Translations under genes and position numbers: made by a program
In this document: one piece after another, positions 1-64,000 of the stretch
How positions within the stretch are numbered: position 1 is the first letter of the stretch
Layout: every line of letters starts with the position of its first letter
The notes under the pieces: model-generated
What the model was told of the DNA's origin: nothing
Databases searched by the model: none
What the model saw: only the letters and a program-made list of their open reading frames with translations
NCBI GenBank assembly: GCA_036378175.1
Contig: DASUWY010000017.1
Span: forward strand, 1-64,000
From: Thermoleophilaceae bacterium
GTDB lineage: Bacteria > Actinomycetota > Thermoleophilia > Solirubrobacterales > Thermoleophilaceae
Reading direction: 5' to 3'
DNA length: 64,000 nt

Positions 1-486
1 CTCGTCCAGCACCTCGTGGGCCACATGCGCCACCCGCCGGACGCAGTCGAGGCCGCACTCGGGCATCGGGTCGAGGTCGATGCGCCATTCGTCGGGCTTC
101 TCGGTGTCCGCGCGGCGCGAGTTCCACGGATGGAACTCCACCGTCGACATCTGCACCGCCCAGATCACATGCGCTACGTCGGTCACGCACAGCTCATCTG
201 CGCTGCGGCCCGACGGGAAATCCACGTGGACGGTCTCGAGCCACGGCGGCGCGCCCTTCGGCACCCGCTTCTGGTGCACCTTCTCCCCGTCGACACCCTC
301 CGGAAAGCGGTGCAGCATGCACGGTCGCTCGCACAGGGCGCGCACGATGCCGTCGCCCACGCTGAGGTAGTAGTGGGCGAGGTCGAGCTTGGTCTCGCCG
401 CGTGCGGAGAAGTACACGCGGTCCGGGTTGGAGATGCGGATCGTCTTGCCCGCGGCTTCGAGCTCGACGGCGGAGGTCTTTGCCAT
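1..486 (-). CDS. LigD-type end-joining polymerase domain protein, partial (runs off the left edge)
   Basis: Only about the first 162 residues are visible. They read as the primase-like polymerase domain of the LigD/PolDom family, which fills and extends DNA ends during non-homologous end joining. Family blocks seen: IRISNPDRVYF near residue 16, TKLDLAHYY near 33, RPCMLHRFPEGVDG near 54, VIWAVQMSTVEFHPW near 107 and RIDLDPMP near 139, the last carrying catalytic aspartates. Whether ligase or nuclease domains follow cannot be told. The start is taken as ATG at 486; an in-frame ATG at 498 is an alternative, and neither has a clear ribosome binding site. It begins 61 bases after the ubiD-like stop, without the island operator, so it is probably flanking chromosome rather than part of the catabolic regulon. 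Confidence 0.85.
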   Translation of the reverse strand, partial: MAKTSAVELEAAGKTIRISNPDRVYFSARGETKLDLAHYYLSVGDGIVRALCERPCMLHRFPEGVDGEKVHQKRVPKGAPPWLETVHVDFPSGRSADELCVTDVAHVIWAVQMSTVEFHPWNSRRADTEKPDEWRIDLDPMPECGLDCVRRVAHVAHEVLDE

Positions 487-547
487 GGCGGTATCCATGT
501 TGGACGAGACCGCCGCCTGAGCGCGAATTAATCGTTGCGGGGAGCGC

Positions 548-1987
548 TTAGGTCACGACGGGCTGCACGTCGCTGGCGCTATGCGGTGCTGCCTCGCCCG
601 CTCCGTTCGAGAAGTAGTCGTCGAGCCGGATGTTGCGCCACACGTCCTCCGGCACGTCGGCGACCGTCTGGAACGGCAGTCCCACGGGCTTCGTGGCGTC
701 GATGATCCACTTGGCGTTGAGCGCGCCCGGCTTCGTCTCGTCGGTGATGTCGTACGCCGTCGGATCGAGCTCGCAGATGTAGCTCTCCGGGATGATGATC
801 ACGTCCTTGTCCGCGCGCACGCGCGTGGCCACCGCCCACATCACCTGCGTCTCGTCGTACGGGTCGATGTCCTCGTCGACGATCACGGCGAGCTTCACGA
901 ACGGGTCGGCGCCGAGGGCGGTCAGCGCCGCATTGCGCGCCTGGCCGTCGTACTCCTTGCCGATCGACACGTAGGTGGCGAAGCGGCAGCACGCCGAGAA
1001 AGGCATGCACACGTTGCGCACCGAGGGCACCACCGCGCGCACCTTCGCCAGCATGTTCGCCTCGCGGCCCACCATCCCGATCAGGTTGTGCTCGGGGTGC
1101 GCGTTGAAGATGTCCTGGTAGATCGCGTCGCCGCGGCGCGTGATCGCAGTGACCTCCACCACGTGGGCGTCGTGGCCCGGGCCGAGGTACCAGCTGAACT
1201 CGCCGAACGGGCCCTCGGGCTTGCGCACGTGCGGAAGCATCCGTCCCTCGATCACGATCTCGGCGTCCGCCGGCACCATCAGGTCGAGCGTCTCGGCCTT
1301 CGTCATGCGGATCGGCTCGCCGGCGAGCCCGCCCGCCACCTCGATCTCGTCGTGCTCGAGTGGGCCGCGGTACTGCGACGCCATGTACATCGTCGGGTAG
1401 TGCCCGATCACGATGGCGATCTCGAGCGGCTCGTCGCGCTGCTCGTGCTTGTGGTGGAGGTGCCAGATGTGCGAGTACTGGCCGGGGTCGAGCCGCATCT
1501 CGCGCGGCCCGATCACCTGGATCCGGTAGATGCCCGCGTTGTAGATCCCGGTGTCCGGATCCTTGGCCACGGTCACGCCGCTCGAGATGTACTCGCCGCC
1601 GTCGTCGCCGCAGTGGACGATGTTCGCGATCCGGGTCACGTCGATCTCGTCGCCGGTCTGCACGATCTCCTTGACCGGGCCCGTGTCCACCGTCTCGGGC
1701 GGGATCATCGTGCCCTGCCTCTTCTCGTACGCGTGCGCGAGGCCCTTGCTGTCGCTGTCGAACAGAAGCGCGAGGCGGTCGCGGCTGCCGAGCGCGTTGC
1801 CGAGCACGGGCACGTCGCAGCCCTTCACGTTCTCGAACATCACCATCGGGAAGCGGCCCTCGTCCTGGAACTTGCGGAGCACTCCGGTGAGCTCGAAGCG
1901 CGGATCGATCTCGCGCGAGGTGCTGAGGTACGAGCTCGGGTAGGTCTCTTCGACCTGGTTGATGAACGTCCGGAGGTCCTTGGCCAT
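548..1987 (-). CDS. UbiD family prenyl-FMN-dependent (de)carboxylase
   Basis: 479 residues, the usual UbiD length. UbiD enzymes reversibly decarboxylate aromatic or alpha,beta-unsaturated acids with prenylated FMN. The cofactor region reads SSGVTVAKDPDTGIYNAG followed by the catalytic-arginine segment YRIQVIGPREMRLDP (about residues 135-170). The Glu/Glu segment EGPFGEFSWYLGPG lies near residue 258. Together these give the family's Glu-Arg-Glu catalytic set. The ATG at 1987 follows a good ribosome binding site (AGGAGAA). It is third in the unit amidase-SDR-UbiD that starts at the operator at 4330. The cofactor-making UbiX lies 5.6 kb away at 7563-8132. The substrate is unknown; an aromatic acid fits the oxygenases around it. 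Confidence 0.92.
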   Translation of the reverse strand: MAKDLRTFINQVEETYPSSYLSTSREIDPRFELTGVLRKFQDEGRFPMVMFENVKGCDVPVLGNALGSRDRLALLFDSDSKGLAHAYEKRQGTMIPPETVDTGPVKEIVQTGDEIDVTRIANIVHCGDDGGEYISSGVTVAKDPDTGIYNAGIYRIQVIGPREMRLDPGQYSHIWHLHHKHEQRDEPLEIAIVIGHYPTMYMASQYRGPLEHDEIEVAGGLAGEPIRMTKAETLDLMVPADAEIVIEGRMLPHVRKPEGPFGEFSWYLGPGHDAHVVEVTAITRRGDAIYQDIFNAHPEHNLIGMVGREANMLAKVRAVVPSVRNVCMPFSACCRFATYVSIGKEYDGQARNAALTALGADPFVKLAVIVDEDIDPYDETQVMWAVATRVRADKDVIIIPESYICELDPTAYDITDETKPGALNAKWIIDATKPVGLPFQTVADVPEDVWRNIRLDDYFSNGAGEAAPHSASDVQPVVT

Positions 1988-2015
1988 CTCGTGCTTCTCC
2001 TAACGGGTCGGGTGG

Positions 2016-2843
2016 CTATGCGCCGGCAAAGAGAGTTGTCACGCCGCCGTCGACGACGATCCCCTGTCCTGTGATGTACGAGGCCTCGCCGGACAGGAGG
2101 AACAGCGTGGTGTACGCGACGTCCCAGGGGGTTCCGCGGCGCCCGAGCGGCAGCGGGATGCGGCCGCGGTCGCGCGCGTCGGGCGGTGCGCTGGCCGCGC
2201 CGAGCGGCGTGTCGATCACCCCGGGGAGGACGGCGTTGGCGCGGATCCTGCGCGCCGCGCCCTCCATCGCCACGTGGCGCATCACGCCCATGATGGCCGC
2301 CTTGGCCATGTCGTAGGCAGGCATCCCGATGCCCGGCAGGAACGCGGACATCGAGGACATGAAGACGATCGACGATCCCTCGTCGAGCGTCGTGAGCGCG
2401 TGCGTGGCGAGCAGCGCGTGCGAGCGCACGTTCACGTGGAACAGGCGGTCCCAGTCCTCGGGCGACGTGTTCGCGAGGCCGAACGGGCCGAGGATGCCGA
2501 CATTCAGCACCACCCCGTCGAGCCCGCCCATCTCCTCCGCCGCGTCCACGACCAGGGATCGGCAGGTATCCGGGTCGCTCACGTCGCCCTCGAGCACATG
2601 GGCGTTGCCGGTGATGAGCTCAGCGGTCGTCTCCGCCGCATGGCGATCCCGATCGGCACACGCCACGCTTGCGCCCTCTCGCGCAACGAGGGTCGCGATC
2701 GCGCGACCGTTGCCGATCTTGCCTTCGGCCTGCCCGTCGTATTGCGCCGTGCCCGCGCCCACCACCAGGATCCGCCGCCCGGCAAGACGGTCCCGCGGCG
2801 CGGCCTGGCCGCTCGCCTCTGCCGGCTCGATCAGCGACGTCAC
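2016..2843 (-). CDS. short-chain dehydrogenase/reductase with an expanded cofactor glycine loop
   Basis: 275 residues starting at GTG 2843, which overlaps the stop of the upstream amidase (GTGA), so the two are translationally coupled. The Rossmann start VVGAG is followed by a loop of about 11 extra residues (TAQYDGQAEGK) before IGNGRAIA, where the classical pattern is TGxxxGxG. Other SDR marks are present: NVGILG for the NNAG motif, catalytic Ser in FMSSMSAF, the active-site YDMAK, and the C-terminal ITGQGIVVDGG. It should be an NAD(P)-dependent alcohol/ketone oxidoreductase. Between an amidase and a UbiD decarboxylase it probably oxidises a ring-derived diol or hydroxy acid. The specific substrate is not inferable. 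Confidence 0.85.
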   Translation of the reverse strand: MTSLIEPAEASGQAAPRDRLAGRRILVVGAGTAQYDGQAEGKIGNGRAIATLVAREGASVACADRDRHAAETTAELITGNAHVLEGDVSDPDTCRSLVVDAAEEMGGLDGVVLNVGILGPFGLANTSPEDWDRLFHVNVRSHALLATHALTTLDEGSSIVFMSSMSAFLPGIGMPAYDMAKAAIMGVMRHVAMEGAARRIRANAVLPGVIDTPLGAASAPPDARDRGRIPLPLGRRGTPWDVAYTTLFLLSGEASYITGQGIVVDGGVTTLFAGA

Positions 2844-4321
2844 GCGGTGGCTCCCAGCGGCTCGGTGCGGAAGCGCGGAGGTGCGACAAATCCACCAACC
2901 ACGTCGGTGGCGCGGCGGGCGACGTCGATCGCTGTACGGTCCTCGAGGTAGGGGGCCACGATCTGCAGGCCCACCGGGAGGCCTGCAGCCGTGGTCCCAA
3001 CCGGCGCAGACACTGCCGGCAGCTCCGCGGCGCCCGCGTACGCGATCCAGCACACCTGGTCCCAGTAGGGACGCGTCTGGCCATTCACCTCGATCGTGCG
3101 CGCCTCCATGTCCGGCGACTGGTCGTGCGGCGGCGCGGCGCAGCACACCACCGGACACAGGAACGCGTCGAACTCCTGGAAGAACTCGGCCCATGCCGCC
3201 TTCGCGCGCGTGCGCGCCTCGTGCACGAAGTTCCAGTCGCGCTTGGACTGCACGAGCCAGCGAGCATGCAGCAGCGCAACGGTCTCCTCCGCGTCGGGCG
3301 GGGCGGAGCCGGCGAAGGCGCTGAGCCCGGCGAAGTCGTCGTCGCTGAGGCCCGCGGAGGCCACGCCCATCAAGAGCGCGCGGTGCGTTCGCCACGCCTC
3401 CTCGAGCGGCACCGGCGCGGGGCGTTCGGTGATCTGGGCGCCGGCGTCGGCCAGGGCGTCGACCGCTCCGCGCAGGATGTCCACGAGCTCGCGTTCAACC
3501 GGGCAGGCGTCGTCGTCGAGCCAGACCCCCAGGCGGTAGCCGGCAAGCGAGTCGTGGCGCGCCGGCGGGAGTTCGAGCCGCCACGCTTTCGCGCGGGCGT
3601 CGTCCGGTCCGGCCATCACGTCGAGGGCAAGCTCGAGGTCGTCGGCACTCCTGGCCAGCGGGCCGAGCACATTCATGTCCGCCTCCACGAGCGAGCCGGG
3701 CGGTCCCGGGATGTGGCCGCGCAGCGGGATCAGGCCGTAGGTGGGCTTGTGGCCGTACACCCCGCAGTAATCCGCTGGGATTCGCACCGAGCCTGAGATG
3801 TCGCTGCCCAGCTCGAGCGCTGTCAAGCCCGCGGCGAGAGCGGCCGCCGAGCCGCCGGAGGAGCCGCCAGGCGAGCGCTCGAAGTCCCACGGGTTGTTGG
3901 TGGTGCCGAAGAGCGTGTTGTACGCCTGGCCGTCGGCGGCCAGGGTGGGCGTGTTGGTCTTGCCGAAGATCACGGCGCCGGCGTCCCGCAGCCGCTTGAC
4001 CGCCACAGCGTCTTGCGCGGGCACGTGATCGGCCAGGAACTCAGCGCCGCAAGTTGTGCGGAGGCCCTCCGTCTCGAGCGCGTCCTTGATCGTGATCGGA
4101 AGCCCGTGAAGAGGGCCGAGATTCTCTCCGCGGTCGCGCGCCTCGTCGACGGCGGCAGCCCGTTCACGCGCGCGCTCGGCGTCGAGCGTGACCACGGCGT
4201 TGACCTCAGGGTTGTGGCGCTCTATGCGGTCGAGATAGTGCTCGAGCAGCTCGCTGCTCGAGATCCTCTTTCCGCGCAGCTCGTCGAGCAGCTCGGTGGC
4301 CGAGAGGAACGTCGGGTCCAA
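2840..4321 (-). CDS. amidase signature family hydrolase (first of two)
   Basis: 493 residues from TTG at 4321. This start is chosen because the translation becomes amidase-like just after it (FLSATELLDEL) and because it lies 7 bases after a TACAGT hexamer inside the operator at 4330, the leaderless spacing seen at other island genes. The Ser-cisSer-Lys triad is visible: Lys in TIKD near residue 75, the loop SPGGSSGGS near 152, and GSDISGSVRIP near 171. Enzymes of this family cleave C-N amide bonds in amides, ureas and carbamates. It is the first gene of the amidase-SDR-UbiD unit. The second island amidase (26198-27529) is only distantly similar by eye. Substrate unknown. Confidence 0.9.
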   Translation of the reverse strand: MDPTFLSATELLDELRGKRISSSELLEHYLDRIERHNPEVNAVVTLDAERARERAAAVDEARDRGENLGPLHGLPITIKDALETEGLRTTCGAEFLADHVPAQDAVAVKRLRDAGAVIFGKTNTPTLAADGQAYNTLFGTTNNPWDFERSPGGSSGGSAAALAAGLTALELGSDISGSVRIPADYCGVYGHKPTYGLIPLRGHIPGPPGSLVEADMNVLGPLARSADDLELALDVMAGPDDARAKAWRLELPPARHDSLAGYRLGVWLDDDACPVERELVDILRGAVDALADAGAQITERPAPVPLEEAWRTHRALLMGVASAGLSDDDFAGLSAFAGSAPPDAEETVALLHARWLVQSKRDWNFVHEARTRAKAAWAEFFQEFDAFLCPVVCCAAPPHDQSPDMEARTIEVNGQTRPYWDQVCWIAYAGAAELPAVSAPVGTTAAGLPVGLQIVAPYLEDRTAIDVARRATDVVGGFVAPPRFRTEPLGATA

Positions 4322-4329
4322 GGTGGCAA

Positions 4330-4339
4330 CTGTATACAG
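4330..4339. promoter_or_regulatory. island operator 1 (CTGTATACAG) with embedded -10
   Basis: Perfect 10-base palindrome upstream of the amidase at 4321. Read on the minus strand, TACAGT lies 7 bases before the TTG start and is followed by TGCC, as at other sites of the set. Likely target of the GntR protein at 36820-37542 (inference). Confidence 0.7.
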
Positions 4340-4394
4340 ATTGGGGCGGCGGGTCAAGCGCGGCCGGTGCCCACCTCGATGCGCTGGAAGTTAA

Positions 4395-4409
4395 CCGCGA
4401 TATACGCGG
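4395..4409 (-). terminator. possible terminator hairpin after the epimerase gene
   Basis: CCGCG-ATATA-CGCGG, a 5-base perfect stem about 30 bases beyond the stop at 4439 and before the operator of the next unit. No T-run follows, so it is a weak candidate. Confidence 0.3.
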
Positions 4410-4438
4410 GTTTCTCCCAACGCATGGAGCCCATGGCG

Positions 4439-5284
4439 TTATTGCCGCAGTTCGTGCCGCGCTGCGAACTGCGCCTGTGGCCTGTCCAGCCAGCCGTGCG
4501 TTGGCTTCCAGCCCAGCAGCTCCTTCGCCGCGCTGCAGTCGATGAGTGCTGCTCGGCCTTCGGCGGGCGAGCCGTCTCGCCATGGGACGTTTGGGAGGTG
4601 CTCGGCTGCCAGTTCAGCCGAGGGGCGCTCGGAGGCGATGTCGTCGGCGCAGAGGAGCAGGCGGGCATGGCCCGGGTCCGGGCATTCGATCGAGGCGACC
4701 ATTGCTGCCGCCACGTCGTGCACGTCAACGAATACGCCGAGGTGCCAGGCGGCGGCGGTATCCGGCGGCGGTAGCTCGGACACGCCCGCGAGACGGCCGT
4801 AGCCGTCCGCGTCGAGCACGAGGACCGGCCGCAGGCAGATGGTTGCGATGCCGGTGCTCTGCGTGAACGCCTCGCACATCTCCTCGGCGAGCCACTTGGA
4901 CAGGCCGTACGGGCGCGCTGGCATGCCGCGGTGGCGGTCGTCCACCGGCAGGTAATCCGGCTCGCGCTCAAGCATCCCCAGCGCCTTGCCCGACGAGGCG
5001 TACACCACCCGGCCCACGCCCTCAGCCTGCGCGCCGGCGAGCACGTTCCCGGTGCCGAGCAGGTTGACCGTGAGCACGTCCTCGGGCGCCCCGGCGCGGT
5101 CGTCCGCGAGCCCCGCGAGATGCACCACAGCGTCCATCCCGCGGAGTGCCGAGCGCACCGCGGCGGCGTCGCGGATGTCGCCACGGTCCACGTCGAAGCC
5201 GCTCACCTCGTGTCCAGCCTCTGCCAGCGAGTCGCGGGCGGCCAGTCCGAGCCGCCCGCGGTCGCCGGTGAGGAGGACCTTCAT
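4439..5284 (-). CDS. NAD-dependent epimerase/dehydratase family protein (extended SDR)
   Basis: 281 residues. The N-terminal MKVLLTGDRGRLG carries the GxxGxxG dinucleotide motif. DVDRGDIRD fits the adenine-side Asp, YASSGKALG the catalytic Ser region near residue 90, and YGLSKWLAEE near 127 the YxxxK pair, all in extended-SDR order. It is the last gene of the unit alpha-beta-Rieske ferredoxin-epimerase (7488 to 4439) and starts 1 base after the ferredoxin stop. In a dioxygenase unit it may act as a cis-dihydrodiol dehydrogenase or on a sugar-like side chain. The family call is firm, the reaction is not. Confidence 0.85.
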   Translation of the reverse strand: MKVLLTGDRGRLGLAARDSLAEAGHEVSGFDVDRGDIRDAAAVRSALRGMDAVVHLAGLADDRAGAPEDVLTVNLLGTGNVLAGAQAEGVGRVVYASSGKALGMLEREPDYLPVDDRHRGMPARPYGLSKWLAEEMCEAFTQSTGIATICLRPVLVLDADGYGRLAGVSELPPPDTAAAWHLGVFVDVHDVAAAMVASIECPDPGHARLLLCADDIASERPSAELAAEHLPNVPWRDGSPAEGRAALIDCSAAKELLGWKPTHGWLDRPQAQFAARHELRQ

Positions 5285-5285
5285 G

Positions 5286-5615
5286 TCACAGGAGCCAGTC
5301 CACGAGCACCATCACGCGCCCGTCCTCCACGCGCGACTCGAGCCGCTCGAGCGGCTCGGTGGCGGGGCCCTTGAGCACCTCGCCGTCCACGGCGCGGAAG
5401 CGCGCGCCGTGCATCGGGCACTCGATCTCGCAGCCGCGGCGCATGCGGCAGTCCCCGAGCTTGAACTCCGCGTGGGAGCAGTAGCCGTCGAACACAGACG
5501 GCCCCTCCTCGGTCATCGCGATCACGATGTCGCGACCCTCGACCACGTGCGTGGTCATGAAGCCCGGCCGCAGATCGGAGACCGACACGACGGCCACGTA
5601 CTCCCCTGTCTCCAC
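5286..5615 (-). CDS. Rieske [2Fe-2S] ferredoxin of a ring-hydroxylating dioxygenase
   Basis: 109 residues, standard for a BphF/NdoA-like Rieske ferredoxin. The cluster ligands read CSHAEF (Cys-x-His near residue 46) and CPMHGARF (Cys-x2-His near 66). It passes electrons from a reductase to the oxygenase component. It lies 5 bases after the beta subunit at 5621-6145 and next to the alpha subunit at 6142-7488, so those are its likely partners. No reductase lies in this unit; the reductase at 39573-40778 is the only candidate in the window. Confidence 0.9.
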   Translation of the reverse strand: METGEYVAVVSVSDLRPGFMTTHVVEGRDIVIAMTEEGPSVFDGYCSHAEFKLGDCRMRRGCEIECPMHGARFRAVDGEVLKGPATEPLERLESRVEDGRVMVLVDWLL

Positions 5616-5620
5616 GGTGC

Positions 5621-6145
5621 TCAGAAGAGGACGCTCAAATTCGTGCCCGTGATCACGGTCTGGTCCGCGAGGATCCTTCGCCGGGCGATCTTGAAGCTGT
5701 CGCCGTCAGGCACGAGGCGATCCACCCGCTGGCCCGTGTACATCTGGTAGTCGAGGTCCTGACGGGTGCGCGTGACCATGAAGCACGCGCGCGCCTCGAT
5801 CGAATCGCCGTCCTGCTCCACGATCACGTTGCTGATGAAGTGACGCGTGCGCGACGGCGGCACCTCCGCCCAGGCGAACTCCGTCTCGAGCCGCCTCACG
5901 CGCGTGGTGAGCGAGGCGTGGTTCTCGGCCATGAGGCCGAAGTCCTCGAAGCCCTCGCCGTCAGTGAGGAAGCGCGTGGTGCGCACCGGCATCTGGTAGT
6001 CGATGTCCTCGGTGAACAGGGCGAGCCAGGCGTCGAACTTGTAGGTGTCGAGCAGCTCAGCCTCGCGGTGGAGGAACTCGAGCACGCGACCGTAGAGCTC
6101 GGTGTTCGGAAGGACCGGCGTGCCGGCCGTCTCGAGCTGGCTCAT
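5621..6145 (-). CDS. aromatic-ring-hydroxylating dioxygenase beta subunit
   Basis: 174 residues from ATG at 6145, which overlaps the stop of the alpha subunit (ATGA). The opening LHREAELLDTYKFDAWLALF and the following TEDIDYQMPVR are typical of the NTF2-like beta subunits. SRTRHFISNVIVE and the closing IARRRILADQTVI also fit. Beta subunits are structural partners in the alpha3beta3 hexamer and can affect substrate range. It sits between its alpha subunit and the Rieske ferredoxin, which makes a complete three-gene oxygenase. Confidence 0.92.
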   Translation of the reverse strand: MSQLETAGTPVLPNTELYGRVLEFLHREAELLDTYKFDAWLALFTEDIDYQMPVRTTRFLTDGEGFEDFGLMAENHASLTTRVRRLETEFAWAEVPPSRTRHFISNVIVEQDGDSIEARACFMVTRTRQDLDYQMYTGQRVDRLVPDGDSFKIARRRILADQTVITGTNLSVLF

Positions 6146-7488
6146 GCGCCCCTCCCGTTCCCGTTGCCGCCTGTCATCGACGTGAGCCACTGCGCGTACC
6201 ACGAGCGCTGCGTCATCTCGCCGTAGCTATCGGGGTAGGCGACGCCCGGGCCCGGCCAATCCGTGGCCGTCGCCCGCTTCAGCCCCATCTTGTGATGGAG
6301 CGTGTAGCGCCGCGCCGCGGGACCGATATTGGCCCGCGTGCAGTCTTCCCAGTTCTCCATGTCGTCCTGGTCGAAGATCCCGGACGGCCCGAACGTGCGC
6401 ACGTAGGTCTCGTAGACCTTCTTGCGGTACTCGGGCGTCGCGTCCTTGTCCACCGCGAGCCACGACCACATACGCGTGCGCGTGGGCGTGATCGGCGTCT
6501 CCATCCGCAGGTTGAGGAACGCCTCCTCGTGCGCCTCCATGTCACCCGCGCTGATCAGCTGGAGCCAGTGGAAGTTCGGCCAGATCGTGCCGGCGCTGTA
6601 TCCGTGATCGTCCGCGATGCTCTTCTGCTCGGGCGTGAGGAACTCATCGAACTTCGCGCGCAGATCGTGCGAAAGGCCGAGCCCGCGGTAGTCGTCGTTC
6701 CCCGGCTCGCCCTGCACGAAGTGCAGGATGTGGCCGTTGCCCGGCACGATCATGTGCCCGTACGCCGCGAAGTCGGGGTTGTTCGGCAGCATCCCCAGCT
6801 CCACCAGGCTGTGGTGCGAGGAGAACACGTGGAAGTTGTCCGTGAAGTTGTCTGTGGCGAACTTCCAGGCGGTGTCCACCTCCCAGATCTGCGGCGGGCC
6901 CATGATCTCGAGGCCACCCGTGCGGCCGAAGATGATGTCCATGTACCAGCGCATGTCCCCGAGCCATTCGTCGAGCGGCGGGGCGTGCTCGTTCCAGGTG
7001 CCGAACCACAGGCCGTGGTAGCTGCCGAGCTGCGCCACGGGAATGAGGCCCAGCTCCTCTTTCACCAGCTCGCCCTCGCCGTAGTGGTTCTCGCATGCGG
7101 CGTTGAGGAGCTCGCCGTTGTTCTTGTACGACCAGCCGTGGTACGGGCACTTGAGGAAGGTGGCGTTGTCGCGGTCGGTCCTCGCGATGCGCATGCCGCG
7201 GTGACGGCACGAGTTGAGGAACGCGTGCACGACGCCCTCGTCGTCCCGGATGAGGACGACGGGATCGATGCCGCACGGACGGGTGACGAGATCGCCCGGC
7301 TCCGGGATCTCGCTGTCGTGCCCGATGAAGAACCAGCCCTTGCCGAAGATGCGCTCGAGCTCCAGCTCGAAGACCTCCGGGTCGGTGAAGATGCGGCGCG
7401 AGATGAGGCCCTCCTGCGGGCGGACGATCTCCTCGAGCGCATCGCCGTTGCGCAGCCGCGTGGAAGGCGCGGTTGGAGTTGCGGTCAT
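6142..7488 (-). CDS. Rieske ring-hydroxylating dioxygenase alpha subunit (with beta partner)
   Basis: 448 residues. The Rieske ligands are CRHRGMRI near residue 94 and CPYHGWSYKNNGEL near 113. The mononuclear iron site is DNFTDNFHVFSSHH near 210, giving the Asn/Asp-x2-His-x4-His arrangement. The C-terminal half has the dioxygenase catalytic fold. The start ATG at 7488 has a ribosome binding site (CGAGGAGT) 6 bases upstream, and the operator at 7530 lies about 40 bases upstream, so this transcript is leadered. It heads the unit with beta subunit, Rieske ferredoxin and epimerase. Substrate unknown. The N-terminal IGHDSEIPEPGDL resembles the alpha subunits at 19840 and 38062 more than those at 18399 and 45491. 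Confidence 0.93.
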   Translation of the reverse strand: MTATPTAPSTRLRNGDALEEIVRPQEGLISRRIFTDPEVFELELERIFGKGWFFIGHDSEIPEPGDLVTRPCGIDPVVLIRDDEGVVHAFLNSCRHRGMRIARTDRDNATFLKCPYHGWSYKNNGELLNAACENHYGEGELVKEELGLIPVAQLGSYHGLWFGTWNEHAPPLDEWLGDMRWYMDIIFGRTGGLEIMGPPQIWEVDTAWKFATDNFTDNFHVFSSHHSLVELGMLPNNPDFAAYGHMIVPGNGHILHFVQGEPGNDDYRGLGLSHDLRAKFDEFLTPEQKSIADDHGYSAGTIWPNFHWLQLISAGDMEAHEEAFLNLRMETPITPTRTRMWSWLAVDKDATPEYRKKVYETYVRTFGPSGIFDQDDMENWEDCTRANIGPAARRYTLHHKMGLKRATATDWPGPGVAYPDSYGEMTQRSWYAQWLTSMTGGNGNGRGA

Positions 7489-7529
7489 GCGTACTCCTCG
7501 AATGGTCGGGCCAAGCTAGACAAAGGCTA

Positions 7530-7539
7530 CTGTATACAC
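7530..7539. promoter_or_regulatory. island operator 2
   Basis: CTGTATACAC about 42 bases upstream of the alpha-subunit ATG at 7488, between it and the end of ubiX at 7563. On the minus strand it reads GTATACAGTAG. One half is imperfect. Confidence 0.65.
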
Positions 7540-7562
7540 CTGGGTACCGGCAAGGTCATGGG

Positions 7563-8132
7563 TCATAGGCCCTCCCACCGGGCCACCAGATTCAGGTGGA
7601 TGCCGAGCTGGTCCAGTGCCTTCATCACGGTGTGGTCCACCAGCTCCTCGATCGTCTTCGGCTTCGTGTAGAAGCCCGGGACCGGTGGCAGGACCACGGC
7701 TCCTGCCTCGGTCACGTGCTGCATCAGCCTGAGGTGGCCTGCGTGCAGCGGCGTCTCCCTCACCACGAGCACAACCGGGCGGCGTTCCTTCAGGCACACG
7801 TCCGCCGCTCGGACGATCAGGTTGTCGTTGAAGCTCGTGGCGATGCCGCTCAGCGTCTTCACGCTGCAGGGCGCGACGATCATCCCGCGCGTGATGAAGG
7901 TGCCGCTGGCGAGCGACGCTCCGAGGTTGCGCTCGTCGTGCACCACGTGCGCCAGGTCGGCGACCGACTCCGGCGTGCGCTCCAGCTCGTACTCGATCGT
8001 GGCTGCCGCTCCCCTGCTGAGGATCAGATGCAGCTCGAAGTCGGTGTGCTCGCGCAGAGCCTCGAGCAGGCGGACGCCGTAGATCGGTCCGCTCGCCCCG
8101 CTGATCGCGACTACTACGCGTTCAGTTGCCAT
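7563..8132 (-). CDS. ubiX: UbiX flavin prenyltransferase (prenyl-FMN synthase)
   Basis: 189 residues from ATG at 8132, which lies 11 bases inside the end of the upstream gene. UbiX joins a dimethylallyl group to FMN to make the prenyl-FMN used by UbiD decarboxylases. Clear family blocks: AISGASGPIYGVRLLEAL at the start, the flavin/phosphate segment APCSVKTLSGIATSFNDN, RAADVCLKERRPVVLVVRET, and the tail LPPVPGFYTKPKTIEELVDH. It is the last gene of the unit starting at 15544 and lies two genes after a type 2 isopentenyl-diphosphate isomerase, which could supply the dimethylallyl donor. The UbiD client in the window is at 548-1987. Confidence 0.95.
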   Translation of the reverse strand: MATERVVVAISGASGPIYGVRLLEALREHTDFELHLILSRGAAATIEYELERTPESVADLAHVVHDERNLGASLASGTFITRGMIVAPCSVKTLSGIATSFNDNLIVRAADVCLKERRPVVLVVRETPLHAGHLRLMQHVTEAGAVVLPPVPGFYTKPKTIEELVDHTVMKALDQLGIHLNLVARWEGL

Positions 8133-8601
8133 CACGCAGAGCCTGCCGCAGCTCCGCCCAGCGCGCCAGTACCGCGGGTGGATCCTTGAGGCGGAAGCGC
8201 ACGCCGGATTCGAGCACGGCGTACGGCGCCTCGTCGGCGCTCGCGCCCGCCACACGAGCCTCGAAGCGCGCGAGCCGGCCGGCCAGCGGCGTCTCCACCT
8301 CGCCCGTCCGCGTGACCGCCAGCCGCAGCGAATAGCTCGTGCCTTCCACCACCGCGGCGAGCGTCGCGTTCCCGGAAGGCGTGAGGTTGCGCGTGGCCAT
8401 ACTGCCCGGCCAGAGGGCGAGCCGGAGCGAAGCGTCACCGCTGGCCACAACCTCGCCCACGCTCACCATCGCCATATGCGGCCAGCCGTCATCCGTAACC
8501 GTGACGAGCAGCATCGTGAACCCCTCCGCCGCGGCCAGGTCGTCCGAGTCGAGAAGCCCGCGCAGCGCGCCCGGCACCACCGGGTCGAGGGGCCGGCTCA
8601 C
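8122..8601 (-). CDS. pyridoxamine 5'-phosphate oxidase-like flavin-binding protein
   Basis: 159 residues from GTG at 8601, overlapping the isomerase stop (GTGA). The sequence has the split-barrel pattern of PNPOx-like flavoproteins: FTMLLVTVTDDGWPHMAMVS near residue 29, then LALWPGSMATRNL, and TLAAVVEGTSYSLRLAV. Family members bind FMN, F420 or heme and act as small oxidoreductases. It lies between the isomerase and UbiX. That suggests a role in making, oxidising or carrying prenyl-FMN, which is inference only. Fold call fair, function unknown. Confidence 0.7.
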   Translation of the reverse strand: MSRPLDPVVPGALRGLLDSDDLAAAEGFTMLLVTVTDDGWPHMAMVSVGEVVASGDASLRLALWPGSMATRNLTPSGNATLAAVVEGTSYSLRLAVTRTGEVETPLAGRLARFEARVAGASADEAPYAVLESGVRFRLKDPPAVLARWAELRQALRDGN

Positions 8602-9692
8602 GCGTAGCCGAGCTGGTCGAGCCAGGCGCGGGTGCGGCCGTGAATCACGCGCGGGCGCACGCGAAGGTCGGCCGGGCGCGCGCAGCCGGCGAGCATCAGC
8701 ACCGTGCGGAGCTCTTCCAGGAAGTTCTCGATCCAGCGGTCGAGCGCGTCGTCGCCCTCGAGGGCGGCATGGAGAAGCGGCCGCGCGATGCCCACCAGCG
8801 CCGCGCCGAGCGCGAAGGCCTTGGCGGCGTCGAGTCCGGTGCGCACCCCTCCCGTGGCAATCACCGGCAAGCCCACTCCCGATGCTCCCGCCACCGACAC
8901 GGCCGTCGGGATCCCCCACTCCGCCAGTGAACGACCGAGACGCACGCCGCGATCGTCGCCCTGACGTTCCGCCCTCATCCGCTCGATGATCGCGAAGTTG
9001 GTGCCGCCGGACCCGCCGACGTCGAGGGCGGCAACACCCAGGTCGCGCAACCGCGAAGCCGTGGCGCGCGTCATCCCGGCTCCCGTCTCCTTCGCCACCA
9101 CCGGCACCCCGAGCCCGTCCGTGAGCGAGTCGATCGCGTCCGCGATCCCGCGCGTTCGGCGGTCGCCCTCGGGTTGCACGCTCTCCTCGAGGAAGTTGAG
9201 GTGGATCGCGAGCGCATCGGCCCGCACCATCTGCACGGCCGCCCGCGCATCCGCGAGTCCGAGCGGCTCGCCGGAGTGCTGCTGAATCAGCTGCGCCCCG
9301 CCCAGGTTGCCGAGCACGAACGCATCCGGCGCGTACTCGCGGACCACCTCGTAAGTGTGTGCGAGCTCGGGATCGTGCAGCGCCGCACGCTGGCTCCCCA
9401 CGCCGATCGCCAGCCCGTGCCGCTGTGCCGCGCGCGCCAGCGCGGCGTTCACCTCGCGGGCGCCGGCGTGACCGCCCGTCATCGCCGCGATCACCACGGG
9501 TGCGCGCAGCCGCCGGCCGAGCAGCTCGGCCGAAACGTCCACCTCCTCGAGGTCCACCTCCGGCAGCGCCTCGTGAACGAGCTCGATGTCCGCCCAGCCG
9601 GGCCCGGACGCGCCCTCCACGGGCTCGCTCACCGAGAGCTCGAGGTGCTCGGCCTTCCGGCCCTCCACCCCAGGGATCGCCGGATCGCCCAT
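8598..9692 (-). CDS. fni: type 2 isopentenyl-diphosphate delta-isomerase
   Basis: 364 residues from ATG at 9692. The FMN-dependent type 2 enzyme interconverts isopentenyl and dimethylallyl diphosphate. Family marks in order: RKAEHLELS near residue 12, APVVIAAMTGGHAGAREVN, GVGSQRAAL, FVLGNLGGAQLIQ, HLNFLEESVQPEGDRR near 160, VPVVAKETGAGMT, DVGGSGGTNFAIIE and ATGGVRTGLDAAKAFALGA. It starts 2 bases after the upstream stop. An isoprenoid gene inside a catabolic operon is unusual. With UbiX two genes downstream, the simplest reading is that it makes the dimethylallyl donor for prenyl-FMN. Confidence 0.93.
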   Translation of the reverse strand: MGDPAIPGVEGRKAEHLELSVSEPVEGASGPGWADIELVHEALPEVDLEEVDVSAELLGRRLRAPVVIAAMTGGHAGAREVNAALARAAQRHGLAIGVGSQRAALHDPELAHTYEVVREYAPDAFVLGNLGGAQLIQQHSGEPLGLADARAAVQMVRADALAIHLNFLEESVQPEGDRRTRGIADAIDSLTDGLGVPVVAKETGAGMTRATASRLRDLGVAALDVGGSGGTNFAIIERMRAERQGDDRGVRLGRSLAEWGIPTAVSVAGASGVGLPVIATGGVRTGLDAAKAFALGAALVGIARPLLHAALEGDDALDRWIENFLEELRTVLMLAGCARPADLRVRPRVIHGRTRAWLDQLGYA

Positions 9693-9694
9693 TC

Positions 9695-10825
9695 TCAGGC
9701 GCCGAGCCCGGTATAGCGGCGCGGCAGGATCAGCTGCGGGTTCGAGTCGAGCAGGATCTCCGGCGGTCCGAAGCGCGACGCCACCTCGCGCACATCCGGG
9801 TCGTCCAGCAACAGCAGGTTGCCGTGCTCCACGATCAGCTCGCCGCCCACCGTGATCGTCGGCCGGTCCATCTGGCAGTCGCAATGCGCGTAGCCGGGCT
9901 GCGACGGATCGGCCTCGCCGTCCGTCAGACCGTCGATGCCGAGATAGAACGCGCCCGCGTGCTTCTCGCGCTCGAACTGCGTGCCGCCCGCGATCCGCAC
10001 CTTCGGGTTCAGGCCGAGCAGCGCGTGACGCATGTAGTAGCCGCCGGGGCCGAACGAGCGGATCTGCGCCGCCTCGCGACCACCCTCGATGTGCGTGACC
10101 ACGTTGTCCTCCAGATGCACGCGGCACGGCTCCTCGGGCACGCCGGTGACCGTGGAGTCGTCCACCACGAACACGCCCTCCGTGTCCCGCGGGTAGAAGT
10201 TCGCGCCGCCGTACGGGAAGGGGCGCCAGCCGCCCGGCTCGAGCGGCCCGTTGTCCGGCGTGAGCTCGATGCCGCGGAAGGTGATGTCGGTGCCCGACGG
10301 CGTGGTGACGTGCAGATCGCCGCCGCTCCCGAGCAGCGCGTGCGCCTTGCGCAGCACCGCGTAGTAGATCTCCACGGGCCAACGGGCCCCGGTGGCGAGC
10401 GCGCTGGCCGTCGCCGCCATATGGAGCGACACGAACTTCTTCTGCTTCCGCCCCACCACAGAGAAGAACATCGTCTCCGTGTGCACCTCGGCCCACCAGG
10501 TGCACGTGATCACGAGGTCAGCCTCGCTGTGCGCCGCCGGCGGGAGCGAGGACGGGTTCTCCCGGTCCCAGCCGCCCGGGCTGAACGGCGCGACCGACAT
10601 GATGTGAACGTCGCCGCCGCGATAGGCCGCGCCCGCCGCGATCGCCTGGATCACCACCGGATCCACCGTGTGCTCCGTCAAGAGCAGCACCTTCTCCCCC
10701 GGCTGCAGCCCGGCGTACTCGAGCAGGTTGCGCACCCCCGGCATCAGTTCGACGATGCCGTTCGGCGCCGCCGTGGGCGTGTCCAGGTAGCTGTAGGGGG
10801 AACCGGCGTACGGCGTGATCGTCAT
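9695..10825 (-). CDS. M29 aminopeptidase/NicX-like metalloenzyme
   Basis: 376 residues. It resembles the M29 aminopeptidase fold family, which also contains 2,5-dihydroxypyridine 5,6-dioxygenase (NicX). Supporting features: a nucleotide-like N-terminal half (PGEKVLLLTEHTVDPVVIQA), TTPSGTDITF, and metal-type ligands in REKHAGAFYLGIDG and YAHCDCQMDRPTI near residues 295-345. It follows the LivH permease by 15 bases with its own ribosome binding site (GAGGAG before ATG). A ring-opening dioxygenase for a hydroxylated pyridine would fit the molybdenum hydroxylase and amidases of the island. A peptidase-like hydrolase is equally possible on sequence alone. Confidence 0.6.
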   Translation of the reverse strand: MTITPYAGSPYSYLDTPTAAPNGIVELMPGVRNLLEYAGLQPGEKVLLLTEHTVDPVVIQAIAAGAAYRGGDVHIMSVAPFSPGGWDRENPSSLPPAAHSEADLVITCTWWAEVHTETMFFSVVGRKQKKFVSLHMAATASALATGARWPVEIYYAVLRKAHALLGSGGDLHVTTPSGTDITFRGIELTPDNGPLEPGGWRPFPYGGANFYPRDTEGVFVVDDSTVTGVPEEPCRVHLEDNVVTHIEGGREAAQIRSFGPGGYYMRHALLGLNPKVRIAGGTQFEREKHAGAFYLGIDGLTDGEADPSQPGYAHCDCQMDRPTITVGGELIVEHGNLLLLDDPDVREVASRFGPPEILLDSNPQLILPRRYTGLGA

Positions 10826-10840
10826 ACAGCGCTCCTCGGT

Positions 10841-11752
10841 TCAGGTGGCCTCGACGGCCGTTGACGGCTTGCGGACCCGCAGCCAGCGCGGCAGCAGCGT
10901 GTCGCCGCTGCTCCGCACCACGTACACGTAGAGCACGAGCAGGAAGCCGATCAGCACGATGATGTCGCTGATGTCCGCGTTCACGTAGCGGGCGATGTAG
11001 CCCTGCGCGGAGGCCACGAGCAGCGCGCCGAACACGGCGCCGCCGTTGCGGCCGATGCCGACGATCGACACCGCCATGAACGCCTTGATCGCGATCAGGT
11101 CGCCGCTGTTGTACGCGCTGCCCTGCGTGGGCGCCACCACGAACGCCGCGATCGCCGCGATCATCGCGCTCACCGTGAACGCCACCGTCGCGTAGGTGGC
11201 CACCTTGAGCCCAAGCGTGTCGGCGGCGTGCCGGTTGTCCACGCTCGCCCGCATGCTCCGGCCGAGATCCGTGCGTTTGAAGAAGAGGAACAGCGCGGTG
11301 GACAGCACGATCGCCGTGCCCCACACGATCAGCTCCTGGTAGCTGATGTGCACGCCGCCCGGCGAGATCTGGCCGTTCACGAACGTGTCCGGGCGGATCA
11401 CGAGGCCGGGGCTCAGCGACTTCGCGAGCTGCAGCAGCATCAGGTTGATCCCGATGGTCACGATCAGCGGCGACAGCCCGCGGTCCTTGAGCGGCCTCAG
11501 GAGGAAGCGCTCGGAGATGAAGCCGAGCACGCCCACGCCGATCGCGATCATCGGCCCGATGAGGAACGGCGAGTGGATCCCCCAGGACGACTCGATCTTG
11601 TAGGAGAAGATCGCGCCGAGGATGTAGAACTGGCCGAGCGCGAGGTTGAGGTACCCGCAGGCGTTGAACACGAGGTTCCAGCTCAGACCCACGAGCAGGT
11701 ACACCGACGCCGCGGTGATGATGCCCTCGGTGGTCTGGAAGAAGTCGATCAT
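10841..11752 (-). CDS. branched-chain amino-acid type ABC transporter permease (LivH-like)
   Basis: 303 residues, mostly hydrophobic, with about eight membrane segments. The family motif GLSWNLVFNACGYLNLALGQ is at residues 23-42. It is one of the two membrane permeases of a HAAT/Liv importer. The ATG overlaps the ATPase stop (ATGA). The transporter unit is binding protein (14381-15544), LivM-LivG fusion, LivF, LivH. In a catabolic island such systems often import aromatic acids or amides rather than amino acids. Confidence 0.92.
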   Translation of the reverse strand: MIDFFQTTEGIITAASVYLLVGLSWNLVFNACGYLNLALGQFYILGAIFSYKIESSWGIHSPFLIGPMIAIGVGVLGFISERFLLRPLKDRGLSPLIVTIGINLMLLQLAKSLSPGLVIRPDTFVNGQISPGGVHISYQELIVWGTAIVLSTALFLFFKRTDLGRSMRASVDNRHAADTLGLKVATYATVAFTVSAMIAAIAAFVVAPTQGSAYNSGDLIAIKAFMAVSIVGIGRNGGAVFGALLVASAQGYIARYVNADISDIIVLIGFLLVLYVYVVRSSGDTLLPRWLRVRKPSTAVEAT

Positions 11753-12537
11753 CCCTGGCTCCCCGCGTCGAAGTAAGAGCTGGCGAGCTCCGGCAGGCTC
11801 ACCGCCGCGCTGTCGGCCGCGCCGTCGCGCACCACGCGGCCCTGCTGCATCACGATGCAGCGGTCGGCCGGCTCGAGCGCCTCCATCACCCGCTGCTCCA
11901 CAAGCACGACGATTCGCCCCTCGTCAGCGAGCTGCCGGCAGGTTTCGAGCACCCGGCGCCAGATGATTGGAGCGAGCCCCATCGACGGCTCGTCGAGAAG
12001 CATCACCTGCGGGTTGGTGAGGAGCGCGCGGCCCACGGCCACCATCTGCTGCTCGCCACCCGAGAGCGACACCACCTTCTGGCCGATGCGCTCGCCGATC
12101 ACCGGGAAGGCCTTCACCGCCCGCTCGATCCCCTCCTCGGCCTCGTCGCCACGCAGCCGTGCCGCCTTGGCGGCCACGCGCAGGTTCTCCCACACCGTCA
12201 GAGACGGGAACAGTCCGCGACCCTCCGGCACGAGGCCGATGCCGAGCTTCGTTCGCTCCCACACGGGCTTGCCGAGCAGCTCCCCACCGCGCAGCCGCAC
12301 GCTTCCGGCGAGGGGCCGGACGGTGCCCATGATCGTGGCGAGCAGCGTGCTCTTGCCGGCGCCGTTCGGCCCCGCCAGCACGGCCAGCTCGCCCGGCTGC
12401 ACCGCGAAGCTCACCTCCCTCAGCACGGTGAGCTCTCCGTAGCCGGCCACGAGCGACCTGACCTCCAGGCCGTGCTCGGCCCCGGTGCGCGGTGCCGCCT
12501 CACCGGCCGACCCGTTCATTGCGGCAGTCTCGCTCAT
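11749..12537 (-). CDS. branched-chain amino-acid type ABC transporter ATPase (LivF-like)
   Basis: 262 residues. Walker A GPNGAGKST lies near residue 57, the signature LSGGEQQM near 158, and Walker B VMLLDEPSMGLAP near 178. The length and the VPEGRGLFPSLTVWENL segment are typical of LivF. An N-terminal tail of about 24 residues before the ABC domain is extra. The start overlaps the stop of the LivM-LivG fusion (ATGA). It energises import together with the fused ATPase domain at 12534-14381. Confidence 0.93.
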   Translation of the reverse strand: MSETAAMNGSAGEAAPRTGAEHGLEVRSLVAGYGELTVLREVSFAVQPGELAVLAGPNGAGKSTLLATIMGTVRPLAGSVRLRGGELLGKPVWERTKLGIGLVPEGRGLFPSLTVWENLRVAAKAARLRGDEAEEGIERAVKAFPVIGERIGQKVVSLSGGEQQMVAVGRALLTNPQVMLLDEPSMGLAPIIWRRVLETCRQLADEGRIVVLVEQRVMEALEPADRCIVMQQGRVVRDGAADSAAVSLPELASSYFDAGSQG

Positions 12538-14381
12538 ACCCCCTGCACCTCACCGACGTAGGAGCGCTGGAATTCGGCCGAGGCGAAGACCTCCTCGGTG
12601 CTGCCATGGGCGAGCAGCCGGCCGCGGTCGAGCGCGATCACGTCCTCGGCGAGCGAGCGCACGAACGGCAGGTTGTGCTCCACGAGGATGATCGTGCAGC
12701 CGGTGCTGTGGAGCCGCCGGATCACGTCGGCGAAGGCAGCGGTCTCCGCATCGTTGAGGCCGGACGACGGCTCGTCGAGCAGCACGAGCCGCGGCCTGCT
12801 CATGATCGCGCGCGCCATCTCCACCAGGCGCCGCTGACCGAACGTCAGCGTGTTCACGTCGGCGTCGTGGCGGTCGGATAGACCCACATCGACGAGGGCG
12901 GCCTCGGCGCGCGACTTGCGCACCTGCTCCTTCAGCCGGCCCGTCCGGCGCGTGGCCTGGTCCACGCCGATCAGCACGTTGTCCAGGACGTTGAGGCTGG
13001 GGATCAGGCGCAGCCGCTGGTAGGTGCGCGCGATGCCGAGCCGGGCTCGCTTCACGCGGTTGTGGGTGGTCACGTCCCTGCCGTCGATCTCGATCTGGCC
13101 ATCGGTGGCCCACTGCTCGGCGGCGATCATGTCGAGCATCGTGGTCTTGCCGGCGCCATTCGGGCCGATCAGGGCGGTGAGGGAGCCGGGCCTGATGTCC
13201 AGCGTCACGTCGTCCACCGCGGTGAGCGCGCCGTAGCGCTTGGTCAGCCCCCTCAGCCTCACGGCGAGCGGCTTCACCGGGTCGAGCTCATGATGTTCCC
13301 GGTCCGCGTCCGGCAGCGGCCTGTGCCGCCGCAGGTCCGGGATCCAGCCCTTGAAGTCCTCGCGGCTCGGCATCAGGCCTCGCGGGAAGAAATGAACCGT
13401 GAGGACCACCACCGCGCCGAGGAACGCGAAGCGATAGTCCGACAGGCTGTTGCCGAGGATCGTGAAGCTCGCCTCGTAGACGAAGGCGCCGAGCACCGCC
13501 CCGAGGAAGCGGCCGTTGCCACCGATGAACACGGCCAGCGCCAGCGCAAAGGACTCCTGGAGGCCGAAGCCGTTGTCGCTCACGTAGCCGAAGTCGCCGG
13601 CGTAGAGGCCGCCGGCCAGCCCCGCGAGCACCCCGCCCACGATGAACACCTGGCGTTTGAGCGCCGCGGAGTTTCCGCCGAAGCCGGCGAGCAGCTCCTC
13701 GTCGTGGTGCAGCGCCTGGATCGCTCGCCGCATGTGGCCTCGGCCGTAGCGCTGATGGAGCACCGCGATGATGATCACGAGCAGGATCGCGCTGAAGGTG
13801 AGGTAGCGGCTCGGCGTGTTGATCTCGATCCCCGCGAACTTGAGCGAGGGCACGCCGATGAGGCCGGTGTTGCGCCCCGGAATCCACGACTCGGTGGTGA
13901 CGATCCGGTCGGTGAGCAGACTCACCGCCATCGTGGCAATCGCGAGGTAGTACCCGCGCGCGCGGAGCACCGGCGAGGTGAGCAGCGCCACCGCCGCGCC
14001 GCCCACGCACGCGAACAGCAGCGCGAGGATGGTCGGCCCCGACCACTGCTTGGCCATGGTGCCGTAGAAGTAGGCGCCCACCAGGACGAACGAGGCCTGG
14101 CACAGCGAGATCTGCCCGGCAGCGCCGAGCACCAGCCCGAGCCCCACGGTGGCCACCGCCCAGATGGCGGCGAGGCTGAGCAGGCTGATGAAGTCGAACG
14201 ACTGGTACCACGCGAAGTAGACGAAGACGACCACCGCCGCCGTCCGCGCGAGCCCAGCAACCGGCACGCGCCGGCGAGGTGCCGGCTCGACGCTCCTGTC
14301 GAACCCGGCACCTCCCGGCGCGCCTACCCCGGGCGCGCCCGCCACCAGTGGTGGCGGGCCGCCTTGTGTCCCTTGCGTCAT
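12534..14381 (-). CDS. LivM-LivG fusion: ABC permease and ATPase in one chain
   Basis: 615 residues. Roughly the first 340 form a LivM-like membrane permease (GLGLVLGAAGQISLCQASF near residue 80, RARGYYLAIATMAVSLLTDR, and several hydrophobic segments). The last 250 are a LivG-like ATPase with Walker A GPNGAGKTT near 400, GIARTYQRLRLIPSLNVLDN, a variant signature LTFGQRRLVEMARA instead of LSGGQ, and Walker B LVLLDEPSSGLND. The ATG overlaps the stop of the binding-protein gene (TGATG). A permease-ATPase fusion fixes 1:1 stoichiometry and occurs in some actinobacteria. The first 40 residues are a Gly/Pro-rich tail of no known role. Confidence 0.9.
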   Translation of the reverse strand: MTQGTQGGPPPLVAGAPGVGAPGGAGFDRSVEPAPRRRVPVAGLARTAAVVVFVYFAWYQSFDFISLLSLAAIWAVATVGLGLVLGAAGQISLCQASFVLVGAYFYGTMAKQWSGPTILALLFACVGGAAVALLTSPVLRARGYYLAIATMAVSLLTDRIVTTESWIPGRNTGLIGVPSLKFAGIEINTPSRYLTFSAILLVIIIAVLHQRYGRGHMRRAIQALHHDEELLAGFGGNSAALKRQVFIVGGVLAGLAGGLYAGDFGYVSDNGFGLQESFALALAVFIGGNGRFLGAVLGAFVYEASFTILGNSLSDYRFAFLGAVVVLTVHFFPRGLMPSREDFKGWIPDLRRHRPLPDADREHHELDPVKPLAVRLRGLTKRYGALTAVDDVTLDIRPGSLTALIGPNGAGKTTMLDMIAAEQWATDGQIEIDGRDVTTHNRVKRARLGIARTYQRLRLIPSLNVLDNVLIGVDQATRRTGRLKEQVRKSRAEAALVDVGLSDRHDADVNTLTFGQRRLVEMARAIMSRPRLVLLDEPSSGLNDAETAAFADVIRRLHSTGCTIILVEHNLPFVRSLAEDVIALDRGRLLAHGSTEEVFASAEFQRSYVGEVQGV

Positions 14382-15544
14382 CAGAGGCGCGCGATGGTCC
14401 CTTGCTTGGTGAAGTACGTCGGCACCACGTAGCCCTCAGGCGTTGCGCCGCGATGATCCTGTGCGGTCATCGTGCCGCCGTGCCAGACACCCGTGAACGT
14501 GAAGTTGTTCTCGAGTGTCTGGACGAGCTTGTTGGTGTCCAACGTGCCGGCCTTCTCGATCGCGGCCTTGGCCAGCCACATCGAGTCCCAGCCCGCTCCG
14601 ATTACCGTGTCCGGCTTGCCCACGACCTGCTTGTAGAGCGCGATCGCCTTCGCCCGCTCGGGGTTGGACGACGTGCCGGGCAGGAGCAGCTCGGGCGACT
14701 GCACGAGCACCTGCTTGTGGCCCGCGAGCCCCTTCACGGCCTTCGCCACGTCCAGCGACGCCAGGCAGTTCTCGAGGACGAGCTTGCCCTTGAAGCCGAG
14801 CTGCTCCGCCTCGCCCACTGCCGAGATCGCGGCCGGGGTGCACTCCGTGAACCACATGGCCTGGACGCCCTGCGACATCGCCTGCTGGATCGCGGGCTTG
14901 AATGACGCCGCGGTGGGGTCTGTGCGGATCAGGACCGGCGTGACGCCGAGCTTCTTGAGGTCGGCAGGCCCGATGTGAGCCGAGTCGTCGCCCGACTTGT
15001 CCTTGTCCGCAAACACCGCCGCCTTGTCCGGCGCGTACTTCTGGATCAGCTTGGTGGTCTCCACGATCGTGGGCGTGTAGCCCAGCCCGACACCGAACAT
15101 GTGCGTGTCAGGCTGCGGGAGGTCGTCGGTGCTTCCGCAGAAGTCGACGATCTGAGCCGCCGCCGTGGCCGGAGCCTCCGCCGCGCAGTCGGGACCGAAC
15201 GCGCCGCCGAGCATGACCTTGATGCCCTGGGCTGCGAACGTCTTCACGTCGCTCACGGCCTTGCTCGGGTCACCCGCGTTGTCGTGAATCACGAGCTTGA
15301 TCTGGCGGCCCATGATCCCGCCGTGCTGGTTGATGTATTGAGCGGCCTTAGCGATTCCGATCGACTCGTTGCCGAGAATCGGCGCGGGACCGGTCTTCTC
15401 GCTGGTCACGCCGATCACGATCGGTCCCTTGTTGCCCCCGCTCGTGCTGGCATTGCCGCTGGAGCTCTTGCCACCGCAGGCAGCGAGCGCGACCGCAGCG
15501 GTCAGGGCCAGAACGAGCCCAGCAACCCAACGTGCTTTCCGCAT
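14381..15544 (-). CDS. ABC transporter substrate-binding lipoprotein (Liv type)
   Basis: 387 residues from ATG at 15544, which has a strong ribosome binding site (AAGGAGAG). The N-terminus MRKARWVAGLV followed by a hydrophobic stretch and LAAC is a lipoprotein signal with lipobox. The mature part starts IVIGVTSEKTGPAPILGNES and continues AAQYINQHGGIMGRQIKLV, the Peripla_BP_6/leucine-binding pattern. It captures the ligand outside the membrane for the LivMG-LivF-LivH transporter downstream. It heads a nine-gene unit that ends with UbiX. The leader of about 80 bases between the operator at 15631 and the ATG contains a small hairpin, CCGCTG-AGCG-CAGCGG, at 15611-15626. Ligand unknown. Confidence 0.93.
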   Translation of the reverse strand: MRKARWVAGLVLALTAAVALAACGGKSSSGNASTSGGNKGPIVIGVTSEKTGPAPILGNESIGIAKAAQYINQHGGIMGRQIKLVIHDNAGDPSKAVSDVKTFAAQGIKVMLGGAFGPDCAAEAPATAAAQIVDFCGSTDDLPQPDTHMFGVGLGYTPTIVETTKLIQKYAPDKAAVFADKDKSGDDSAHIGPADLKKLGVTPVLIRTDPTAASFKPAIQQAMSQGVQAMWFTECTPAAISAVGEAEQLGFKGKLVLENCLASLDVAKAVKGLAGHKQVLVQSPELLLPGTSSNPERAKAIALYKQVVGKPDTVIGAGWDSMWLAKAAIEKAGTLDTNKLVQTLENNFTFTGVWHGGTMTAQDHRGATPEGYVVPTYFTKQGTIARL

Positions 15545-15630
15545 TTCTCTCCTTTCGGAACGGCCCCTCACGCCGTCCCTGAAATCACCCGAACGAGTCC
15601 CTCACCGACCCCGCTGAGCGCAGCGGTTTA

Positions 15631-15640
15631 CTGTATACAC
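15631..15640. promoter_or_regulatory. island operator 3
   Basis: CTGTATACAC, reading GTATACAGTAAA towards the binding-protein gene at 15544. The small hairpin CCGCTG/CAGCGG at 15611-15626 would lie at the very start of the transcript. Confidence 0.65.
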
Positions 15641-15719
15641 CTGACCCTATCCACCCGTGATTCCGGTGTCAATGACGAAGGCGCGCACACACCGTTAAGG
15701 GCGCGTTTACGTCGTTCCC

Positions 15720-16445
15720 TCATGGCATCAGCAGTCCGCCGTTCACGTGGATCACCTGTCCGGTGACCTGCCGGGCGGCGTCGGACAGCAGGAACAGAGC
15801 GACGTTCGCGCAGTCCTCGGGCGTGGGAATCTCGCCCAGCGGCATCGACTTTCGGACCTCCTCCACGCCCGCGTCGCCTCCGTTCATCGCGCGGAAGCGC
15901 GGCGTGTCGGTGGGGCCCGGAGCGATGCAGTTTGCGCGCGCGCGATAGGGGGCGAGTGCAGCGGCCAGCGAGCGTGTGAAGGCGATAACTCCCGCCTTGG
16001 CGGCCGTGTAGCCGGCTCGGTCCACGCCCGGCATCGCGGCGTAGCCGCTGCTGGTGGTGACCACGGCGCCCGACCGCTGCTCCTGAAACAGGGGCAGCAC
16101 CGCGCGGCATACGTTGTAGGTGGAGCCGAGGTTGAATGCGATCTCGCGGGACCATGCATCGGGGCCGAGTTCCTCGATCGGCGCCAGGTGCGCTCCGCCC
16201 ACGGTGGTGAATAGCCAGTCGAGGCCGCCGGCGCGCCCGGCCGTCTCGCGCACCGCCGCCTCGGCCGACGCCGCGTCGGTGGCGTCGCATTGCACGAAGG
16301 CCGCGCCCAGCTCCTCGGCGTGCACGGCCGCGGAGGGATCGATGTCGGCAACCGTCACTCGAGCCCCGTCGTTCGCCGCCAGGCGGGCCGCCGCGAGCCC
16401 GATCCCAGAGCCGCCGCCCACCACCAGGAGAGACGGGCCGCTCAT
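15720..16445 (-). CDS. short-chain dehydrogenase/reductase
   Basis: 241 residues. VVGGGSGIGLAAARLAANDG gives the GxxxGxG cofactor motif, VTVADIDPS the acidic residue expected for NAD preference, TSSGYAAM the catalytic Ser, and YTAAK the Tyr/Lys pair near residue 145. It ends QVTGQVIHVNGGLL. The start overlaps the stop of the mu-crystallin family gene upstream (ATGA), so the two are coupled under the operator at 17492. It is a classical 3-oxoacyl/alcohol dehydrogenase-like SDR; substrate unknown. Confidence 0.88.
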   Translation of the reverse strand: MSGPSLLVVGGGSGIGLAAARLAANDGARVTVADIDPSAAVHAEELGAAFVQCDATDAASAEAAVRETAGRAGGLDWLFTTVGGAHLAPIEELGPDAWSREIAFNLGSTYNVCRAVLPLFQEQRSGAVVTTSSGYAAMPGVDRAGYTAAKAGVIAFTRSLAAALAPYRARANCIAPGPTDTPRFRAMNGGDAGVEEVRKSMPLGEIPTPEDCANVALFLLSDAARQVTGQVIHVNGGLLMP

Positions 16446-17461
16446 GCGCCGCCCCTGCTCACGGGCGGGAAGTTGTCCGACGGGCGCGCAAACGGCTTCA
16501 GGCTCGCCAGCTCCCCGAGGTCGCGGCCGCGGCCCTCCGCGCGCGCGGCGCTCAGCAGGCTGCCTGCCAGCGCCAGGTCCTGCACCGCTGTGCCGACGGA
16601 CTTGAAGGCCAGCAGGTCGCGCGTGCCATCCGCCCCAAGGCGCGCCACGTCGCCGTCCAGTGCCGACATCGACACGATGCGGTCGCCCGTGAGGGCGCCG
16701 CAGGCAAGCGCGTCGATCACATCGCCCGACTCGAGCCGGACCTGCCGGGCGTCATCCACGAGCACGACGCATGCGCGCCCGAGGGCGCTGCGATCGAGCT
16801 CACGAAGGTCCGGCCGCGTCGAGCCGATCGAGAGCACGACCGCGTCCGGCGGGAAGGCGGTGCCGTCCACCACCGGCTCAGTGGCCTTGGTGGCGAGCAC
16901 GGAAACCTTGGCCTCCGCCACCGCGTCCTCGGCACTGTCCACGGAGGTCACGTGCACGCCGAGCTCCTCGGACATGCGCGCCGCGAACGCCTGCCGGCGC
17001 TCGCGGGTGGGGCTGTACACCGTCACCTGCTCGAGCGGCCATAGGCGCGCCAGCAGCCGAAGGTGGCTCTCGGCCTCGAAGCCGCTGCCGAGCAGTCCCA
17101 GCTGCTGCACGCCTCCCGGCGCCAGCAGCTCGCCGGCGAGCGCGGTGGTGGCCGCTGTGCGCAGGCGCGTGATCTCGTCGGCGTCGAGCAGGGCGAGCAG
17201 GTCACCGGAGGGCTGGCTGTAGAGCAGGAGCAGGTAGCGGTTGCCCAGTCCCTTCACCAGCGTCATCACCTTCACGCCCATCACCTCGCCGAGGGCGGCC
17301 GGCATCACGCGCAGGAAGCCGGTGGGCAGATCCACGTCGAGCCGCGGCGGCATCACCACCGCGCCGTCGCGCTCGGCGCGGACAGCGGCGCGCGCCGCGT
17401 CCATGAGCACCTCGCGCGTGGCGAGCGCGCGCACGTCGTCGGAGCCGAGGTGGAGGCTCAT
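16442..17461 (-). CDS. ornithine cyclodeaminase/mu-crystallin family oxidoreductase, copy A
   Basis: 339 residues from ATG at 17461, supported by the paralogue at 34670-35692 beginning in the same way (MSL-LGS-DVRALAT). The family includes ketimine reductases, alanine dehydrogenases and ornithine cyclodeaminases that use NAD(P). Visible blocks: VVMPPRLDVDLPTGFLRVMP, GVKVMTLVKGL with the conserved Lys, and the Rossmann LGLLGSGFEAESHLRLLARL near residue 127. VLATKATEPVVDG and VLSIGSTRPDLREL follow. By eye about four fifths of residues match copy B. The operator at 17492 is about 30 bases upstream. It probably acts on an imine or amino-acid-like intermediate; true ornithine cyclodeaminase activity is unlikely to be the role here. 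Confidence 0.87.
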   Translation of the reverse strand: MSLHLGSDDVRALATREVLMDAARAAVRAERDGAVVMPPRLDVDLPTGFLRVMPAALGEVMGVKVMTLVKGLGNRYLLLLYSQPSGDLLALLDADEITRLRTAATTALAGELLAPGGVQQLGLLGSGFEAESHLRLLARLWPLEQVTVYSPTRERRQAFAARMSEELGVHVTSVDSAEDAVAEAKVSVLATKATEPVVDGTAFPPDAVVLSIGSTRPDLRELDRSALGRACVVLVDDARQVRLESGDVIDALACGALTGDRIVSMSALDGDVARLGADGTRDLLAFKSVGTAVQDLALAGSLLSAARAEGRGRDLGELASLKPFARPSDNFPPVSRGGA

Positions 17462-17491
17462 TTCACGAGTCCAGAGCGTGCTGAATGACAA

Positions 17492-17501
17492 CTGTATACA
17501 C
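17492..17501. promoter_or_regulatory. island operator 4
   Basis: CTGTATACAC, reading GTATACAGTTGTC on the minus strand towards the gene at 17461. The ATG is about 30 bases downstream, so this transcript would have a short leader. Confidence 0.65.
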
Positions 17502-17607
17502 CAATCCGGTGGCGGAGGTGCGGAATTGCGGAGTTGCAGGGGTGGGCTCCGCGGTGCGGCGCCGGCGGTTCGGTGCGTCTACTGCAGCAATAACGGCGGT
17601 ACGAGGC

Positions 17608-17656
17608 GAAGTGGCAGATTCTGCAGTCGGTAACCGGCGGCAGAATCTGCCACTTC
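17608..17656. terminator. strong inverted repeat between two minus-strand units
   Basis: A perfect 17-base stem: left arm 17608-17624 starts GAAGTGGCAG, right arm 17640-17656 ends CTGCCACTTC, with a 15-base loop. It lies about 50 bases beyond the stop of the SDR at 17707 and before the operator at 17492. It is best read as the terminator of the 19559-17707 unit, although there is no T-run and the arms are less GC-rich than the surroundings. The rest of 17502-17706 shows no other gene. Confidence 0.5.
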
Positions 17657-17706
17657 CTCTCGCGAGGGCTTGATTGCCGCTGTGCGCGCTCCGGCAAAGA
17701 TGCCGC

Positions 17707-18414
17707 TCAGATCGTCAGCCCGCCGCTCACCTGCAGCACCTGGCCCGTGATGTGGTCGGCACCGTCCCCCAGCAGGAAGAAGGTGGCCGCGACGATGTCC
17801 TCCACGGCGCCGAGCCGCCCAAGCGGGATCACGCCCTCGCGTTCCGCGGCGTCGAAGTTCGGCAGGTCGTCCAGCATCGGAGTGACGACCGGGCCCGGCG
17901 ACACCGAGTTCACACGGATGCCGTCCTTCGCGAGCTCGAGAGCCAGCGAGCGCACGAGCGACTCGATCCCGCCCTTGGCGGCGGCATAGTGAGCGCCGTT
18001 CGGATAACCGCGCTTGGCCCAACCGGACGACATCGCCACCACCGAGGCGTGGCCACGCCGCTTCATCAGCGGCACGGCGTGGTGCATCGTGAGATACGTG
18101 CCGGTGAGCGAGGCGTCGATCACGCGGCGCCACTCGTCCGGTTCCAGCTCCTCGATCGGATGCTCGGACACCACGCCGCTTGAGCACACCACGTGCGCGA
18201 GACCTTCGGGAAAGCGCCGCTCGACCTCCTCGAAGGCTGCGGCCATCGCCTCCGCGTCGCCGACGTCGCACGCGATCGCGTCGGCGCCCTCGGGTGCCCT
18301 TCCCGAGCGCGACAGCGACAGCACGCGCACGCCGCGCCGCAGGAACTCCTCGATGATGGCCGCGCCGATGCCGGAGCTGCCGCCCGTGACGAGCGCGGTC
18401 AGCCGGTCATCCAC
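17707..18414 (-). CDS. short-chain dehydrogenase/reductase
   Basis: 235 residues from GTG at 18414, which lies 16 bases inside the end of the oxygenase gene upstream. ALVTGGSSGIGAAIIEEFL gives the cofactor motif, CSSGVVSEHPIEELEPDEWR follows the NNAG position, AMSSGWAKRGYPNGAHYAAAK holds catalytic Ser, Tyr and Lys (about residues 130-150), and SPGPVVTP and HITGQVLQVSGG complete the family pattern. The unit is oxygenase alpha subunit then SDR. Oxidation of a hydroxylated product of that oxygenase is the natural inference. Confidence 0.88.
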   Translation of the reverse strand: MDDRLTALVTGGSSGIGAAIIEEFLRRGVRVLSLSRSGRAPEGADAIACDVGDAEAMAAAFEEVERRFPEGLAHVVCSSGVVSEHPIEELEPDEWRRVIDASLTGTYLTMHHAVPLMKRRGHASVVAMSSGWAKRGYPNGAHYAAAKGGIESLVRSLALELAKDGIRVNSVSPGPVVTPMLDDLPNFDAAEREGVIPLGRLGAVEDIVAATFFLLGDGADHITGQVLQVSGGLTI

Positions 18415-19559
18415 TGGAGATACATCGAGAGCATCAGATGGTTGATGGGTTCGGCCGCCTTGCTGAGCGGGCCGGGCGTGTAGCTCCTCGAGCTGGCGCC
18501 ACGGGCGTTCCGCTCGATTATGTCCACGTCTTCCCGCGCCGTGAGGTCGAGCACCTCGATCACGTCGCGCACCTCGTAGTGCTCGCCCTCCACCGCGTCC
18601 GCGTCCACGAACCACTGGATCTTCTGCTTGGTGTGGCCGGCGGACTGCGGGAAGTTGGTCTGCATCACGAGGTGGTCCGCGTAGAAGAGCGCCGCACCGA
18701 AGACGGGGGCGACGTGGAAGCCGGCGCTGAAACCGGCGTCGCCTTCGCTCATCCCGCGGAGCAGCCGCTTGCTCGCGAACTCGCCGCTGCGCGTGAGCGA
18801 CGCCGCGCCGGGCCGCACCGGAATGCCCGGCCCGCTGCCGCCGATGAAGTTGCGGTGCTGCACGGCGTAGCGCGCGCCGGTGGCGATGTCGGCCTTGAAG
18901 CTGCTCACGTCCATCGCGCCGCACAGGGCGTCGTGGCAGAACGGGCAGTGGTAGCACTCGAGGTTGTTCTCGGCCACGAGCTTCCAGTTCGCCCGCACGT
19001 CGTGAACCACTTCATGGACGAGCTTCAGGTTGCGCGCGTCGAGCGCCGGCAGCTTCGCGCTCAGCTCGGCGAAGGACTCCCGAATCGGCGACGGCTCGCC
19101 CCCACCGAGGTGCAGGAAGATAAAGCCGCCGCAGTCGGCCACGCGAACCGGCTTGAGCCCGTACTCGGCGTAGTCGATGTACTCGCCGTCCGGGATCGTG
19201 GGAGCGCTCTCGAGGTGGCCGTCCAGCGCATACGCCCAGGCGTGGTATGGGCACACGAAGCTCTTCACGCGCCCGGAGGACGCGTCGCAGATCCGCGAGC
19301 CGCGATGGCGGCAGACGTTGTAGTGCGCGTGGACCTCTCCCGTCCCGCCGCGCACGATCACCACGTTCTCGCCGGCGATCTCGATCGTGAAGAAGTCACC
19401 CGCCACCGGTATCTGGCATGCATGGCCCACCATCAGCCACTGCCGCGAGAACACCCGCGCGTACTCGAGCTCGAAGATGTCGGCCGACAGGTAGTACTCG
19501 CGCGGGAGGCTGTGGAAGTACGGCTCGCGGCCCTGGCTGACCAGGATTTGGCTGGACAC
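18399..19559 (-). CDS. Rieske non-heme iron oxygenase alpha subunit without beta partner
   Basis: 386 residues from GTG at 19559, which lies 6 bases after TACATT in the operator at 19567 (leaderless spacing). Rieske ligands: CRHRGSRI near residue 81 and CPYHAWAYALDGHL near 101. The iron site reads ENNLECYHCPFCH near 195, with His and His in the Glu-Cys-Tyr-His-Cys pattern known from carnitine, choline and betaine-type monooxygenases and other homotrimeric Rieske enzymes. No beta subunit lies nearby, which fits a homotrimer. An SDR follows. The enzyme at 45491-46702 is of the same type. Substrate not known; a quaternary amine cannot be excluded. Confidence 0.9.
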   Translation of the reverse strand: MSSQILVSQGREPYFHSLPREYYLSADIFELEYARVFSRQWLMVGHACQIPVAGDFFTIEIAGENVVIVRGGTGEVHAHYNVCRHRGSRICDASSGRVKSFVCPYHAWAYALDGHLESAPTIPDGEYIDYAEYGLKPVRVADCGGFIFLHLGGGEPSPIRESFAELSAKLPALDARNLKLVHEVVHDVRANWKLVAENNLECYHCPFCHDALCGAMDVSSFKADIATGARYAVQHRNFIGGSGPGIPVRPGAASLTRSGEFASKRLLRGMSEGDAGFSAGFHVAPVFGAALFYADHLVMQTNFPQSAGHTKQKIQWFVDADAVEGEHYEVRDVIEVLDLTAREDVDIIERNARGASSRSYTPGPLSKAAEPINHLMLSMYLQWMTG

Positions 19560-19566
19560 GGGCTAA

Positions 19567-19576
19567 ATGTATACAG
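19567..19576. promoter_or_regulatory. island operator 5, possibly bidirectional
   Basis: ATGTATACAG between the divergent genes at 19559 (minus) and 19613 (plus). On the minus strand TACATT is 6 bases before GTG 19559. On the plus strand it reads GTATACAGTTGCC and ends just before an ATG at 19581 that opens only a 19-codon frame. Confidence 0.65.
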
Positions 19577-19612
19577 TTGCCATGCGCGAGGCAACCACCC
19601 GTGGAGGGGAGC

Positions 19613-19816
19613 ATGGCCGGGATCGAACAGGAAGTGACTAGGCCGCTCATCGGTGTAGGCGGCCGCGTCCGGTCCTTCAATCTCTTCCTCAAGTCGACGC
19701 CCGCCGGGGTGGCGGTATTCGGCATGAGCCGGTATCACGATCACATGGTCAAGGACGGAGGCGACTGGCGGATCAGGTCGCGCGTGAATCGCATCTCCTA
19801 CGCCTCGGGAGGCTGA
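19613..19816 (+). CDS. small SnoaL/NTF2-like C-terminal fragment, possibly a remnant
   Basis: 67 residues from ATG at 19613, chosen because GGAGGGG lies just upstream. The second half, with SRYHDHMVKDGGDWRIRSR near residues 40-58, resembles the C-terminal strands of SnoaL-like/NTF2-fold proteins and dioxygenase beta subunits. A complete fold needs about 120-140 residues, and the N-terminal half is missing: the matching frame upstream is occupied by the operator at 19567. Either this is a truncated gene that still carries a promoter and ribosome binding site, or a short protein of its own. It sits just before the alpha subunit at 19840. Confidence 0.5.
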   Translation: MAGIEQEVTRPLIGVGGRVRSFNLFLKSTPAGVAVFGMSRYHDHMVKDGGDWRIRSRVNRISYASGG

Positions 19817-19824
19817 CACCCAAT

Positions 19825-19834
19825 GTGTATACTG
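19825..19834. promoter_or_regulatory. island operator 6 with embedded -10
   Basis: GTGTATACTG. TATACT at 19828-19833 lies exactly 6 bases before the ATG at 19840, with TTGTC between, so transcription should start at or next to the start codon. Confidence 0.7.
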
Positions 19835-19839
19835 TTGTC

Positions 19840-21159
19840 ATGAGGGACGGAGGCGTAACGTCCGTCTCCCTGACGGACCGGATTCGCGAGACCGTGCTCC
19901 CCGAAGAGGGGCGCATCCCCATGTTCATCTACGCGGATCCGGCTGTCTACTCGCTCGAGCTGCAGCGGGTGTTCGGCCGCTCCTGGCTGTTCGTGGCCCA
20001 CGAGTCCGAGATCCCCGATCCCGGCAGCTGGGTGCAGCGCAACATGGGCGAAGCGTCCGTGATCGTCGCCCGCGGCGAGGACGGCGTCATCCGCACGTTC
20101 CTCAACTCGTGCCGGCATCGCGGCATGAAGATCGCGTGCGAGGACTTCGGCCAGGGCAAGATGTGGCGCTGCCCGTACCACGGCTTCGCGTACGCGAGCA
20201 CGGGCGAGTTCATGGGCACCCTCGTGGGCGCGCCGTACGAGCGCATCGCCTACCCCGGCGGGCTCGACCGCGACGCTCTGCATCTCATCGAGGCGCGCTG
20301 CGAGCGCTACCAGGGTCTCGTGTTCGCCACCTGGAACCTCGACGGGCCGTCGCTCGAGGAGTACCTCGGGCCGATGACCTGGTACCTCGACGTGCTCGTG
20401 GGCCGCGCCGAGATGGAGGTGGTGGGCGTGCCGCAGAAGTGGGTGATCCCCTGCGCGTGGAAGTTCCCCTCCGAGAACTTCACCTGCGACGCGTACCACA
20501 CGGCCACCGCGCACGCCTTCCTCGCCAAGCTCGACCTCGTGAAGGGCGTGGATTTCGGCCGTGACGGCTACCACGTCGATCCCGGCAACGGCTCGGGCCT
20601 CGGCATCGGGATCCATCCCGAGGAGGACGGCTCCTACTTCCCGCAGGAGCTGCACGACGAGTACGCGAGCAACCTCGACGCCGACCAGCTGCGCCTGCTC
20701 CACCGCGTGAAGAACTTCCACGGCAATCTCTTCCCCAACCTCTCGTTCCTGATCCCGAACTTCATCAAGGTGGGCGATGACTGGATCTCGGGGATGATGC
20801 TGCGGCAGTGGCAGCCGATCGCACCCGACAGGATCGAGGCATGGTCGTGGCACCTGGTGGAGAAGAGGGGGCCGGACTGGTGGAAGCGCAAGGGTCGCGC
20901 CACATACGTGCAGACCTTCGGCATGTCCGGCATGTTCGATCAGGACGACACGGAGAACTGGGAGCTTCAGACGAAGAACGCGGTGAGCGCGCTCGCGCGC
21001 GACGACGAGGTGTGGATGCACTTCGAGATGGGCATTCACCTCGAGCCGCTGGGCGACGAGTTCCCCGGGCCGGGTGACGTGTTCGACGGCAAGTACTCGG
21101 AGTCGGCCGGCCGCACGTACTACCGCCACTGGCGCGAGTTGATGCTGGAGGAGCGGTGA
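19840..21159 (+). CDS. Rieske ring-hydroxylating dioxygenase alpha subunit (with beta and ferredoxin)
   Basis: 439 residues from ATG at 19840, placed 6 bases after TATACT and so probably leaderless. A GTG at 19825 is in frame but lies in the operator. Rieske ligands: CRHRGMKI near residue 91 and CPYHGFAYASTGEF near 111. Iron site: SENFTCDAYHTATAH near 211-225, the full Asn-x4-Asp-x2-His-x4-His pattern. The C-terminal half has the usual GMMLRQWQPIAPD and ETENW-like segment (DDTENWELQTKNA). It heads the three-gene plus-strand unit alpha-beta-ferredoxin. It resembles the 6142-7488 subunit in length and layout. Substrate unknown. Confidence 0.94.
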   Translation: MRDGGVTSVSLTDRIRETVLPEEGRIPMFIYADPAVYSLELQRVFGRSWLFVAHESEIPDPGSWVQRNMGEASVIVARGEDGVIRTFLNSCRHRGMKIACEDFGQGKMWRCPYHGFAYASTGEFMGTLVGAPYERIAYPGGLDRDALHLIEARCERYQGLVFATWNLDGPSLEEYLGPMTWYLDVLVGRAEMEVVGVPQKWVIPCAWKFPSENFTCDAYHTATAHAFLAKLDLVKGVDFGRDGYHVDPGNGSGLGIGIHPEEDGSYFPQELHDEYASNLDADQLRLLHRVKNFHGNLFPNLSFLIPNFIKVGDDWISGMMLRQWQPIAPDRIEAWSWHLVEKRGPDWWKRKGRATYVQTFGMSGMFDQDDTENWELQTKNAVSALARDDEVWMHFEMGIHLEPLGDEFPGPGDVFDGKYSESAGRTYYRHWRELMLEER

Positions 21160-21653
21160 TCTCCGTCGATCACCGCCTCGCGGTGCAGGACTTCCTCGTG
21201 GCCGAGGCGCGCCTGCTCGACCATCGGCGCTTCGAGGAGTGGCTCGAGCTCTGGACCGAGGACGCCACCTACTTCGTGCCGGTGCGCATCTCGAAGAAGA
21301 TGCCCGGGCCGGACGTGGTCGATGACGTCGGCCTCTTCGACGACAACAAGCGCTCGCTCACGCTCCGGGTGCGCCGGCTCGGCACCGACGTGGCATGGGC
21401 GGAGGACCCGCCCTCGTTCACGCGCCGCTTCGTCACCAACTTCGACATCCAGCCGGAGGAGAACGGCGAGGTGCGCGTGCGCGACTACCTGCTCATGTAC
21501 CGCAGCCGCGGCGACGGCGGCGTGCACGACCTCATCTCCGGCGAGCGCGAGCACGTGCTGCGCGTGGACGGCGACGGCTTCCGCCTCGCGCACCGCCGCG
21601 TGGTGCTGGACCAGGCCTCGATCGGGACGAAGAACTTCGGGGTCTTTCTTTGA
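21156..21653 (+). CDS. aromatic-ring-hydroxylating dioxygenase beta subunit
   Basis: 165 residues from GTG at 21156, overlapping the alpha stop (GTGA). VQDFLVAEARLLDHRRFEEW, then LELWTEDATYFVPVR, follow the NTF2-like beta-subunit pattern. DPPSFTRRFVTNFDIQ and FRLAHRRVVLDQASI complete it. It pairs with the alpha subunit at 19840 to form the oxygenase, and the next gene encodes a ferredoxin. Confidence 0.93.
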   Translation: MISVDHRLAVQDFLVAEARLLDHRRFEEWLELWTEDATYFVPVRISKKMPGPDVVDDVGLFDDNKRSLTLRVRRLGTDVAWAEDPPSFTRRFVTNFDIQPEENGEVRVRDYLLMYRSRGDGGVHDLISGEREHVLRVDGDGFRLAHRRVVLDQASIGTKNFGVFL

Positions 21654-21850
21654 GCTTCCGGGTCGTGCTCGACCTGGACACATGCCAGGGCTACGCGAAC
21701 TGCGTGATGGTGGCGCCGGACGTGTTCGACATCGACGAGCAGAAGGGCACCGCGATCCTCCTCCAGGAGCAGCCCGACGACAGCCGGCTGGCCGCCGTCG
21801 AGGAGGCCGTGCGCCAGTGCCCGACTGAGGCGATCAGCGTCGAGAACTGA
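21650..21850 (+). CDS. small ferredoxin, probably [3Fe-4S] type
   Basis: 66 residues from TTG at 21650, overlapping the beta stop (TTGA). The reading frame becomes ferredoxin-like directly at SFRVVLDLDTCQGYANCVM. Cysteines at about 11 and 17 and the closing CPTEAI near 57 give three ligands. The central Cys of a 4Fe cluster is replaced, as in the [3Fe-4S] ferredoxins that serve P450s and some Rieske oxygenases. It is the likely electron donor to the 19840/21156 oxygenase. The last codons form the left arm of the hairpin at 21823-21861. Confidence 0.88.
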   Translation: MSFRVVLDLDTCQGYANCVMVAPDVFDIDEQKGTAILLQEQPDDSRLAAVEEAVRQCPTEAISVEN

Positions 21851-21861
21851 TCGCCTCAGTC
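21823..21861. terminator. bidirectional terminator hairpin between convergent genes
   Basis: A perfect 15-base stem (left arm 21823-21837, core CTGAGGCGATCAG; right arm 21847-21861) with a 9-base loop. It contains the ferredoxin stop codon and ends 14 bases before the convergent binding-protein stop at 21875. No T-run, as is common in high-GC actinobacteria. Confidence 0.65.
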
Positions 21862-21874
21862 TGAGCTCAAGCCG

Positions 21875-22936
21875 CTACCACTCAGGCGTGAAGCTGCCCA
21901 GGTTGTTCACGTTGGCCTTCGTGATCTCGTAGGGCACGCGCTTCGGCTTGTGCGGGTCCGTCCAGGTGGGCGGGGTCTGGCCCTGGATGGCCTGGATCGC
22001 GTACGCCAGCGCGAGCTGCACCTCGGTGGCGGGCATCTGCACGTAGGTCGAGAAGTACTGCCCCGACTTGACCTTCGGCACCTGGAAGCTGGTGCCGCCA
22101 TTGGTCACGAGCTTCACGTCCTTGCCGAGCTTGAGACCTGCCTCCGTGAGCGCCTGGGCGGCGCCCTCCATCGGCTGGGTGTTGGGCGAGGCGATCACGG
22201 ACGGCTTGGGGATCCGCTGCAGCGTGTCCTGCATCGCCTTGAGCCCGCCCGGCCGGTCGGCCCCGGCGTCCACCGAGGTGACCTTGATGTTCGAGTGCGC
22301 CTTCGCCGCGATCCCCAGTGCCGTCTCGTACGCCTTCGCCTGCACGGGGATGAGCTTGGCGGCGGTGAGCAGCACGACATTGCACGGGTTGGTGGTGCCG
22401 CATGCCGCGACCACCTGGGCCGTGTCCTGGCCCGCAACGGTCTGCAGCGGCGTGAGCACCTGCGAGGTCACTCCCTTGGCCGTCGGCGTGCCCGTGGTGA
22501 TCGACGTGCCGATCGGCTGGTTGGTGGCGACGAACGGGATCTTCGCGGCCTGTGCCTGCGACGCGCACGGGATCATCGCGACGCCCACTGCGGACAGCGT
22601 GATGATCGCGTCGAACTTCTTCGTTATCGCGTCCTGGCACTGGGCCAGCTGCTTCTGCGGGTTGAACTGTGCGTCGTAGACCGTGAGCTTCACGCCGAGC
22701 TTCTGGGCGTCGGCGGTGATCGCCTTCACGGACGCGTCGACGTAGGCGTTGCCCTTCGCCGCCGCCAGGAACGCGATCTTCTTACCGGCCGCGCTGGGCT
22801 GGGTGGAAGCGCCACCCGACGACGTGGTCGCTGAGGTGGTGCTGGTTGAGCTCTTGCTGCTGCTCCCGCATGCCGCGAGCGATGCCGCCATGGTGACGAC
22901 GGCGACAGCGGCCACGACCGGTTTTGTTGCCTTCAT
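21875..22936 (-). CDS. ribose-type ABC transporter substrate-binding lipoprotein
   Basis: 353 residues. The N-terminus KPVVAAVAVVTMAASLAAC is a lipoprotein signal with lipobox LAAC, followed by a Ser/Thr-rich linker. The mature domain follows Peripla_BP_4/RbsB: KKIAFLAAAKGNAYVDASVK, then KFDAIITLSAVGVAM, AAKIPFVATNQPIG and DTLQRIPKPSVIASPNTQ. It binds a ligand outside the membrane for the permease and double ATPase upstream. Despite the family name, the ligand need not be a sugar. The gene order ATPase-permease-binding protein is under the operator at 25503. Confidence 0.92.
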   Translation of the reverse strand: MKATKPVVAAVAVVTMAASLAACGSSSKSSTSTTSATTSSGGASTQPSAAGKKIAFLAAAKGNAYVDASVKAITADAQKLGVKLTVYDAQFNPQKQLAQCQDAITKKFDAIITLSAVGVAMIPCASQAQAAKIPFVATNQPIGTSITTGTPTAKGVTSQVLTPLQTVAGQDTAQVVAACGTTNPCNVVLLTAAKLIPVQAKAYETALGIAAKAHSNIKVTSVDAGADRPGGLKAMQDTLQRIPKPSVIASPNTQPMEGAAQALTEAGLKLGKDVKLVTNGGTSFQVPKVKSGQYFSTYVQMPATEVQLALAYAIQAIQGQTPPTWTDPHKPKRVPYEITKANVNNLGSFTPEW

Positions 22937-22978
22937 GACTGACTCCTTGTCGCTGAGTGGAACATCACGCGGCGGCCC

Positions 22979-23986
22979 TCATCGCCGCTGCCGACGTGCA
23001 TAGGCGTCCACCCCAGCCGCCACCAGGATGATCGTGCCCTGCACGACCTGCTGGTACTTGGCGTCGACGCCGAGCAGGTTGAATCCGTTGTCGATCAGTG
23101 CCAGGAAGAAGAGGCCGACGATGGTCCGCCAGATCGCGCCCTCCCCGCCCCAGATGCTCGTGCCGCCGACGACGATTGCCGCGACGGCCGAGAGCGTGAG
23201 CGCGGTTCCCACGGAGGAGTCCCCAACTCCCACGCGGGCTGCGAACAGCGCCCCGGCAAGTGTCGACGCGAGGCCGCTGATCACGAACACCCACGCGCGC
23301 ACCATCCCCACACGCACCCCCGAGAGCCGGGCGGCTTCCTCGTTGCCTCCGCAGGCGTAGATGTAGCGGCCGAACTTCGTGCGCTGGAGCAGCAGGCCCA
23401 TCGCCAGCGCGAACGCGATGAAGATCCAGGTGGTGAGGCGGACGCCCAGGAACTCGCTGCTCCCGAAGGTCTGGAAGCTCGGCTTGGTGACGGTGATGAG
23501 CGCCTCGCCCGAGATGATCAGCCCGAGCCCGCCGAACACGATGGCACTTGCGAGCGTGGCGATGAACGGGTTGATCTTGAAGGCGCCCACGGCCACGCCG
23601 TTGACCAGCCCGAACACCGCGCCCGCGAGGATCGCCAGGATGATGCCCTCGGGCACGCCGAGGTGGTTGGCGAGCTGAGCGGCGATCACCCCGCCCAGCG
23701 CGTACATGGCGCCCACCGAGAGGTCGAAGGCGCCGGCGATGATCACCAGCGTTCCGGCGCAGGCGATGATGCCGAGCGACGTCTGCTGGTCCACGATGTT
23801 CAGCAGGTTCGTCTTGGTCAGGAAGCTGCTGCTCGTGGCCGAGAGCACGATGAACAGCACGACCGTGGCCACCAGCACGGAGTAGTCGCGCAGGAGCGAC
23901 GCGCGCGTCCACCACGGCCGCCGCGGCGCGGCTTCCGGGGCCACGGGCGCGGCGTCCGTGGGGAGCACCTGGCTGCCGGCGCTCAT
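22979..23986 (-). CDS. ribose-type ABC transporter permease
   Basis: 335 residues with about nine to ten hydrophobic segments after a 33-residue polar tail. The family segments TLVIIAGAFDLSVGAMYALG near residue 97 and VVGGTSIWGGEGAIWRTIVG near 270 match the RbsC/BPD_transp_2 pattern. The start overlaps the ATPase stop (ATGA). A homodimer of this protein would form the channel for the binding protein at 21875. Confidence 0.93.
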   Translation of the reverse strand: MSAGSQVLPTDAAPVAPEAAPRRPWWTRASLLRDYSVLVATVVLFIVLSATSSSFLTKTNLLNIVDQQTSLGIIACAGTLVIIAGAFDLSVGAMYALGGVIAAQLANHLGVPEGIILAILAGAVFGLVNGVAVGAFKINPFIATLASAIVFGGLGLIISGEALITVTKPSFQTFGSSEFLGVRLTTWIFIAFALAMGLLLQRTKFGRYIYACGGNEEAARLSGVRVGMVRAWVFVISGLASTLAGALFAARVGVGDSSVGTALTLSAVAAIVVGGTSIWGGEGAIWRTIVGLFFLALIDNGFNLLGVDAKYQQVVQGTIILVAAGVDAYARRQRR

Positions 23987-25491
23987 GCGGCTGCGCCGGC
24001 GGCGTCGGAGTCAAAGGCCACCCGCATCACGGCCTCCTTGCTGATGTCGGGACCGTCCAGCTCGCCGACGATCCGGCCGCCCCGCATCACCGCCACGCGA
24101 TGGGCGAGCCCGAGCACCTCCTCGATCTCCGAGGACACGAGGATGATCGCCATGCCCTTCGCGGCGAGATGCACGAGCAGGTCGTAGATCGCACGCTTGG
24201 CGCCCACGTCCACGCCGCGGGTGGGCTCATCCGCGATCAGCAACTTGGGCGTGTCGAGCAGCCACTTGGCGAACAGCACGCGCTGCTGGTTGCCGCCGGA
24301 CAGGTTCACCACGTTGCCCTGATTCCGGCCCGTGTCCACGCCCACCTGCGCGAGGATGCCGGCCACCGCCTCGTGTTCCTCACCACGGCGGATGAACCCG
24401 CCGGAGCCGAAGCGGTCGAGATGCGCCAGCGTCACGTTGTCGCGGATCGGGCGGCGCATGACGAGGCCCTGATCGCGCCTCGACTCGGGCAGCATGGCGA
24501 TGCCCGCGGCTATCGCCTCGCGGGGAGACGACAGCGAGCGGGGCTCGCCGTCCACGAAGAACTCGCCTCCGCTCCGCTCCAGCCCGAAGAGGGCCCGGCA
24601 GAGCCCGGTGCGCCCGCTCCCAACCAGGCCAGCCAGGCCGAGGATCTCCCCCTGGCGCACCTCGAGATCGATGTCCTCCGAGCGTCCCGGCAGCCGGACT
24701 CCCCTCGCCCTGAACACCACCGGCGCGTCCGCGGCCGGCATCTCCTTCAGCGGATATGAGCTCTCGAGCTGCCTGCCGATCATGGCCACCACGAGCTGGT
24801 CGGCGGTGGTGGTGGCGGCGGGCACCGTCATCACGTGCCGGCCGTCCTTGAGCACCGTCACGTCGTCGCATACCGACAGCACCTCGCGCAGGAAGTGGGA
24901 GACGTAGACGATCGTTGTGCCGCCGGCCGCCAGACGGCGGACCACCTCGAGCAGGCGGTCGGTCTCGTGCGGAGACAGCGCAGCCGTGGGCTCGTCCATC
25001 ACGATCATTCGCGCGCGGCGAGCAATCGCGCGCATCAGCTCCACCTTCTGCTGGTCGGCCACGCTGAGGCTGCCAACCGGCACCCGCGGGTCGAGCATGA
25101 ACCCGAGCCGCTCCGCAGCCTCCTCGTAGCGATCGCGGGCAAGACCGTCGCGCAGGAAGCCGAAACGCGTGCGCTCGATGCCCAGCAGAACGTTCTCGAA
25201 GACCGAGCGCGCGGGCACCAGCGACAGCTCCTGCGCCACGTACGTGATGCCCCGCGCGAGGGCCTCGCGCGGGCGCGAGTAGTGGACCGCCTCGCCCTCG
25301 AGCAGGAGCTCACCCGAGTCCGGCCTGTACTCGCCGGCGATGATCTTTCCGAGTGTGGACTTGCCCGCTCCGTTCTCGCCCACCAGCCCGTGCACGCCAC
25401 CGCGGCCGATGGCGATCGAGATGTCGTCGAGCGCCAGCACGCCGCCGAAGCGCTTGCTGATGTTGCGCAGTTCCAGGAACGGAGCGTCCAC
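23983..25491 (-). CDS. ribose-type ABC transporter ATPase with two nucleotide-binding domains
   Basis: 502 residues, the usual length of RbsA-like double ATPases. First domain: GENGAGKST near residue 38, signature region SVADQQKVELMRAIA near 140, Walker B MIVMDEPTAALSPHE. Second domain: a degenerate Walker A GLVGSGRTGLCRALFG near 290, signature LSGGNQQRVLFAKWL near 395, Walker B LLIADEPTRGVDVGAKRAI. GTG at 25491 is the start, with TACAGT of the operator 10 bases upstream. It is the first gene of the transporter unit ending at 21875. Confidence 0.93.
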   Translation of the reverse strand: MDAPFLELRNISKRFGGVLALDDISIAIGRGGVHGLVGENGAGKSTLGKIIAGEYRPDSGELLLEGEAVHYSRPREALARGITYVAQELSLVPARSVFENVLLGIERTRFGFLRDGLARDRYEEAAERLGFMLDPRVPVGSLSVADQQKVELMRAIARRARMIVMDEPTAALSPHETDRLLEVVRRLAAGGTTIVYVSHFLREVLSVCDDVTVLKDGRHVMTVPAATTTADQLVVAMIGRQLESSYPLKEMPAADAPVVFRARGVRLPGRSEDIDLEVRQGEILGLAGLVGSGRTGLCRALFGLERSGGEFFVDGEPRSLSSPREAIAAGIAMLPESRRDQGLVMRRPIRDNVTLAHLDRFGSGGFIRRGEEHEAVAGILAQVGVDTGRNQGNVVNLSGGNQQRVLFAKWLLDTPKLLIADEPTRGVDVGAKRAIYDLLVHLAAKGMAIILVSSEIEEVLGLAHRVAVMRGGRIVGELDGPDISKEAVMRVAFDSDAAGAAA

Positions 25492-25502
25492 GCCTTGGGC
25501 AA

Positions 25503-25512
25503 CTGTATTCAG
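25503..25512. promoter_or_regulatory. island operator 7 (variant CTGTATTCAG)
   Basis: CTGTATTCAG, reading GAATACAGTTGCC towards the ABC ATPase gene at 25491. TACAGT lies 10 bases before GTG. One base of the core differs from the palindrome, as at sites 39538 and 40983. Confidence 0.6.
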
Positions 25513-25544
25513 TTGTCAATCCTCATGCAACACGGTACGGCGCC

Positions 25545-26201
25545 TCAGCTCACGAGTGGAAGCGTCCGCATCTCGTAGTGCCCGCGGATCGCGCGGTCGC
25601 GTACGGGGTCGGCCAGCTCGAAGGCGAACTCGGCTGCCGGGCGGATCCCGCCGATCGCCGCAATGGTGCCGCAGAACATGAGGGTGCCGTCCATCAGTCG
25701 CGGCGTGGCTTCGGCCCGCAGGACGTCCGGGTGCATCAGCCTGCTCAGCGGACCCTCCTGGTAGAGCACGTCGCCGTCGATCCACGAGCGGAGCACGAGC
25801 TCATCCCAGTGTCCGGCCACGTCGTCGTAGGCCCAGAACTCCCGCGCGATCGGCTTGTCGCAAAGCTGCTTGGAGACGTTCACGCCGTAGGTCTCCACCT
25901 CGCGATCGGTGTGATCGGAGCCACCGCCCACCCAGAGGCGGCCCTCGTGCTGGAGCAGCACGGGCTCCACCTCGCCGCTGGAGGCGGCGGTTGACTCGAT
26001 GCTCGACGCCGTGGTGAGGCGCGATGCGGACACGCGGTAGAACACCGGCGCCGTTGAGGGCCGCGGCACGCCCACGGCCTCCAGCTCCGCCATGTGCTTC
26101 TCCACGGCCTCGCGATCGCGGCCCGTCCACCCGGCCACGATCACCGTGTGGATGGCCACACTTGTCTCGCGGCCATCAAGGGTGAGGCTCAGTTCCGTCA
26201 T
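25545..26201 (-). CDS. DUF2848 family protein
   Basis: 218 residues from ATG at 26201, overlapping the amidase stop (ATGA). VIVAGWTGRDREAVEKHMAE and VPRPSTAPVFYRVSAS match my memory of DUF2848, a family of about 220 residues often found beside amidases and transporters and distantly resembling fumarylacetoacetate hydrolase-type folds. No characterised activity is known to me. It is the last gene of the 11-gene unit that starts at 36705. Close coupling to the amidase suggests it acts on the same class of compound. Confidence 0.8.
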   Translation of the reverse strand: MTELSLTLDGRETSVAIHTVIVAGWTGRDREAVEKHMAELEAVGVPRPSTAPVFYRVSASRLTTASSIESTAASSGEVEPVLLQHEGRLWVGGGSDHTDREVETYGVNVSKQLCDKPIAREFWAYDDVAGHWDELVLRSWIDGDVLYQEGPLSRLMHPDVLRAEATPRLMDGTLMFCGTIAAIGGIRPAAEFAFELADPVRDRAIRGHYEMRTLPLVS

Positions 26202-27529
26202 GTTGCCTCCTCGATCCACGCGGCTGTCCGCAGGATCGCCTCGTCCTGCCCCCCGAGCCCCGAGATCATGAGCCCGGTGGGCGGCTCGCCCTCCTCGTGC
26301 ATCGGCACCGATATCGCGCAGCCGTCGATCGTGTTGACCACGCTGGCGTTCCGCAGCATGAGCATGTTGGTGGCCCGGTAGGAGTCGGCGTCTTGGAGCT
26401 CGGCGAGCGGCGGCGCCACGCGCGGGACCGTGGGGCATATGAACGCGTGGAAGCCGTCCAGCCTGCGCGTCACGGCGTGGATCAGCTCCGCGCGGCGCTC
26501 GCGGAGCACGATCAGATCGCGCGCGGACTGCTGCTCCCCGCGGCGGATCCGGGGAAGCACGAGCGGGTCGTACAGCTCGCCCTTCTCAGCAATCAGATCG
26601 GCGTGCCAGGCGAAGCTCTCGGCCGCCGCGAAGCCGCCGCCGGCGTTCATGTCCGGGATCCAGTCGAGCTCGGGCAGTTCGAGGTCCACCAGCTCCGCGC
26701 CGGCGCTCTCCAGCGCGCGCAACGCGCGGTCGAAGGCGGCGGCCACCGCGTCGTCGGTGTCGTCGAGCACGTAGTTGCGCACCACCGCCAGACGTGGCGG
26801 CCGATCGAGCGGCTCGACGTTCCGCGGCTCCCCGCCGGCGAGAATCGCATCCAGGATCGCGCAGCAGCCCACGCTGCGGCCGAGCACGCCCACGGTGTCG
26901 AGGGTGGGCGAGAGCGGCACGACGCCGTCCGCGGGAACGCGCGCTTGCGTGGGCTTCCAGCCGGTGATCCCGCAGAGCGCCGCGGGGATCCGGCACGACC
27001 CGCCGGTATCCGTTCCGAGCGCACCGTGCGCCATTCCATCGGTGACGGACACGACTCCTCCCGAGGTCGAGCCGCCGGGGATCCGCCGCCCCGGCCGGTC
27101 CCACGGATTGGCGGGCGTGCCGTAATGCGAGTTGATGCCGAGCCCGCTGAACGCGAACTCGGTCATGTTGGTGCGGCCGATCAGCACGAGACCGGCCCGG
27201 CGCCAGCGGGCCACCGCGGCCGCGTCGCGCGCGGCGGGCGCGCCGTCGAGTGCGCGCGAGCCCGCCCGAGTGACCTGTCCCTGGACGTCGAAGAGGTCCT
27301 TGATCGACACGGGGATGCCGGCGTACGGCGAAGGCTCGGCATGGGCGCGCCGCAGCGCATCCATGGCGCGAGCGGCATCGCGCGCGCCCTCCTCGTCCAC
27401 GAGCAGGAACGCCCGCTCGCCCTCGCCGCCCGGGTCGGCGATGCGCGCCAAGCACTCCCCCACGAGCGCTTCAGAAGTGGTGCGGCCCTCGGCGAGGTCC
27501 GCGGCCAGCTCGGGGATCGTCCGGCTCAC
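26198..27529 (-). CDS. amidase signature family hydrolase (second of two)
   Basis: 443 residues from GTG at 27529, overlapping the cupin stop (GTGA). The triad is visible: Lys in PVSIKDLFDV near residue 71, the loop IPGGSTSGGVVS near 150, and GTDTGGSCRIPAALCGI near 170. Such enzymes hydrolyse amides or carbamates. The neighbours are DUF2848 downstream and a cupin upstream, a combination that suggests breakdown of an amide-bearing ring-cleavage product. Overall similarity to the amidase at 2840-4321 is limited to the signature region. Confidence 0.9.
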   Translation of the reverse strand: MSRTIPELAADLAEGRTTSEALVGECLARIADPGGEGERAFLLVDEEGARDAARAMDALRRAHAEPSPYAGIPVSIKDLFDVQGQVTRAGSRALDGAPAARDAAAVARWRRAGLVLIGRTNMTEFAFSGLGINSHYGTPANPWDRPGRRIPGGSTSGGVVSVTDGMAHGALGTDTGGSCRIPAALCGITGWKPTQARVPADGVVPLSPTLDTVGVLGRSVGCCAILDAILAGGEPRNVEPLDRPPRLAVVRNYVLDDTDDAVAAAFDRALRALESAGAELVDLELPELDWIPDMNAGGGFAAAESFAWHADLIAEKGELYDPLVLPRIRRGEQQSARDLIVLRERRAELIHAVTRRLDGFHAFICPTVPRVAPPLAELQDADSYRATNMLMLRNASVVNTIDGCAISVPMHEEGEPPTGLMISGLGGQDEAILRTAAWIEEAT

Positions 27530-27906
27530 ACCGGATCGAAGTAGTGGATCTCGAGCAGCAGGCAGCCGCCCTCCGACTTGAACGGCCCGTGGTACACGCC
27601 GGGAGGCCGGCACGCGTACGTGTGCGGAGCGAACGACTCGCCGCCCTCCCCGTTCTCATCGTTGCCCACAGTGAGGTCACCGGACACCAGGTAGACCTCC
27701 TCCCAGTACTCGTGCACGAAGGGCGCTGTGGTGAAGACGCCGGGCGCAAATCGCAGGAGCCGCGTGCGCGTGCCGCTCTTCGCCTCCTCGTCGAGCCCGC
27801 CGGAGATGATCTTCTGCTGGATGCCGTCGGGATAACCGGGGGGCGTCTCCCACCCGCTCTCGAGATCGAGCGCGTAGAACTCATCGTGCTGCTTGTTCAC
27901 CGGCAT
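27526..27906 (-). CDS. cupin domain protein
   Basis: 126 residues. A single cupin barrel is suggested by FTTAPFVHEYWEEVYLVSGD (motif 1: His-x3-Glu type ligands, about residues 58-77) and CRPPGVYHGPFKSEGGCLLL (motif 2, with Pro-Gly and a ligand His near 103). Cupins of this size are sugar or keto-acid isomerases, metal-dependent lyases or small dioxygenases. It starts 3 bases after the NMT1-like gene and overlaps the amidase. Function not assignable. Confidence 0.78.
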   Translation of the reverse strand: MPVNKQHDEFYALDLESGWETPPGYPDGIQQKIISGGLDEEAKSGTRTRLLRFAPGVFTTAPFVHEYWEEVYLVSGDLTVGNDENGEGGESFAPHTYACRPPGVYHGPFKSEGGCLLLEIHYFDPV

Positions 27907-27909
27907 GTG

Positions 27910-28818
27910 TCAGCTCCTGTCGATGTCCGTTGCGACTATCTGGTCGTAGGCGGGGTCTCCTGTGAGCAGGCCGCGCTCGCGCGTGAACCGGTTCATCCCG
28001 GTGATCGCCCGCTCCGGGATCTCCGCGTCGTAGAGGGGAACGTCGCGCGCCACCAACCCGGCGATGAGCGCCGCCTGCTCAGGCGGGAACACGCGCTCCC
28101 CCACCTCGGTCGCGCGCTCCGGATCCTCGGCCAGCAGCGCCTGCGCGCGCCGCAGCGCCCGCACGATCGCCTGAGCGCGGCCCCTGTCCGCGTCGATGAA
28201 CTCGTCGGTGGCCGCAAGCGAGGCGAACGTGTAATCGAAGCAGCCGCCGGGGCCGTCGCCGCGGCGGATGTCGAGCACGATCGTCCCAGCACCCGAGCGC
28301 ACTGCCACCTCGGCGCCCATTCCGTTGGCCCAGAAGCCGTCCACCTTGCCGTCCGCCAGGGCGCGTGCGGCGGTGAGCCCGAAGTTGGTGCCCGCGCCGG
28401 CCGCTCCCGGCACGGGCGCGATGTCCACCTCGCCGAGGTCAATGCCTGCGTCGATCACCAGCTGCTGCAGGCCGAGGTCCACCCACGGCGCGGCCCCGAT
28501 CCGCCGCCCGCGCAGCACGGAAGTGTCATTGCGTGCCGCATCCAGGTCCGCGCGCATCACGAGGAACCAGTACATCCCCTGCGCCTGCGCGGCCAGCAAC
28601 TTCACGCCCTGCCACTCGGGGAAGGCGGCCAGCGCCGAATGCGCGGAGCCGGCCACAACGTCGATCTCACCCGCCGCGAGCGCGTGGTACGCGGTGTCAA
28701 CGGGGAACAGCAGCTCCACGCTCGCGTCGATCCCCTCGTCGCGCATGCAGCCGAGCTCCACCGCGGCGATGCCCGGGAAGTAGGAGTTCGAAATCAGGTC
28801 GGGGACGGCGATTCTCAC
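27910..28818 (-). CDS. NMT1/SsuA-like ligand-binding protein without signal peptide
   Basis: 302 residues from GTG at 28818, overlapping the SDR stop (GTGA). The sequence follows the NMT1/THI5/SsuA periplasmic-binding pattern: PVDTAYHALAAGEIDVVAGS near residue 40 and LRGRRIGAAPWVDLGLQQLV near 105, with GKVDGFWANGMGAEVAV and ERATEVGERVFPPEQAALI later. MRIAVPDLISNSYFPGIAAV starts directly with the first strand, so there is no signal peptide or lipobox, and no permease or ATPase lies beside it. It could be a cytoplasmic binding protein or an enzyme of the THI5-like fold. An export signal upstream of the chosen start was looked for and not seen. Confidence 0.75.
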   Translation of the reverse strand: MRIAVPDLISNSYFPGIAAVELGCMRDEGIDASVELLFPVDTAYHALAAGEIDVVAGSAHSALAAFPEWQGVKLLAAQAQGMYWFLVMRADLDAARNDTSVLRGRRIGAAPWVDLGLQQLVIDAGIDLGEVDIAPVPGAAGAGTNFGLTAARALADGKVDGFWANGMGAEVAVRSGAGTIVLDIRRGDGPGGCFDYTFASLAATDEFIDADRGRAQAIVRALRRAQALLAEDPERATEVGERVFPPEQAALIAGLVARDVPLYDAEIPERAITGMNRFTRERGLLTGDPAYDQIVATDIDRS

Positions 28819-29675
28819 GTGGCAACGGCCACGCCGAGCCGCTCGGGCAGGTCGTCACCGCCGCGCACACGGCGGAGGCCGCGAATGCCGAGGCCGGCGT
28901 CGGTCTTGATGCAGGCGCCCGAGATCACGAGGCCGTCACGGCGCGAGGCCAGCAGCACGTACGCGCCCGAATGCTGCTCGGGATCGGCGTGCAGCGCGAG
29001 GGGCACCACCGCCTCCACGGCCTCGTCCTTGTTGCTCGGGTGCGTGTGCGTGCGGATGCGCTGGCCGTTCTCGTCCAGGCCGAACGACGCGGGCATGCGG
29101 ATGTCCGTGCGCGTGGCGCCGGGGCCCACCGCGTTCACCCGGACGTGCGGCGCGAACTCGTGCGCGAGCTGACGCATCACGCCGAGCGCTCCGTGCTTCG
29201 AGCCGATGTACATCACGCCGCCGCCGTCCGGATAGAAGGACGAGTTCGAAAGGGTGATGATGAAGTTGCCGCGCGTCTTCACCAGTTCGGCCACGGCCGC
29301 GCGGGCGCCCATGATCACGGCCATGATGTTGAGGTCGTAGATCTCGCGGTAGACCTTCTCCACGTCCTCGGGCGGGATGTCGATCAGCTCGCGGAAAGCG
29401 TCGCCGAGGCCCGCGTTCGCCACGAAGGTGTCGAGCTTGCCGAACTCGCTCACCGTCTCCGCGACGGCGCGCTGGTTGTCCTCCATCTTCGTGACGTCGG
29501 CGAGGATCCCGATGGCGTTGTGGCCGTGCTGCGTCTTCACGTCATCGAGCCGCTCCTGCACGATGTCCACCACCGCGACCCGGGCGCCTTCCTCGATGTA
29601 GCGATCCACCACGCCACGCCCGATGCCGGAGCCGCCGCCGGTGACGATCGCTACCTGTCCGTCAAGTTGTCCCAT
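28815..29675 (-). CDS. cis-dihydrodiol dehydrogenase-like SDR (BphB type)
   Basis: 286 residues from ATG at 29675 with ribosome binding site GGAGGAA. VAIVTGGGSGIGRGVVDRYI is the cofactor motif, FVANAGLGD the NNAG equivalent. The stretch NFIITLSNSSFYPDGGG, then YIGSKHGALGVMRQLAHE and HVRVNAVGPGATRTDIRM, is the distinctive pattern of cis-2,3-dihydrodiol dehydrogenases of biphenyl/benzene pathways. Catalytic Ser, Tyr and Lys are present. Such enzymes rearomatise the diol made by a Rieske dioxygenase to a catechol. No oxygenase is in this operon, so it may serve oxygenases elsewhere in the island. Confidence 0.87.
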   Translation of the reverse strand: MGQLDGQVAIVTGGGSGIGRGVVDRYIEEGARVAVVDIVQERLDDVKTQHGHNAIGILADVTKMEDNQRAVAETVSEFGKLDTFVANAGLGDAFRELIDIPPEDVEKVYREIYDLNIMAVIMGARAAVAELVKTRGNFIITLSNSSFYPDGGGVMYIGSKHGALGVMRQLAHEFAPHVRVNAVGPGATRTDIRMPASFGLDENGQRIRTHTHPSNKDEAVEAVVPLALHADPEQHSGAYVLLASRRDGLVISGACIKTDAGLGIRGLRRVRGGDDLPERLGVAVAT

Positions 29676-29686
29676 GGTTCCTCCAA

Positions 29687-30544
29687 TCAGCTCGTGGCGT
29701 CGCGGTACCAGTCCGCGATCTCGTCGGCCGTCGTGAGCCACACGCCGTCGCGCCCCGCCATCTCCTCGAGTGCGGCCGAGAACTCGCGCGCGCGGAACGG
29801 CTGCCCCACCAGGAAGGGGTGGATGCCCACGCCCATCACGCGGCCCCCCTCCTCGTAGAGCTGCTCGAACTGGCCGATCAGCATCTCGCGGAACTCGCGC
29901 GCGGTGAGGTTGTGGATCACGAACGCGGGGATGTCGTTCACCTCGCCGCTGTAGGGCACCGACACGAGCCGTCCGCTCTTCACGTTGAAGTCGTACGGCA
30001 GGTCGTCGTTCGCCCAGTCGAGCGAGTAGGTGAAGCCCAACTCCGCGAGCACGTCGTTCGTGTTCATCGTGGCCGTGAGCGCGGGGCCGATCCAGCCCCT
30101 CGGCCTCTGCCCCGTGGACTGCTCGATCGTGCTCGCCACCTCTTCGATGTACGCGCGCTCGTCGTCGGGCTCGAAGCCCGCCTGCCACGTGGAGTTGTTG
30201 CGCCCGTGGGCGACCCACGACCAGCCGCGCTTCTTGCCCTCCTCGATGATCTGCGGGTAGAGCTCGCACACCTCGGAGTTGAGGACGCCGGTGCCCGGCA
30301 CGCCGTGCTTCTCGAGGATCTCCATCAGGCGAAACACGCCCACGCGCGCGCCGTAGTCGCGCCAGCCGTAGTTGAGCGGGTCCGGCACGAGCTGCGCCGT
30401 GAACTGCGCGAGGCTGAGCGCGGGTTGCCCGAACGTGTAGTGCTCCACGTTCACGGCGAAGTAGACGGCCACGCGCGCGCCGTTCGGCAGCTCCAGCTTT
30501 GGATGCTCGACGCTCGGCCTGTAATCGAACAGCGGGTTTTCCAT
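29687..30544 (-). CDS. polysaccharide deacetylase (NodB-like) family hydrolase
   Basis: 285 residues. RVAVYFAVNVEHY near residue 24 is the position of the first catalytic Asp/metal segment, although the classical TFDD is replaced by NVEHY. HGVPGTGVLNSEVCELYPQI near 85, then WVAHGRNNS near 114 with the metal His of the H(S/G)xxH region, and MGVGIHPFLVGQP near 235 follow the family. These replacements match the PuuE/allantoinase-like cytosolic branch that hydrolyses cyclic amides or N-formyl/N-acetyl groups rather than wall polysaccharides. No signal peptide. It is part of the 11-gene unit with amidase and aldehyde dehydrogenase. Confidence 0.83.
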   Translation of the reverse strand: MENPLFDYRPSVEHPKLELPNGARVAVYFAVNVEHYTFGQPALSLAQFTAQLVPDPLNYGWRDYGARVGVFRLMEILEKHGVPGTGVLNSEVCELYPQIIEEGKKRGWSWVAHGRNNSTWQAGFEPDDERAYIEEVASTIEQSTGQRPRGWIGPALTATMNTNDVLAELGFTYSLDWANDDLPYDFNVKSGRLVSVPYSGEVNDIPAFVIHNLTAREFREMLIGQFEQLYEEGGRVMGVGIHPFLVGQPFRAREFSAALEEMAGRDGVWLTTADEIADWYRDATS

Positions 30545-30559
30545 CGGGCGAGTCCTCCT

Positions 30560-32080
30560 CTAGTCGCTGTAGCGCGCGAACGCCGCGGCCGGGTCCTTGA
30601 GGCGCGTGTGCACCACCTTCTCCTCCATGTAGCTGATCAGCTCCCCGGTGGATTCCTCGCGCCCGGTGCCGCTGTTCTTCGTGCCGCCGAAGGGCGTGCC
30701 GAAGTAGTGGCGTGTGGAGTCGTTCACCCACACGTAGCCGGCGTCCATGCGCTCGGCCGTCTTGTGGGCCAGGTGCAGGTCATTGGTCCACACGCTCGCG
30801 GTGAGGCCGAGCTCCACGGAGTTGGCGGTGTGGATCATCTGGTCGTAGTCGTCCCACGGGAGCACGCTCATCACCGGGCCGAAAATCTCCTCGCGCGCGA
30901 TGCGCATGTTCGGCGCGACGTCCGCGAACACCACGGGCGTCATGAAGTAGCCGCCGGAAGGCGTGCCTTCCGGGCGGTCCCCGCCGGCCACGAGCGTGGC
31001 GCCCTCGCTCACCCCCGCCTCGAGGAATCCGCTCACGCGCTCGTGGTGCTGCGCGCTCACGAGCGGTCCCATGTCGGTGGCGTCCTCGTACGCGACGCCC
31101 ACGCGGTACTCGCGCAGCTTGTCGGCCGAGCGCTGGACGAACTGGTCGTACAGCTTGCGGTGCACCAGCACGCGCGAGTTCGAGCCGCACGACTGACCCT
31201 GGCAGACGTTGAAGTTCATCCCGAAGATCGCACCCTCCACCGACTCCTCGAGGTCCGCGTCGGGGAACACGACCATCGCGTTCTTGCCGCCCAGCTCGAG
31301 CGAGATGTTCTTCACGTGGCCCGACTCCGCGGCGCTGCGCTGAATGCGGAGGCCGGTGGGAACCGAGCCCGTGAACGCGATGCGCTTGACCACCGGGTGG
31401 GTGACGAGAGCCTCGCCCGCCTCGGCGCCGCCCGTGATCACGTTCACCACGCCGGGCGGGAACGCCTCGGCGAAGATCTCCGCCAGCCCGAGCGTGGACA
31501 GCGACGTCTGGGGCGCGGGCTTGATCACTATCGAGTTGCCCGCGATCAGCGCGGGTAGCGGCCGCGTGGCCGCGAACATCACCGGATGGTTGAACGCCGT
31601 GATGCGGCCCACCACGCCGTAGGGCCTGTGACTCGTGTAGTGGAGGTTGCCGGGGCTCGCGGGGATCACCTCGCCCCGCAGCGTGCGCGCCATAGCGGGC
31701 CAGCCCTCGATGTAGGGCATGCAGATGTCCACGTCGATGCGCATCGCCTTCACCGGGTTGCCGGAGTCGATCGCGTCTAGCATCGCCATCTCCTCACGGC
31801 GCTCCTGCAGGAGCTCGCCGAAGCGCGCGAAGCACGCGCTGCGGCCGTCCACGCCCATCGCCTCCCAGCCGGGCTGCGCCCTGCGAGCCGCCTCCACCGC
31901 CAGCTCAACGTCCGCGCGCGAGCTCTCGGGCACCTCGCTCACGGTGCTTCCGGTCGAGGGATCCACCACCTCGCTTGTGGCGCCGCTGCCCGCCCCGACG
32001 AACTCGCCGCCTACGAGATTGCGGAACTGGCGCCTGCCGACGTAGCGACTGACGGGATCCGCTGTGATCGTGTCGGTCAT
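30560..32080 (-). CDS. aldehyde dehydrogenase (NAD(P)-dependent)
   Basis: 506 residues from ATG at 32080 with ribosome binding site AAAGGAG. Catalytic Glu in NISLELGGKNAM near residue 260 and catalytic Cys in NVCQGQSCGSNSR near 294 are in place. FTGSVPTGLRI is the cofactor loop and EIFGPVMSVLPWDDYD the C-terminal family motif. It oxidises an aldehyde to the acid. Next to a ThDP enzyme and a dihydrodipicolinate synthase-like lyase, both able to release aldehydes, it probably detoxifies or channels their product. Confidence 0.94.
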   Translation of the reverse strand: MTDTITADPVSRYVGRRQFRNLVGGEFVGAGSGATSEVVDPSTGSTVSEVPESSRADVELAVEAARRAQPGWEAMGVDGRSACFARFGELLQERREEMAMLDAIDSGNPVKAMRIDVDICMPYIEGWPAMARTLRGEVIPASPGNLHYTSHRPYGVVGRITAFNHPVMFAATRPLPALIAGNSIVIKPAPQTSLSTLGLAEIFAEAFPPGVVNVITGGAEAGEALVTHPVVKRIAFTGSVPTGLRIQRSAAESGHVKNISLELGGKNAMVVFPDADLEESVEGAIFGMNFNVCQGQSCGSNSRVLVHRKLYDQFVQRSADKLREYRVGVAYEDATDMGPLVSAQHHERVSGFLEAGVSEGATLVAGGDRPEGTPSGGYFMTPVVFADVAPNMRIAREEIFGPVMSVLPWDDYDQMIHTANSVELGLTASVWTNDLHLAHKTAERMDAGYVWVNDSTRHYFGTPFGGTKNSGTGREESTGELISYMEEKVVHTRLKDPAAAFARYSD

Positions 32081-32091
32081 CTGCGCTCCTT

Positions 32092-33750
32092 TCAGAATCC
32101 AGGTGTGAGCACGTCGACGAGCGCGGGGCGTCCGGAGCGGACCACCTCCAGCGCCTGTTCCAGCGCTTTCTTCAGGCTGTCCGGGTCGGCAACCGGACCG
32201 CCGGCCCACACGCCGAACGACTGCGCGAGCTGCGCGAGGCCGACGGCCGGCTCGCCCAGGCCCGCGCCCTCGTAGCGCTTATCAGTTGAGCGGCCGCGCC
32301 GGCTTGCGATCTTCGCCGAGTGCTCGACCGTGTTGCCGTACTGCCGGTTGTTGTGGACCACGAACAGCGTGGGCAGCGAGAGCTGCGCGGCCGTCCAGAG
32401 CCCGGACGGCGTGTAGAGAAGATCGCCGTCCGCCTGCACGCTCACGCTGATCGTGTGGCGACCGAGCGCGAGCGAAGCGCCGATGGTCGCGCCGACGCCA
32501 TAGCCGAGGCCGCCGCCCGCGTGCCAGCCGAGGTACTGCCCCGGCTCGCTCAGGTCCCAGAGCCGGTGCTCGACACGCTCGTTCGTGCCGTTGGCGAGCA
32601 CGAAGCGCTCGCCCTCGAGCACGCGACCAAGCTCGAACACGAGCCGCTCCAGCGGAACGCAACCCTCAGCCTCAGCACCGGCGGCAGCACCGCGCCAGCC
32701 CTCGCGAGCTTCGGCAATCCGACCCACGACCTGCGACCTGCGACCTGCGACCTGCGACCCCATCCTCTCCACGAGCCCCGCCACCACAGAGTCAGCAGAA
32801 GCGGTCACGTGCATCGCCGCCGGCTGCAGCGGCCCGTAGTCATGTGCCCAGCCCCTCAGGCGCAGGTGTCCCAGCGACACATTCAGCAACTTGCACGACG
32901 GCGAGGTGCCGAGCGGGCCGCGCAGCTCGTCCACGTCGAGCGCCAGCACCACATCGGCCTCCTCGAGCACACCGTCGACGCCGGTGGCGTTCAGCGGGTG
33001 CGAAGTCGGCAGCGCCAGGCGCAAGCCCTTGTCGATCACGGGCGCGCCCAGCGCGTCGGCGAGCGCATCCACGCCGGTGGCGTAGCCCGCGATGATCGCC
33101 GGGCGCTCGGCCGTGCGAAGCAGAGCCGCCAGCTCGTCGAGATCCTCGGGAGACGCCGCGGGCGCGGCCGGCATCGCGTACCCGCTGAGCGGCTCCGCCG
33201 CGTAGTTCTCCGGCAGCGGATCCTCCTGAAGATCGACGTCGTAGCAGAGGTACACCGGTCCGGCCGGCTCGGCGCACGTGGTGGTGTACGCGCGTGCGAA
33301 CGACTCCGCCACGGACCCCATGTCGTGCGGCTCGTCGTCCCACTTCACGTAGTTGCGCACCTGTTCGGCCTGCACGGTTGCGGTGTGGATCCAGTCGATC
33401 CACGGCCGCCGCGCGGCCTTCGACTTGGGGCCGGTGCCGCCGATGATCAGCATCGGCACGCGGTCGCACCACGCGTTGTAGATCGCCATGCTCGCGTTCT
33501 GCAGTCCCACCACGTCGTGCAGCAGAACCGCCATCGGCTTGCCGGCGGCCTTCGCGTACCCCTGCGCCGCCGCCACGCTCACCGCCTCGTGCATGCAGAG
33601 CACGATCTGCGGCGCGCCGTCGGTGTGCACGAGCGAGTCATGGATGCCGCGAAAGCTCGCCCCGGGATTGAAGGCCACGTGCTCGATGTCCGCCTCGATC
33701 ATCAGGTCGACGATTGCGTCGGACCCGTAGCGCGTGGCGGAGCCGGTCAT
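32092..33750 (-). CDS. thiamine diphosphate-dependent decarboxylase/synthase (benzoylformate decarboxylase-like)
   Basis: 552 residues in three-domain POX/BFD order. The activating Glu is in CMHEAVSVAAAQGYAKAAGK near residue 54. The ThDP motif runs from QADGDLLYTPSGLWTA near 437 to VVHNNRQYGN near 466. The family decarboxylates 2-oxo acids such as benzoylformate or joins aldehydes. A heptamer tandem repeat (32727-32759) encodes an Arg/Ser/Gln/Val-rich stretch in the linker before the C-terminal domain. The aldehyde dehydrogenase follows after 11 bases and fits as the next step. Substrate unknown. Confidence 0.88.
   Translation of the reverse strand: MTGSATRYGSDAIVDLMIEADIEHVAFNPGASFRGIHDSLVHTDGAPQIVLCMHEAVSVAAAQGYAKAAGKPMAVLLHDVVGLQNASMAIYNAWCDRVPMLIIGGTGPKSKAARRPWIDWIHTATVQAEQVRNYVKWDDEPHDMGSVAESFARAYTTTCAEPAGPVYLCYDVDLQEDPLPENYAAEPLSGYAMPAAPAASPEDLDELAALLRTAERPAIIAGYATGVDALADALGAPVIDKGLRLALPTSHPLNATGVDGVLEEADVVLALDVDELRGPLGTSPSCKLLNVSLGHLRLRGWAHDYGPLQPAAMHVTASADSVVAGLVERMGSQVAGRRSQVVGRIAEAREGWRGAAAGAEAEGCVPLERLVFELGRVLEGERFVLANGTNERVEHRLWDLSEPGQYLGWHAGGGLGYGVGATIGASLALGRHTISVSVQADGDLLYTPSGLWTAAQLSLPTLFVVHNNRQYGNTVEHSAKIASRRGRSTDKRYEGAGLGEPAVGLAQLAQSFGVWAGGPVADPDSLKKALEQALEVVRSGRPALVDVLTPGF
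32727..32759. repeat. 7-base tandem repeat (CGACCTG), four full copies plus a partial
   Basis: CGACCTG occurs at 32727, 32734, 32741 and 32748, followed by CGACC. It lies in the coding region of the ThDP enzyme at about residues 331-341, where it encodes alternating SQV and AGRR/VGRR. Seven is not a multiple of three, so gain or loss of one copy would shift the frame. Confidence 0.9.
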
Positions 33751-34673
33751 GCCACGGGCGCGCCGACAGCTTCGAGCTGCTCCACCAGCACCTCGAGTAT
33801 CTCGTCGCTGTTTTCCTCGGCCATCAGGAAGTGAGCGTTGCCCTCGATGCCGCGCTCGGGCAGCCAGATCAGCTCGGCGTCGGCGCCCCAGCCGCGCAGC
33901 AGGCCGATCGTGCGCTCTTCGATCTCGCGAGTGTGCGCGGGATCCTCGCCGCCGGCGATCAACCGGATGGGCTTGCCCTGGAAGCCGGCGGGCTGGTCCA
34001 CCACAGGCATCCCCTCGAGCACTCCGAGGCGCTGGAGCAGCATCTTCGGCGGCAGCCCCACGAGCGCGGCACGGAACTCATCCACCTTGTCCATCGGGAA
34101 GCGCGTGCTCGTGGCGATGCCCTGCTGGTAGATGTAGCCGTCGCCGTAGAGGTTCATCACGCGGCGATCCACGGTCATCTGCACGCCGGTGTCCGCGAAC
34201 ACGATCTCCGCCACATCGCCATCGTCTGACACCACCTCGGACTTCGCCACCACGTTGGCCGGATACGCGCCCGCCACCGACACCACGCCGGCAACCAGAT
34301 CGGACTCGTGCTGGACGAGCTGCCAGGTGACCGCTCCGCCCATCGAGTGGCAGACCACCACCGCGGGCTGGGCGATCACATCACGAAGCAGCCGGCGGTA
34401 GCCGTCCACCACGTCGCCGTACTCGATGTCGAGCCCGTTGCGATTGCCCGAGCGTCCCGTGCCGGGCCAGTCCGTGAGCCAGCACTCGTAGCCGCGTTCG
34501 GCGAGCTGGTCCGCCCAGCCCACGCGGCCGTCGGCGGTGGCCCGCCAGCAGGCGCCGGTGGCGCCGCCGCCGTGAATGAACAGCAGCGGCGGCGCGCCGC
34601 CGGAGCTCGCCCCGAAGATCTCGTAGTAGGTGCCGCTCGCCTTCTCCCAACCAACAAGCGCGCGCTCGCTCAC
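33747..34673 (-). CDS. alpha/beta hydrolase
   Basis: 308 residues from GTG at 34673; both ends overlap neighbouring genes by 4 bases. LLFIHGGGATGACWRATA is the oxyanion-hole HGGG region near residue 33, VVVCHSMGGAVTWQLV the nucleophile elbow with Ser near 108, GGEDPAH the acid region near 238, and EGNAHFLM the catalytic His near 278. It could be a C-C or C-N bond hydrolase acting after ring cleavage; N-formylmaleamate deformylase (NicD) is one family example. The reaction cannot be fixed from sequence. Confidence 0.88.
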   Translation of the reverse strand: MSERALVGWEKASGTYYEIFGASSGGAPPLLFIHGGGATGACWRATADGRVGWADQLAERGYECWLTDWPGTGRSGNRNGLDIEYGDVVDGYRRLLRDVIAQPAVVVCHSMGGAVTWQLVQHESDLVAGVVSVAGAYPANVVAKSEVVSDDGDVAEIVFADTGVQMTVDRRVMNLYGDGYIYQQGIATSTRFPMDKVDEFRAALVGLPPKMLLQRLGVLEGMPVVDQPAGFQGKPIRLIAGGEDPAHTREIEERTIGLLRGWGADAELIWLPERGIEGNAHFLMAEENSDEILEVLVEQLEAVGAPVA

Positions 34674-35692
34674 GCCGCTCCTTTCGTCACCGGAGGGAAG
34701 TTGCCGGAGGAGAGCGCAAACGCTTTCAGGCTCGTCAACTCTCCAAGCTCCCGGCCGCGCCCCTCGGCCTTGGCCGCCTTGAGCATGCTCCCGGCGAGCG
34801 CGAGGTCCTGCACCGCGGTGCCCACCGACTTGAACGCGAGGAGGTCACGCCCGGCTGCGCCGCGCGCGAGCCGCGCGCCGTCACCGTTCGCCTCCGCCAT
34901 GGACACGATCTCCTCGCCGGTGAGCGCGCCGCACCCGAGTGCGTCGATCACGTCGCCGGACTCCCGCCGGACCTGGATGGCGTCGTCCACCAGCACTGCG
35001 CCGGCACGGCCGAACGCGTTGCGGTCGAGCTCCCGGAGATCCGGGCGAGTGGAGCCGATCGAGAGGACCACGGCCCCAGTGGGGAACGCGCTTCCGTCGA
35101 CCACCGGCGCCGTCGCCTTCGTGGCGAGTACCGACACCTCTGCTTCACACACCGCGTCCTCCGGACGCTCAACCGCAACCACGCTCACCCCAAGCTCCTC
35201 GGCCATGCGCGCCGCGAACGCCCGCCGCCGCTCGGGCGTGGGGCTGTAGACCGTCACGCTCTTGAGCGGCCACATCCGCGCGAGCAGGCGCAGATGGCTC
35301 TCGGCCTCGAAGCCGCTGCCAAGCACGCCGAGCCGCGACGTTCCCCCGGGCGCGAGCATCTGGCCGGCCAGCGCGGTGGTGGCGGCGGTGCGCAGGCGCG
35401 TGATCTCGTCCGCGTCGAGCAACGCCACCAGCTCGCCGGAAGGCTGGCTGTAGAGCAGCAGCAGGTAGCGGTTGCCGAGTCCCTTCACGAGCGTCATCAC
35501 CTTCACGCCCATCACCTCGCCCATCGCCGCCGGCATCACCCTCAGGAAGCCGGTGGGGAGATCGACGTCCAGGCGCGGCGGCATCACCACCACGCCCTCG
35601 CTCTCGGCCCGGACCGCGGCGCGCGCCGCATCCATCAGGACGTCCTGCGTCGCCAGCGCGCGCACGTCCTCCGACCCGAGGAACAGGCTCAT
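34670..35692 (-). CDS. ornithine cyclodeaminase/mu-crystallin family oxidoreductase, copy B
   Basis: 340 residues from ATG at 35692, overlapping the upstream aldolase-type stop (ATGA). It has the same blocks as copy A at 16442-17461: VVMPPRLDVDLPTGFLRVMP, GVKVMTLVKGLGNRYLLLLY, then LGVLGSGFEAESHLRLLARM and VLSIGSTRPDLREL. The two are clearly paralogues and diverge mostly at surface-type positions and in the last 60 residues. NAD(P)-dependent imine or amino-acid chemistry is the family expectation. Copy A is followed by an SDR, copy B by an alpha/beta hydrolase, so the copies probably serve different branches. Confidence 0.87.
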   Translation of the reverse strand: MSLFLGSEDVRALATQDVLMDAARAAVRAESEGVVVMPPRLDVDLPTGFLRVMPAAMGEVMGVKVMTLVKGLGNRYLLLLYSQPSGELVALLDADEITRLRTAATTALAGQMLAPGGTSRLGVLGSGFEAESHLRLLARMWPLKSVTVYSPTPERRRAFAARMAEELGVSVVAVERPEDAVCEAEVSVLATKATAPVVDGSAFPTGAVVLSIGSTRPDLRELDRNAFGRAGAVLVDDAIQVRRESGDVIDALGCGALTGEEIVSMAEANGDGARLARGAAGRDLLAFKSVGTAVQDLALAGSMLKAAKAEGRGRELGELTSLKAFALSSGNFPPVTKGAA

Positions 35693-36705
35693 GCCTGGAT
35701 GCGTCCCGCGTAGAAGTCCGAGTCGTCCTTCGGAAGGTCGAATCCAGATGCCGCGAGGCCCGCTCGCAGTGACTTCATCTGCCCCGGCTGGAGGCGCATG
35801 TGCGGCATCCGCAGGAGGCCTCCGTTCATGCCCTGGAGCCAGCCGAGGTACTTCCAGCCCACGCGGTGGATGAAGTGCGCGCCGGCGAAGCTCGCGTGGA
35901 ACTGCCCCTTCGCCTCGCGCCCGGGGTGGTAGCTCCAGAAGATCTCCATCGCGTCGTCGAACTGGTCCTCGGAGAGCGCCGCCAGCACGCGCGGCACGCG
36001 ATCGCCGAACGACTCGTAGCCGCTCGTGCCGAACCAGCGCACGCCGTAGTTCTCGACGATGCTCGGCATGTGCATCTCCATCGGGTTCATCACGATCACG
36101 TGCTCGGAGCAGCGCTTGTGCGCCTCCGCGAACGCCGAGTGCAGGGCCGAGCCGCCGCCCTCGTACTTGAGCGCGGCCGCCGTCTCGAACTTGGCCATCT
36201 CCTCGAGGGCGTCCATTGGGAAGCCGGCGGGGTGCAGCGGCTTGAAGCCCCAGGTGGCGACTCCGAAGAGGATCAGCGCGATGTCCGTCTTGCCGGCCAC
36301 GTAGCGGGTGTGCTCGACGATCTCGTTCGACGACTTGGGGACGAACATTGGCGGGTAGGAGAGGAGCGCCGCCTCGAGGCCGATCGCCTCGGCCGCCTGC
36401 GCGGCCTTCACCCCCTCGTCCACTGTGGAGAAGCTCAGGTGTGCGACGAGCTTGAAGCCTTCGGGCGCGGCGTCCGCCGCGATCTCCATGAACTGGATGT
36501 ACTCGTCGAGCGTGGTGCCGCACTCGGAGGCCACGAGCGTGCCCCAGTAGCCGAGCTCCGCCGCGTGCTCGACGTCGTGGCGAATGCCCGCCTCGTTCAG
36601 CCCGCTGAAGTCCTCATTGAAAGACGGGAGCGTGACGTTGCAGCAGCCCGCCCACTCGGTGCGCGCGCGGTCCTTTATCTCTCCTCGCGAGTAGGGAAGT
36701 GGCAT
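35689..36705 (-). CDS. dihydrodipicolinate synthase family lyase/aldolase
   Basis: 338 residues from ATG at 36705 with ribosome binding site TGGAGGGG. It follows the DapA/NanA barrel: NVTLPSFNEDFSGLNEAGIR near residue 22 and YWGTLVASECGTTLDEYI near 53, with LEAALLSYPPMFVP in the Tyr region and ETAAALKYEGGG carrying the likely Schiff-base Lys near 175. Some ring-cleavage hydratase-aldolases of aromatic pathways belong to this family. It heads the 11-gene unit, about 40 bases after the operator at 36745. A pyruvate-releasing aldolase would suit the downstream aldehyde dehydrogenase. Confidence 0.85.
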   Translation of the reverse strand: MPLPYSRGEIKDRARTEWAGCCNVTLPSFNEDFSGLNEAGIRHDVEHAAELGYWGTLVASECGTTLDEYIQFMEIAADAAPEGFKLVAHLSFSTVDEGVKAAQAAEAIGLEAALLSYPPMFVPKSSNEIVEHTRYVAGKTDIALILFGVATWGFKPLHPAGFPMDALEEMAKFETAAALKYEGGGSALHSAFAEAHKRCSEHVIVMNPMEMHMPSIVENYGVRWFGTSGYESFGDRVPRVLAALSEDQFDDAMEIFWSYHPGREAKGQFHASFAGAHFIHRVGWKYLGWLQGMNGGLLRMPHMRLQPGQMKSLRAGLAASGFDLPKDDSDFYAGRIQA

Positions 36706-36744
36706 CACCCCTCCATCCAGGGTCAGTAGCGAGCTTACTGACAA

Positions 36745-36754
36745 CTGTATACAT
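36745..36754. promoter_or_regulatory. island operator 8
   Basis: CTGTATACAT, reading GTATACAGTTGTC towards the 11-gene unit at 36705. The ATG is about 40 bases downstream with its own ribosome binding site, so this message is leadered. Confidence 0.65.
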
Positions 36755-36784
36755 TCTCGCACCGCAGGGCAAGGTGCGGGCGCC

Positions 36785-36797
36785 CCGCCAGTGGCGG
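36785..36797 (-). terminator. possible terminator hairpin after the GntR gene
   Basis: CCGCC-AGT-GGCGG, a 5-base stem about 23 bases past the stop at 36820 and 30 bases before operator 8. Short and without T-run. Confidence 0.35.
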
Positions 36798-36819
36798 AGT
36801 CCGGAGTGGGAGTAGGGAG

Positions 36820-37542
36820 TTAGCTTTGCTCGGCGTTGTCGCCGTTGCGTGCTGCTTCTTGCCTGCCGCGCTCTATCACGCGGTCGCGGGTGTGGAGCAC
36901 GTGTTCCTCTATTGCCTTGCGGGCGCCCTTGGCGTTGCCCTGCTCCACCAGCTTGAGGATGCCGGCGTGCTCGCGGCCTGCCTCCTTGGGGCGGTGGATG
37001 CCCGGGCCTTTGCTCCACAGGCGCACGTAGCGCTCCGCACGGGCACGCAGCTGATCGATCAGCTCGAGCGTGACCTCCGCCTCGGCCGGCTCGTAGAGCA
37101 TCTGGTGGAAGCGCGCGTTCAGCTCGAGCCAGCGGGCGTGGTCGGACACGCCGCGCATCTCCTTCTCGAGCGCGTTCAGCTTCTTGAGCTGCGCGGAGTC
37201 GATGTTCGGCACCGCCCGCTCCGTCACGTAGCCCTCGAGGAGCGCGCGGAGGTCGTAGATCTCGACGATGCGGTCGAGCGAAAGCGAGCGCACCACAGCG
37301 AGCCGGTGTGCGCGCGTGGTGATGAGGCCCTCGGCCTGCAGCTGGCGCATGGCCTCGCGCACGGGCACGCGCGAGACGCCGAAGTGGGACGCGATGGCCG
37401 CCTGGTTGAGCACCGCGCCGTCGGCGAGGTCGCCGCTGTTGATCGCCTCGCGCAACGCCTCCGCCACGTAATCGGCGGTGATGCGGCGCTCCTTCAGACC
37501 AGTCTGGAGCTTCACGTCCGTGAGATCGGTGGTCTCTCTCAC
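36820..37542 (-). CDS. GntR family transcriptional regulator (FCD/FadR subfamily), likely island repressor
   Basis: 240 residues. Residues about 20-80 form the winged helix: ALREAINSGDLADGAVLNQA, then HFGVSRVPVREAMRQLQAEG with the recognition helix. Residues about 90-225 form the FCD ligand domain: RALLEGYVTERAV, NARFHQMLY near 143, REHAGILKLVEQGN near 190 and EEHVLHTRDRVI near 212, with Asn/Asp and three His positions suited to a metal-bound carboxylate effector. It is the only regulator in the window and lies within the island, last gene of the unit 39529-36820. TACAGT 8 bases before its GTG may give it its own leaderless promoter. Control of the 12 CTGTATACAG sites is inferred from position and from the short palindromes typical of this subfamily. 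Confidence 0.92.
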   Translation of the reverse strand: MRETTDLTDVKLQTGLKERRITADYVAEALREAINSGDLADGAVLNQAAIASHFGVSRVPVREAMRQLQAEGLITTRAHRLAVVRSLSLDRIVEIYDLRALLEGYVTERAVPNIDSAQLKKLNALEKEMRGVSDHARWLELNARFHQMLYEPAEAEVTLELIDQLRARAERYVRLWSKGPGIHRPKEAGREHAGILKLVEQGNAKGARKAIEEHVLHTRDRVIERGRQEAARNGDNAEQS

Positions 37543-37567
37543 GGCCGCCTACTGTAGCCCGAATACC

Positions 37568-38065
37568 TCATACGAGGAAGGTCAGGTTGCTGAGTGGAAT
37601 GTCGCTGTTGATCAATCGGATCGTCTTCCGGCGCACCATGAAGGATCCGCCGGTCGGAACCAGCCGATGCGTTATCTCCCCCGCATAGACGCTTTGCACA
37701 CCTCTCCTCATCTCCGCTAGGACGAGGTTGGAGCGAACCTCCAGGTCGCCCTCCACCTCGCCCACCACGCGCACGTTGCCCACCACGTGACAGGTGCGAG
37801 AGGGCGGGTCCTGCGAGAACGCGAACCCGCTTTCGAGGCGCAGCACGCGCTCGTGCAGGCGGCGGTGGTCGTCGTATGCGATCGACACGTGATGCACGTG
37901 GTCGGGCTCGTCCCCCTGAGGGATCCAGTAGATCGCGTCCTCGGTGTAGAGGCCGAGCCACTCCTGGTAGCGGCGCGAATCGAGCAGTTCGGCCTCGTGG
38001 TAGAGGAACTCCTCCACCGCGCGCACGTCGCGCTCAGTCGCCACGCCGGCATCCGTGGCGCTCAC
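37568..38065 (-). CDS. aromatic-ring-hydroxylating dioxygenase beta subunit
   Basis: 165 residues from GTG at 38065, overlapping the alpha stop (GTGA). RAVEEFLYHEAELLDSRRYQ and LGLYTEDAIYWIPQG follow the beta-subunit pattern, as do QDPPSRTCHVVGNVRVVGEV and FMVRRKTIRLINSDI at the end. It pairs with the alpha subunit at 38062-39255. The regulator gene follows after 25 bases. Confidence 0.92.
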   Translation of the reverse strand: MSATDAGVATERDVRAVEEFLYHEAELLDSRRYQEWLGLYTEDAIYWIPQGDEPDHVHHVSIAYDDHRRLHERVLRLESGFAFSQDPPSRTCHVVGNVRVVGEVEGDLEVRSNLVLAEMRRGVQSVYAGEITHRLVPTGGSFMVRRKTIRLINSDIPLSNLTFLV

Positions 38066-39255
38066 GCGGCGCTCCCCATCAGCCTGCGCCACTGCCGGTA
38101 GAACGCCCGCTGCGGCACCTCGTCGGCGGCATGGCCGATCAGCGTGCCGTTCTCCCCCGGCTGCTCGCGGTGTGCGCCGCGGCTCATGATCAGCCAGTCC
38201 TGCTCGGTGGCCTCCATGCCCGCGTGCACGCGGTCGAATGCCACCTCGATGTCGTCCACCCCGCCCATGCCGGCCGGGCCGTAGAAGCCCTCGTGCACGC
38301 GCAGGATCGCGGCGTTGTCCTCGTCGCTCTCGCCCTCGTGCAGGATCGGGTAGAGGCGCACCTCCGTGCGGTCGGCCGCGCGCGGCAGCACATGCCGCAG
38401 CTGCGCGCCCACGAAGCAGAGGTTGGGGAACACGATCAGGTTGAAAGGCAGGTCCCCGAGCTGGCCCTGGTTGTTGCCGGTGTGCGGATCGCCGAACTCA
38501 TGCACGGAGTGGCCGCCTCCGAGATCGATCGTGCGCCACTCGGGGTTGTGGAGGATGTTCTTGACGATCGGCGGCGCCTCCCCGATGCGGTCGGCCAGCA
38601 CCTCGAGGAAGCTCCGGTGCACGAAGCCGAAGTGGTAGTTGTCGATCGTGTTCTCCACCTGCAGCTTCCAGTTGCCCCTGTAGGTGAGGCGGTGCGAGCC
38701 GGCGGAGAGCCGGATGCCGCTCGGGCCCTGCTGGGACACGATCTCGAGGTAGGGCTTGGCGTTGCCCAGATACTCGGCGAGCGAGGGCCCGTCCTCCGTG
38801 AAGCTCGCGAACACGAAGCCGGCGAAGCTCTCCACGCGCGGCATCCTCACGAGGCCCAGCGACTCGCGCTCGAGGTCGGGATACGCGTCGTCGTACGTGA
38901 TGCCGCGGAGCTCGCCGCTGTTGCGGTAGGTCCAGCCGTGGTACGGGCAGCGGAAGTAGTTGGCGTTGCCCGACTCGTCCTGGCAGACCATCGAGCCGCG
39001 GTGGCGGCAGCGGTTGAGCAGCACGCGCAGCTCGCCGTCGTCGGCGCCGCGAGCCACGATCACCGGCTGGGTGCCGGCGTACGTGGTCTTGTAGTCGCCG
39101 GGCTCGCGCACCTCGCTCTCGTGGGCCACGTACAGCCACGGACCGTGGAAGAGGCGCTCCTTCTCGAGCGCGAAGATCTCGGGATCGTTGTAGATCGACC
39201 CGTGGATCCGCCAGTCGTCTGTGATCAACCCGGCGGGATCAGACATCAGCGTCAT
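38062..39255 (-). CDS. Rieske ring-hydroxylating dioxygenase alpha subunit (with beta partner)
   Basis: 397 residues from ATG at 39255; an ATG three codons later is possible. Rieske ligands: CRHRGSMV near residue 82 and CPYHGWTYRNSGEL near 102. Iron site: VENTIDNYHFGFVHRSF near 197-213. LYVAHESEVREPGDYKTT at the start is close to the two other alpha subunits that have beta partners. The gene overlaps the small unknown gene upstream by 17 bases and its beta subunit downstream by 4. The ferredoxin and reductase at 39573-40972, one unit upstream, are likely electron donors. Confidence 0.93.
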   Translation of the reverse strand: MTLMSDPAGLITDDWRIHGSIYNDPEIFALEKERLFHGPWLYVAHESEVREPGDYKTTYAGTQPVIVARGADDGELRVLLNRCRHRGSMVCQDESGNANYFRCPYHGWTYRNSGELRGITYDDAYPDLERESLGLVRMPRVESFAGFVFASFTEDGPSLAEYLGNAKPYLEIVSQQGPSGIRLSAGSHRLTYRGNWKLQVENTIDNYHFGFVHRSFLEVLADRIGEAPPIVKNILHNPEWRTIDLGGGHSVHEFGDPHTGNNQGQLGDLPFNLIVFPNLCFVGAQLRHVLPRAADRTEVRLYPILHEGESDEDNAAILRVHEGFYGPAGMGGVDDIEVAFDRVHAGMEATEQDWLIMSRGAHREQPGENGTLIGHAADEVPQRAFYRQWRRLMGSAA

Positions 39256-39529
39256 CGGGCGCTCCTTCGTGGCTGCTCCAGCCGGTCCGGCTCGGATCGA
39301 GAAACGGTCCGAGGCTGTCGTGATTGAGCCAGGTGAGGCTCGCGAGCTCCAGCGGATCGAGGTAGACCACGCGCCGGTTCTGCTGGTTCTCGATGCGCAG
39401 GCGCGGCCCGTTCGCGGTCACGTCGAGCTCCACCGTGACCGAGGCGAACTCGTTCGCCAGCTGGATTCGCGCATCGCCGGGCGCTCCGCCGTTCCGCCGG
39501 TGCGGCGCGCTCATGAGGCCAGCCTCCAT
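39239..39529 (-). CDS. small protein of unknown function leading an oxygenase operon
   Basis: 96 residues from ATG at 39529, 7 bases after TACACT in the operator at 39538, so probably leaderless; an ATG five codons on is a second option. The sequence after residue 17 looks like a short mixed alpha/beta domain (ARIQLANEFASVTVELDVTA, RLRIENQQNRRVVYLDPLEL). No cysteines, no signal peptide and no membrane segment. I do not recognise the family. Its 3' end overlaps the alpha subunit, so it is co-translated with the oxygenase and may be an accessory or stability factor (inference). Confidence 0.7.
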   Translation of the reverse strand: MEAGLMSAPHRRNGGAPGDARIQLANEFASVTVELDVTANGPRLRIENQQNRRVVYLDPLELASLTWLNHDSLGPFLDPSRTGWSSHEGAPDDADV

Positions 39530-39537
39530 ACGGGCAA

Positions 39538-39547
39538 GTGTATTCTG
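39538..39547. promoter_or_regulatory. island operator 9 (variant)
   Basis: GTGTATTCTG, reading GAATACACTTGCCC on the minus strand. TACACT is 7 bases before the ATG at 39529. Confidence 0.6.
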
Positions 39548-39572
39548 TCGTCAACGGCCTCCGCCATCCCTT

Positions 39573-40778
39573 TCAGGATGCCAGCGAGGCTTCGGGGGCG
39601 CTGGGCTCTCCGCGCGCGAGGGCGATGCGGTACTTGAGCAGGCCCCTCGGCATTCCGTAGGTGATCGCCCCCACGAGCTTGCCGTCGCGGCGGCATGCGG
39701 CCACGAAGCGCCGCTCCTCCAGGGAACCATCCACCACAGTGGTCTCGTCGGCGAGAGCCGGCAGGCCCACGGACTGGAGCCGCGTGCCGAAGTGGTCGGA
39801 CCAGAAGCTCGGCACCGGGGCGTAGACGGTGTCCGCACCGGAGCCGTGAAGCAGCGTGAGGGCCGCGGCGCCGCCCTGCTCCACCGCGTTGGTCCAGTGC
39901 TCGATGCGCATCGGCGCCGAGTCGAACACCGGGTTGGGCCAGCGGGCCACGTCGCCGGCGGCCACCACGCCCTCCACGCCGATCACCGCGCAGGACGAGT
40001 CACAGAGCACCCCGTCGCGGAGCGCGAGGCCGGAGCCCTCGAGCCAGCCGGTGACCGGCGCGGCGCCCACCGCCACGAGCGCGAGGTCGGCCTCGATCCG
40101 CGTGCCGTCGTCGAGCACCACGCCCTCGAAGCGCCCATCGCCAAGCACCTCGCTCACCGTGCGGCCGATGTGGAGGGTCACGCCGTGGTCGGCGAGCATC
40201 CCGGCGCACACGCCCGAGATCAGCTCGCCCGCGATGGCCAGCGGCGGGTCGAGGCTCACGATGGTCACCGCGGCGCCGAGCGCACGCGCGGTGGACGCCA
40301 CCTCCACCCCGATGAAGCCGCAGCCCACCACCACGAGATGCGGTCGCCGACCCAGGTGCTCGCGCAGCTCGAGCGAGTGCTCGAGCGTGCGCAGCTCGAA
40401 TATCCCCGGCAGGTCGGGGTCCAGGTTCGGGAGCCGCCGCGGCGCGCTGCCGGTGGCGATCACGAGGCCGTCGAAGCTGAGCGCGCGGCCCGACCCTGTG
40501 CGGATCACGCGCGCGCTGAGCTCGAGCGCGGCAGCCGTCTCACCGAGCAGCCATTCGGCATCGAGGTCCGCGCCGCCGCGCAACGCGATGTCCGGGGCCT
40601 CGCGCTCGCCCCTCAGCAGCTCCTTCGACAGCGGCGGGCGGTCGTAGGGCAGGTGGTCCTCCGAGCCCATCACGATCAGCTCGCCGCCGAAGCCCTCCTT
40701 GCGCAGCCGCTCCGCCGCCCGGAGCCCGGCGAGCGAGGCGCCCACCACCACGATCCGCCCGGAGGAGGAGATGGTCAC
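39573..40778 (-). CDS. ferredoxin--NAD(P)+ reductase of the rhodocoxin/BphA4 type
   Basis: 401 residues from GTG at 40778, overlapping the ferredoxin stop (GTGA). RIVVVGASLAGLRAAERLRK is the FAD motif, DRPPLSKELLRGE near residue 47 is characteristic of oxygenase-coupled reductases, LVIATGSAPRRLP near 104 follows, PHLVVVGCGFIGVEVASTAR near 146 is the NAD motif, and VVAAGDVARWPNP near 265 binds the FAD ribityl chain. It should reduce the adjacent ferredoxin. It is the only such reductase in the window, so it may feed several of the five Rieske oxygenases. Confidence 0.93.
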   Translation of the reverse strand: MTISSSGRIVVVGASLAGLRAAERLRKEGFGGELIVMGSEDHLPYDRPPLSKELLRGEREAPDIALRGGADLDAEWLLGETAAALELSARVIRTGSGRALSFDGLVIATGSAPRRLPNLDPDLPGIFELRTLEHSLELREHLGRRPHLVVVGCGFIGVEVASTARALGAAVTIVSLDPPLAIAGELISGVCAGMLADHGVTLHIGRTVSEVLGDGRFEGVVLDDGTRIEADLALVAVGAAPVTGWLEGSGLALRDGVLCDSSCAVIGVEGVVAAGDVARWPNPVFDSAPMRIEHWTNAVEQGGAAALTLLHGSGADTVYAPVPSFWSDHFGTRLQSVGLPALADETTVVDGSLEERRFVAACRRDGKLVGAITYGMPRGLLKYRIALARGEPSAPEASLAS

Positions 40779-40972
40779 GGCTTGATCTCGATCGCCGCGG
40801 TGGGGCAGATCGACGCCGCAGCCTCCGCCCGGGCCACCAGCTCGCCCTCCACCTCGGGCAGGTACTGCAGCTCGCCCTCGTCGTCGAACCTGAACACGTC
40901 CGGTGCGGTGAGCACGCACTGGCCGTGGAGGTCGCAGAGGTCGCGGTCGACGATGATCCTCATCTCGCTCAC
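40775..40972 (-). CDS. small ferredoxin, probably [3Fe-4S] type
   Basis: 65 residues from GTG at 40972; an ATG at 40963 is the alternative. IIVDRDLCDLHGQCVLTAPD near residue 6 and SICPTAAIEIKP at the end give three Cys ligands with His at the central position, as in P450- and oxygenase-type [3Fe-4S] ferredoxins. The GTG shares a base with the stop of the molybdenum hydroxylase gene (TAGTG). TACAGT 9 bases upstream lies within that gene's last codons. It pairs with the reductase just downstream. Confidence 0.88.
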   Translation of the reverse strand: MSEMRIIVDRDLCDLHGQCVLTAPDVFRFDDEGELQYLPEVEGELVARAEAAASICPTAAIEIKP

Positions 40973-43347
40973 TAAGAGCCTACTGTATTCACTTTGCCCT
41001 GCGAAGCCCTCTCGGCCTCGCGGATGAGCTCGCGCACGCGGCTCGGCCCGAGCGGCCCCTCCCGCACCACCACGCCGAGGTCGAGCAGAGCATCCTCCAC
41101 CGCGTTGGCTATCGCGGCCGGCGGACCGATCGCACCGCCCTCGCCGAGCCCCTTCACGCCGAGCGGGTTGAGCGGCGACGGCACGTCGTGATGGGTGAGC
41201 CGCAGCTCGGGTGCCTCGCTGGCCGTTGGCAGCAGGTAGTCGAGGAAGCTGCCCGTGACGAGCTGCCCCGCCTCGTCGTACACGAGCTCCTCATAGAGCG
41301 CGCCGCCGATGCCCTGCATCACGCCGCCGGCGATCTGACCGTCGGCGATCGCGGGGTTGACCACGCGTCCGCAGTCATGCGCCACCGCGTAGCGCAGCAG
41401 CTCGACCACTCCCGTGGCCACGTCCACCGCCACCACGGCCACGTGCACGCCGGCCGCATAGGTCACCGTGCTCGGGCGGTAGATCGAGCCCGCCGCGAGC
41501 TCCGCCGGCTCGCCCTTCGGCCGCGCCGGATTGAAGGGCGAGAGAAAGCCCGCCACATCCGCGAGCGCGAGCCTGGTGCCGGGGCTGCCCCTCGGGCTGA
41601 ACGCGCCGTCCGCCAGCTCGAGGTCGTCGGGCGAGATCTCGAGCATCTCCGCCGCGACGCGCTTTGCCCGCTCGCGCACCTCCCCCGCCGCCTCCGCGAT
41701 GGCATTGCCCGCGAGCACCAGCGTGCGGCTCGCGATCGTGCCGAAGCCCTGGGCCAGCTCGGCCGAGTCGCCGCCGCGCACCTCCACGTCCTCGAAGCGC
41801 ACGCCGAGAGCGTCCGCGGCCACCTGGGCCAGGGTGGTGCGGTGGCCCTGGCCCTGCGAGGCGCCGCCGTAGCGCACCACCACCCGGCCGCTCGGCTCAA
41901 CGGTCACGCGCGCGCTCTCGAACGGGCCCACGCCCGTGCCCTCGGTGTAGGCCGCGTATCCCACGCCGATGCGCCGCTCGCCGGTGGACCGAGCGCGCAG
42001 CTCGCCCGCGTCCACCACCTCGCGCGCCTTGCGCAGCAGCGCCGGGTAGTCGCCCGAGTCGTACACCTGGTCGGCGCCGTCGCGGTACACGAGGCCGGTG
42101 GCGTACGGCATCTGATCCGGCCGCACCATGTTGCGCTCGCGCAGCTCGGCCGGGTCCATGCCCAGCTCGCGAGCGAGGCGGTCGATCGCGCGTTCCACCG
42201 CGAACACGGTCTCGGGCCTGCCGGCGCCACGGAACGGAGCGGTCACGCCAGTGTTGGTGAGCACGGCGCGCATCCGCACGTCCACGGACTCGATGTCGTA
42301 CGGCCCGAGCAGGTGGGTGAAGCTGTTGTAAGGCACCACCAGGCCGAGGGTGGTGAAGGCGCCGGAGTTGTGCACGATGTCGTCTCGCAGAGCGAGGATG
42401 CGGCCGTCGGCGTCCGCCGCCAGCTCGATCCGGTGCACCTGCTCGCGCCCGTGGGTGGCGGCGGCGAGGTCCTCGGAGCGGTCCTCGATCCACTTCACCG
42501 GACGGCGCAGCTCGCGTGCGGCCATCGGCACGAGCAGGTCCTCGGGGTAGATCGAGCCCTTCATCCCGAATCCACCGCCCACGTCCGGAGCCACCACGCG
42601 GACTCGATCGGGCGCGTACCCGAGGGCGCCGGCTAGGAAGTCGCGCATGAGGTGCGGGGTCTGGCTCGACGCCCACACGGTGAGGCGGCCGTCGAACGGG
42701 TCGAGCGCCGCCACCACGCCGCGCGTCTCGATCGGCGCCGCCGTGTAGCGGTGTGAGCGGAAGCGCTCCTCGATGGTGGCGTGCGCGCCCGCGAAGGCTG
42801 CATCCGCGTCGCCCTTGCGGAAGTTGAACGCGATCGCCACGTTGTCGCCCCACTCGGGCTCGAGCAGCGGGGCGCCGGGCTCGAGCGCCGTCTCAGGATC
42901 CACCACCGCGGGCAGGTCGTCGTATTCCACGTCGATGAGCTGGAGCGCGTCCTCGGCCAGGTAGCGGCTCTCCGCGATCACCATCGCCACCGGCTGGCCG
43001 ACGTAGGTCACGCGATCGGTGGCCAGGGCGGGCATCGGCTGCACGCGCACGAGCGGGTCCACCGAGCGGCGCACCGGGTCGGGCACGATCCGCGCCATGT
43101 CGAACACGAGCGGTCCGGCCAGCGCCGCGGCCTGCGCGCCGTCGAAGGCCCCCGCCACGCCGGGGGCCCGAAGCGCCTCGCTCAGATCGACCCTTGTTAC
43201 GCGCGCGTGCGCGAAGGGGCTGCGCAGGAAGGCGGCCTCCACGCAGCCCTCGGGATGGATGTCATCCACGTAACGGCCGCCACCGCGCAGGAGGCGCTCG
43301 TCCTCCACCCGCGGCAGCGCGCGCCCGACCACGCCCTCAGGCGCCAC
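40972..43347 (-). CDS. molybdenum hydroxylase large subunit (xanthine dehydrogenase/CoxL family)
   Basis: 791 residues. GRALPRVEDERLLRGGGRYV near residue 8 opens the family. VAPDVGGGFGMKGSIYPEDL near 250, GAGRPETVFAVERAIDRLA near 365 and GVKGLGEGGAIGPPAAIANA near 740 are molybdopterin and catalytic segments, the Glu of GEGG being the base. The form I CO dehydrogenase loop AYxCSFR is absent, so this is not a classical CO dehydrogenase. It more likely hydroxylates an N-heterocycle or an aldehyde using water. It forms the complex with the FAD (43809-44672) and 2Fe-2S (43337-43819) subunits. Its last codons contain island operator 10. Confidence 0.92.
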   Translation of the reverse strand: MAPEGVVGRALPRVEDERLLRGGGRYVDDIHPEGCVEAAFLRSPFAHARVTRVDLSEALRAPGVAGAFDGAQAAALAGPLVFDMARIVPDPVRRSVDPLVRVQPMPALATDRVTYVGQPVAMVIAESRYLAEDALQLIDVEYDDLPAVVDPETALEPGAPLLEPEWGDNVAIAFNFRKGDADAAFAGAHATIEERFRSHRYTAAPIETRGVVAALDPFDGRLTVWASSQTPHLMRDFLAGALGYAPDRVRVVAPDVGGGFGMKGSIYPEDLLVPMAARELRRPVKWIEDRSEDLAAATHGREQVHRIELAADADGRILALRDDIVHNSGAFTTLGLVVPYNSFTHLLGPYDIESVDVRMRAVLTNTGVTAPFRGAGRPETVFAVERAIDRLARELGMDPAELRERNMVRPDQMPYATGLVYRDGADQVYDSGDYPALLRKAREVVDAGELRARSTGERRIGVGYAAYTEGTGVGPFESARVTVEPSGRVVVRYGGASQGQGHRTTLAQVAADALGVRFEDVEVRGGDSAELAQGFGTIASRTLVLAGNAIAEAAGEVRERAKRVAAEMLEISPDDLELADGAFSPRGSPGTRLALADVAGFLSPFNPARPKGEPAELAAGSIYRPSTVTYAAGVHVAVVAVDVATGVVELLRYAVAHDCGRVVNPAIADGQIAGGVMQGIGGALYEELVYDEAGQLVTGSFLDYLLPTASEAPELRLTHHDVPSPLNPLGVKGLGEGGAIGPPAAIANAVEDALLDLGVVVREGPLGPSRVRELIREAERASQGKVNTVGS
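40983..40992. promoter_or_regulatory. island operator 10 (variant), inside the end of the preceding gene
   Basis: CTGTATTCAC, reading GTGAATACAGTAGG on the minus strand. It encodes the Val-Asn-Thr-Val near the C-terminus of the molybdenum hydroxylase large subunit, and TACAGT lies 9 bases before the ferredoxin GTG at 40972. Confidence 0.55.
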
Positions 43348-43819
43348 CGTTCACCCTCGCGCGCGCGAGATGCGCCGCCTCGATGATGTTCACGTAGCCC
43401 GTGCAGCGGCAGAGGTGGCCGCTCAGGCTGTCGAGGATCTCGTCGTCGCTCGCGTCCGGCGACTCGCGCAGCAGCGCGGTGAGCGACATCACGAAGCCGG
43501 GCGTGCAGAAGCCGCACTGCATCCCGTGCGCCTCGTGGAACGCCTGCTGCACCACCCCGAGCTCGCCGCCCGGAGCCACGCCCTCGATGGTCTCGATGGA
43601 CGCGCCGTCGGCCTGCACGGCGAACATCAGGCACGAGCGCTGCGGCTCGCCCTCCACGAGCACCGTGCACGCGCCGCACACGCCGTGCTCGCAGCCCACG
43701 TGCGTACCCGTGAGGCGCGCCTCGTGCCGGATGAAGTCGCTGAGCAGGAGCCGCGGCTCCACGCTCGCGCTCCGCTCCTCGCCGTTGAGGGTGAGCCGGA
43801 TCTCGATCTCAGCTGCCAC
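43337..43819 (-). CDS. molybdenum hydroxylase small subunit with two [2Fe-2S] clusters
   Basis: 160 residues from GTG at 43819, 11 bases inside the end of the FAD subunit gene. Plant-type cluster: GCEHGVCGACTVLVEG near residue 42 and RSCLMF near 62. Second cluster: CGFCTPGFVMSLTALL near 100 and LSGHLCRCTGYVNI near 135. Length and Cys spacing are standard for CoxS/XdhC-type subunits, which carry electrons from molybdenum to FAD. It overlaps the large subunit by 11 bases. Confidence 0.94.
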   Translation of the reverse strand: MAAEIEIRLTLNGEERSASVEPRLLLSDFIRHEARLTGTHVGCEHGVCGACTVLVEGEPQRSCLMFAVQADGASIETIEGVAPGGELGVVQQAFHEAHGMQCGFCTPGFVMSLTALLRESPDASDDEILDSLSGHLCRCTGYVNIIEAAHLARARVNGGA

Positions 43820-44672
43820 CGGCGCGCCCCCACGCCTCGGACAGCGCGCGGGCAGCAAGCACGCCGGCGCACTCGCGCCGGTATTCCGCACTGGCATGGA
43901 TCGAGCCCACCGGCCTCACCGCGTCGGCCACGAGCCGCCCGGCCTCCTCGAACGACGCGCCGGCCGCCACCGCCTCCTCTGCGTCGAGCGCGCGGAAGGG
44001 CCGCTCGCCCACGCCGCACAGGACGATCCGGGCGCTCGACACGCTGCCGTCGTCGCCCGCCTCCACCAGCGCGGCCACGCCCACGAGCGCGAAGTCGCCG
44101 CGCCTGCGCGCCACCTCCTTGAAGCACCAGCCGGCCCCCGCCGGACACGGGGGGAAGCGCACCTCGAGCAGCATCTCGCCCGGCTCGAGCGCCGCCGTGT
44201 AGTAGGAGACGAAGAACTCGCGCGCCGGCACCTCCCTGGTGCCGGAGGCGGCCGCCAGCATCATGCGCGCGTCGAGCGCCACCGCAAGGGCGGGTAGCTC
44301 CGCGGTGGGGTCGTGATGCGCGAGGCTGCCGCACACCGTGCCGCGGCTGCGCACCTGCGGGTGGCCGATGTGGCGCGCGCCCTCGGTGAGGAGCGGCCAG
44401 CCGGCCTTGACCACCGGCTCGCGCAGCAGGGCGCTCTGGCGGACGCCGGCGCCGATCGCAAGCGTGCCGTCGCCCTCGCGGCGCACGTGCCGGAGCGCGT
44501 CCACGCGCCGGATATCCACCAGCACCTCGGGCGCCGCCAGCCTGAAGTTCATCATCGGCACGAGCGATTGCCCGCCCGCCAGCAACCGCACCTCGTGAGC
44601 GTGGTCGCCGAGCAGCGCCAGCACCTCGTCGAGCTGGTCAGGAGCGTGGTAGGCGAACGGAGCGGGCTTCAT
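43809..44672 (-). CDS. molybdenum hydroxylase FAD-binding medium subunit (CoxM-like)
   Basis: 287 residues from ATG at 44672. FAYHAPDQLDEVLALLGDHA opens the family, LLAGGQSLVPMMNFRLA near residue 29 and TVCGSLAHHDPTAELPALA near 110 bind FAD, and a CO-dehydrogenase flavoprotein C-terminal domain with FKEVARRRGDFALVGVAALV near 185 follows. It heads the medium-small-large unit, 28 bases after operator 11. The same operator faces the divergent hydro-lyase-like gene at 44719. Confidence 0.93.
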   Translation of the reverse strand: MKPAPFAYHAPDQLDEVLALLGDHAHEVRLLAGGQSLVPMMNFRLAAPEVLVDIRRVDALRHVRREGDGTLAIGAGVRQSALLREPVVKAGWPLLTEGARHIGHPQVRSRGTVCGSLAHHDPTAELPALAVALDARMMLAAASGTREVPAREFFVSYYTAALEPGEMLLEVRFPPCPAGAGWCFKEVARRRGDFALVGVAALVEAGDDGSVSSARIVLCGVGERPFRALDAEEAVAAGASFEEAGRLVADAVRPVGSIHASAEYRRECAGVLAARALSEAWGRAGGS

Positions 44673-44699
44673 CGGCCAAGCTGGCGCTGTAAGTGGCAA

Positions 44700-44709
44700 C
44701 TGTATACAG
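44700..44709. promoter_or_regulatory. island operator 11, shared by divergent genes
   Basis: CTGTATACAG inside a 12-base perfect palindrome, ACTGTATACAGT (44699-44710), between the FAD subunit gene (minus, 44672) and the DUF1445 gene (plus, 44719). On the plus strand TACAGT ends 8 bases before GTG; on the minus strand it reads GTATACAGTTGCC. Confidence 0.72.
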
Positions 44710-44718
44710 TGGCGAGGC

Positions 44719-45504
44719 GTGTCGCAAGTAAATGTCTCCCCTGCTGAAGTCCGAGCAGCCGCGCGCGCCGGCGAGTGGCGAGGCACCACGCGCAACGCCG
44801 CGCCCGGCTACGTGCAGTGCAACCTCGTGGTGCTGCCCGCGGGCTGGGCGGAGGAGTTCGCCTTATGGTGTGATGCCAATCCGCGAGTGGCGCCGGTGCT
44901 CGCCCGCTCGGAGCCCGGCGACCCGCGGCTGCCGGCGCTCGGCGATGTGGACGTGCGCACCGACGTCCCTCGCTACCGCCTGTTCCGCGACGGCATCGCC
45001 ACCGGCGAGCTGGACGACCTCGCCGCCATCTGGACCGACGACTTGGTGGCCTTCGCGTTCGGCTGCTCCTTCAGCCTCGAGGAGGCGCTGCGGCGCGCTG
45101 GGGTGGCACTCGACTACGAAGGCCGCGGCTTCGGCGGCGCGATCTACACCACCACGCGCCACACCAGTCCGGTTGGGCCGTTCGCCGGGCCGCTCGTGGT
45201 GTCGATGCGGCCGCTCCGCATAGGCGAGGTCGAGCTGGCCATCAGCGTGAGCGAGGCCCATCCCCAGCTTCACGGCGCCCCAGTGCATCACGGCGATCCG
45301 GCGGCGCTGGGGATCGATCTCGACCAGCCACTCGACGCCATCGGCAACGTGGACGTGGCGCCGGGCGAGGAGCCCGTGTTCTGGGCCTGCGGCGTCACGC
45401 CTCAGCTCGTGATCGAGCGTGCAAAGCCGCCGCTCGCGATCACGCACCTGTCAGCGCACATGCTCGTCACCGACATGCGGCTCGAGGAGCTCAGCCGGCT
45501 GTGA
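44719..45504 (+). CDS. DUF1445 (YcsI-like) putative hydro-lyase
   Basis: 261 residues from GTG at 44719. APGYVQCNLVVLPAGWAEEF near residue 29 is characteristic of DUF1445/YcsI, a family whose studied member acts as a D-glutamate cyclase and which is usually annotated as hydro-lyase. Further blocks: FAFGCSFSLEEALRRAGVAL near 114, FAGPLVVSMRPL and THLSAHMLVTDMRLEEL. It is the only island gene between 21850 and 48105 on the plus strand. Its last 14 bases overlap the convergent oxygenase gene at 45491. A dehydration step on a hydroxy-acid intermediate is plausible. Confidence 0.85.
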   Translation: MSQVNVSPAEVRAAARAGEWRGTTRNAAPGYVQCNLVVLPAGWAEEFALWCDANPRVAPVLARSEPGDPRLPALGDVDVRTDVPRYRLFRDGIATGELDDLAAIWTDDLVAFAFGCSFSLEEALRRAGVALDYEGRGFGGAIYTTTRHTSPVGPFAGPLVVSMRPLRIGEVELAISVSEAHPQLHGAPVHHGDPAALGIDLDQPLDAIGNVDVAPGEEPVFWACGVTPQLVIERAKPPLAITHLSAHMLVTDMRLEELSRL

Positions 45505-46702
45505 CCAGGCCGCCGCGCGCGCGGTCGTCCGCGGCGCGGTAGCGGTTCACGAGCCAGCGGTTGAACTCCACCATCACGCGCTCGCGCGAGGAGATCGGCC
45601 CGCGCGGGGCGAAGCGCGAGTTGAGCCCGCGCTGCACGCCCGCGAACGCGTACAGGTCCTGCTCCACGAACTCGCGCACCGCCTTCGACTCCTCGCGATG
45701 GCGCTCCACGAAATCGTCGCGATCGAGCGTGGACCGCGGGTACAGCCGGTGGCGCTTGGAGCGCATCGACTCGCAGCCCGTGGGCGTCCAGCACACCGCG
45801 ATCACGCTGTCCGGGAGGAGCTGCAGGAAGAGGCTGGGCGCGATCAGCACCGAGTGGGTCTCCCAGCGCTGCTCCTCGGTGAGCCCCTCGATCGGCGGGA
45901 AGATCGCGCGCCCCACGTGGTTCAGGGTGGCGTCGATCGAGCGCCCGTTCATGAAGTAGTCGAACAGCCCGACCTCGGCGTCGGTCACCCCCACCCTGGT
46001 GCCGAGCAGGTCCATGTTGATCATGCACGCCGTGGTGCCGTGCAGCTTGTCGCAGTGGTAGCACTCGGTCTGGCCGTCCATGTAGACCTTCCAGTTCCAG
46101 TCGAACTCCGAGTACATGTGGTAGTTCGGGTCCTTCAGGAACTCGCCGCGCAGGTCCTCGGGCCGGTAGGGGGCGATCACAGGCTCGAGCGGCGCGAGGC
46201 GCGGCGCGAGCGGCTCCGCCTGCTCATCGAAGTTGATGAAGATGAAGCCGCGCCACAGCTCGCTGCGCACGCGCGGCAGCGCGATCTCAGACTTGTCGAA
46301 GGTGCCCACGCCCTGCATCTGAGGCGCGCCGATCAGCTGCCCGCGGCGGTCGTACGCCCAGTGGTGGTACGGGCAGACGAACGACTTCGAGCAGTTGCCC
46401 CTGCCCTCGGCCACGATCATGCCGCGGTGCCGGCACACGGCCGACATCGCCACCACCTCGTCCTCGTCGGCACGCACGACCAGCAGCGGCTCCCCGGCGA
46501 TGTCGATGGAGAACCAGTCGCCCGGGTCCGCGATCTCCTCGAGCCGCCCAACGCAGATCCACTCTCGGTCCCAGATCGCCTCGAGCTCGAAGCGGAAGAA
46601 CTCCTCGGACCTGTAGGCGTCCGGCGGGAGGAAGCGCGCAGCCAGCGGATCGCTGATCGAGAGCTCGAACTCCTCCAGCGGGATCGGGCTTGAGCGCGGC
46701 AC
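45491..46702 (-). CDS. Rieske non-heme iron oxygenase alpha subunit without beta partner
   Basis: 403 residues from GTG at 46702, one base after the VOC gene stop. Rieske ligands: CRHRGMIV near residue 87 and CPYHHWAYDRRGQL near 108. The iron site MDGQTECYHCDKLHGTT near 206-222 has the Glu-Cys-Tyr-His pattern shared with the 18399-19559 enzyme and with homotrimeric oxygenases. The C-terminal part (LLPDSVIAVCWTPTG) is the usual catalytic fold. No beta subunit is nearby. It is the third gene of the unit CMD-VOC-oxygenase that begins at operator 12. Confidence 0.9.
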   Translation of the reverse strand: MPRSSPIPLEEFELSISDPLAARFLPPDAYRSEEFFRFELEAIWDREWICVGRLEEIADPGDWFSIDIAGEPLLVVRADEDEVVAMSAVCRHRGMIVAEGRGNCSKSFVCPYHHWAYDRRGQLIGAPQMQGVGTFDKSEIALPRVRSELWRGFIFINFDEQAEPLAPRLAPLEPVIAPYRPEDLRGEFLKDPNYHMYSEFDWNWKVYMDGQTECYHCDKLHGTTACMINMDLLGTRVGVTDAEVGLFDYFMNGRSIDATLNHVGRAIFPPIEGLTEEQRWETHSVLIAPSLFLQLLPDSVIAVCWTPTGCESMRSKRHRLYPRSTLDRDDFVERHREESKAVREFVEQDLYAFAGVQRGLNSRFAPRGPISSRERVMVEFNRWLVNRYRAADDRARGGLVTAG

Positions 46703-46703
46703 G

Positions 46704-47507
46704 TCAGGCTCCTTCGGTCATGGGCTCCCCGAGCGCGGCGGGCCCCGGCCCACCCGGCTCCTTGATGAAGCTCTCCGGCGGCGGCGGCCCGAACGTGTTC
46801 ACCGACCTCTTGCGGTCCTCCGGCGTGAACAGGCCGGGCGGACGGTCGGGGTTCAGCCGCAGCATCTCTGCGCACAGCTCCCAGCGGATGCCGTGGCGAT
46901 CACGGAAGTAGGCGAACAGGTTGTTGCCCACCATGTGCCGGCCGGGGCCGAACTCGAGCTTCTCGCCCTGTGCCACCACGCGGTCGATCGCCGCGATGAA
47001 GGCCGCGCTGTCCGGAAGCTCCACAGCGAGGTGGTTGATGTTCGCCTCGCGACTGCGGGCGAACGCCATGGAGTGGTGGACCGGGTTTGGCCGCAGCCAG
47101 CAGAACATGTCCCCGAGCTGGTCGCTCAGCAGGAAGGTGAGGCTCTCGTAGTACGCCCGCTGCGCCGGCGGATCTGGGCTCCCGAGCGTGCAGTGCGAAA
47201 GCGTGGCCGAGGCGAGCTCGAACGGCTCCACCTCGTCCACCGGATCGAGGCGGAGCCGCCAGCCGTCCGGGTCGGTGACGATCAGCGCTCCGCCGGCGGC
47301 AACGCGCAGCTCCGGCCCAGCCTGGAAGCGCACCTCGGCGAGCGCCTCCTGCGGGCCCTCGGCCACCCGGATCCTCGTGCCGGCGCCCAGCAGCACCGCG
47401 TCCCCGTCCGGCTCGCCCCCGAGCAGGCCCGCCCAGTACTCCGCCGTGGGCGCGGGGTCGCGCGCCGTCATGACGATCTCGGTGAGCTTTGCGTTCCAGA
47501 GCGCCAT
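46704..47507 (-). CDS. VOC/extradiol-type dioxygenase family protein
   Basis: 267 residues with two betaalphabetabetabeta modules. The second module holds the three usual metal ligands: His in LSHCTLGSPDPPAQRAYYES near residue 105, His in NINHLAVELPDSA near 157, and Glu in RHGIRWELCAEMLRLN near 213. MFCWLRPNPVHHSMAFAR is the substrate-side segment of extradiol dioxygenases. It may cleave a catecholic ring or be a related isomerase or lyase. It starts 1 base after the CMD gene and is followed by the Rieske oxygenase. Confidence 0.83.
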   Translation of the reverse strand: MALWNAKLTEIVMTARDPAPTAEYWAGLLGGEPDGDAVLLGAGTRIRVAEGPQEALAEVRFQAGPELRVAAGGALIVTDPDGWRLRLDPVDEVEPFELASATLSHCTLGSPDPPAQRAYYESLTFLLSDQLGDMFCWLRPNPVHHSMAFARSREANINHLAVELPDSAAFIAAIDRVVAQGEKLEFGPGRHMVGNNLFAYFRDRHGIRWELCAEMLRLNPDRPPGLFTPEDRKRSVNTFGPPPPESFIKEPGGPGPAALGEPMTEGA

Positions 47508-47508
47508 G

Positions 47509-48105
47509 TCAGATCTCGCTCGCTATCTCGTCCGCAAGGTCGTCCCCGAAGCGGCCGCGCAGCTTGTCGGTCGAAACGCCGAGGCCGTCGTTCACGCGAT
47601 TGATGAAGTTGCGATAGGCCGTGACCAGCACGATGTCGTAGATCCCGAGGTCGTCGAAGCCGGCCGCGCGGAGGGCGCCGATGTCGGCCTCCCCCACATG
47701 CGCCGGCTGGAACGTCAGCTTCTCGGCGAACTCGAGCATCGCCCGATCCTCGCCTGGAAGGTCGAGCTCGCGCCAGTCCTTGAACACCTGCGCCGCCTGC
47801 TCGGGAGTGAGGTCGCCGCGGGCCACCATCGTGCCGGCGTGGGCGGTGCCGCAGTAGGCGCATCCGTTGATGCCGGACACCGCCAGGGAGATCAGCTCGG
47901 CTCGCCGGTGGCCAATGCTCAGGTCGTCGCTGAGGAGGCAGTCGCGCAGCTCCGACTGCGCCTTGGCCACGAGCGGCCGCAGGGCGAGCACGCGGACCAC
48001 GTCCGGTACGAACGTGAAGCGGCGCCGGGCGGCCTCGAAGACCTGCTGCTGAACGGGGTCCAGCGTCGCGTCGTCCTCCACCGCGGCGATGTAGGCCAGA
48101 GCCAC
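47509..48105 (-). CDS. carboxymuconolactone decarboxylase/AhpD-like peroxidase-related protein
   Basis: 198 residues from GTG at 48105, 6 bases after TATACT of operator 12, so probably leaderless. The AhpD-type active site CAYCGTAHAGTMV is near residue 83, in an all-helical CMD domain (AELISLAVSGIN, LVTAYRNFINRVNDGLGV). Family members are peroxidases using the Cys pair or, without the pair, lactone decarboxylases. Here both Cys are present. In a ring-cleavage unit it may protect against peroxide or act on a lactone; the Cys pair favours the first. Confidence 0.86.
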   Translation of the reverse strand: MALAYIAAVEDDATLDPVQQQVFEAARRRFTFVPDVVRVLALRPLVAKAQSELRDCLLSDDLSIGHRRAELISLAVSGINGCAYCGTAHAGTMVARGDLTPEQAAQVFKDWRELDLPGEDRAMLEFAEKLTFQPAHVGEADIGALRAAGFDDLGIYDIVLVTAYRNFINRVNDGLGVSTDKLRGRFGDDLADEIASEI

Positions 48106-48110
48106 GGCAA

Positions 48111-48120
48111 GAGTATACAG
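48111..48120. promoter_or_regulatory. island operator 12 with embedded -10, right-hand limit of the regulon
   Basis: GAGTATACAG, reading CTGTATACTCTTGCC on the minus strand. TATACT is exactly 6 bases before GTG 48105, the same spacing as at 19840. No copy is seen from here to 64000. Confidence 0.65.
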
Positions 48121-48160
48121 TCGCCACGTTCAGCCGACGGAAGCGTCTTCACACGGCCCC

Positions 48161-48221
48161 GCCATCCGGGTGTCGCCCTAACCGCACGTATTTCATGCTT
48201 AGGTGACGACACCCGGCTGGC
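48161..48221. terminator. long imperfect hairpin after the phospholipase C gene
   Basis: CCGGGTGTCG (48166-48175) pairs perfectly with CGACACCCGG (48207-48216), with further pairing inside (CCTAA with TTAGG) and outside (GCCA with TGGC). It lies about 20 bases past the stop at 48241 and separates the phosphoesterase gene from the island. Confidence 0.6.
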
Positions 48222-48240
48222 GTGGCGCCGCCAGCCCGGG

Positions 48241-49647
48241 CTAGTGGTGGATTACGAGCTCCGGGTCGCTGGTGTCGCAGCTCTCCTCGCCCGGCAGGAG
48301 CGAGCCGGGGTCGGCCAGCACGGGCGGCTCGAGCAGGCGAGGGCGGCGCGTGTCGAGGAAGTCGGCGAGCGTGGCCGCCGCGGCGTCGCGCTTTGTGAGC
48401 GCAGGGAGGTTCCACTTGTGCTCGATCGTCGCGAGGATCGAGGTGTGGTCGTGCACCACGTTCGTGACCGAGTGCGGACGCGAATATGGCGACACCACCA
48501 CGGCCGGCACGCGCGGGCCGTAGATGTCGTAGCCGCCCGGCACGTCGTCCGGCCCGAGCTCAGGCGGAATGTCGTCGGGCGGCACGGCGCTCGGCGGCGG
48601 CACGTGGTCGTAGTAGCCGCCGTGCTCGTCGTAGGTCCACACGAGCAGCGTGCGCGGCCAGGCCGGCGACCGCAGCACCGCATTCACCACCCGCGCGGCG
48701 AACGCCTGGCCGATCTGGATGTCCTGCGGGTTCTCTTCGCTGCCGCCCTGCGCCGACACCTCGCCGCCCGCGGTGGCCACCGGCGGCAGCGGCAGCGAAG
48801 ACAGCGGTCCCCCAACCTCTCCGGCAAGCCCGTACTCGGGATCCACCAGGCTCACCGCCGGCAGGGTGCCCGCGGCGCAATCGGAGAAGAAGGACGCGAT
48901 CGGCGCGAGGTTCGCGGGGTGCTCCTCGATGATCGACGGAATGATCCCGGTGGACGGCAGGTCGCTGAAGTAGTTGCGCCAGCTGATCCCGTGGGCCGAC
49001 AGCTGGTCGAAGATCGTGCCGTTCGGCGGCGGCGGATCCTGCAAGCTCGAGTTGCTCGTGGAGATGTTTCCGTAGGCGGTGCCCGCCATCAGAAAGCGCC
49101 GGTTCGGATACGTCTGGCATGGCGCTGAGCTGAACCAGCGGTTGGCGAGCGTGAACGTCTTCGCGAGCGAGTAGTAGAAGGGCAGGTCCTCGTCGGTCCA
49201 GTAGACCATCGACTGCGTGGAGGTCTTCGCGAAGCCGTCCATCCGGCCGCCGTCGATCTGCTCGTGCGTGGAGTTCCAGCTCTGGGTGACGGAGCCCTGG
49301 CAGACGGTGGTGGCGCGGTAGGGCAGCACGTAGCCGCCGTCGAGCGGGTTCGTGTTCGCCGGCTGGCCGTCGGCCCCGAAGGTGAAGCCGTCCGCCTGCC
49401 GCTGCCCTCGGCGCGGCAGCATGCCGAAGTAACAGTCGAACGAGTGGTTCTCCATCATGAGAACCACGATGTGATCGAACGGGAGCGCCTCGGTGGGCTC
49501 CCCCGGCTCGCGCATGAGATCCGGCAGCGACCCGGGTGAACGCGGCGGCAGTGCACGGGCGATCGCGCCGCTCAACGGGCCGGCCGCCCCAAGCGCGAGC
49601 GCGCCGGCAGCGCCCGCGCGCAGCAGATCGCGCCGGGTCACGCTCAT
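48241..49647 (-). CDS. Tat-exported phospholipase C/phosphoesterase family protein
   Basis: 468 residues from ATG at 49647. SVTRRDLLRAGAAGALALGA is a twin-arginine signal peptide. The mature part has FDHIVVLMMENHSFDCYFGM near residue 60, the first metal site of the bacterial phospholipase C/acid phosphatase family (alkaline phosphatase superfamily). Later metal and catalytic segments are TYPNRRFLMAGTAY, VSLVDPEYG, LLVWTYDEHGGYYDHVPPP near 340 and VVVSPYSRPHSV. It should hydrolyse phosphodiesters or phosphomonoesters outside the cell. It is divergent from the lytic transglycosylase (118-base spacer), has no island operator, and ends at the hairpin at 48161. Confidence 0.92.
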   Translation of the reverse strand: MSVTRRDLLRAGAAGALALGAAGPLSGAIARALPPRSPGSLPDLMREPGEPTEALPFDHIVVLMMENHSFDCYFGMLPRRGQRQADGFTFGADGQPANTNPLDGGYVLPYRATTVCQGSVTQSWNSTHEQIDGGRMDGFAKTSTQSMVYWTDEDLPFYYSLAKTFTLANRWFSSAPCQTYPNRRFLMAGTAYGNISTSNSSLQDPPPPNGTIFDQLSAHGISWRNYFSDLPSTGIIPSIIEEHPANLAPIASFFSDCAAGTLPAVSLVDPEYGLAGEVGGPLSSLPLPPVATAGGEVSAQGGSEENPQDIQIGQAFAARVVNAVLRSPAWPRTLLVWTYDEHGGYYDHVPPPSAVPPDDIPPELGPDDVPGGYDIYGPRVPAVVVSPYSRPHSVTNVVHDHTSILATIEHKWNLPALTKRDAAAATLADFLDTRRPRLLEPPVLADPGSLLPGEESCDTSDPELVIHH

Positions 49648-49765
49648 GGCTCGCCATTCCCCTGCCACATAGCCCCTCGCCGCGCGGCAGAGTAGCGCGG
49701 GGTCGGCGCGGCGCGCGCAGGTTCGACGGGTCTGGCCACCGCTCCGCGGAAGAACTCGCCGTGTT

Positions 49766-50641
49766 GTGAAGACGATGCGGAAGGCAGTGATGGTCGCGAT
49801 CGCCGTGGCGCTCGTGGTGGTGGCTGCGTGCGGCAGCGGGTCGAAGGCGCACCCGCCGACAGCCGGCGCGGCGGTGGCGCCGCCCGCGCCTAACGAGCCC
49901 CTGCCGCAGGATCCTCAGGCGCTCGCCGCGCGGCTCACCCAGGTGAGCGACGGCCTCGATGCCGCCATTGGCGACTGGCTCGGCAGCGGCAACCCGTCGC
50001 AGGGCGCGCCGCCCGGCGCCGTGAGCCTCGATGGGCTGTACGTGCAGCGCGCCTACCGCCTGCTCGCCCGGCGGCCGCGGCTCGCCTCGCGCACGCTGCC
50101 GTACCTTCCCGCTTCGCTGCGCCGGTCCGCCACCGACAGCGTGGCGGCTCTGCGTGACCTGATGCGCCTCACGCCGCCGAGCCCCAAGCACCGCCGCTTC
50201 AAGACCGGCCAGGCCGCGCCGGCCGGGAGGCTGCTGTCCTTCTACCGCGCCGCTCAGCGCCGCTTCGGCGTCGGCTGGAACGTGCTCGCCGCCGTGAACC
50301 TCGTGGAGACGGACTTCAACCGGATCCGCAGCTCGAGCTCCGCCGGGGCGCAGGGACCGATGCAGTTCATGGCGTCCACCTGGCGCGTGTACGGCCTGGG
50401 CGGCAACGTCGACGACCCGCACGACGCGATTCTCGGCGCCGCCAACTATCTGCACCGCTCCGGCGCGCCGGCGAGCTATCGCCAGGCGCTCTACCACTAC
50501 AACCCGTCGCCCCTCTACGTGGACGCCGTGCTCCGCTACGCGCGGCAGATGAGGACCTCTGCACGGGCTTTCTTCAGGTTCTACCCCTGGCAGGTGTTCA
50601 TCCGCACGTCCTCGGGAGAGCGCCGAATCACGGGTCCCTAA
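49766..50641 (+). CDS. lipoprotein lytic transglycosylase (SLT fold)
   Basis: 291 residues from GTG at 49766; the ATG at 49775 is an alternative. The N-terminus RKAVMVAIAVALVVVAAC is a lipoprotein signal with lipobox VAAC. After a Pro/Ala-rich linker the SLT domain occupies about residues 145-275: GVGWNVLAAVNLVETDFNRI with the catalytic Glu, SSSAGAQGPMQFMASTWRVY, HDAILGAANYLHRSGAPASY and ALYHYNPSPLYVDAVLRYA. It cleaves the peptidoglycan glycan strand at the outer membrane face of the wall. It ends 49 bases before the large-protein cluster on the same strand and may be its first gene or an unrelated neighbour. Confidence 0.9.
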   Translation: MKTMRKAVMVAIAVALVVVAACGSGSKAHPPTAGAAVAPPAPNEPLPQDPQALAARLTQVSDGLDAAIGDWLGSGNPSQGAPPGAVSLDGLYVQRAYRLLARRPRLASRTLPYLPASLRRSATDSVAALRDLMRLTPPSPKHRRFKTGQAAPAGRLLSFYRAAQRRFGVGWNVLAAVNLVETDFNRIRSSSSAGAQGPMQFMASTWRVYGLGGNVDDPHDAILGAANYLHRSGAPASYRQALYHYNPSPLYVDAVLRYARQMRTSARAFFRFYPWQVFIRTSSGERRITGP

Positions 50642-50690
50642 CCCTTTGGCCTAAACGTTCGGCCACCACGCTTGCATTCGGCTTCCAGGC

Positions 50691-51455
50691 GTGGTTAGTG
50701 TCGCCCTATGGCTCGCACGCTCGCCCCCCGAACGGGTGCGATCACCTGAACGGGTGGCGTCTCTCGACCTGATGTACGGCGTGCCGCCTACCGACGACTA
50801 CCTGTCGCGCAGCAGCTTCCACTACTTCACGGCCATCAGCAACACGCTCGCCGTAGATGACTCGAGCGGCAGCGTCACGCAGGTGTTCATCCACGGCAAC
50901 TCGGACATCACGGTGATCCGCGGCGTGACCGATGTGAGCGGCCGCTATGCGATCTACCGCATGAGGCGGCTCTGGGAACGGCCGCTCAGCCCCACGCCGT
51001 CGGGGAGCGACAAGATCGGGGGCCCGACGGGCGCTTACACCCTGGGTGGCGCGCGGTTCGCGGTGGACAGCGACGACAAGCCGCCGGGCCAGTGGTTCGA
51101 CACGCCCGGCCTGAGCTACAACCACCGCAACACCGGCACCTATGAGCGCACCCTCCACGAGTTCGTGGCGGGCATCCAGGATCCCGAGAGCCGCAAGGTC
51201 CTCGACGATCCCGGCGCGGTCTACCTGTTCGTGGTGTTCGACATCTCGCCGAACTGGTACCGCGTGCGGATGTCGGCGGGGATCAACCTCACGGCCGCAC
51301 AGTGGAAGGGGTTGCGCGGCGTGTCGGGCACGAACCCCATTCCGAAGAACACCCCTTACCGGACTGAATCGTCGTCGGGAATCACCTGGGCCCTGGACAC
51401 GAGCTGGGTGGCCTGGGACACCTACAACAACCAGCTGCCTCTCCCCGGCCCGTGA
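50691..51455 (+). CDS. unknown protein, first gene of the large-protein cluster
   Basis: 254 residues from GTG at 50691; ATG at 50772 (residue 28, MYGVPPTDDYLS) is an equally good start, since neither has a clear ribosome binding site and the first 27 residues look non-conserved. No signal peptide or membrane segment. The sequence is rich in beta-strand patterns (SVTQVFIHGNSDITVIRGVT, VYLFVVFDISPNWYRVRMSA) with several Trp and Tyr, and may be a small beta-sandwich or carbohydrate-facing domain. I do not recognise it. Its stop overlaps the GTG of the next gene (GTGA), so it is translationally coupled to the lysozyme-like protein. Confidence 0.75.
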   Translation: MVSVALWLARSPPERVRSPERVASLDLMYGVPPTDDYLSRSSFHYFTAISNTLAVDDSSGSVTQVFIHGNSDITVIRGVTDVSGRYAIYRMRRLWERPLSPTPSGSDKIGGPTGAYTLGGARFAVDSDDKPPGQWFDTPGLSYNHRNTGTYERTLHEFVAGIQDPESRKVLDDPGAVYLFVVFDISPNWYRVRMSAGINLTAAQWKGLRGVSGTNPIPKNTPYRTESSSGITWALDTSWVAWDTYNNQLPLPGP

Positions 51456-52678
51456 ACCCCAACCGCACCGAGGACGTGACACCGATCGGGCTCGCCGCGG
51501 CGGATCTCGGCGAGGCGACCACCCAGGCGATCGCTCCCCCGATCAATGACGAGTGGTCGCTCATCTCGTACCTCACGTCTCCACTGGAGATCAACTCGCG
51601 GCAGGACTACGTGGTGATCAGTTCGGCCGACAGCGTGCCGGTGGGGAGCCTGAGCACCACCCCCGACCTCACCTACACCTGGACGGCGACGAACACCGAC
51701 AACGGCTTCATCCTCAAGCACGAGACCACCGAGGACGGCGTCTTCTACTTCATGTCCGGCCGGCCGGGCAACTACGAGGTGAAGGTGGTCGTGACCACGG
51801 GAGACACCGAGGTGGTCACGCTCACGCTCAACCAGCAGGTGGAGGCCCCGTCTCAGGAGTGGGAGCAGACGCAGGCGGAGCTCGAGTCCAACACCGCGCC
51901 CAAGTCGCAGATCTTCGCCATGCGCGAGATCTGCATCGAGATGAACCAGTACATCAAGGATGCCGCGGCCTCAACAGGGCCCAACGGCGTGCCCGCGCTG
52001 CTCGTGGCCGCGGTTCTGTTCATGGAGGCGTTCGGCCGGCCGAAGGACGGCAGCCCGGGTGCCGATGCGATCCGCAAGAAGCTCGCGGGCAGCGATTACT
52101 CGCCTCGCGAGGATGCCCTCAAGGAGAAGATCCAGCGCTTCCTGGGCCAGGGGCACTACCACCTGCATCTGCACGACATCCGGGAGGAGGAGCTCAAGCT
52201 CATTCGCGAGTTCCTTAACGAATGGAACGGGGTGGACCGCAAGTACATGGGCGGTAAGACGATCGGGCTCGGCCAGATCGCGATGACCACCACGTCCATG
52301 ATCACCGGCGACACGCCCTGGACCGAGCTGAACGAGTCGAAGCGCGTGGACATCCTCGATCAGATCGAGAAGGCCTGGCGCGCCCTCACGATTGAGACGA
52401 AGGTCGACATCTTCAACGACCTCCGCTTCCCCAAGCGCAACGCCTGGGTGGCCGCACATCTGCTCGCGCAGATCAAGAACCGGTCCCACCGCTTCCCCTC
52501 GATGACGGCGCAGGACGTGCTCTCGAGCGTCCAGGCCGTGACGATCATCGCCACCGAATACAACCGCGGCGCCTACGACACGCCGCTCTCCGACATGAAG
52601 ATCAACTTCAACGGCAACCGCGCCAAGCAGATCGTGATCCAGAGCGACAAGCAGATCGGGATCGAGAAGTACTTCTGA
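51452..52678 (+). CDS. lysozyme-like/transglycosylase-like protein with an N-terminal Ig/PKD-like domain, no signal peptide
   Basis: 408 residues from GTG at 51452. Residues about 30-130 form a beta-rich Ig/PKD-like domain (YVVISSADSVPVGSLS, TYTWTATNTDNGFILKHE, GNYEVKVVVTTGDTEVVTLT). Residues about 155-400 are helical and resemble the lysozyme superfamily: ALLVAAVLFMEAFGRP has a Glu at the usual catalytic place near 191, and GGKTIGLGQIAMTTTSMI near 267 matches the Gly-x-Gly-Gln segment of wall-cleaving transglycosylases. HHRFPS-type and YNRGAYDT segments follow near 370. No export signal was seen, so release would need lysis or another route. It overlaps genes on both sides (GTGA, TGATG). Confidence 0.65.
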   Translation: MNPNRTEDVTPIGLAAADLGEATTQAIAPPINDEWSLISYLTSPLEINSRQDYVVISSADSVPVGSLSTTPDLTYTWTATNTDNGFILKHETTEDGVFYFMSGRPGNYEVKVVVTTGDTEVVTLTLNQQVEAPSQEWEQTQAELESNTAPKSQIFAMREICIEMNQYIKDAAASTGPNGVPALLVAAVLFMEAFGRPKDGSPGADAIRKKLAGSDYSPREDALKEKIQRFLGQGHYHLHLHDIREEELKLIREFLNEWNGVDRKYMGGKTIGLGQIAMTTTSMITGDTPWTELNESKRVDILDQIEKAWRALTIETKVDIFNDLRFPKRNAWVAAHLLAQIKNRSHRFPSMTAQDVLSSVQAVTIIATEYNRGAYDTPLSDMKINFNGNRAKQIVIQSDKQIGIEKYF

Positions 52679-55600
52679 TGTCGAACGGCACCGACGACAC
52701 CACCCCCACTCCCGCCGGCCAGGCCGCACTGCTGCGCGAGCTGGGGATCCTGATCGCCCCGCTCGAGGACCTCGCGTCGGGCTCCGCCGCGACCAAGCTC
52801 GTGCGCGAGCTGGGATACGACTTCCCGGCGGCCACCGCGTTCCCCGTGGACTTCACCTCGCTGCTCACGGACGTGACGAACGTGGGCAAGGGCGTGGTGG
52901 CCCTCGAGGCGGCCGAAACCGACGATGACCAGCTCGACGCCGTGATTCAGCTGGCCGCGGATCTCGTGCCGCTGATCGAGGCGGTGGTGAAGCTCGAGCA
53001 GGACCTCGAGAACGGCCTTGCCGCGATGCAACAGCTCGTCACCCAGAGCGACATCACCACCGAGCTGCCGGTGCGCCTCCTCGACTACCTCGTGCTGCGC
53101 TACCTCATCGAGCGCGCCGGCCCGACCTTCGACGTGCTGCTGCTGGCCGGGCTCGTGGACTTCGTGTACCAGGAGGCGGACGCGAGCAAGTTCCAGCTCG
53201 ACGCCCTGATCCCAACGGTCTACTGGGACCGCATCCCCAAGCTGTTCTCGAAGCCAAGCTCGCTCCTCGACGAGGCCTACGGCTGGTCCACGGACTTCGA
53301 CGCCGACCTGATGATCCAGCGGCTGGGAAGCCTGGGGCGAAAGCTCGGGCTGCCGATGGGGACCTCATCGCAGTCGGACACCGTGGCGGACGCGCTGGGC
53401 CGCGATCAGGACTACCGCCACGAGCTGCGCCTGGCGCTCGTGCAGACGGACGGGTCGCTGCTCTCGAGCACCTACGGCGAGTTCGGCCTCCGCGCGTTCT
53501 CGGTTCCGGGTGCCGGGGCCCAGCAGCCCGGCATCGCGGTGATGCCCTACCTGGTCGGGTCGAGCGCTCTCACGGGAACACTCGGCAGCTGGACGCTCGA
53601 GCTCGACACCTCGCTCACCCTCAGCGACGGCGTGGCCGCGATCATGCGCCCGCCGAACTCGCTCGACGTTCAGGTGGGGCTGCTGAGCACGCCGGGCACG
53701 GAGACGAGCGGCACGCTCTCGCTGAAGGCGAGCGGCGTGAGCCAGTCGCCCGACGGCCTCATCCTGCTCGGCTCGCCGGGCGCCACCCGGATGTCCGTGG
53801 CCGAGCTCGACCTCGGGTTCACGGCGAACATCAGCACGCAGAGCGAGTTCGTGTTCGAGATCGGGATCGTCGACCTGCTGATCCTGGTGGAGGCGGGCGA
53901 CGGCGACGGCTTCATCCAGCGCATCCTGCCGGCCGACGGGATCAAGGCGCAGGCGTCCCTCGACGCGTCGTACTCGAGCACCCACGGTCTCACGCTGAAG
54001 GGCAGCGGGAGCCTCGAGGTGGACCTCCCGATCGGCATCACGATCGCGAACATCATCCGGATCGACGAGCTGATCGTCACGCTCGGCATCGACGAGACCG
54101 AGCTCACGCTCGCACTGGCGGTGAACGGCGGCCTCTCGATCGGGCCGGTGGCGGCGAGCGTGGAGGGAGTGGGCATCCGCGCCGGCCTCGCGCCGCAGTC
54201 GGACCGCAACGGCAACGGCGGCCCGCTCGCGGTGCACGTGGGCTTCAAGCCGCCCACGGGACTCGGGATGTCGGTGGACGCCGGGCCGGTCGGCGGCGGG
54301 GGCTTCCTGCTCTTCGACGAGGACCAGGAGCAGTACGGCGGCGGAATCGAGCTCGACCTGCAGGCCCTCGACATCACCGCGATCGGCCTGCTCACCACGC
54401 GCATGCCGGACGGCTCGCACGGCTTCTCGCTGATCGTCGTGCTCGCGGCCAAGTTCAGCCCGATCCAGCTCGGCTTCGGCTTCACGCTCAACGGCATCGG
54501 CGGCCTGGTGGGGATCAACCGCGGGATGAACACGGACTTCCTGCGCTCGGGCCTGAAGGACGGCACGCTCGACTCGATCCGCTTCCCGCACGACATCGCC
54601 GCCAACGCGCCGCGGATCATCAGCGACCTCCGCAACGCCTTCCCGGTGCAGGAGGACGAGTACGTGTTCGGGCCGATGGTGGCGATCGGCTGGGGCAGCC
54701 CCACGATCGTCGAGCTCGACATCGGCCTCGTGCTGCAGCTGCCGTCGCCGCTGGTGCTCGCGATCATCGGCACGCTCAAGCTGATGCTGCCGCCGATCGA
54801 GGGCGACGAGGACGCGGTGATCCTCAAGATCCAGCTCGACCTCCTCGGCGTGATCGACTTCGACAAGGGCGAGGTCTCCTTCGACGGCGTGCTCCGCGAC
54901 TCGCGCGTCGTGACCTTCCCCCTCAGCGGCCAGATGGCGATGCGCGCCTCCTTCGGCGACTCGCCGACGTTCGCCATGTCGGCCGGCGGCTTCAACCCCA
55001 AGTTCCAGCCCCCGCCGAAGTTCCCGTCGCTCGACCGCATGTCGCTCGCCCTCGCGGACGGCAACAACCCACGCCTGCGGCTCGACGCGTACTTCGCCGT
55101 CACCTCGAACAGCCTCCAGCTCGGCGCGAAGCTCGACCTGTACGTGGAGAAGGACCTCGGCGCCGTCGGCGACTTCACGGTGCAGGGCTACCTGAGCTTC
55201 GACGGCATGCTCAAGTTCTCCCCGTTCTCGTTCGAGGTGGACATCGGCGCGCAGCTCGAGCTCAAGCGCAACGGCGACGAGTTCTGCGGCATCACGCTGA
55301 GCATGACCCTCACCGGCCCGCAGCCGTGGCACGCGTGGGGCAACGCCGAGTTCAAGGTGCTCGGCTGCTCCAAGTCCGTGAGCTTCGACCTCACGGTGGG
55401 CGACCCACCGCCGCCCGCGCCGCTGCCGCCCGTGGATCCGCTGCCGCTTCTAGCCACCGCTCTGGCGGACAAGAACAACTGGAGCGCGAACCCGCCCACG
55501 GGCGTGGGCGCGATCGTGACGATGCGCGACCAGCCGCCGAGCGACGACGTGGTGGTGCATCCGCTCGGCACGCTCACGGTGCGCCAGCGGGTGGTGCCGC

Positions 55601-56181
55601 TCGACTTCCAGATCCAGCAGTACGGGCACGCGGACCTCGCCGGCGGGCGCAACACGTTCGGCATCGACTCGGTGAGCGTGGGCACCGCGCAGCCGGCGCA
55701 AACTGAGCTGCGCGACCACTTCGCGCCCGGCGACTTCCTCAAGCTGAGCGATGACGAGAAGCTCTCCCGTCCGGCATTCGAGAGCCTGAAGGCGGGGCTG
55801 AGCCTGGGCACGCCTGGTCTCACCGCCGGCACCAGGGCGCAGGCGAACTTCGGCTACAAGCAGGTGATCATCGACTCGCCCACCGAGGCGCGCACGCTCA
55901 GCCAGACCGGGACTATCTCCCCGGACGTGCTCAGCAGCCTGGCGAACGGCGGCGCGGCCGGACGGAGCGCGGTGCGCACGAGCGGCCAGGCGCGCTACGC
56001 GGGTCACAACGCGCCGGTGACGGTGAGCGACACCCCGTACGCCGTGGCCACGAAGGACGGCCTTGCCGCGCCCTCCGGCGTGACGGCGGGCGGCGACACG
56101 TACGCGGAGGCGGAAGCCGCACGCCGCGGCGCCGCCGACCCCGACTCGCTCCAGGTGGTTGGAGCGCACGAGCTCGCATGA
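52678..56181 (+). CDS. 1167-residue beta-rich protein resembling DUF6603
   Basis: No signal peptide. Residues 1-160 are helical (LLRELGILIAPLEDLASGSA, QLDAVIQLAADLVPLIEAVV). Residues about 200-905 are a long series of alternating hydrophobic beta strands with glycine turns, which I match from memory to DUF6603: FSPIQLGFGFTLNGIGGLVG near 598, VQEDEYVFGPMVAIGWGSP near 660, GGFNPKFQPPPKFPSLDRM near 770 and GPQPWHAWGNAEFKVLGCSK near 880. A Pro-rich linker (PPPPAPLPPVDPLP) at about 909-922 leads to a second domain with VVVHPLGTLTVRQRVVPLDF near 958 and LRDHFAPGDFLKLSDDEKLS near 1012. Function unknown. The start shares a base with the previous stop (TGATG) and the end overlaps the next gene (ATGA). 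Confidence 0.75.
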   Translation: MSNGTDDTTPTPAGQAALLRELGILIAPLEDLASGSAATKLVRELGYDFPAATAFPVDFTSLLTDVTNVGKGVVALEAAETDDDQLDAVIQLAADLVPLIEAVVKLEQDLENGLAAMQQLVTQSDITTELPVRLLDYLVLRYLIERAGPTFDVLLLAGLVDFVYQEADASKFQLDALIPTVYWDRIPKLFSKPSSLLDEAYGWSTDFDADLMIQRLGSLGRKLGLPMGTSSQSDTVADALGRDQDYRHELRLALVQTDGSLLSSTYGEFGLRAFSVPGAGAQQPGIAVMPYLVGSSALTGTLGSWTLELDTSLTLSDGVAAIMRPPNSLDVQVGLLSTPGTETSGTLSLKASGVSQSPDGLILLGSPGATRMSVAELDLGFTANISTQSEFVFEIGIVDLLILVEAGDGDGFIQRILPADGIKAQASLDASYSSTHGLTLKGSGSLEVDLPIGITIANIIRIDELIVTLGIDETELTLALAVNGGLSIGPVAASVEGVGIRAGLAPQSDRNGNGGPLAVHVGFKPPTGLGMSVDAGPVGGGGFLLFDEDQEQYGGGIELDLQALDITAIGLLTTRMPDGSHGFSLIVVLAAKFSPIQLGFGFTLNGIGGLVGINRGMNTDFLRSGLKDGTLDSIRFPHDIAANAPRIISDLRNAFPVQEDEYVFGPMVAIGWGSPTIVELDIGLVLQLPSPLVLAIIGTLKLMLPPIEGDEDAVILKIQLDLLGVIDFDKGEVSFDGVLRDSRVVTFPLSGQMAMRASFGDSPTFAMSAGGFNPKFQPPPKFPSLDRMSLALADGNNPRLRLDAYFAVTSNSLQLGAKLDLYVEKDLGAVGDFTVQGYLSFDGMLKFSPFSFEVDIGAQLELKRNGDEFCGITLSMTLTGPQPWHAWGNAEFKVLGCSKSVSFDLTVGDPPPPAPLPPVDPLPLLATALADKNNWSANPPTGVGAIVTMRDQPPSDDVVVHPLGTLTVRQRVVPLDFQIQQYGHADLAGGRNTFGIDSVSVGTAQPAQTELRDHFAPGDFLKLSDDEKLSRPAFESLKAGLSLGTPGLTAGTRAQANFGYKQVIIDSPTEARTLSQTGTISPDVLSSLANGGAAGRSAVRTSGQARYAGHNAPVTVSDTPYAVATKDGLAAPSGVTAGGDTYAEAEAARRGAADPDSLQVVGAHELA

Positions 56182-58940
56182 CTGTCGACACGAGCCAGGC
56201 CACCTACTCGTACTTCGCCTACGCGCGCGGCGGCGTGGCCGAGGGCGTGACCGGCACGTTCAGCGAGTCCGGCTCCTCCCGGGCGTCGCTCCAGGTGGAC
56301 ATCGAGCTGGCCGGAGGCGCAGCGCAGGCCACCCCGACCGTCACGGTCTACGGCCCCGGCGACGTGGTGGCGATCGATCCCAAGCAGGTGGTGCGCGTGG
56401 AGCCCAAGCCGGGCGCGAACGACTGGACGCCCAACTGGTTCCCGGCAATCGAGTTCGACCGCCCGGAGCTGCCATGGCTCTTCTCGCCCTACGCGGCCGC
56501 CTCAAACCGGCTGCGCCCGTGGCTCGTGCTCGTGGTGGTGGAGGAGCGCGAAGGCGTGACGTACGAGGAGAATCGCCAACCGGCCGGCCGCCCGGCGATC
56601 ACGCTCGACGGCGCCGCCACGAGCGATGACCCGCGCACGGTGCCGGACATCGAGCTGCCCGACCTCGACGACAGCTGGGCGTGGGCGCACGTGCACGTTT
56701 CCGGCAACTTCACGGGCAGCCAGCTCGATGCGGAGAACGATGCCCATCCCGAGCTCGTGGTGAGTCGGCTGGTGAGCCCAAGGCGGCTGCACGCCGGGCG
56801 CCGCTACCGCGCCTGCGTCGTGCCGGCGTTCGAGGCTGGGCGCGCGGCGGGGCTCGGCGAGGCCACGATCGCCTCCACGCTCGCGCCGGCATGGACGAAG
56901 GGGCAGCAGACCGTCACGCTTCCCGTCTACTACTCGTGGGAGTTCGGCACCGGGCTCGAGGGCGACTTCGAGAGCCTGGCCCGCCTGCTCGAGCCGATGC
57001 TTTCGCCCGCCGGGGTGGGCGCGCAGGCGATGGACGGCACACAGCCAGGCGGCGGGCTGCCCTCCGCGGGCGCGCATCTTGGCGGCCTGCAGGGCGCGCT
57101 GCAGGCGCCCGGCGCCAACCTCGGCAACCCGCCCGTGAAGCCGTTCGTGAACAAGCTGCGCGCGCTGCTGGGCGCGGGCGAGCCCAGCGCCGGGCAGCAG
57201 GCGCGCCCGCTCGAGGTGCCGCCGCCGATCTACGGACGCTGGCCGGCCGCCGCCACGAGCGTCCCCGCGATCATCGACTGGCGCCGGCCGATCCCCTGGC
57301 TCGCCGAGCTGAACCTCGATCCGCGCAATCGTGCCGCGGCCGCGCTCGGCACGCTCGTGGTGCAGCGCCATCAGGAGCAGCTCATGGCGTCCGCGTGGGC
57401 GCAGGTGGGCAAGATCGACCGCGCGAACCAGGCGCTTCACCAGGCGCAGCTCGCGCGCCAGGCGGCGAAGGCCACCTACAAGAACCGCTACGTGAGCCTC
57501 TCGAGCGACGCCGCGCTGCTGCTGCTCGGGAGCCCGGCTCTCCCGCGTATCCAGACCAGCGGCGGAACCCTGTTCGCGGACGTAGGGGCCACGCGGCTCG
57601 AGCCGGCCATCTCGCCCGCCTTCCGCCGGATCGCCCGCCGCCGCGGGCCGCTCTCGCGCCGCGCGGGAATGCGCCACAAGTGGCCGGAGAGCGCGGTGGC
57701 GCGGCTCAACTCGGACGCGAATGCGGCGCTGCCGCCCCGGAAGGCGCCGGACGGCACGCAGACGGCCTCGATCATCTCGGTCACGAGCAGCGTGGTGCAG
57801 GCGGGCAACCCCGGCGCACTCCATCTCGACGGACCGATGAACGGCGGGCAGTTCAAGCAATCGGCCGTTGAGGTGCAGACGGGTCTCGGCTGGGACCAGC
57901 GCGCCGACCCCTCGGGCCCGCCCGCGATCGACCTCGGTCAGGTGAGGGTGGAGCTGCTGAACGGGCTCGACCCCGACAAGACGATCCCCGCGCGCGTGGC
58001 CTCGCGCGTGAAGGTGCCGGCCTCCCGCGGCTGGTTGCCGAAGGATCCGCTCGAGGGGATCATGGCGGCGCCCGAGTTCCCCACGCCGATGCTCACCTCG
58101 CTGCGCGAGCTGTCGCAGGAGTACGTGCTGCCCGGCCTGTCCAACCTGCCGCCCAACTCGGTGACGGTGCTCGAGGCGAACAACCGCTTCATCAACAGCT
58201 ACATGATCGGCCTCAATCATGAGATGAGCCGCGAGCTCCTGTGGCGCGAGTACCCAACCGATCAGCGCGGCACCTACTTCCGGCAGTTCTGGGATCCGAG
58301 CACCCGCGTTCCGCCGCCCGGCGAGACCACGCCGCCCGACCTCCGCGACCTCAGCCCGCTTCACCTGTGGCAGGCCAGCCGCCGACTCGAGAAGGGAGAG
58401 GGCGCGGCCGCGTTCGGCAAGCTCGTGCTGGTGGCGCGCGGGCAGCTTCTGCGGCGGTTCCCGAACGCGAGCGTGTTCGCCATCGAGGCCACCGCCCCGG
58501 ACTCGAACGGCCACCGCGGACTCGGCAGCGGCGAGAAGTGGCCGGTGTTCGAGGGCAGGCTCGACCCCGACCTCACGTTCTTCGGCTTCGACCTGAGCCG
58601 CGAGCAGGCGAAGACCGGCGGCAGCGCCGGCCAGGGCTACTTCTTCGTGATCCAGCAGCACCCAACGGAGCCGCACTACGGGCTCGAGGAAGAGGAGGGG
58701 GGCACGAACAACGTGCCCGGCGGCCAGCCTCAGACCTGGGGCGACCTCTCCTGGGCACAGCTCGTGGACACGGAGGACGACCTCACGAAGATGTCGTACG
58801 CGCCCGCCACGCCGCCGTCGAGCGCCACGCCGGTGGACACGAGCGGCCCGGCCTGGGGCACCGACTCGGCGCAGGTGGCGGCGGTGGCGCTGCGCGACCC
58901 GGTGCGAGTGGCGATCCACGCGCGGGACCTCGTGTCATGA
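56178..58940 (+). CDS. 920-residue unknown protein of the large-protein cluster
   Basis: No signal peptide or membrane span. Conserved-looking blocks: VYGPGDVVAIDPKQVVRVEP near residue 57, WFPAIEFDRPELPWLFSPYA near 88, RLRPWLVLVVVEEREGV near 113, a helical middle with RIARRRGPLSRRAG near 490, and near the end LTFFGFDLSREQAKT and GYFFVIQQHPTEPHYGLEEE (about 800-840). I recall similar blocks in uncharacterised proteins of other bacteria, often in company with the neighbours here, but no studied member. Many Trp, Pro and beta patterns suggest an extracellular or particle-like structural protein. Both ends overlap neighbours by 4 bases. Confidence 0.75.
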   Translation: MTVDTSQATYSYFAYARGGVAEGVTGTFSESGSSRASLQVDIELAGGAAQATPTVTVYGPGDVVAIDPKQVVRVEPKPGANDWTPNWFPAIEFDRPELPWLFSPYAAASNRLRPWLVLVVVEEREGVTYEENRQPAGRPAITLDGAATSDDPRTVPDIELPDLDDSWAWAHVHVSGNFTGSQLDAENDAHPELVVSRLVSPRRLHAGRRYRACVVPAFEAGRAAGLGEATIASTLAPAWTKGQQTVTLPVYYSWEFGTGLEGDFESLARLLEPMLSPAGVGAQAMDGTQPGGGLPSAGAHLGGLQGALQAPGANLGNPPVKPFVNKLRALLGAGEPSAGQQARPLEVPPPIYGRWPAAATSVPAIIDWRRPIPWLAELNLDPRNRAAAALGTLVVQRHQEQLMASAWAQVGKIDRANQALHQAQLARQAAKATYKNRYVSLSSDAALLLLGSPALPRIQTSGGTLFADVGATRLEPAISPAFRRIARRRGPLSRRAGMRHKWPESAVARLNSDANAALPPRKAPDGTQTASIISVTSSVVQAGNPGALHLDGPMNGGQFKQSAVEVQTGLGWDQRADPSGPPAIDLGQVRVELLNGLDPDKTIPARVASRVKVPASRGWLPKDPLEGIMAAPEFPTPMLTSLRELSQEYVLPGLSNLPPNSVTVLEANNRFINSYMIGLNHEMSRELLWREYPTDQRGTYFRQFWDPSTRVPPPGETTPPDLRDLSPLHLWQASRRLEKGEGAAAFGKLVLVARGQLLRRFPNASVFAIEATAPDSNGHRGLGSGEKWPVFEGRLDPDLTFFGFDLSREQAKTGGSAGQGYFFVIQQHPTEPHYGLEEEEGGTNNVPGGQPQTWGDLSWAQLVDTEDDLTKMSYAPATPPSSATPVDTSGPAWGTDSAQVAAVALRDPVRVAIHARDLVS

Positions 58941-61900
58941 GCCCGGCCGTTGGAGACCCGCCGCAGGTGCTGTCGCTGCGCGAGCAGATCGCCGAGCTTC
59001 AGAAGAAGGCGGCGCAGGTGGCCGGCGAGGAGAAGCAGGTGAAGCAGGAGCTCGAGCGGGAGCGCGACCCCAGGGCCCGGCTGGCCCTCGAGAAGAAGCT
59101 CGTGCAGCTCGAGAGGGAGGCGCAGCAGATCGCCGGCCAGATCGCGAGCGCGCAGCAGCAGATCCTCAACCTGGGCTTCGAGCCGCTCGAGGACCCGCAG
59201 GTGGACGCGCTCGACGCCGCGCTGCCTCTCGCGCTGCTGCCCGTGCGGCTCGAGACGCGCTACGCCAAGGGCCCGTCCGGCGCGCGGCTCCTCATCCGCG
59301 TCTATCCCGACCAGATTCACCAGGACAGCCACGAGCCCGAGCTCACCGACGCCGAGGTGCAGTGGGGACGTCACTTCTGGGAGCAGTGGTGGCGCGCGGG
59401 CGGCGACGCCGACCAGGAGAGCTCGGCGTGGGCACAGCTGTCGGGACGCTTCAGCGCGAGGCGTGCGGCGTGGGTGGCCCGCGAGCTGCGTCCCACGAAC
59501 AACGCGCAGCGTCCCGCCGCTCCCGTGCCTGACTCCGACCCGCTCAACCCTGCACCGAGCTTTCCCTCCGTCGCGCGGCGTGCGTCCACCTGGACCCGCG
59601 CCCCGCTCGCGCGCCTGCTTCCCGACCGCTTCGTGGCGATCGGCTACCGCGGGGGCCAGCGGGTGTTCGTGCACTGGGGCAAGCAGATCGTGAAGGACGT
59701 GGCGATGGGTCCCTCGCCGAAGGCGCACGCGATCAACTTCCACGGCCTGCGGATCGACGACGAGATGCGCTGGATGCTCGACTTCCAGCGCGCGCTGGCC
59801 ATGGGACTCGCGCTGCAGATCGACCACGGCGATCACATCGAGCGCGGTCTCGACCTGCTGCTCGTCACCGGCGCGCGCTCGGGAAAGCCCACCAAGTCCG
59901 CGGGCACGCTCGAGGACCTGCTGCGCGCGCATCAGTACTCGGACGGCCTCGGCCTGGTGGACCCGGCCACGCCCACGAACAACTCCACGAGCAGCACGCG
60001 CTCCGGCTACGGCGCCCGCACGTCGGACACGGCGGCGCCGTCCGGCTGGCTCGGCGACGATCCCTCCGGCGCGGCGCCCGCCGCAGGCAGTGACGGCCAC
60101 AACCTGGTGCGCGCGCTCGGCGTGCCCGGCGAGACCCTCCTGGACGTGGAGGGCGCGGCGGCAGTGGCGTCGCAGCGTGCCGGGCTCATGCAGGCGGTGC
60201 TGTGGCCGGGCTGCGGCGGCTACGCGCTCGAGCAGCTCTTCGGCGGCACGCTCACCGCGCCGGAGCGAGCCGCGCTCGAGCAGCACATGGTTCGGTACGT
60301 GCGCCCGGCGGGGCCGCTGCCGACGATCCGCGTGGGCACGCAGCCGTACGGAGTGCTGCCCGTCGCGCCGCCCGAGAGCCTCGCGCAGGGCGCCGGGGCC
60401 GGCCTCAACAAGGCGGTTCAAGTGCTCGACGGGTTGCGCCGGTTCTGGCTCGACTCGCTGTCGAATGTGCCGCAGCTCCCGGGCGCGGATCCCGACGCCG
60501 ACCTCCTCGCGGTGCTCGCGTCGGACGCGCGCTCGGCCGCCTACGCCGCGCGCCCACTGATGGGCCCCGAGTACCTCGACGGCCTGATCACCCTCGCCGA
60601 CCCGGCGAATCAGGCGGCGGACCGCGCGGACCTCCAGCATCGTTCCGCCGCGCTTCTCAACCTGTTCCACAGGCTCGGCCTCACCGCCTCGCCGGCGATC
60701 ACGCGCTCCTTCTATGCGGAGGACTCGGCCCTGCTGCGAGCGCCGCTGATCCAGAAGCAGCCGCTCTCCGGCACGGATCCGCTCGTGGACGAGTACCTCG
60801 CCTGGCTCTTCGGCGCGACCTTCCCCGAGCTGCTCGCCGGCCACGACTCCAAGGGCAAGCCGTTCGGGGGCGACGAGCGGCGGCCGCTCCTGTGGCTCCT
60901 CGCGCGCACGGCCGTGCTCGAGCTTCTCGCCGATGAGGCCTTCGCCGTGCTGCTCGCCGAGCACCCTCCGGCCGTGACCGCTGCGGACCTCGACGAGCCC
61001 GAGCTGGTGACCCCTCAGGTGAAGACGCCGCTCTGGCGGCTCCACCAGTCGGACCCTCACACGGGCCGCCAGCTGGGGGATTCGCTCTGGCCGCACCCGG
61101 ACCCGAGCCTCGGGCCGGCGAGCGCTCGCGTGAAGCAGTACCTCCAGGAGCTGAAGCGCCTCAGCTCGGTGCCCTCGGCCGAGCTCGACCGGCTCTTCCG
61201 CGACACGCTCGACCTGCACTCGCACAGGCTCGACGCGTGGGTCACCTCGCTGGCCACCAGCCGTCTCGACGAGATGCGCACGACGCACCCGAGCGGCGCG
61301 CAGGTTGGCGCCTTCGGCTGGGTGGAGAACCTCGCGCCGGAGGGCGGCCTGCAGACGCTGCCCTCGCGCGCGCCCGTGAAGCCGAAGGAGTCCGCGGGCT
61401 GGGTGCACACCCCGTCGCTCGCGCACGCGGGCGCCGCGGCGGTGATGCGAAGCGGGCAGCTCTCCCACACCGGCCAGGGCACGGGCAAGCTGCTCGGCGT
61501 GAACATCTCGTCCAAGCGCGTGCGAGAGGTGGACTGGCTGTTCGACGGCATGCGCGGCGGCCAGAGCCTCGGGGCGATGATGGGCTACCGCTTCGAGCGG
61601 GCGCTCCACGATGTCACGAGTCCGCGGCTCGACGGCTTCCTGCCGGCGCTCCGCGCGTTCGCTCCGGAGAAGGCGGGCAAGCTCCTCCCCGCCAAGCAGA
61701 ACGGCTCGGCCCGAAGCGTGGTGGATGGCATGGCGCTGCTGCGCAACCGCGCCTCGATCCCGTGGGGCACCGGCGGCCTGCCTGCGCACGGCAGCTCGCA
61801 GCAGCAGGCGATCGACAAGCTGATCGACGGCCTGGCCGACCTCGCCGACGCCGTGAGCGACGTGGCGGTGGCCGAGAGCATCTACCACGCCGCTCAGGGC

Positions 61901-63496
61901 AATCCGCTGCGCGCCGGCGGAAGCCTCGAGGCGCTCGACCGCGGCGAGGCGCCGCCGCCCGAGCTCGAGTTCGCCCACCCGAGGCGCAGCGGCGTGGGCG
62001 TGAGCCACCGAGTGGGGATCCTGCGCTCGGCTTCGTCGCCGGACCCGTACGCGGGAAAGACCAGCTGGGCGCCCGCGACGGGCACGGCCACCAGCCCGCG
62101 GACGATCGCCGAGCCGGTGCTGAGCGAGATCTGCGCGCACCTCCTACCGCCGCCGGGGCGGGTTCACTGGCAGGCGCGCTACGACTCGAGCGATCCGCAC
62201 ACGGCGTCGCTGTGGAGGAGCTTCACGCTCGAGAACCTGAACGTGGAGCCGCTCGACGTGGTCTACACCGCCACGCCCACGAGCGCCGCGGCGGCCGGCG
62301 AGCTCGAGGCGCGCGCCATGCACGCGGCGCGCGCCGCGGAGCCCGGGTTCCAGGGCGAGATCGAGCTCGTGCTCGAACGCGACCCTCGCTGGGGCGCGAA
62401 CGTCCTCACCCTGCCGGAGCTCGCGGAGGTGGTGGCCGCGATCAGGGCGCTCATCGTGGACGGACGGGCGCTCGACGCGCGCGACCTGGCGGGGCCGCTC
62501 GACAGCGCCGACCCCGGCGTCGTGATGGCGACGCTCCAGAACGACCGTGCGGAGGCGTGCGCCACCGCGCTCGACACCGCCATCAGCGCGATGGGCAGCG
62601 CGAGCGGCGCAGAGGACGTGGCGAAGGCACTGCTCGGCCTGGCAGCGTTCGGCATCCCGGGCGCCGTGCCGGAATCGGAGGACGAGACGGCCCTCGACGC
62701 GCAGGCCACACGCGTGCTGGCGCTCGCGAACGACCGCAAGCAGGCATACGACGACCTCGTGACGGGCCTCGACCCCACCGCGACCGGCGCGGCCGCCGCG
62801 CTCGTGCAGGCGATCCAGGCGCTGCTCGGCCAGGCGTTCCGCGTGCTGCCGCCCTTCCAGGCGCCGCAGGGCCTCAGCTTCGCGGACTCGCACGCGCTGC
62901 TCGGCAACACGCCGCACGCGGTGGAGGACTGGATCGGGAGGCTCGCGCGCGTGCGCGAGGGCATGGGGCGCCTCGCCGAGGTGCGGCTTCACTCTGCGGT
63001 GGTCCAGCCGCTCGGCCGCCGGGGCGCCGCCGGCGACTTCGCGGTGGCGCAGTACCCGCAGCCGGACGCGGGCGAGCTGTGGTGCGCCCTTCCCACGTCC
63101 GACGGCAACCCGCCCGCGGGCGGCCGCACGTCGCTCGTGTTCGAGGGCGCTGAGAACGTGGATCTGTCCGCCCCGGTTGCCGGCCTCTTCGTGGACGAGT
63201 GGATCGAGGTGGTGCCGAACGAGCGCGAGACCACCGCGGTGGCATTTGGCTACGACGCCCCCGCCAGCTGCGCGCCCCAGTCGATCCTGCTCGGCGTGCC
63301 GCCGCGCCAGGCCAAGCAGTGGAGCGTCGCGGCCATCGAGGCGATCGCGCTGGAGGCGCACGAGCTCGCGAAGGTGAGGATGGTGGACCCGGACTCGCTC
63401 GGCGAGCTCGGCCACTTCCTGCCCGCCCTGTTCTTCGCCCACAACCTCCAGCAGGAGACGATCACCACCGATCTGCCCGGGGCCACAAGGTCATGA
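58937..63496 (+). CDS. 1519-residue unknown protein with an N-terminal coiled coil
   Basis: The start is ATG at 58937, in the ATGA overlap with the preceding gene; the frame upstream is open but is only the shadow of that gene. Residues about 12-75 are a strong coiled coil (LREQIAELQKKAAQVAGEEK, then KLVQLEREAQQIAGQIASAQ). Then come blocks that look conserved: LPVRLETRYAKGPSGARLLI near 100, RVYPDQIHQDSHEPELTDAE near 118, FVAIGYRGGQRVFVHWGKQI near 233, VLWPGCGGYALEQLFGGTL near 420 and PTIRVGTQPYGVLPVAPPES near 460. The rest is mixed helical, ending with FGYDAPASCAPQSILLGVPP and ELGHFLPALFFAHNL. No signal peptide, enzyme motif or Walker motif found. Function unknown. Confidence 0.75.
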   Translation: MSPAVGDPPQVLSLREQIAELQKKAAQVAGEEKQVKQELERERDPRARLALEKKLVQLEREAQQIAGQIASAQQQILNLGFEPLEDPQVDALDAALPLALLPVRLETRYAKGPSGARLLIRVYPDQIHQDSHEPELTDAEVQWGRHFWEQWWRAGGDADQESSAWAQLSGRFSARRAAWVARELRPTNNAQRPAAPVPDSDPLNPAPSFPSVARRASTWTRAPLARLLPDRFVAIGYRGGQRVFVHWGKQIVKDVAMGPSPKAHAINFHGLRIDDEMRWMLDFQRALAMGLALQIDHGDHIERGLDLLLVTGARSGKPTKSAGTLEDLLRAHQYSDGLGLVDPATPTNNSTSSTRSGYGARTSDTAAPSGWLGDDPSGAAPAAGSDGHNLVRALGVPGETLLDVEGAAAVASQRAGLMQAVLWPGCGGYALEQLFGGTLTAPERAALEQHMVRYVRPAGPLPTIRVGTQPYGVLPVAPPESLAQGAGAGLNKAVQVLDGLRRFWLDSLSNVPQLPGADPDADLLAVLASDARSAAYAARPLMGPEYLDGLITLADPANQAADRADLQHRSAALLNLFHRLGLTASPAITRSFYAEDSALLRAPLIQKQPLSGTDPLVDEYLAWLFGATFPELLAGHDSKGKPFGGDERRPLLWLLARTAVLELLADEAFAVLLAEHPPAVTAADLDEPELVTPQVKTPLWRLHQSDPHTGRQLGDSLWPHPDPSLGPASARVKQYLQELKRLSSVPSAELDRLFRDTLDLHSHRLDAWVTSLATSRLDEMRTTHPSGAQVGAFGWVENLAPEGGLQTLPSRAPVKPKESAGWVHTPSLAHAGAAAVMRSGQLSHTGQGTGKLLGVNISSKRVREVDWLFDGMRGGQSLGAMMGYRFERALHDVTSPRLDGFLPALRAFAPEKAGKLLPAKQNGSARSVVDGMALLRNRASIPWGTGGLPAHGSSQQQAIDKLIDGLADLADAVSDVAVAESIYHAAQGNPLRAGGSLEALDRGEAPPPELEFAHPRRSGVGVSHRVGILRSASSPDPYAGKTSWAPATGTATSPRTIAEPVLSEICAHLLPPPGRVHWQARYDSSDPHTASLWRSFTLENLNVEPLDVVYTATPTSAAAAGELEARAMHAARAAEPGFQGEIELVLERDPRWGANVLTLPELAEVVAAIRALIVDGRALDARDLAGPLDSADPGVVMATLQNDRAEACATALDTAISAMGSASGAEDVAKALLGLAAFGIPGAVPESEDETALDAQATRVLALANDRKQAYDDLVTGLDPTATGAAAALVQAIQALLGQAFRVLPPFQAPQGLSFADSHALLGNTPHAVEDWIGRLARVREGMGRLAEVRLHSAVVQPLGRRGAAGDFAVAQYPQPDAGELWCALPTSDGNPPAGGRTSLVFEGAENVDLSAPVAGLFVDEWIEVVPNERETTAVAFGYDAPASCAPQSILLGVPPRQAKQWSVAAIEAIALEAHELAKVRMVDPDSLGELGHFLPALFFAHNLQQETITTDLPGATRS

Positions 63497-64000
63497 CCTC
63501 GATCACCACCTGGAACCGGATCGAGTCGCGCACGCGGGACCGCTCGCTTCCGGGGCTCGACGCCCGGACGGCGGATCCGCTGTGGCTGCTCGGCAGGCAG
63601 TGGCAGGTGGGCGAGTTCCAGGGCGAGGACGCCGGCTCGCCAGCGGTGGCGCGCTTGCGGGCCACCGTGGGACAGCTCAGCCGCGTTGCGCCGGGTGTGC
63701 CCGCCGGCCACGTGACCGGCGCCCCGTACGACGCCACCGCCACCCCGCTCGAAACCGTGGTGGAAAGCGAGCCGGCGCTCGAGCCCGGCGAGACCAACGT
63801 GCGTCTCGCGGCCGAATCGGGGCTCGTGTTCTGGCGCGAGCTCGACGCCGTCGGACTTTCGTTCCGGCGCGAGGACTACCTGCTCGACTGGTGCATCGAG
63901 CGTCCGACGCGCGAGCAGAGGGCGAAGCTGGACGGCGCCACCGCCCGCTTCCTGGACACCGTGGCCGAGCGCGTGCCGGACGGGCTTGCGTTGCGCGACG
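63493..64000 (+). CDS. unknown protein, last visible gene of the cluster, partial (runs off the right edge)
   Basis: 169 residues are visible from ATG at 63493, in an ATGA overlap with the previous gene. SITTWNRIESRTRDRSLPGL is followed by ARTADPLWLLGRQWQVGEFQ and GEDAGSPAVARLRA. This Trp-rich opening is the most recognisable piece of the cluster and I recall it in uncharacterised proteins elsewhere. No function can be given. The unit continues beyond the window, so the full gene set is not seen. Confidence 0.75.
   Translation, partial: MTSITTWNRIESRTRDRSLPGLDARTADPLWLLGRQWQVGEFQGEDAGSPAVARLRATVGQLSRVAPGVPAGHVTGAPYDATATPLETVVESEPALEPGETNVRLAAESGLVFWRELDAVGLSFRREDYLLDWCIERPTREQRAKLDGATARFLDTVAERVPDGLALRD

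What the first reader, a model, noticed from the sequence alone, without database searches (positions are those of the whole stretch)
50691..64000. Operon of overlapping giant genes of unknown function, a candidate undescribed system
Six consecutive plus-strand genes overlap by 1-4 bases at every junction (51452, 52678, 56178, 58937, 63493). The products are 254, 408, 1167, 920, 1519 and more than 169 residues. None has a signal peptide, membrane segment or Walker motif. They share Trp/Pro-rich, beta-heavy sequence with distinctive blocks (DRPELPWLFSPYA, RVYPDQIHQDSHEPEL, PLWLLGRQWQVGEFQGEDAG). Strict coupling suggests fixed stoichiometry, as in a multi-subunit particle, a surface assembly or an injection-like device, with a lysozyme-like member. 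I recall similar proteins only as uncharacterised.
Basis: partly seen in the sequence, partly recalled or inferred. Interest (0 to 1): 0.86.

Follow-up and report, generated by a model that had tools for sequence, protein, structure and literature searches.

The report
Conserved four-gene cassette with swappable hydrolase
Four very large, tightly coupled genes of unknown function travel together between distant bacteria and salt-loving archaea, next to one exchangeable envelope- or protein-cutting enzyme, which suggests an undescribed protein particle that carries or displays that enzyme.

Summary
The operon is real. Six plus-strand genes (50691 to 65226, just past the window end) overlap by 1-4 bases at all five junctions. 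The co-travelling unit is not all six but the last four (P3-P6). P3-P6 recur together, nearly always in this order, in at least eight bacterial phyla and in haloarchaea, often on plasmids. 24 of 25 genomes with full-length P3 also have P6, against 0 of 8 genomes without P3. Only P3 has a Pfam family (DUF6603); P4-P6 match nothing in Pfam, NCBIfam, PHROGs or PADLOC, and P3, P4 and P6 nothing credible in the PDB. The gene before P3 is variable: PhoD-like phosphatase, subtilase, phospholipase D, an M64-type peptidase, or in the window a lysozyme-like protein. None of the core proteins has a convincing signal peptide. The P3 core is predicted with good confidence as a 28-strand, strongly amphipathic beta meander. 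Best reading: a co-inherited assembly carrying an exchangeable hydrolase, with P3 as the lipid- or membrane-contacting part. The cassette is shown; the mechanism is inferred. A contractile injection device is not supported: the cassette has no such parts, and no sheath gene was found in the window genome.

The parts
50691..51455 (+). P1, 254 aa, no known family; Trp 3.2%; local to this operon in the searches made
51452..52678 (+). P2, 408 aa, variable-slot protein: beta N-terminal part plus a lysozyme/SLT-like helical part (E192 in FMEAFG, GLGQ at 272, EYNRG at 369)
   Evidence: motif order seen directly; weak PDB match to soluble lytic transglycosylase B, E 0.07; no Pfam match to SLT; absent from 18 other cassette genomes and from plasmids
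52678..56181 (+). P3, 1167 aa, DUF6603 (PF20248) protein; core protein 1; predicted 28-strand amphipathic beta meander
   Evidence: Pfam E 6e-133; homologues; model pLDDT 84.9; amphipathicity
56178..58940 (+). P4, 920 aa, core protein 2, no family in any library searched
58937..63496 (+). P5, 1519 aa, core protein 3, no family; fused to P6 in one genome
63493..64000 (+). P6 (first 169 of 577 aa; gene ends at 65226 outside the window), core protein 4, no family

Best explanation
P3-P6 are the subunits of one assembly that is inherited, and horizontally transferred, as a unit. It is built without Sec/Tat signals and escorts or displays an exchangeable hydrolase encoded just upstream; in the window this is P2, a lysozyme-like protein. 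P3 is a long one-face-hydrophobic beta sheet that contacts lipid or inserts into a membrane. P4-P6 are Trp-rich scaffold and target- or cargo-contacting subunits. The enzyme varies because it matches the substrate: phospholipid or phosphodiester, protein, or peptidoglycan. Shown: cassette, co-occurrence, co-inheritance, variable enzyme slot, amphipathic P3 fold (predicted). Inferred: that the proteins form one particle, that the enzyme is its cargo, and that it acts outside the producing cell after release or non-classical export.
For: Fixed core: P3-P6 in the same order at nearly every locus long enough to judge, at roughly 26-41% identity in most comparisons. 24 of 25 genomes with full-length P3 carry P6; 0 of 7 with only a short DUF6603-like stretch and 0 of 8 without P3 do. 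Pairwise identities of the four proteins correlate at r 0.93-0.96 over 24 loci (0.36-0.66 among distant pairs), and the tree contradicts species relations, e.g. Amycolatopsis with Rhizobium and Nocardia with Paraburkholderia. P5 and P6 are fused in one 2101-aa frame; P4 and P5 are each split into adjacent genes in Rhizobium. Variable slot: PhoD-like in L011, L023, L019, L109, L115, L118; subtilase in L013, L112; PLD in L113; M64 in L119; peptidoglycan-binding domain in L026, L118, with active-site motifs present in subtilases, PLD, M64 and PhoD. No convincing signal peptides in core or slot proteins. Extracellular-type domains (BGTF surface, lamin tail, VCBS) in P4-P6 of some archaeal and Streptomyces members. 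P3 face difference 2.95 against a shuffled maximum of 1.83.
Against: No direct evidence of physical association, secretion or enzymatic activity. Some loci (the Cellulomonas set, Nocardia upstream, Gemmatirosa) show no recognisable enzyme directly upstream of P3. A signal-less system could equally be cytoplasmic. The P6 model is poor (pLDDT 51) and P4, P5 were not modelled, so no interface was tested. The P2 enzyme call is weak.
Confidence: 0.4

Rival explanations
1. Intracellular lipid- or polymer-associated body: P3 coats a lipid surface like an apolipoprotein beta belt, P4-P6 form its shell, and the hydrolases are turnover enzymes.
For: No signal peptides; one-face-hydrophobic sheet; top VIA match is the ApoB100 beta belt, Z 14.0, rmsd 10.5 A, 288 residues; PhoD/PLD-type enzymes act on phosphodiesters.
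Against: Lysozyme-like, peptidoglycan-binding and M64-type slot proteins and surface-type inserted domains point outside the cell. The ApoB match has a large rmsd and is close to porin scores.
Confidence: 0.2
2. Cell-surface or matrix display complex: the assembly stays attached to the producer and holds a hydrolase for feeding or remodelling its own envelope.
For: Surface-type domains in haloarchaeal P5/P6; an SLT lipoprotein gene lies upstream in the window; hydrolase variety fits nutrition.
Against: No anchors, sorting motifs or signal peptides were recognised in the core; sporadic, plasmid-borne, horizontally moving distribution is less usual for housekeeping envelope functions.
Confidence: 0.2
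3. The core is an accessory of a contractile injection system (extra cargo or needle material).
For: Similar phylum range to eCIS; 4 of 16 cassette genomes have a sheath match above cut-off and 3 more have weak ones.
Against: 9 of 16 cassette genomes, including the window's, have no sheath match; no tail-type domains in P1-P6.
Confidence: 0.04
4. Ordinary secreted-enzyme operon with unrelated hypothetical genes that happen to be adjacent.
For: P3-P6 have no assigned function.
Against: Co-occurrence 24/25 against 0/8, conserved order across domains of life, gene fusion.
Confidence: 0.03

Closest known systems
DUF6603 (Pfam PF20248)
   Same: P3 residues 460-1026 match over the whole profile (E 6e-133)
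   Different: A name without function; Pfam has no model for P4-P6. No open-access paper in the library mentions it
Extracellular contractile injection systems (eCIS)
   Same: Conserved structural operon with variable toxin or enzyme genes beside it, spread over bacteria and archaea, release thought to be by lysis rather than Sec (PMC11297309)
   Different: No sheath, tube, baseplate or spike homologue in the cassette; no sheath match in the window genome
Apolipoprotein B beta belt / bridge-like lipid proteins (AsmA, TamB, YhdP)
   Same: Very long antiparallel amphipathic beta sheet
   Different: No sequence match; alignment rmsd over 10 A; TamB and relatives are membrane-anchored envelope proteins of Gram-negatives, whereas this cassette is also in monoderm Actinomycetota and haloarchaea without signal sequences
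Outer-membrane porins and ushers
   Same: Amphipathic beta meander, VIA Z 11-13
   Different: No signal peptide, no outer membrane in many hosts, rmsd 11-14 A

Membership tests
DUF6603 (PF20248) | Profile match above the curated cut-off over most of the domain | tested here: met
   444.4 bits against cut-off 27, profile positions 8-501 of 502
Contractile injection system | Sheath gene in the operon or genome | tested here: not met
   No PF04984 match in the window genome (95% complete) or in 8 other cassette genomes; E. coli and B. subtilis controls ring
Contractile injection system | Tail tube, baseplate or spike proteins in the operon | tested here: not met
   P1-P6 have no such Pfam or PHROG match at E up to 1, nor P6 at full length in Pfam
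Known anti-phage defence system | Match to a PADLOC model | tested here: not met
   0 matches for six proteins
Outer-membrane beta barrel | Sec signal peptide | tested here: not met
   Hydropathy screen of P3 and homologues; SLT lipoprotein as positive control. A dedicated predictor was not available
Outer-membrane beta barrel | Closed barrel fold | tested here: inconclusive
   Porins score Z 11-13 but at 11-14 A rmsd; Foldseek has no PDB hit at E 1e-3
AsmA/TamB-type or ApoB-type lipid-binding sheet | Long amphipathic beta sheet lining or coating lipid | tested here: inconclusive
   Amphipathic sheet shown; ApoB Z 14.0 at 10.5 A; lipid binding not testable here; AsmA/TamB not among listed rows
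Lytic transglycosylase / lysozyme superfamily (P2) | Catalytic Glu, GxxQ and YNxG motifs in order, profile match | tested here: inconclusive
   Motifs present in order; PDB hit only E 0.07; no SLT Pfam match

The most novel reading that the evidence does not exclude
P3-P6 form a previously undescribed self-contained protein particle, unrelated to phage tails and known toxin complexes, that is made without signal peptides in bacteria and archaea and delivers interchangeable hydrolases to other cells' envelopes.
Probability: 0.27. Interest if true: 0.93.

Novelty: categorically new. Interest (0 to 1): 0.72.

Why it matters
Three of the four core proteins have no family in the four libraries searched, yet the four genes are inherited together across bacteria and haloarchaea and beside different enzymes. 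If they form one assembly, it would be a new kind of enzyme-carrying machine, with a modular cargo slot that nature has already swapped repeatedly. The cassette is compact enough (about 13 kb) to express and image, which makes the question directly testable.

Tried and rejected
Phage origin: no relative in IMG/VR; the single phage-collection hit (MT835531, 'unverified') has a zinc dehydrogenase, a periplasmic binding protein, an nSTAND/BTAD regulator and AlkZ beside the cassette and no phage gene among the ORFs scanned, so it looks like a bacterial contig. Defence system: no PADLOC match. Paralogy among P3-P6: profile comparison negative except a weak P5/P6 stretch. P6 structure from 15 sequences: pLDDT 51, not used. 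P3 against viral predicted structures: one hit under E 1e-3, TM 0.20, not interpretable. P3 against the PDB by sequence or profile: nothing credible. AsmA/TamB or VPS13-like folds do not appear among the listed fold matches, which does not exclude them. Literature searches for DUF6603 and PF20248 gave no paper; broader searches found nothing on the cassette. The pattern search was only used to place the window in its genome.

Full report
Observation. The window is bases 1-64000 of a 129,376-base contig. P6 continues to the equivalent of window position 65226 and is 577 residues long; 14 bases later an AlkZ-like DNA glycosylase gene starts, followed by a BipA/TypA-like GTPase gene, so the operon as a functional unit appears to end with P6. 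Upstream at 49766-50641 lies a separate SLT-type lytic transglycosylase lipoprotein gene. The host is an actinomycetote by inference: genomes told to be in its phylum also appear in the sample of the phylum of Cellulomonas sp. Root930, with the same match coordinates.

Family searches. Pfam recognises only P3 (DUF6603, E 6e-133). P1, P2, P4, P5 and P6 have no Pfam, NCBIfam, PHROGs or PADLOC match of note. Profiles of P3, P4 and P6 built from about 25 relatives find no credible chain in the PDB.

A cassette of four, not six. One genome scan for P4 gave 15 loci from Anaerolineae, Kofleriaceae, Nitrospira, Cellulomonas, Amycolatopsis, Pseudorhodobacter, Sphingopyxis, Devosia and Chitinophagales. 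Wherever the contig is long enough, P3-P4-P5-P6 follow one another in that order. Plasmid records add Streptomyces, Nocardia, Rhizobium, Paraburkholderia, Gemmatirosa and the haloarchaea Salinigranum, Halalkalicoccus, Halobellus and Natrinema. Whole-genome searches show sporadic presence: P4 in 3 of 61 close relatives, P6 in 10 of 396 genomes of the phylum, P3 in 11 of 396, 10 of 237 and 14 of 148 genomes of the Cellulomonas, Kofleriaceae and Nitrospira phyla. Of 25 genomes with a strong P3 match and a P6 test, 24 have P6; none of seven genomes with only a short DUF6603-like stretch inside a much longer frame has it, nor any of eight genomes without P3. Two fragmented assemblies have P6 but no detected P3. 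P5 and P6 are one 2101-residue frame in G248, P4 and P5 are each split into adjacent genes in Rhizobium, and G1033 has P6 upstream of P3-P4. P1 and P2 were not found in any of the places searched for them.

Co-inheritance and transfer. Over 24 loci the pairwise identities of the four proteins correlate at r 0.93-0.96; after removing close pairs the values are 0.36-0.66. The concatenated tree groups Amycolatopsis with Rhizobium, Nocardia with Paraburkholderia, and closely similar cassettes from Devosia, Sphingopyxis and Pseudorhodobacter, which are in three orders.

The variable slot. The gene directly upstream of P3 differs between cassettes: PhoD-like phosphatase (L011, L023, L019, L109, L115, L118), subtilase (L013, L112), phospholipase D (L113, next to a second P3), a trypsin-like protein (L032), an M64-type peptidase (L119), and peptidoglycan-binding domains attached to the PhoD-like architecture (L026, L118). 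Catalytic motifs are intact in subtilases (HGTHV, GTSMAAP), PLD (HxK(x4)D motifs), M64 (HEIGH) and PhoD-like proteins (GDQIY, DHE). In the window the slot is filled by P2. P2 has a beta-rich N part and a helical part with the order E-GxxQ-YNxG expected of SLT/goose-lysozyme proteins, but the sequence match is weak. The subtilase and trypsin-like slot proteins share a C-terminal segment of about 100-140 residues, a possible docking element. Not every locus has a recognisable slot enzyme; the Cellulomonas ones do not.

Location. A hydropathy screen finds no convincing signal peptide or transmembrane helix in P1-P6, nor in most homologues and slot proteins, while the neighbouring lipoprotein is clearly flagged. 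This is a crude screen, not a dedicated predictor. Yet the enzymes belong to families that normally act outside the cytoplasm (established knowledge), and haloarchaeal and Streptomyces members carry extracellular-type insertions.

Fold of P3. With 28 sequences, AlphaFold2 gives the P3 core (residues 395-1060) at pLDDT 84.9: about 28 antiparallel strands of 12 residues on average. Using alignment-averaged hydropathy, alternate residues of the strands differ by 2.95 units, against 1.21 (maximum 1.83) in 2000 shuffles, so one face is hydrophobic through most of the sheet. Foldseek finds no PDB match below E 1e-3. VIA-align lists the ApoB100 beta belt (Z 14.0, 10.5 A, 288 residues) and many porins (Z 11-13, 11-14 A); these differ by about 1 and the rmsd values are large, so the shape is not decided. 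The P6 model is too poor to use.

Interpretation. The facts are a fixed, co-inherited four-protein core, mobile, without export signals, beside an exchangeable hydrolase, with one subunit that is an amphipathic sheet. I infer that the core is one assembly that carries or displays the enzyme and that P3 meets lipid. A lytic or non-classical release, as in eCIS (PMC11297309), would explain the missing signals, but nothing here shows it. The eCIS membership itself fails: no tail parts in the cassette and no sheath match in the window genome or in eight other carriers. The main rivals are an intracellular lipid-associated body and a surface display complex.

Verdict. The mechanism is open.

Noticed in passing
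49766-50641: SLT-type lytic transglycosylase lipoprotein gene directly upstream of the operon on the same strand; possibly functionally linked to P2.
   Followed up: partly
L002:6317-7396 (- strand, window-equivalent 69716-70795): A 'Beta protein' family gene (PF14350) shortly downstream of the operon.
   Followed up: no
L078, L079, L080, L081, L082, L084, L072, L073: Short DUF6603-like stretches inside frames of 1500-3800 residues in Myxococcota and Actinomycetota; the seven genomes that have only such a stretch lack P6, so DUF6603 also lives in a second, different context.
   Followed up: partly
L112/L113, L013: Many Nitrospira genomes carry two P3 copies close together; in those read, a subtilase gene lies between them and a PLD-type gene before them.
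   Followed up: partly
L032, L013, L033: Subtilase and trypsin-like slot proteins share a C-terminal segment of about 100-140 residues, a candidate docking domain.
   Followed up: partly
L027 13739-18814; L028 2791-3912: BTAD-type regulators (with nSTAND in L027) lie near the cassette in two loci.
   Followed up: no
L027 (MT835531): Record labelled 'Bacteriophage sp.' looks like an ordinary bacterial contig carrying the cassette.
   Followed up: yes
L008:9287-10264: A tail-fibre-like protein with a weak S74 chaperone domain follows P6 in an Anaerolineae genome.
   Followed up: no
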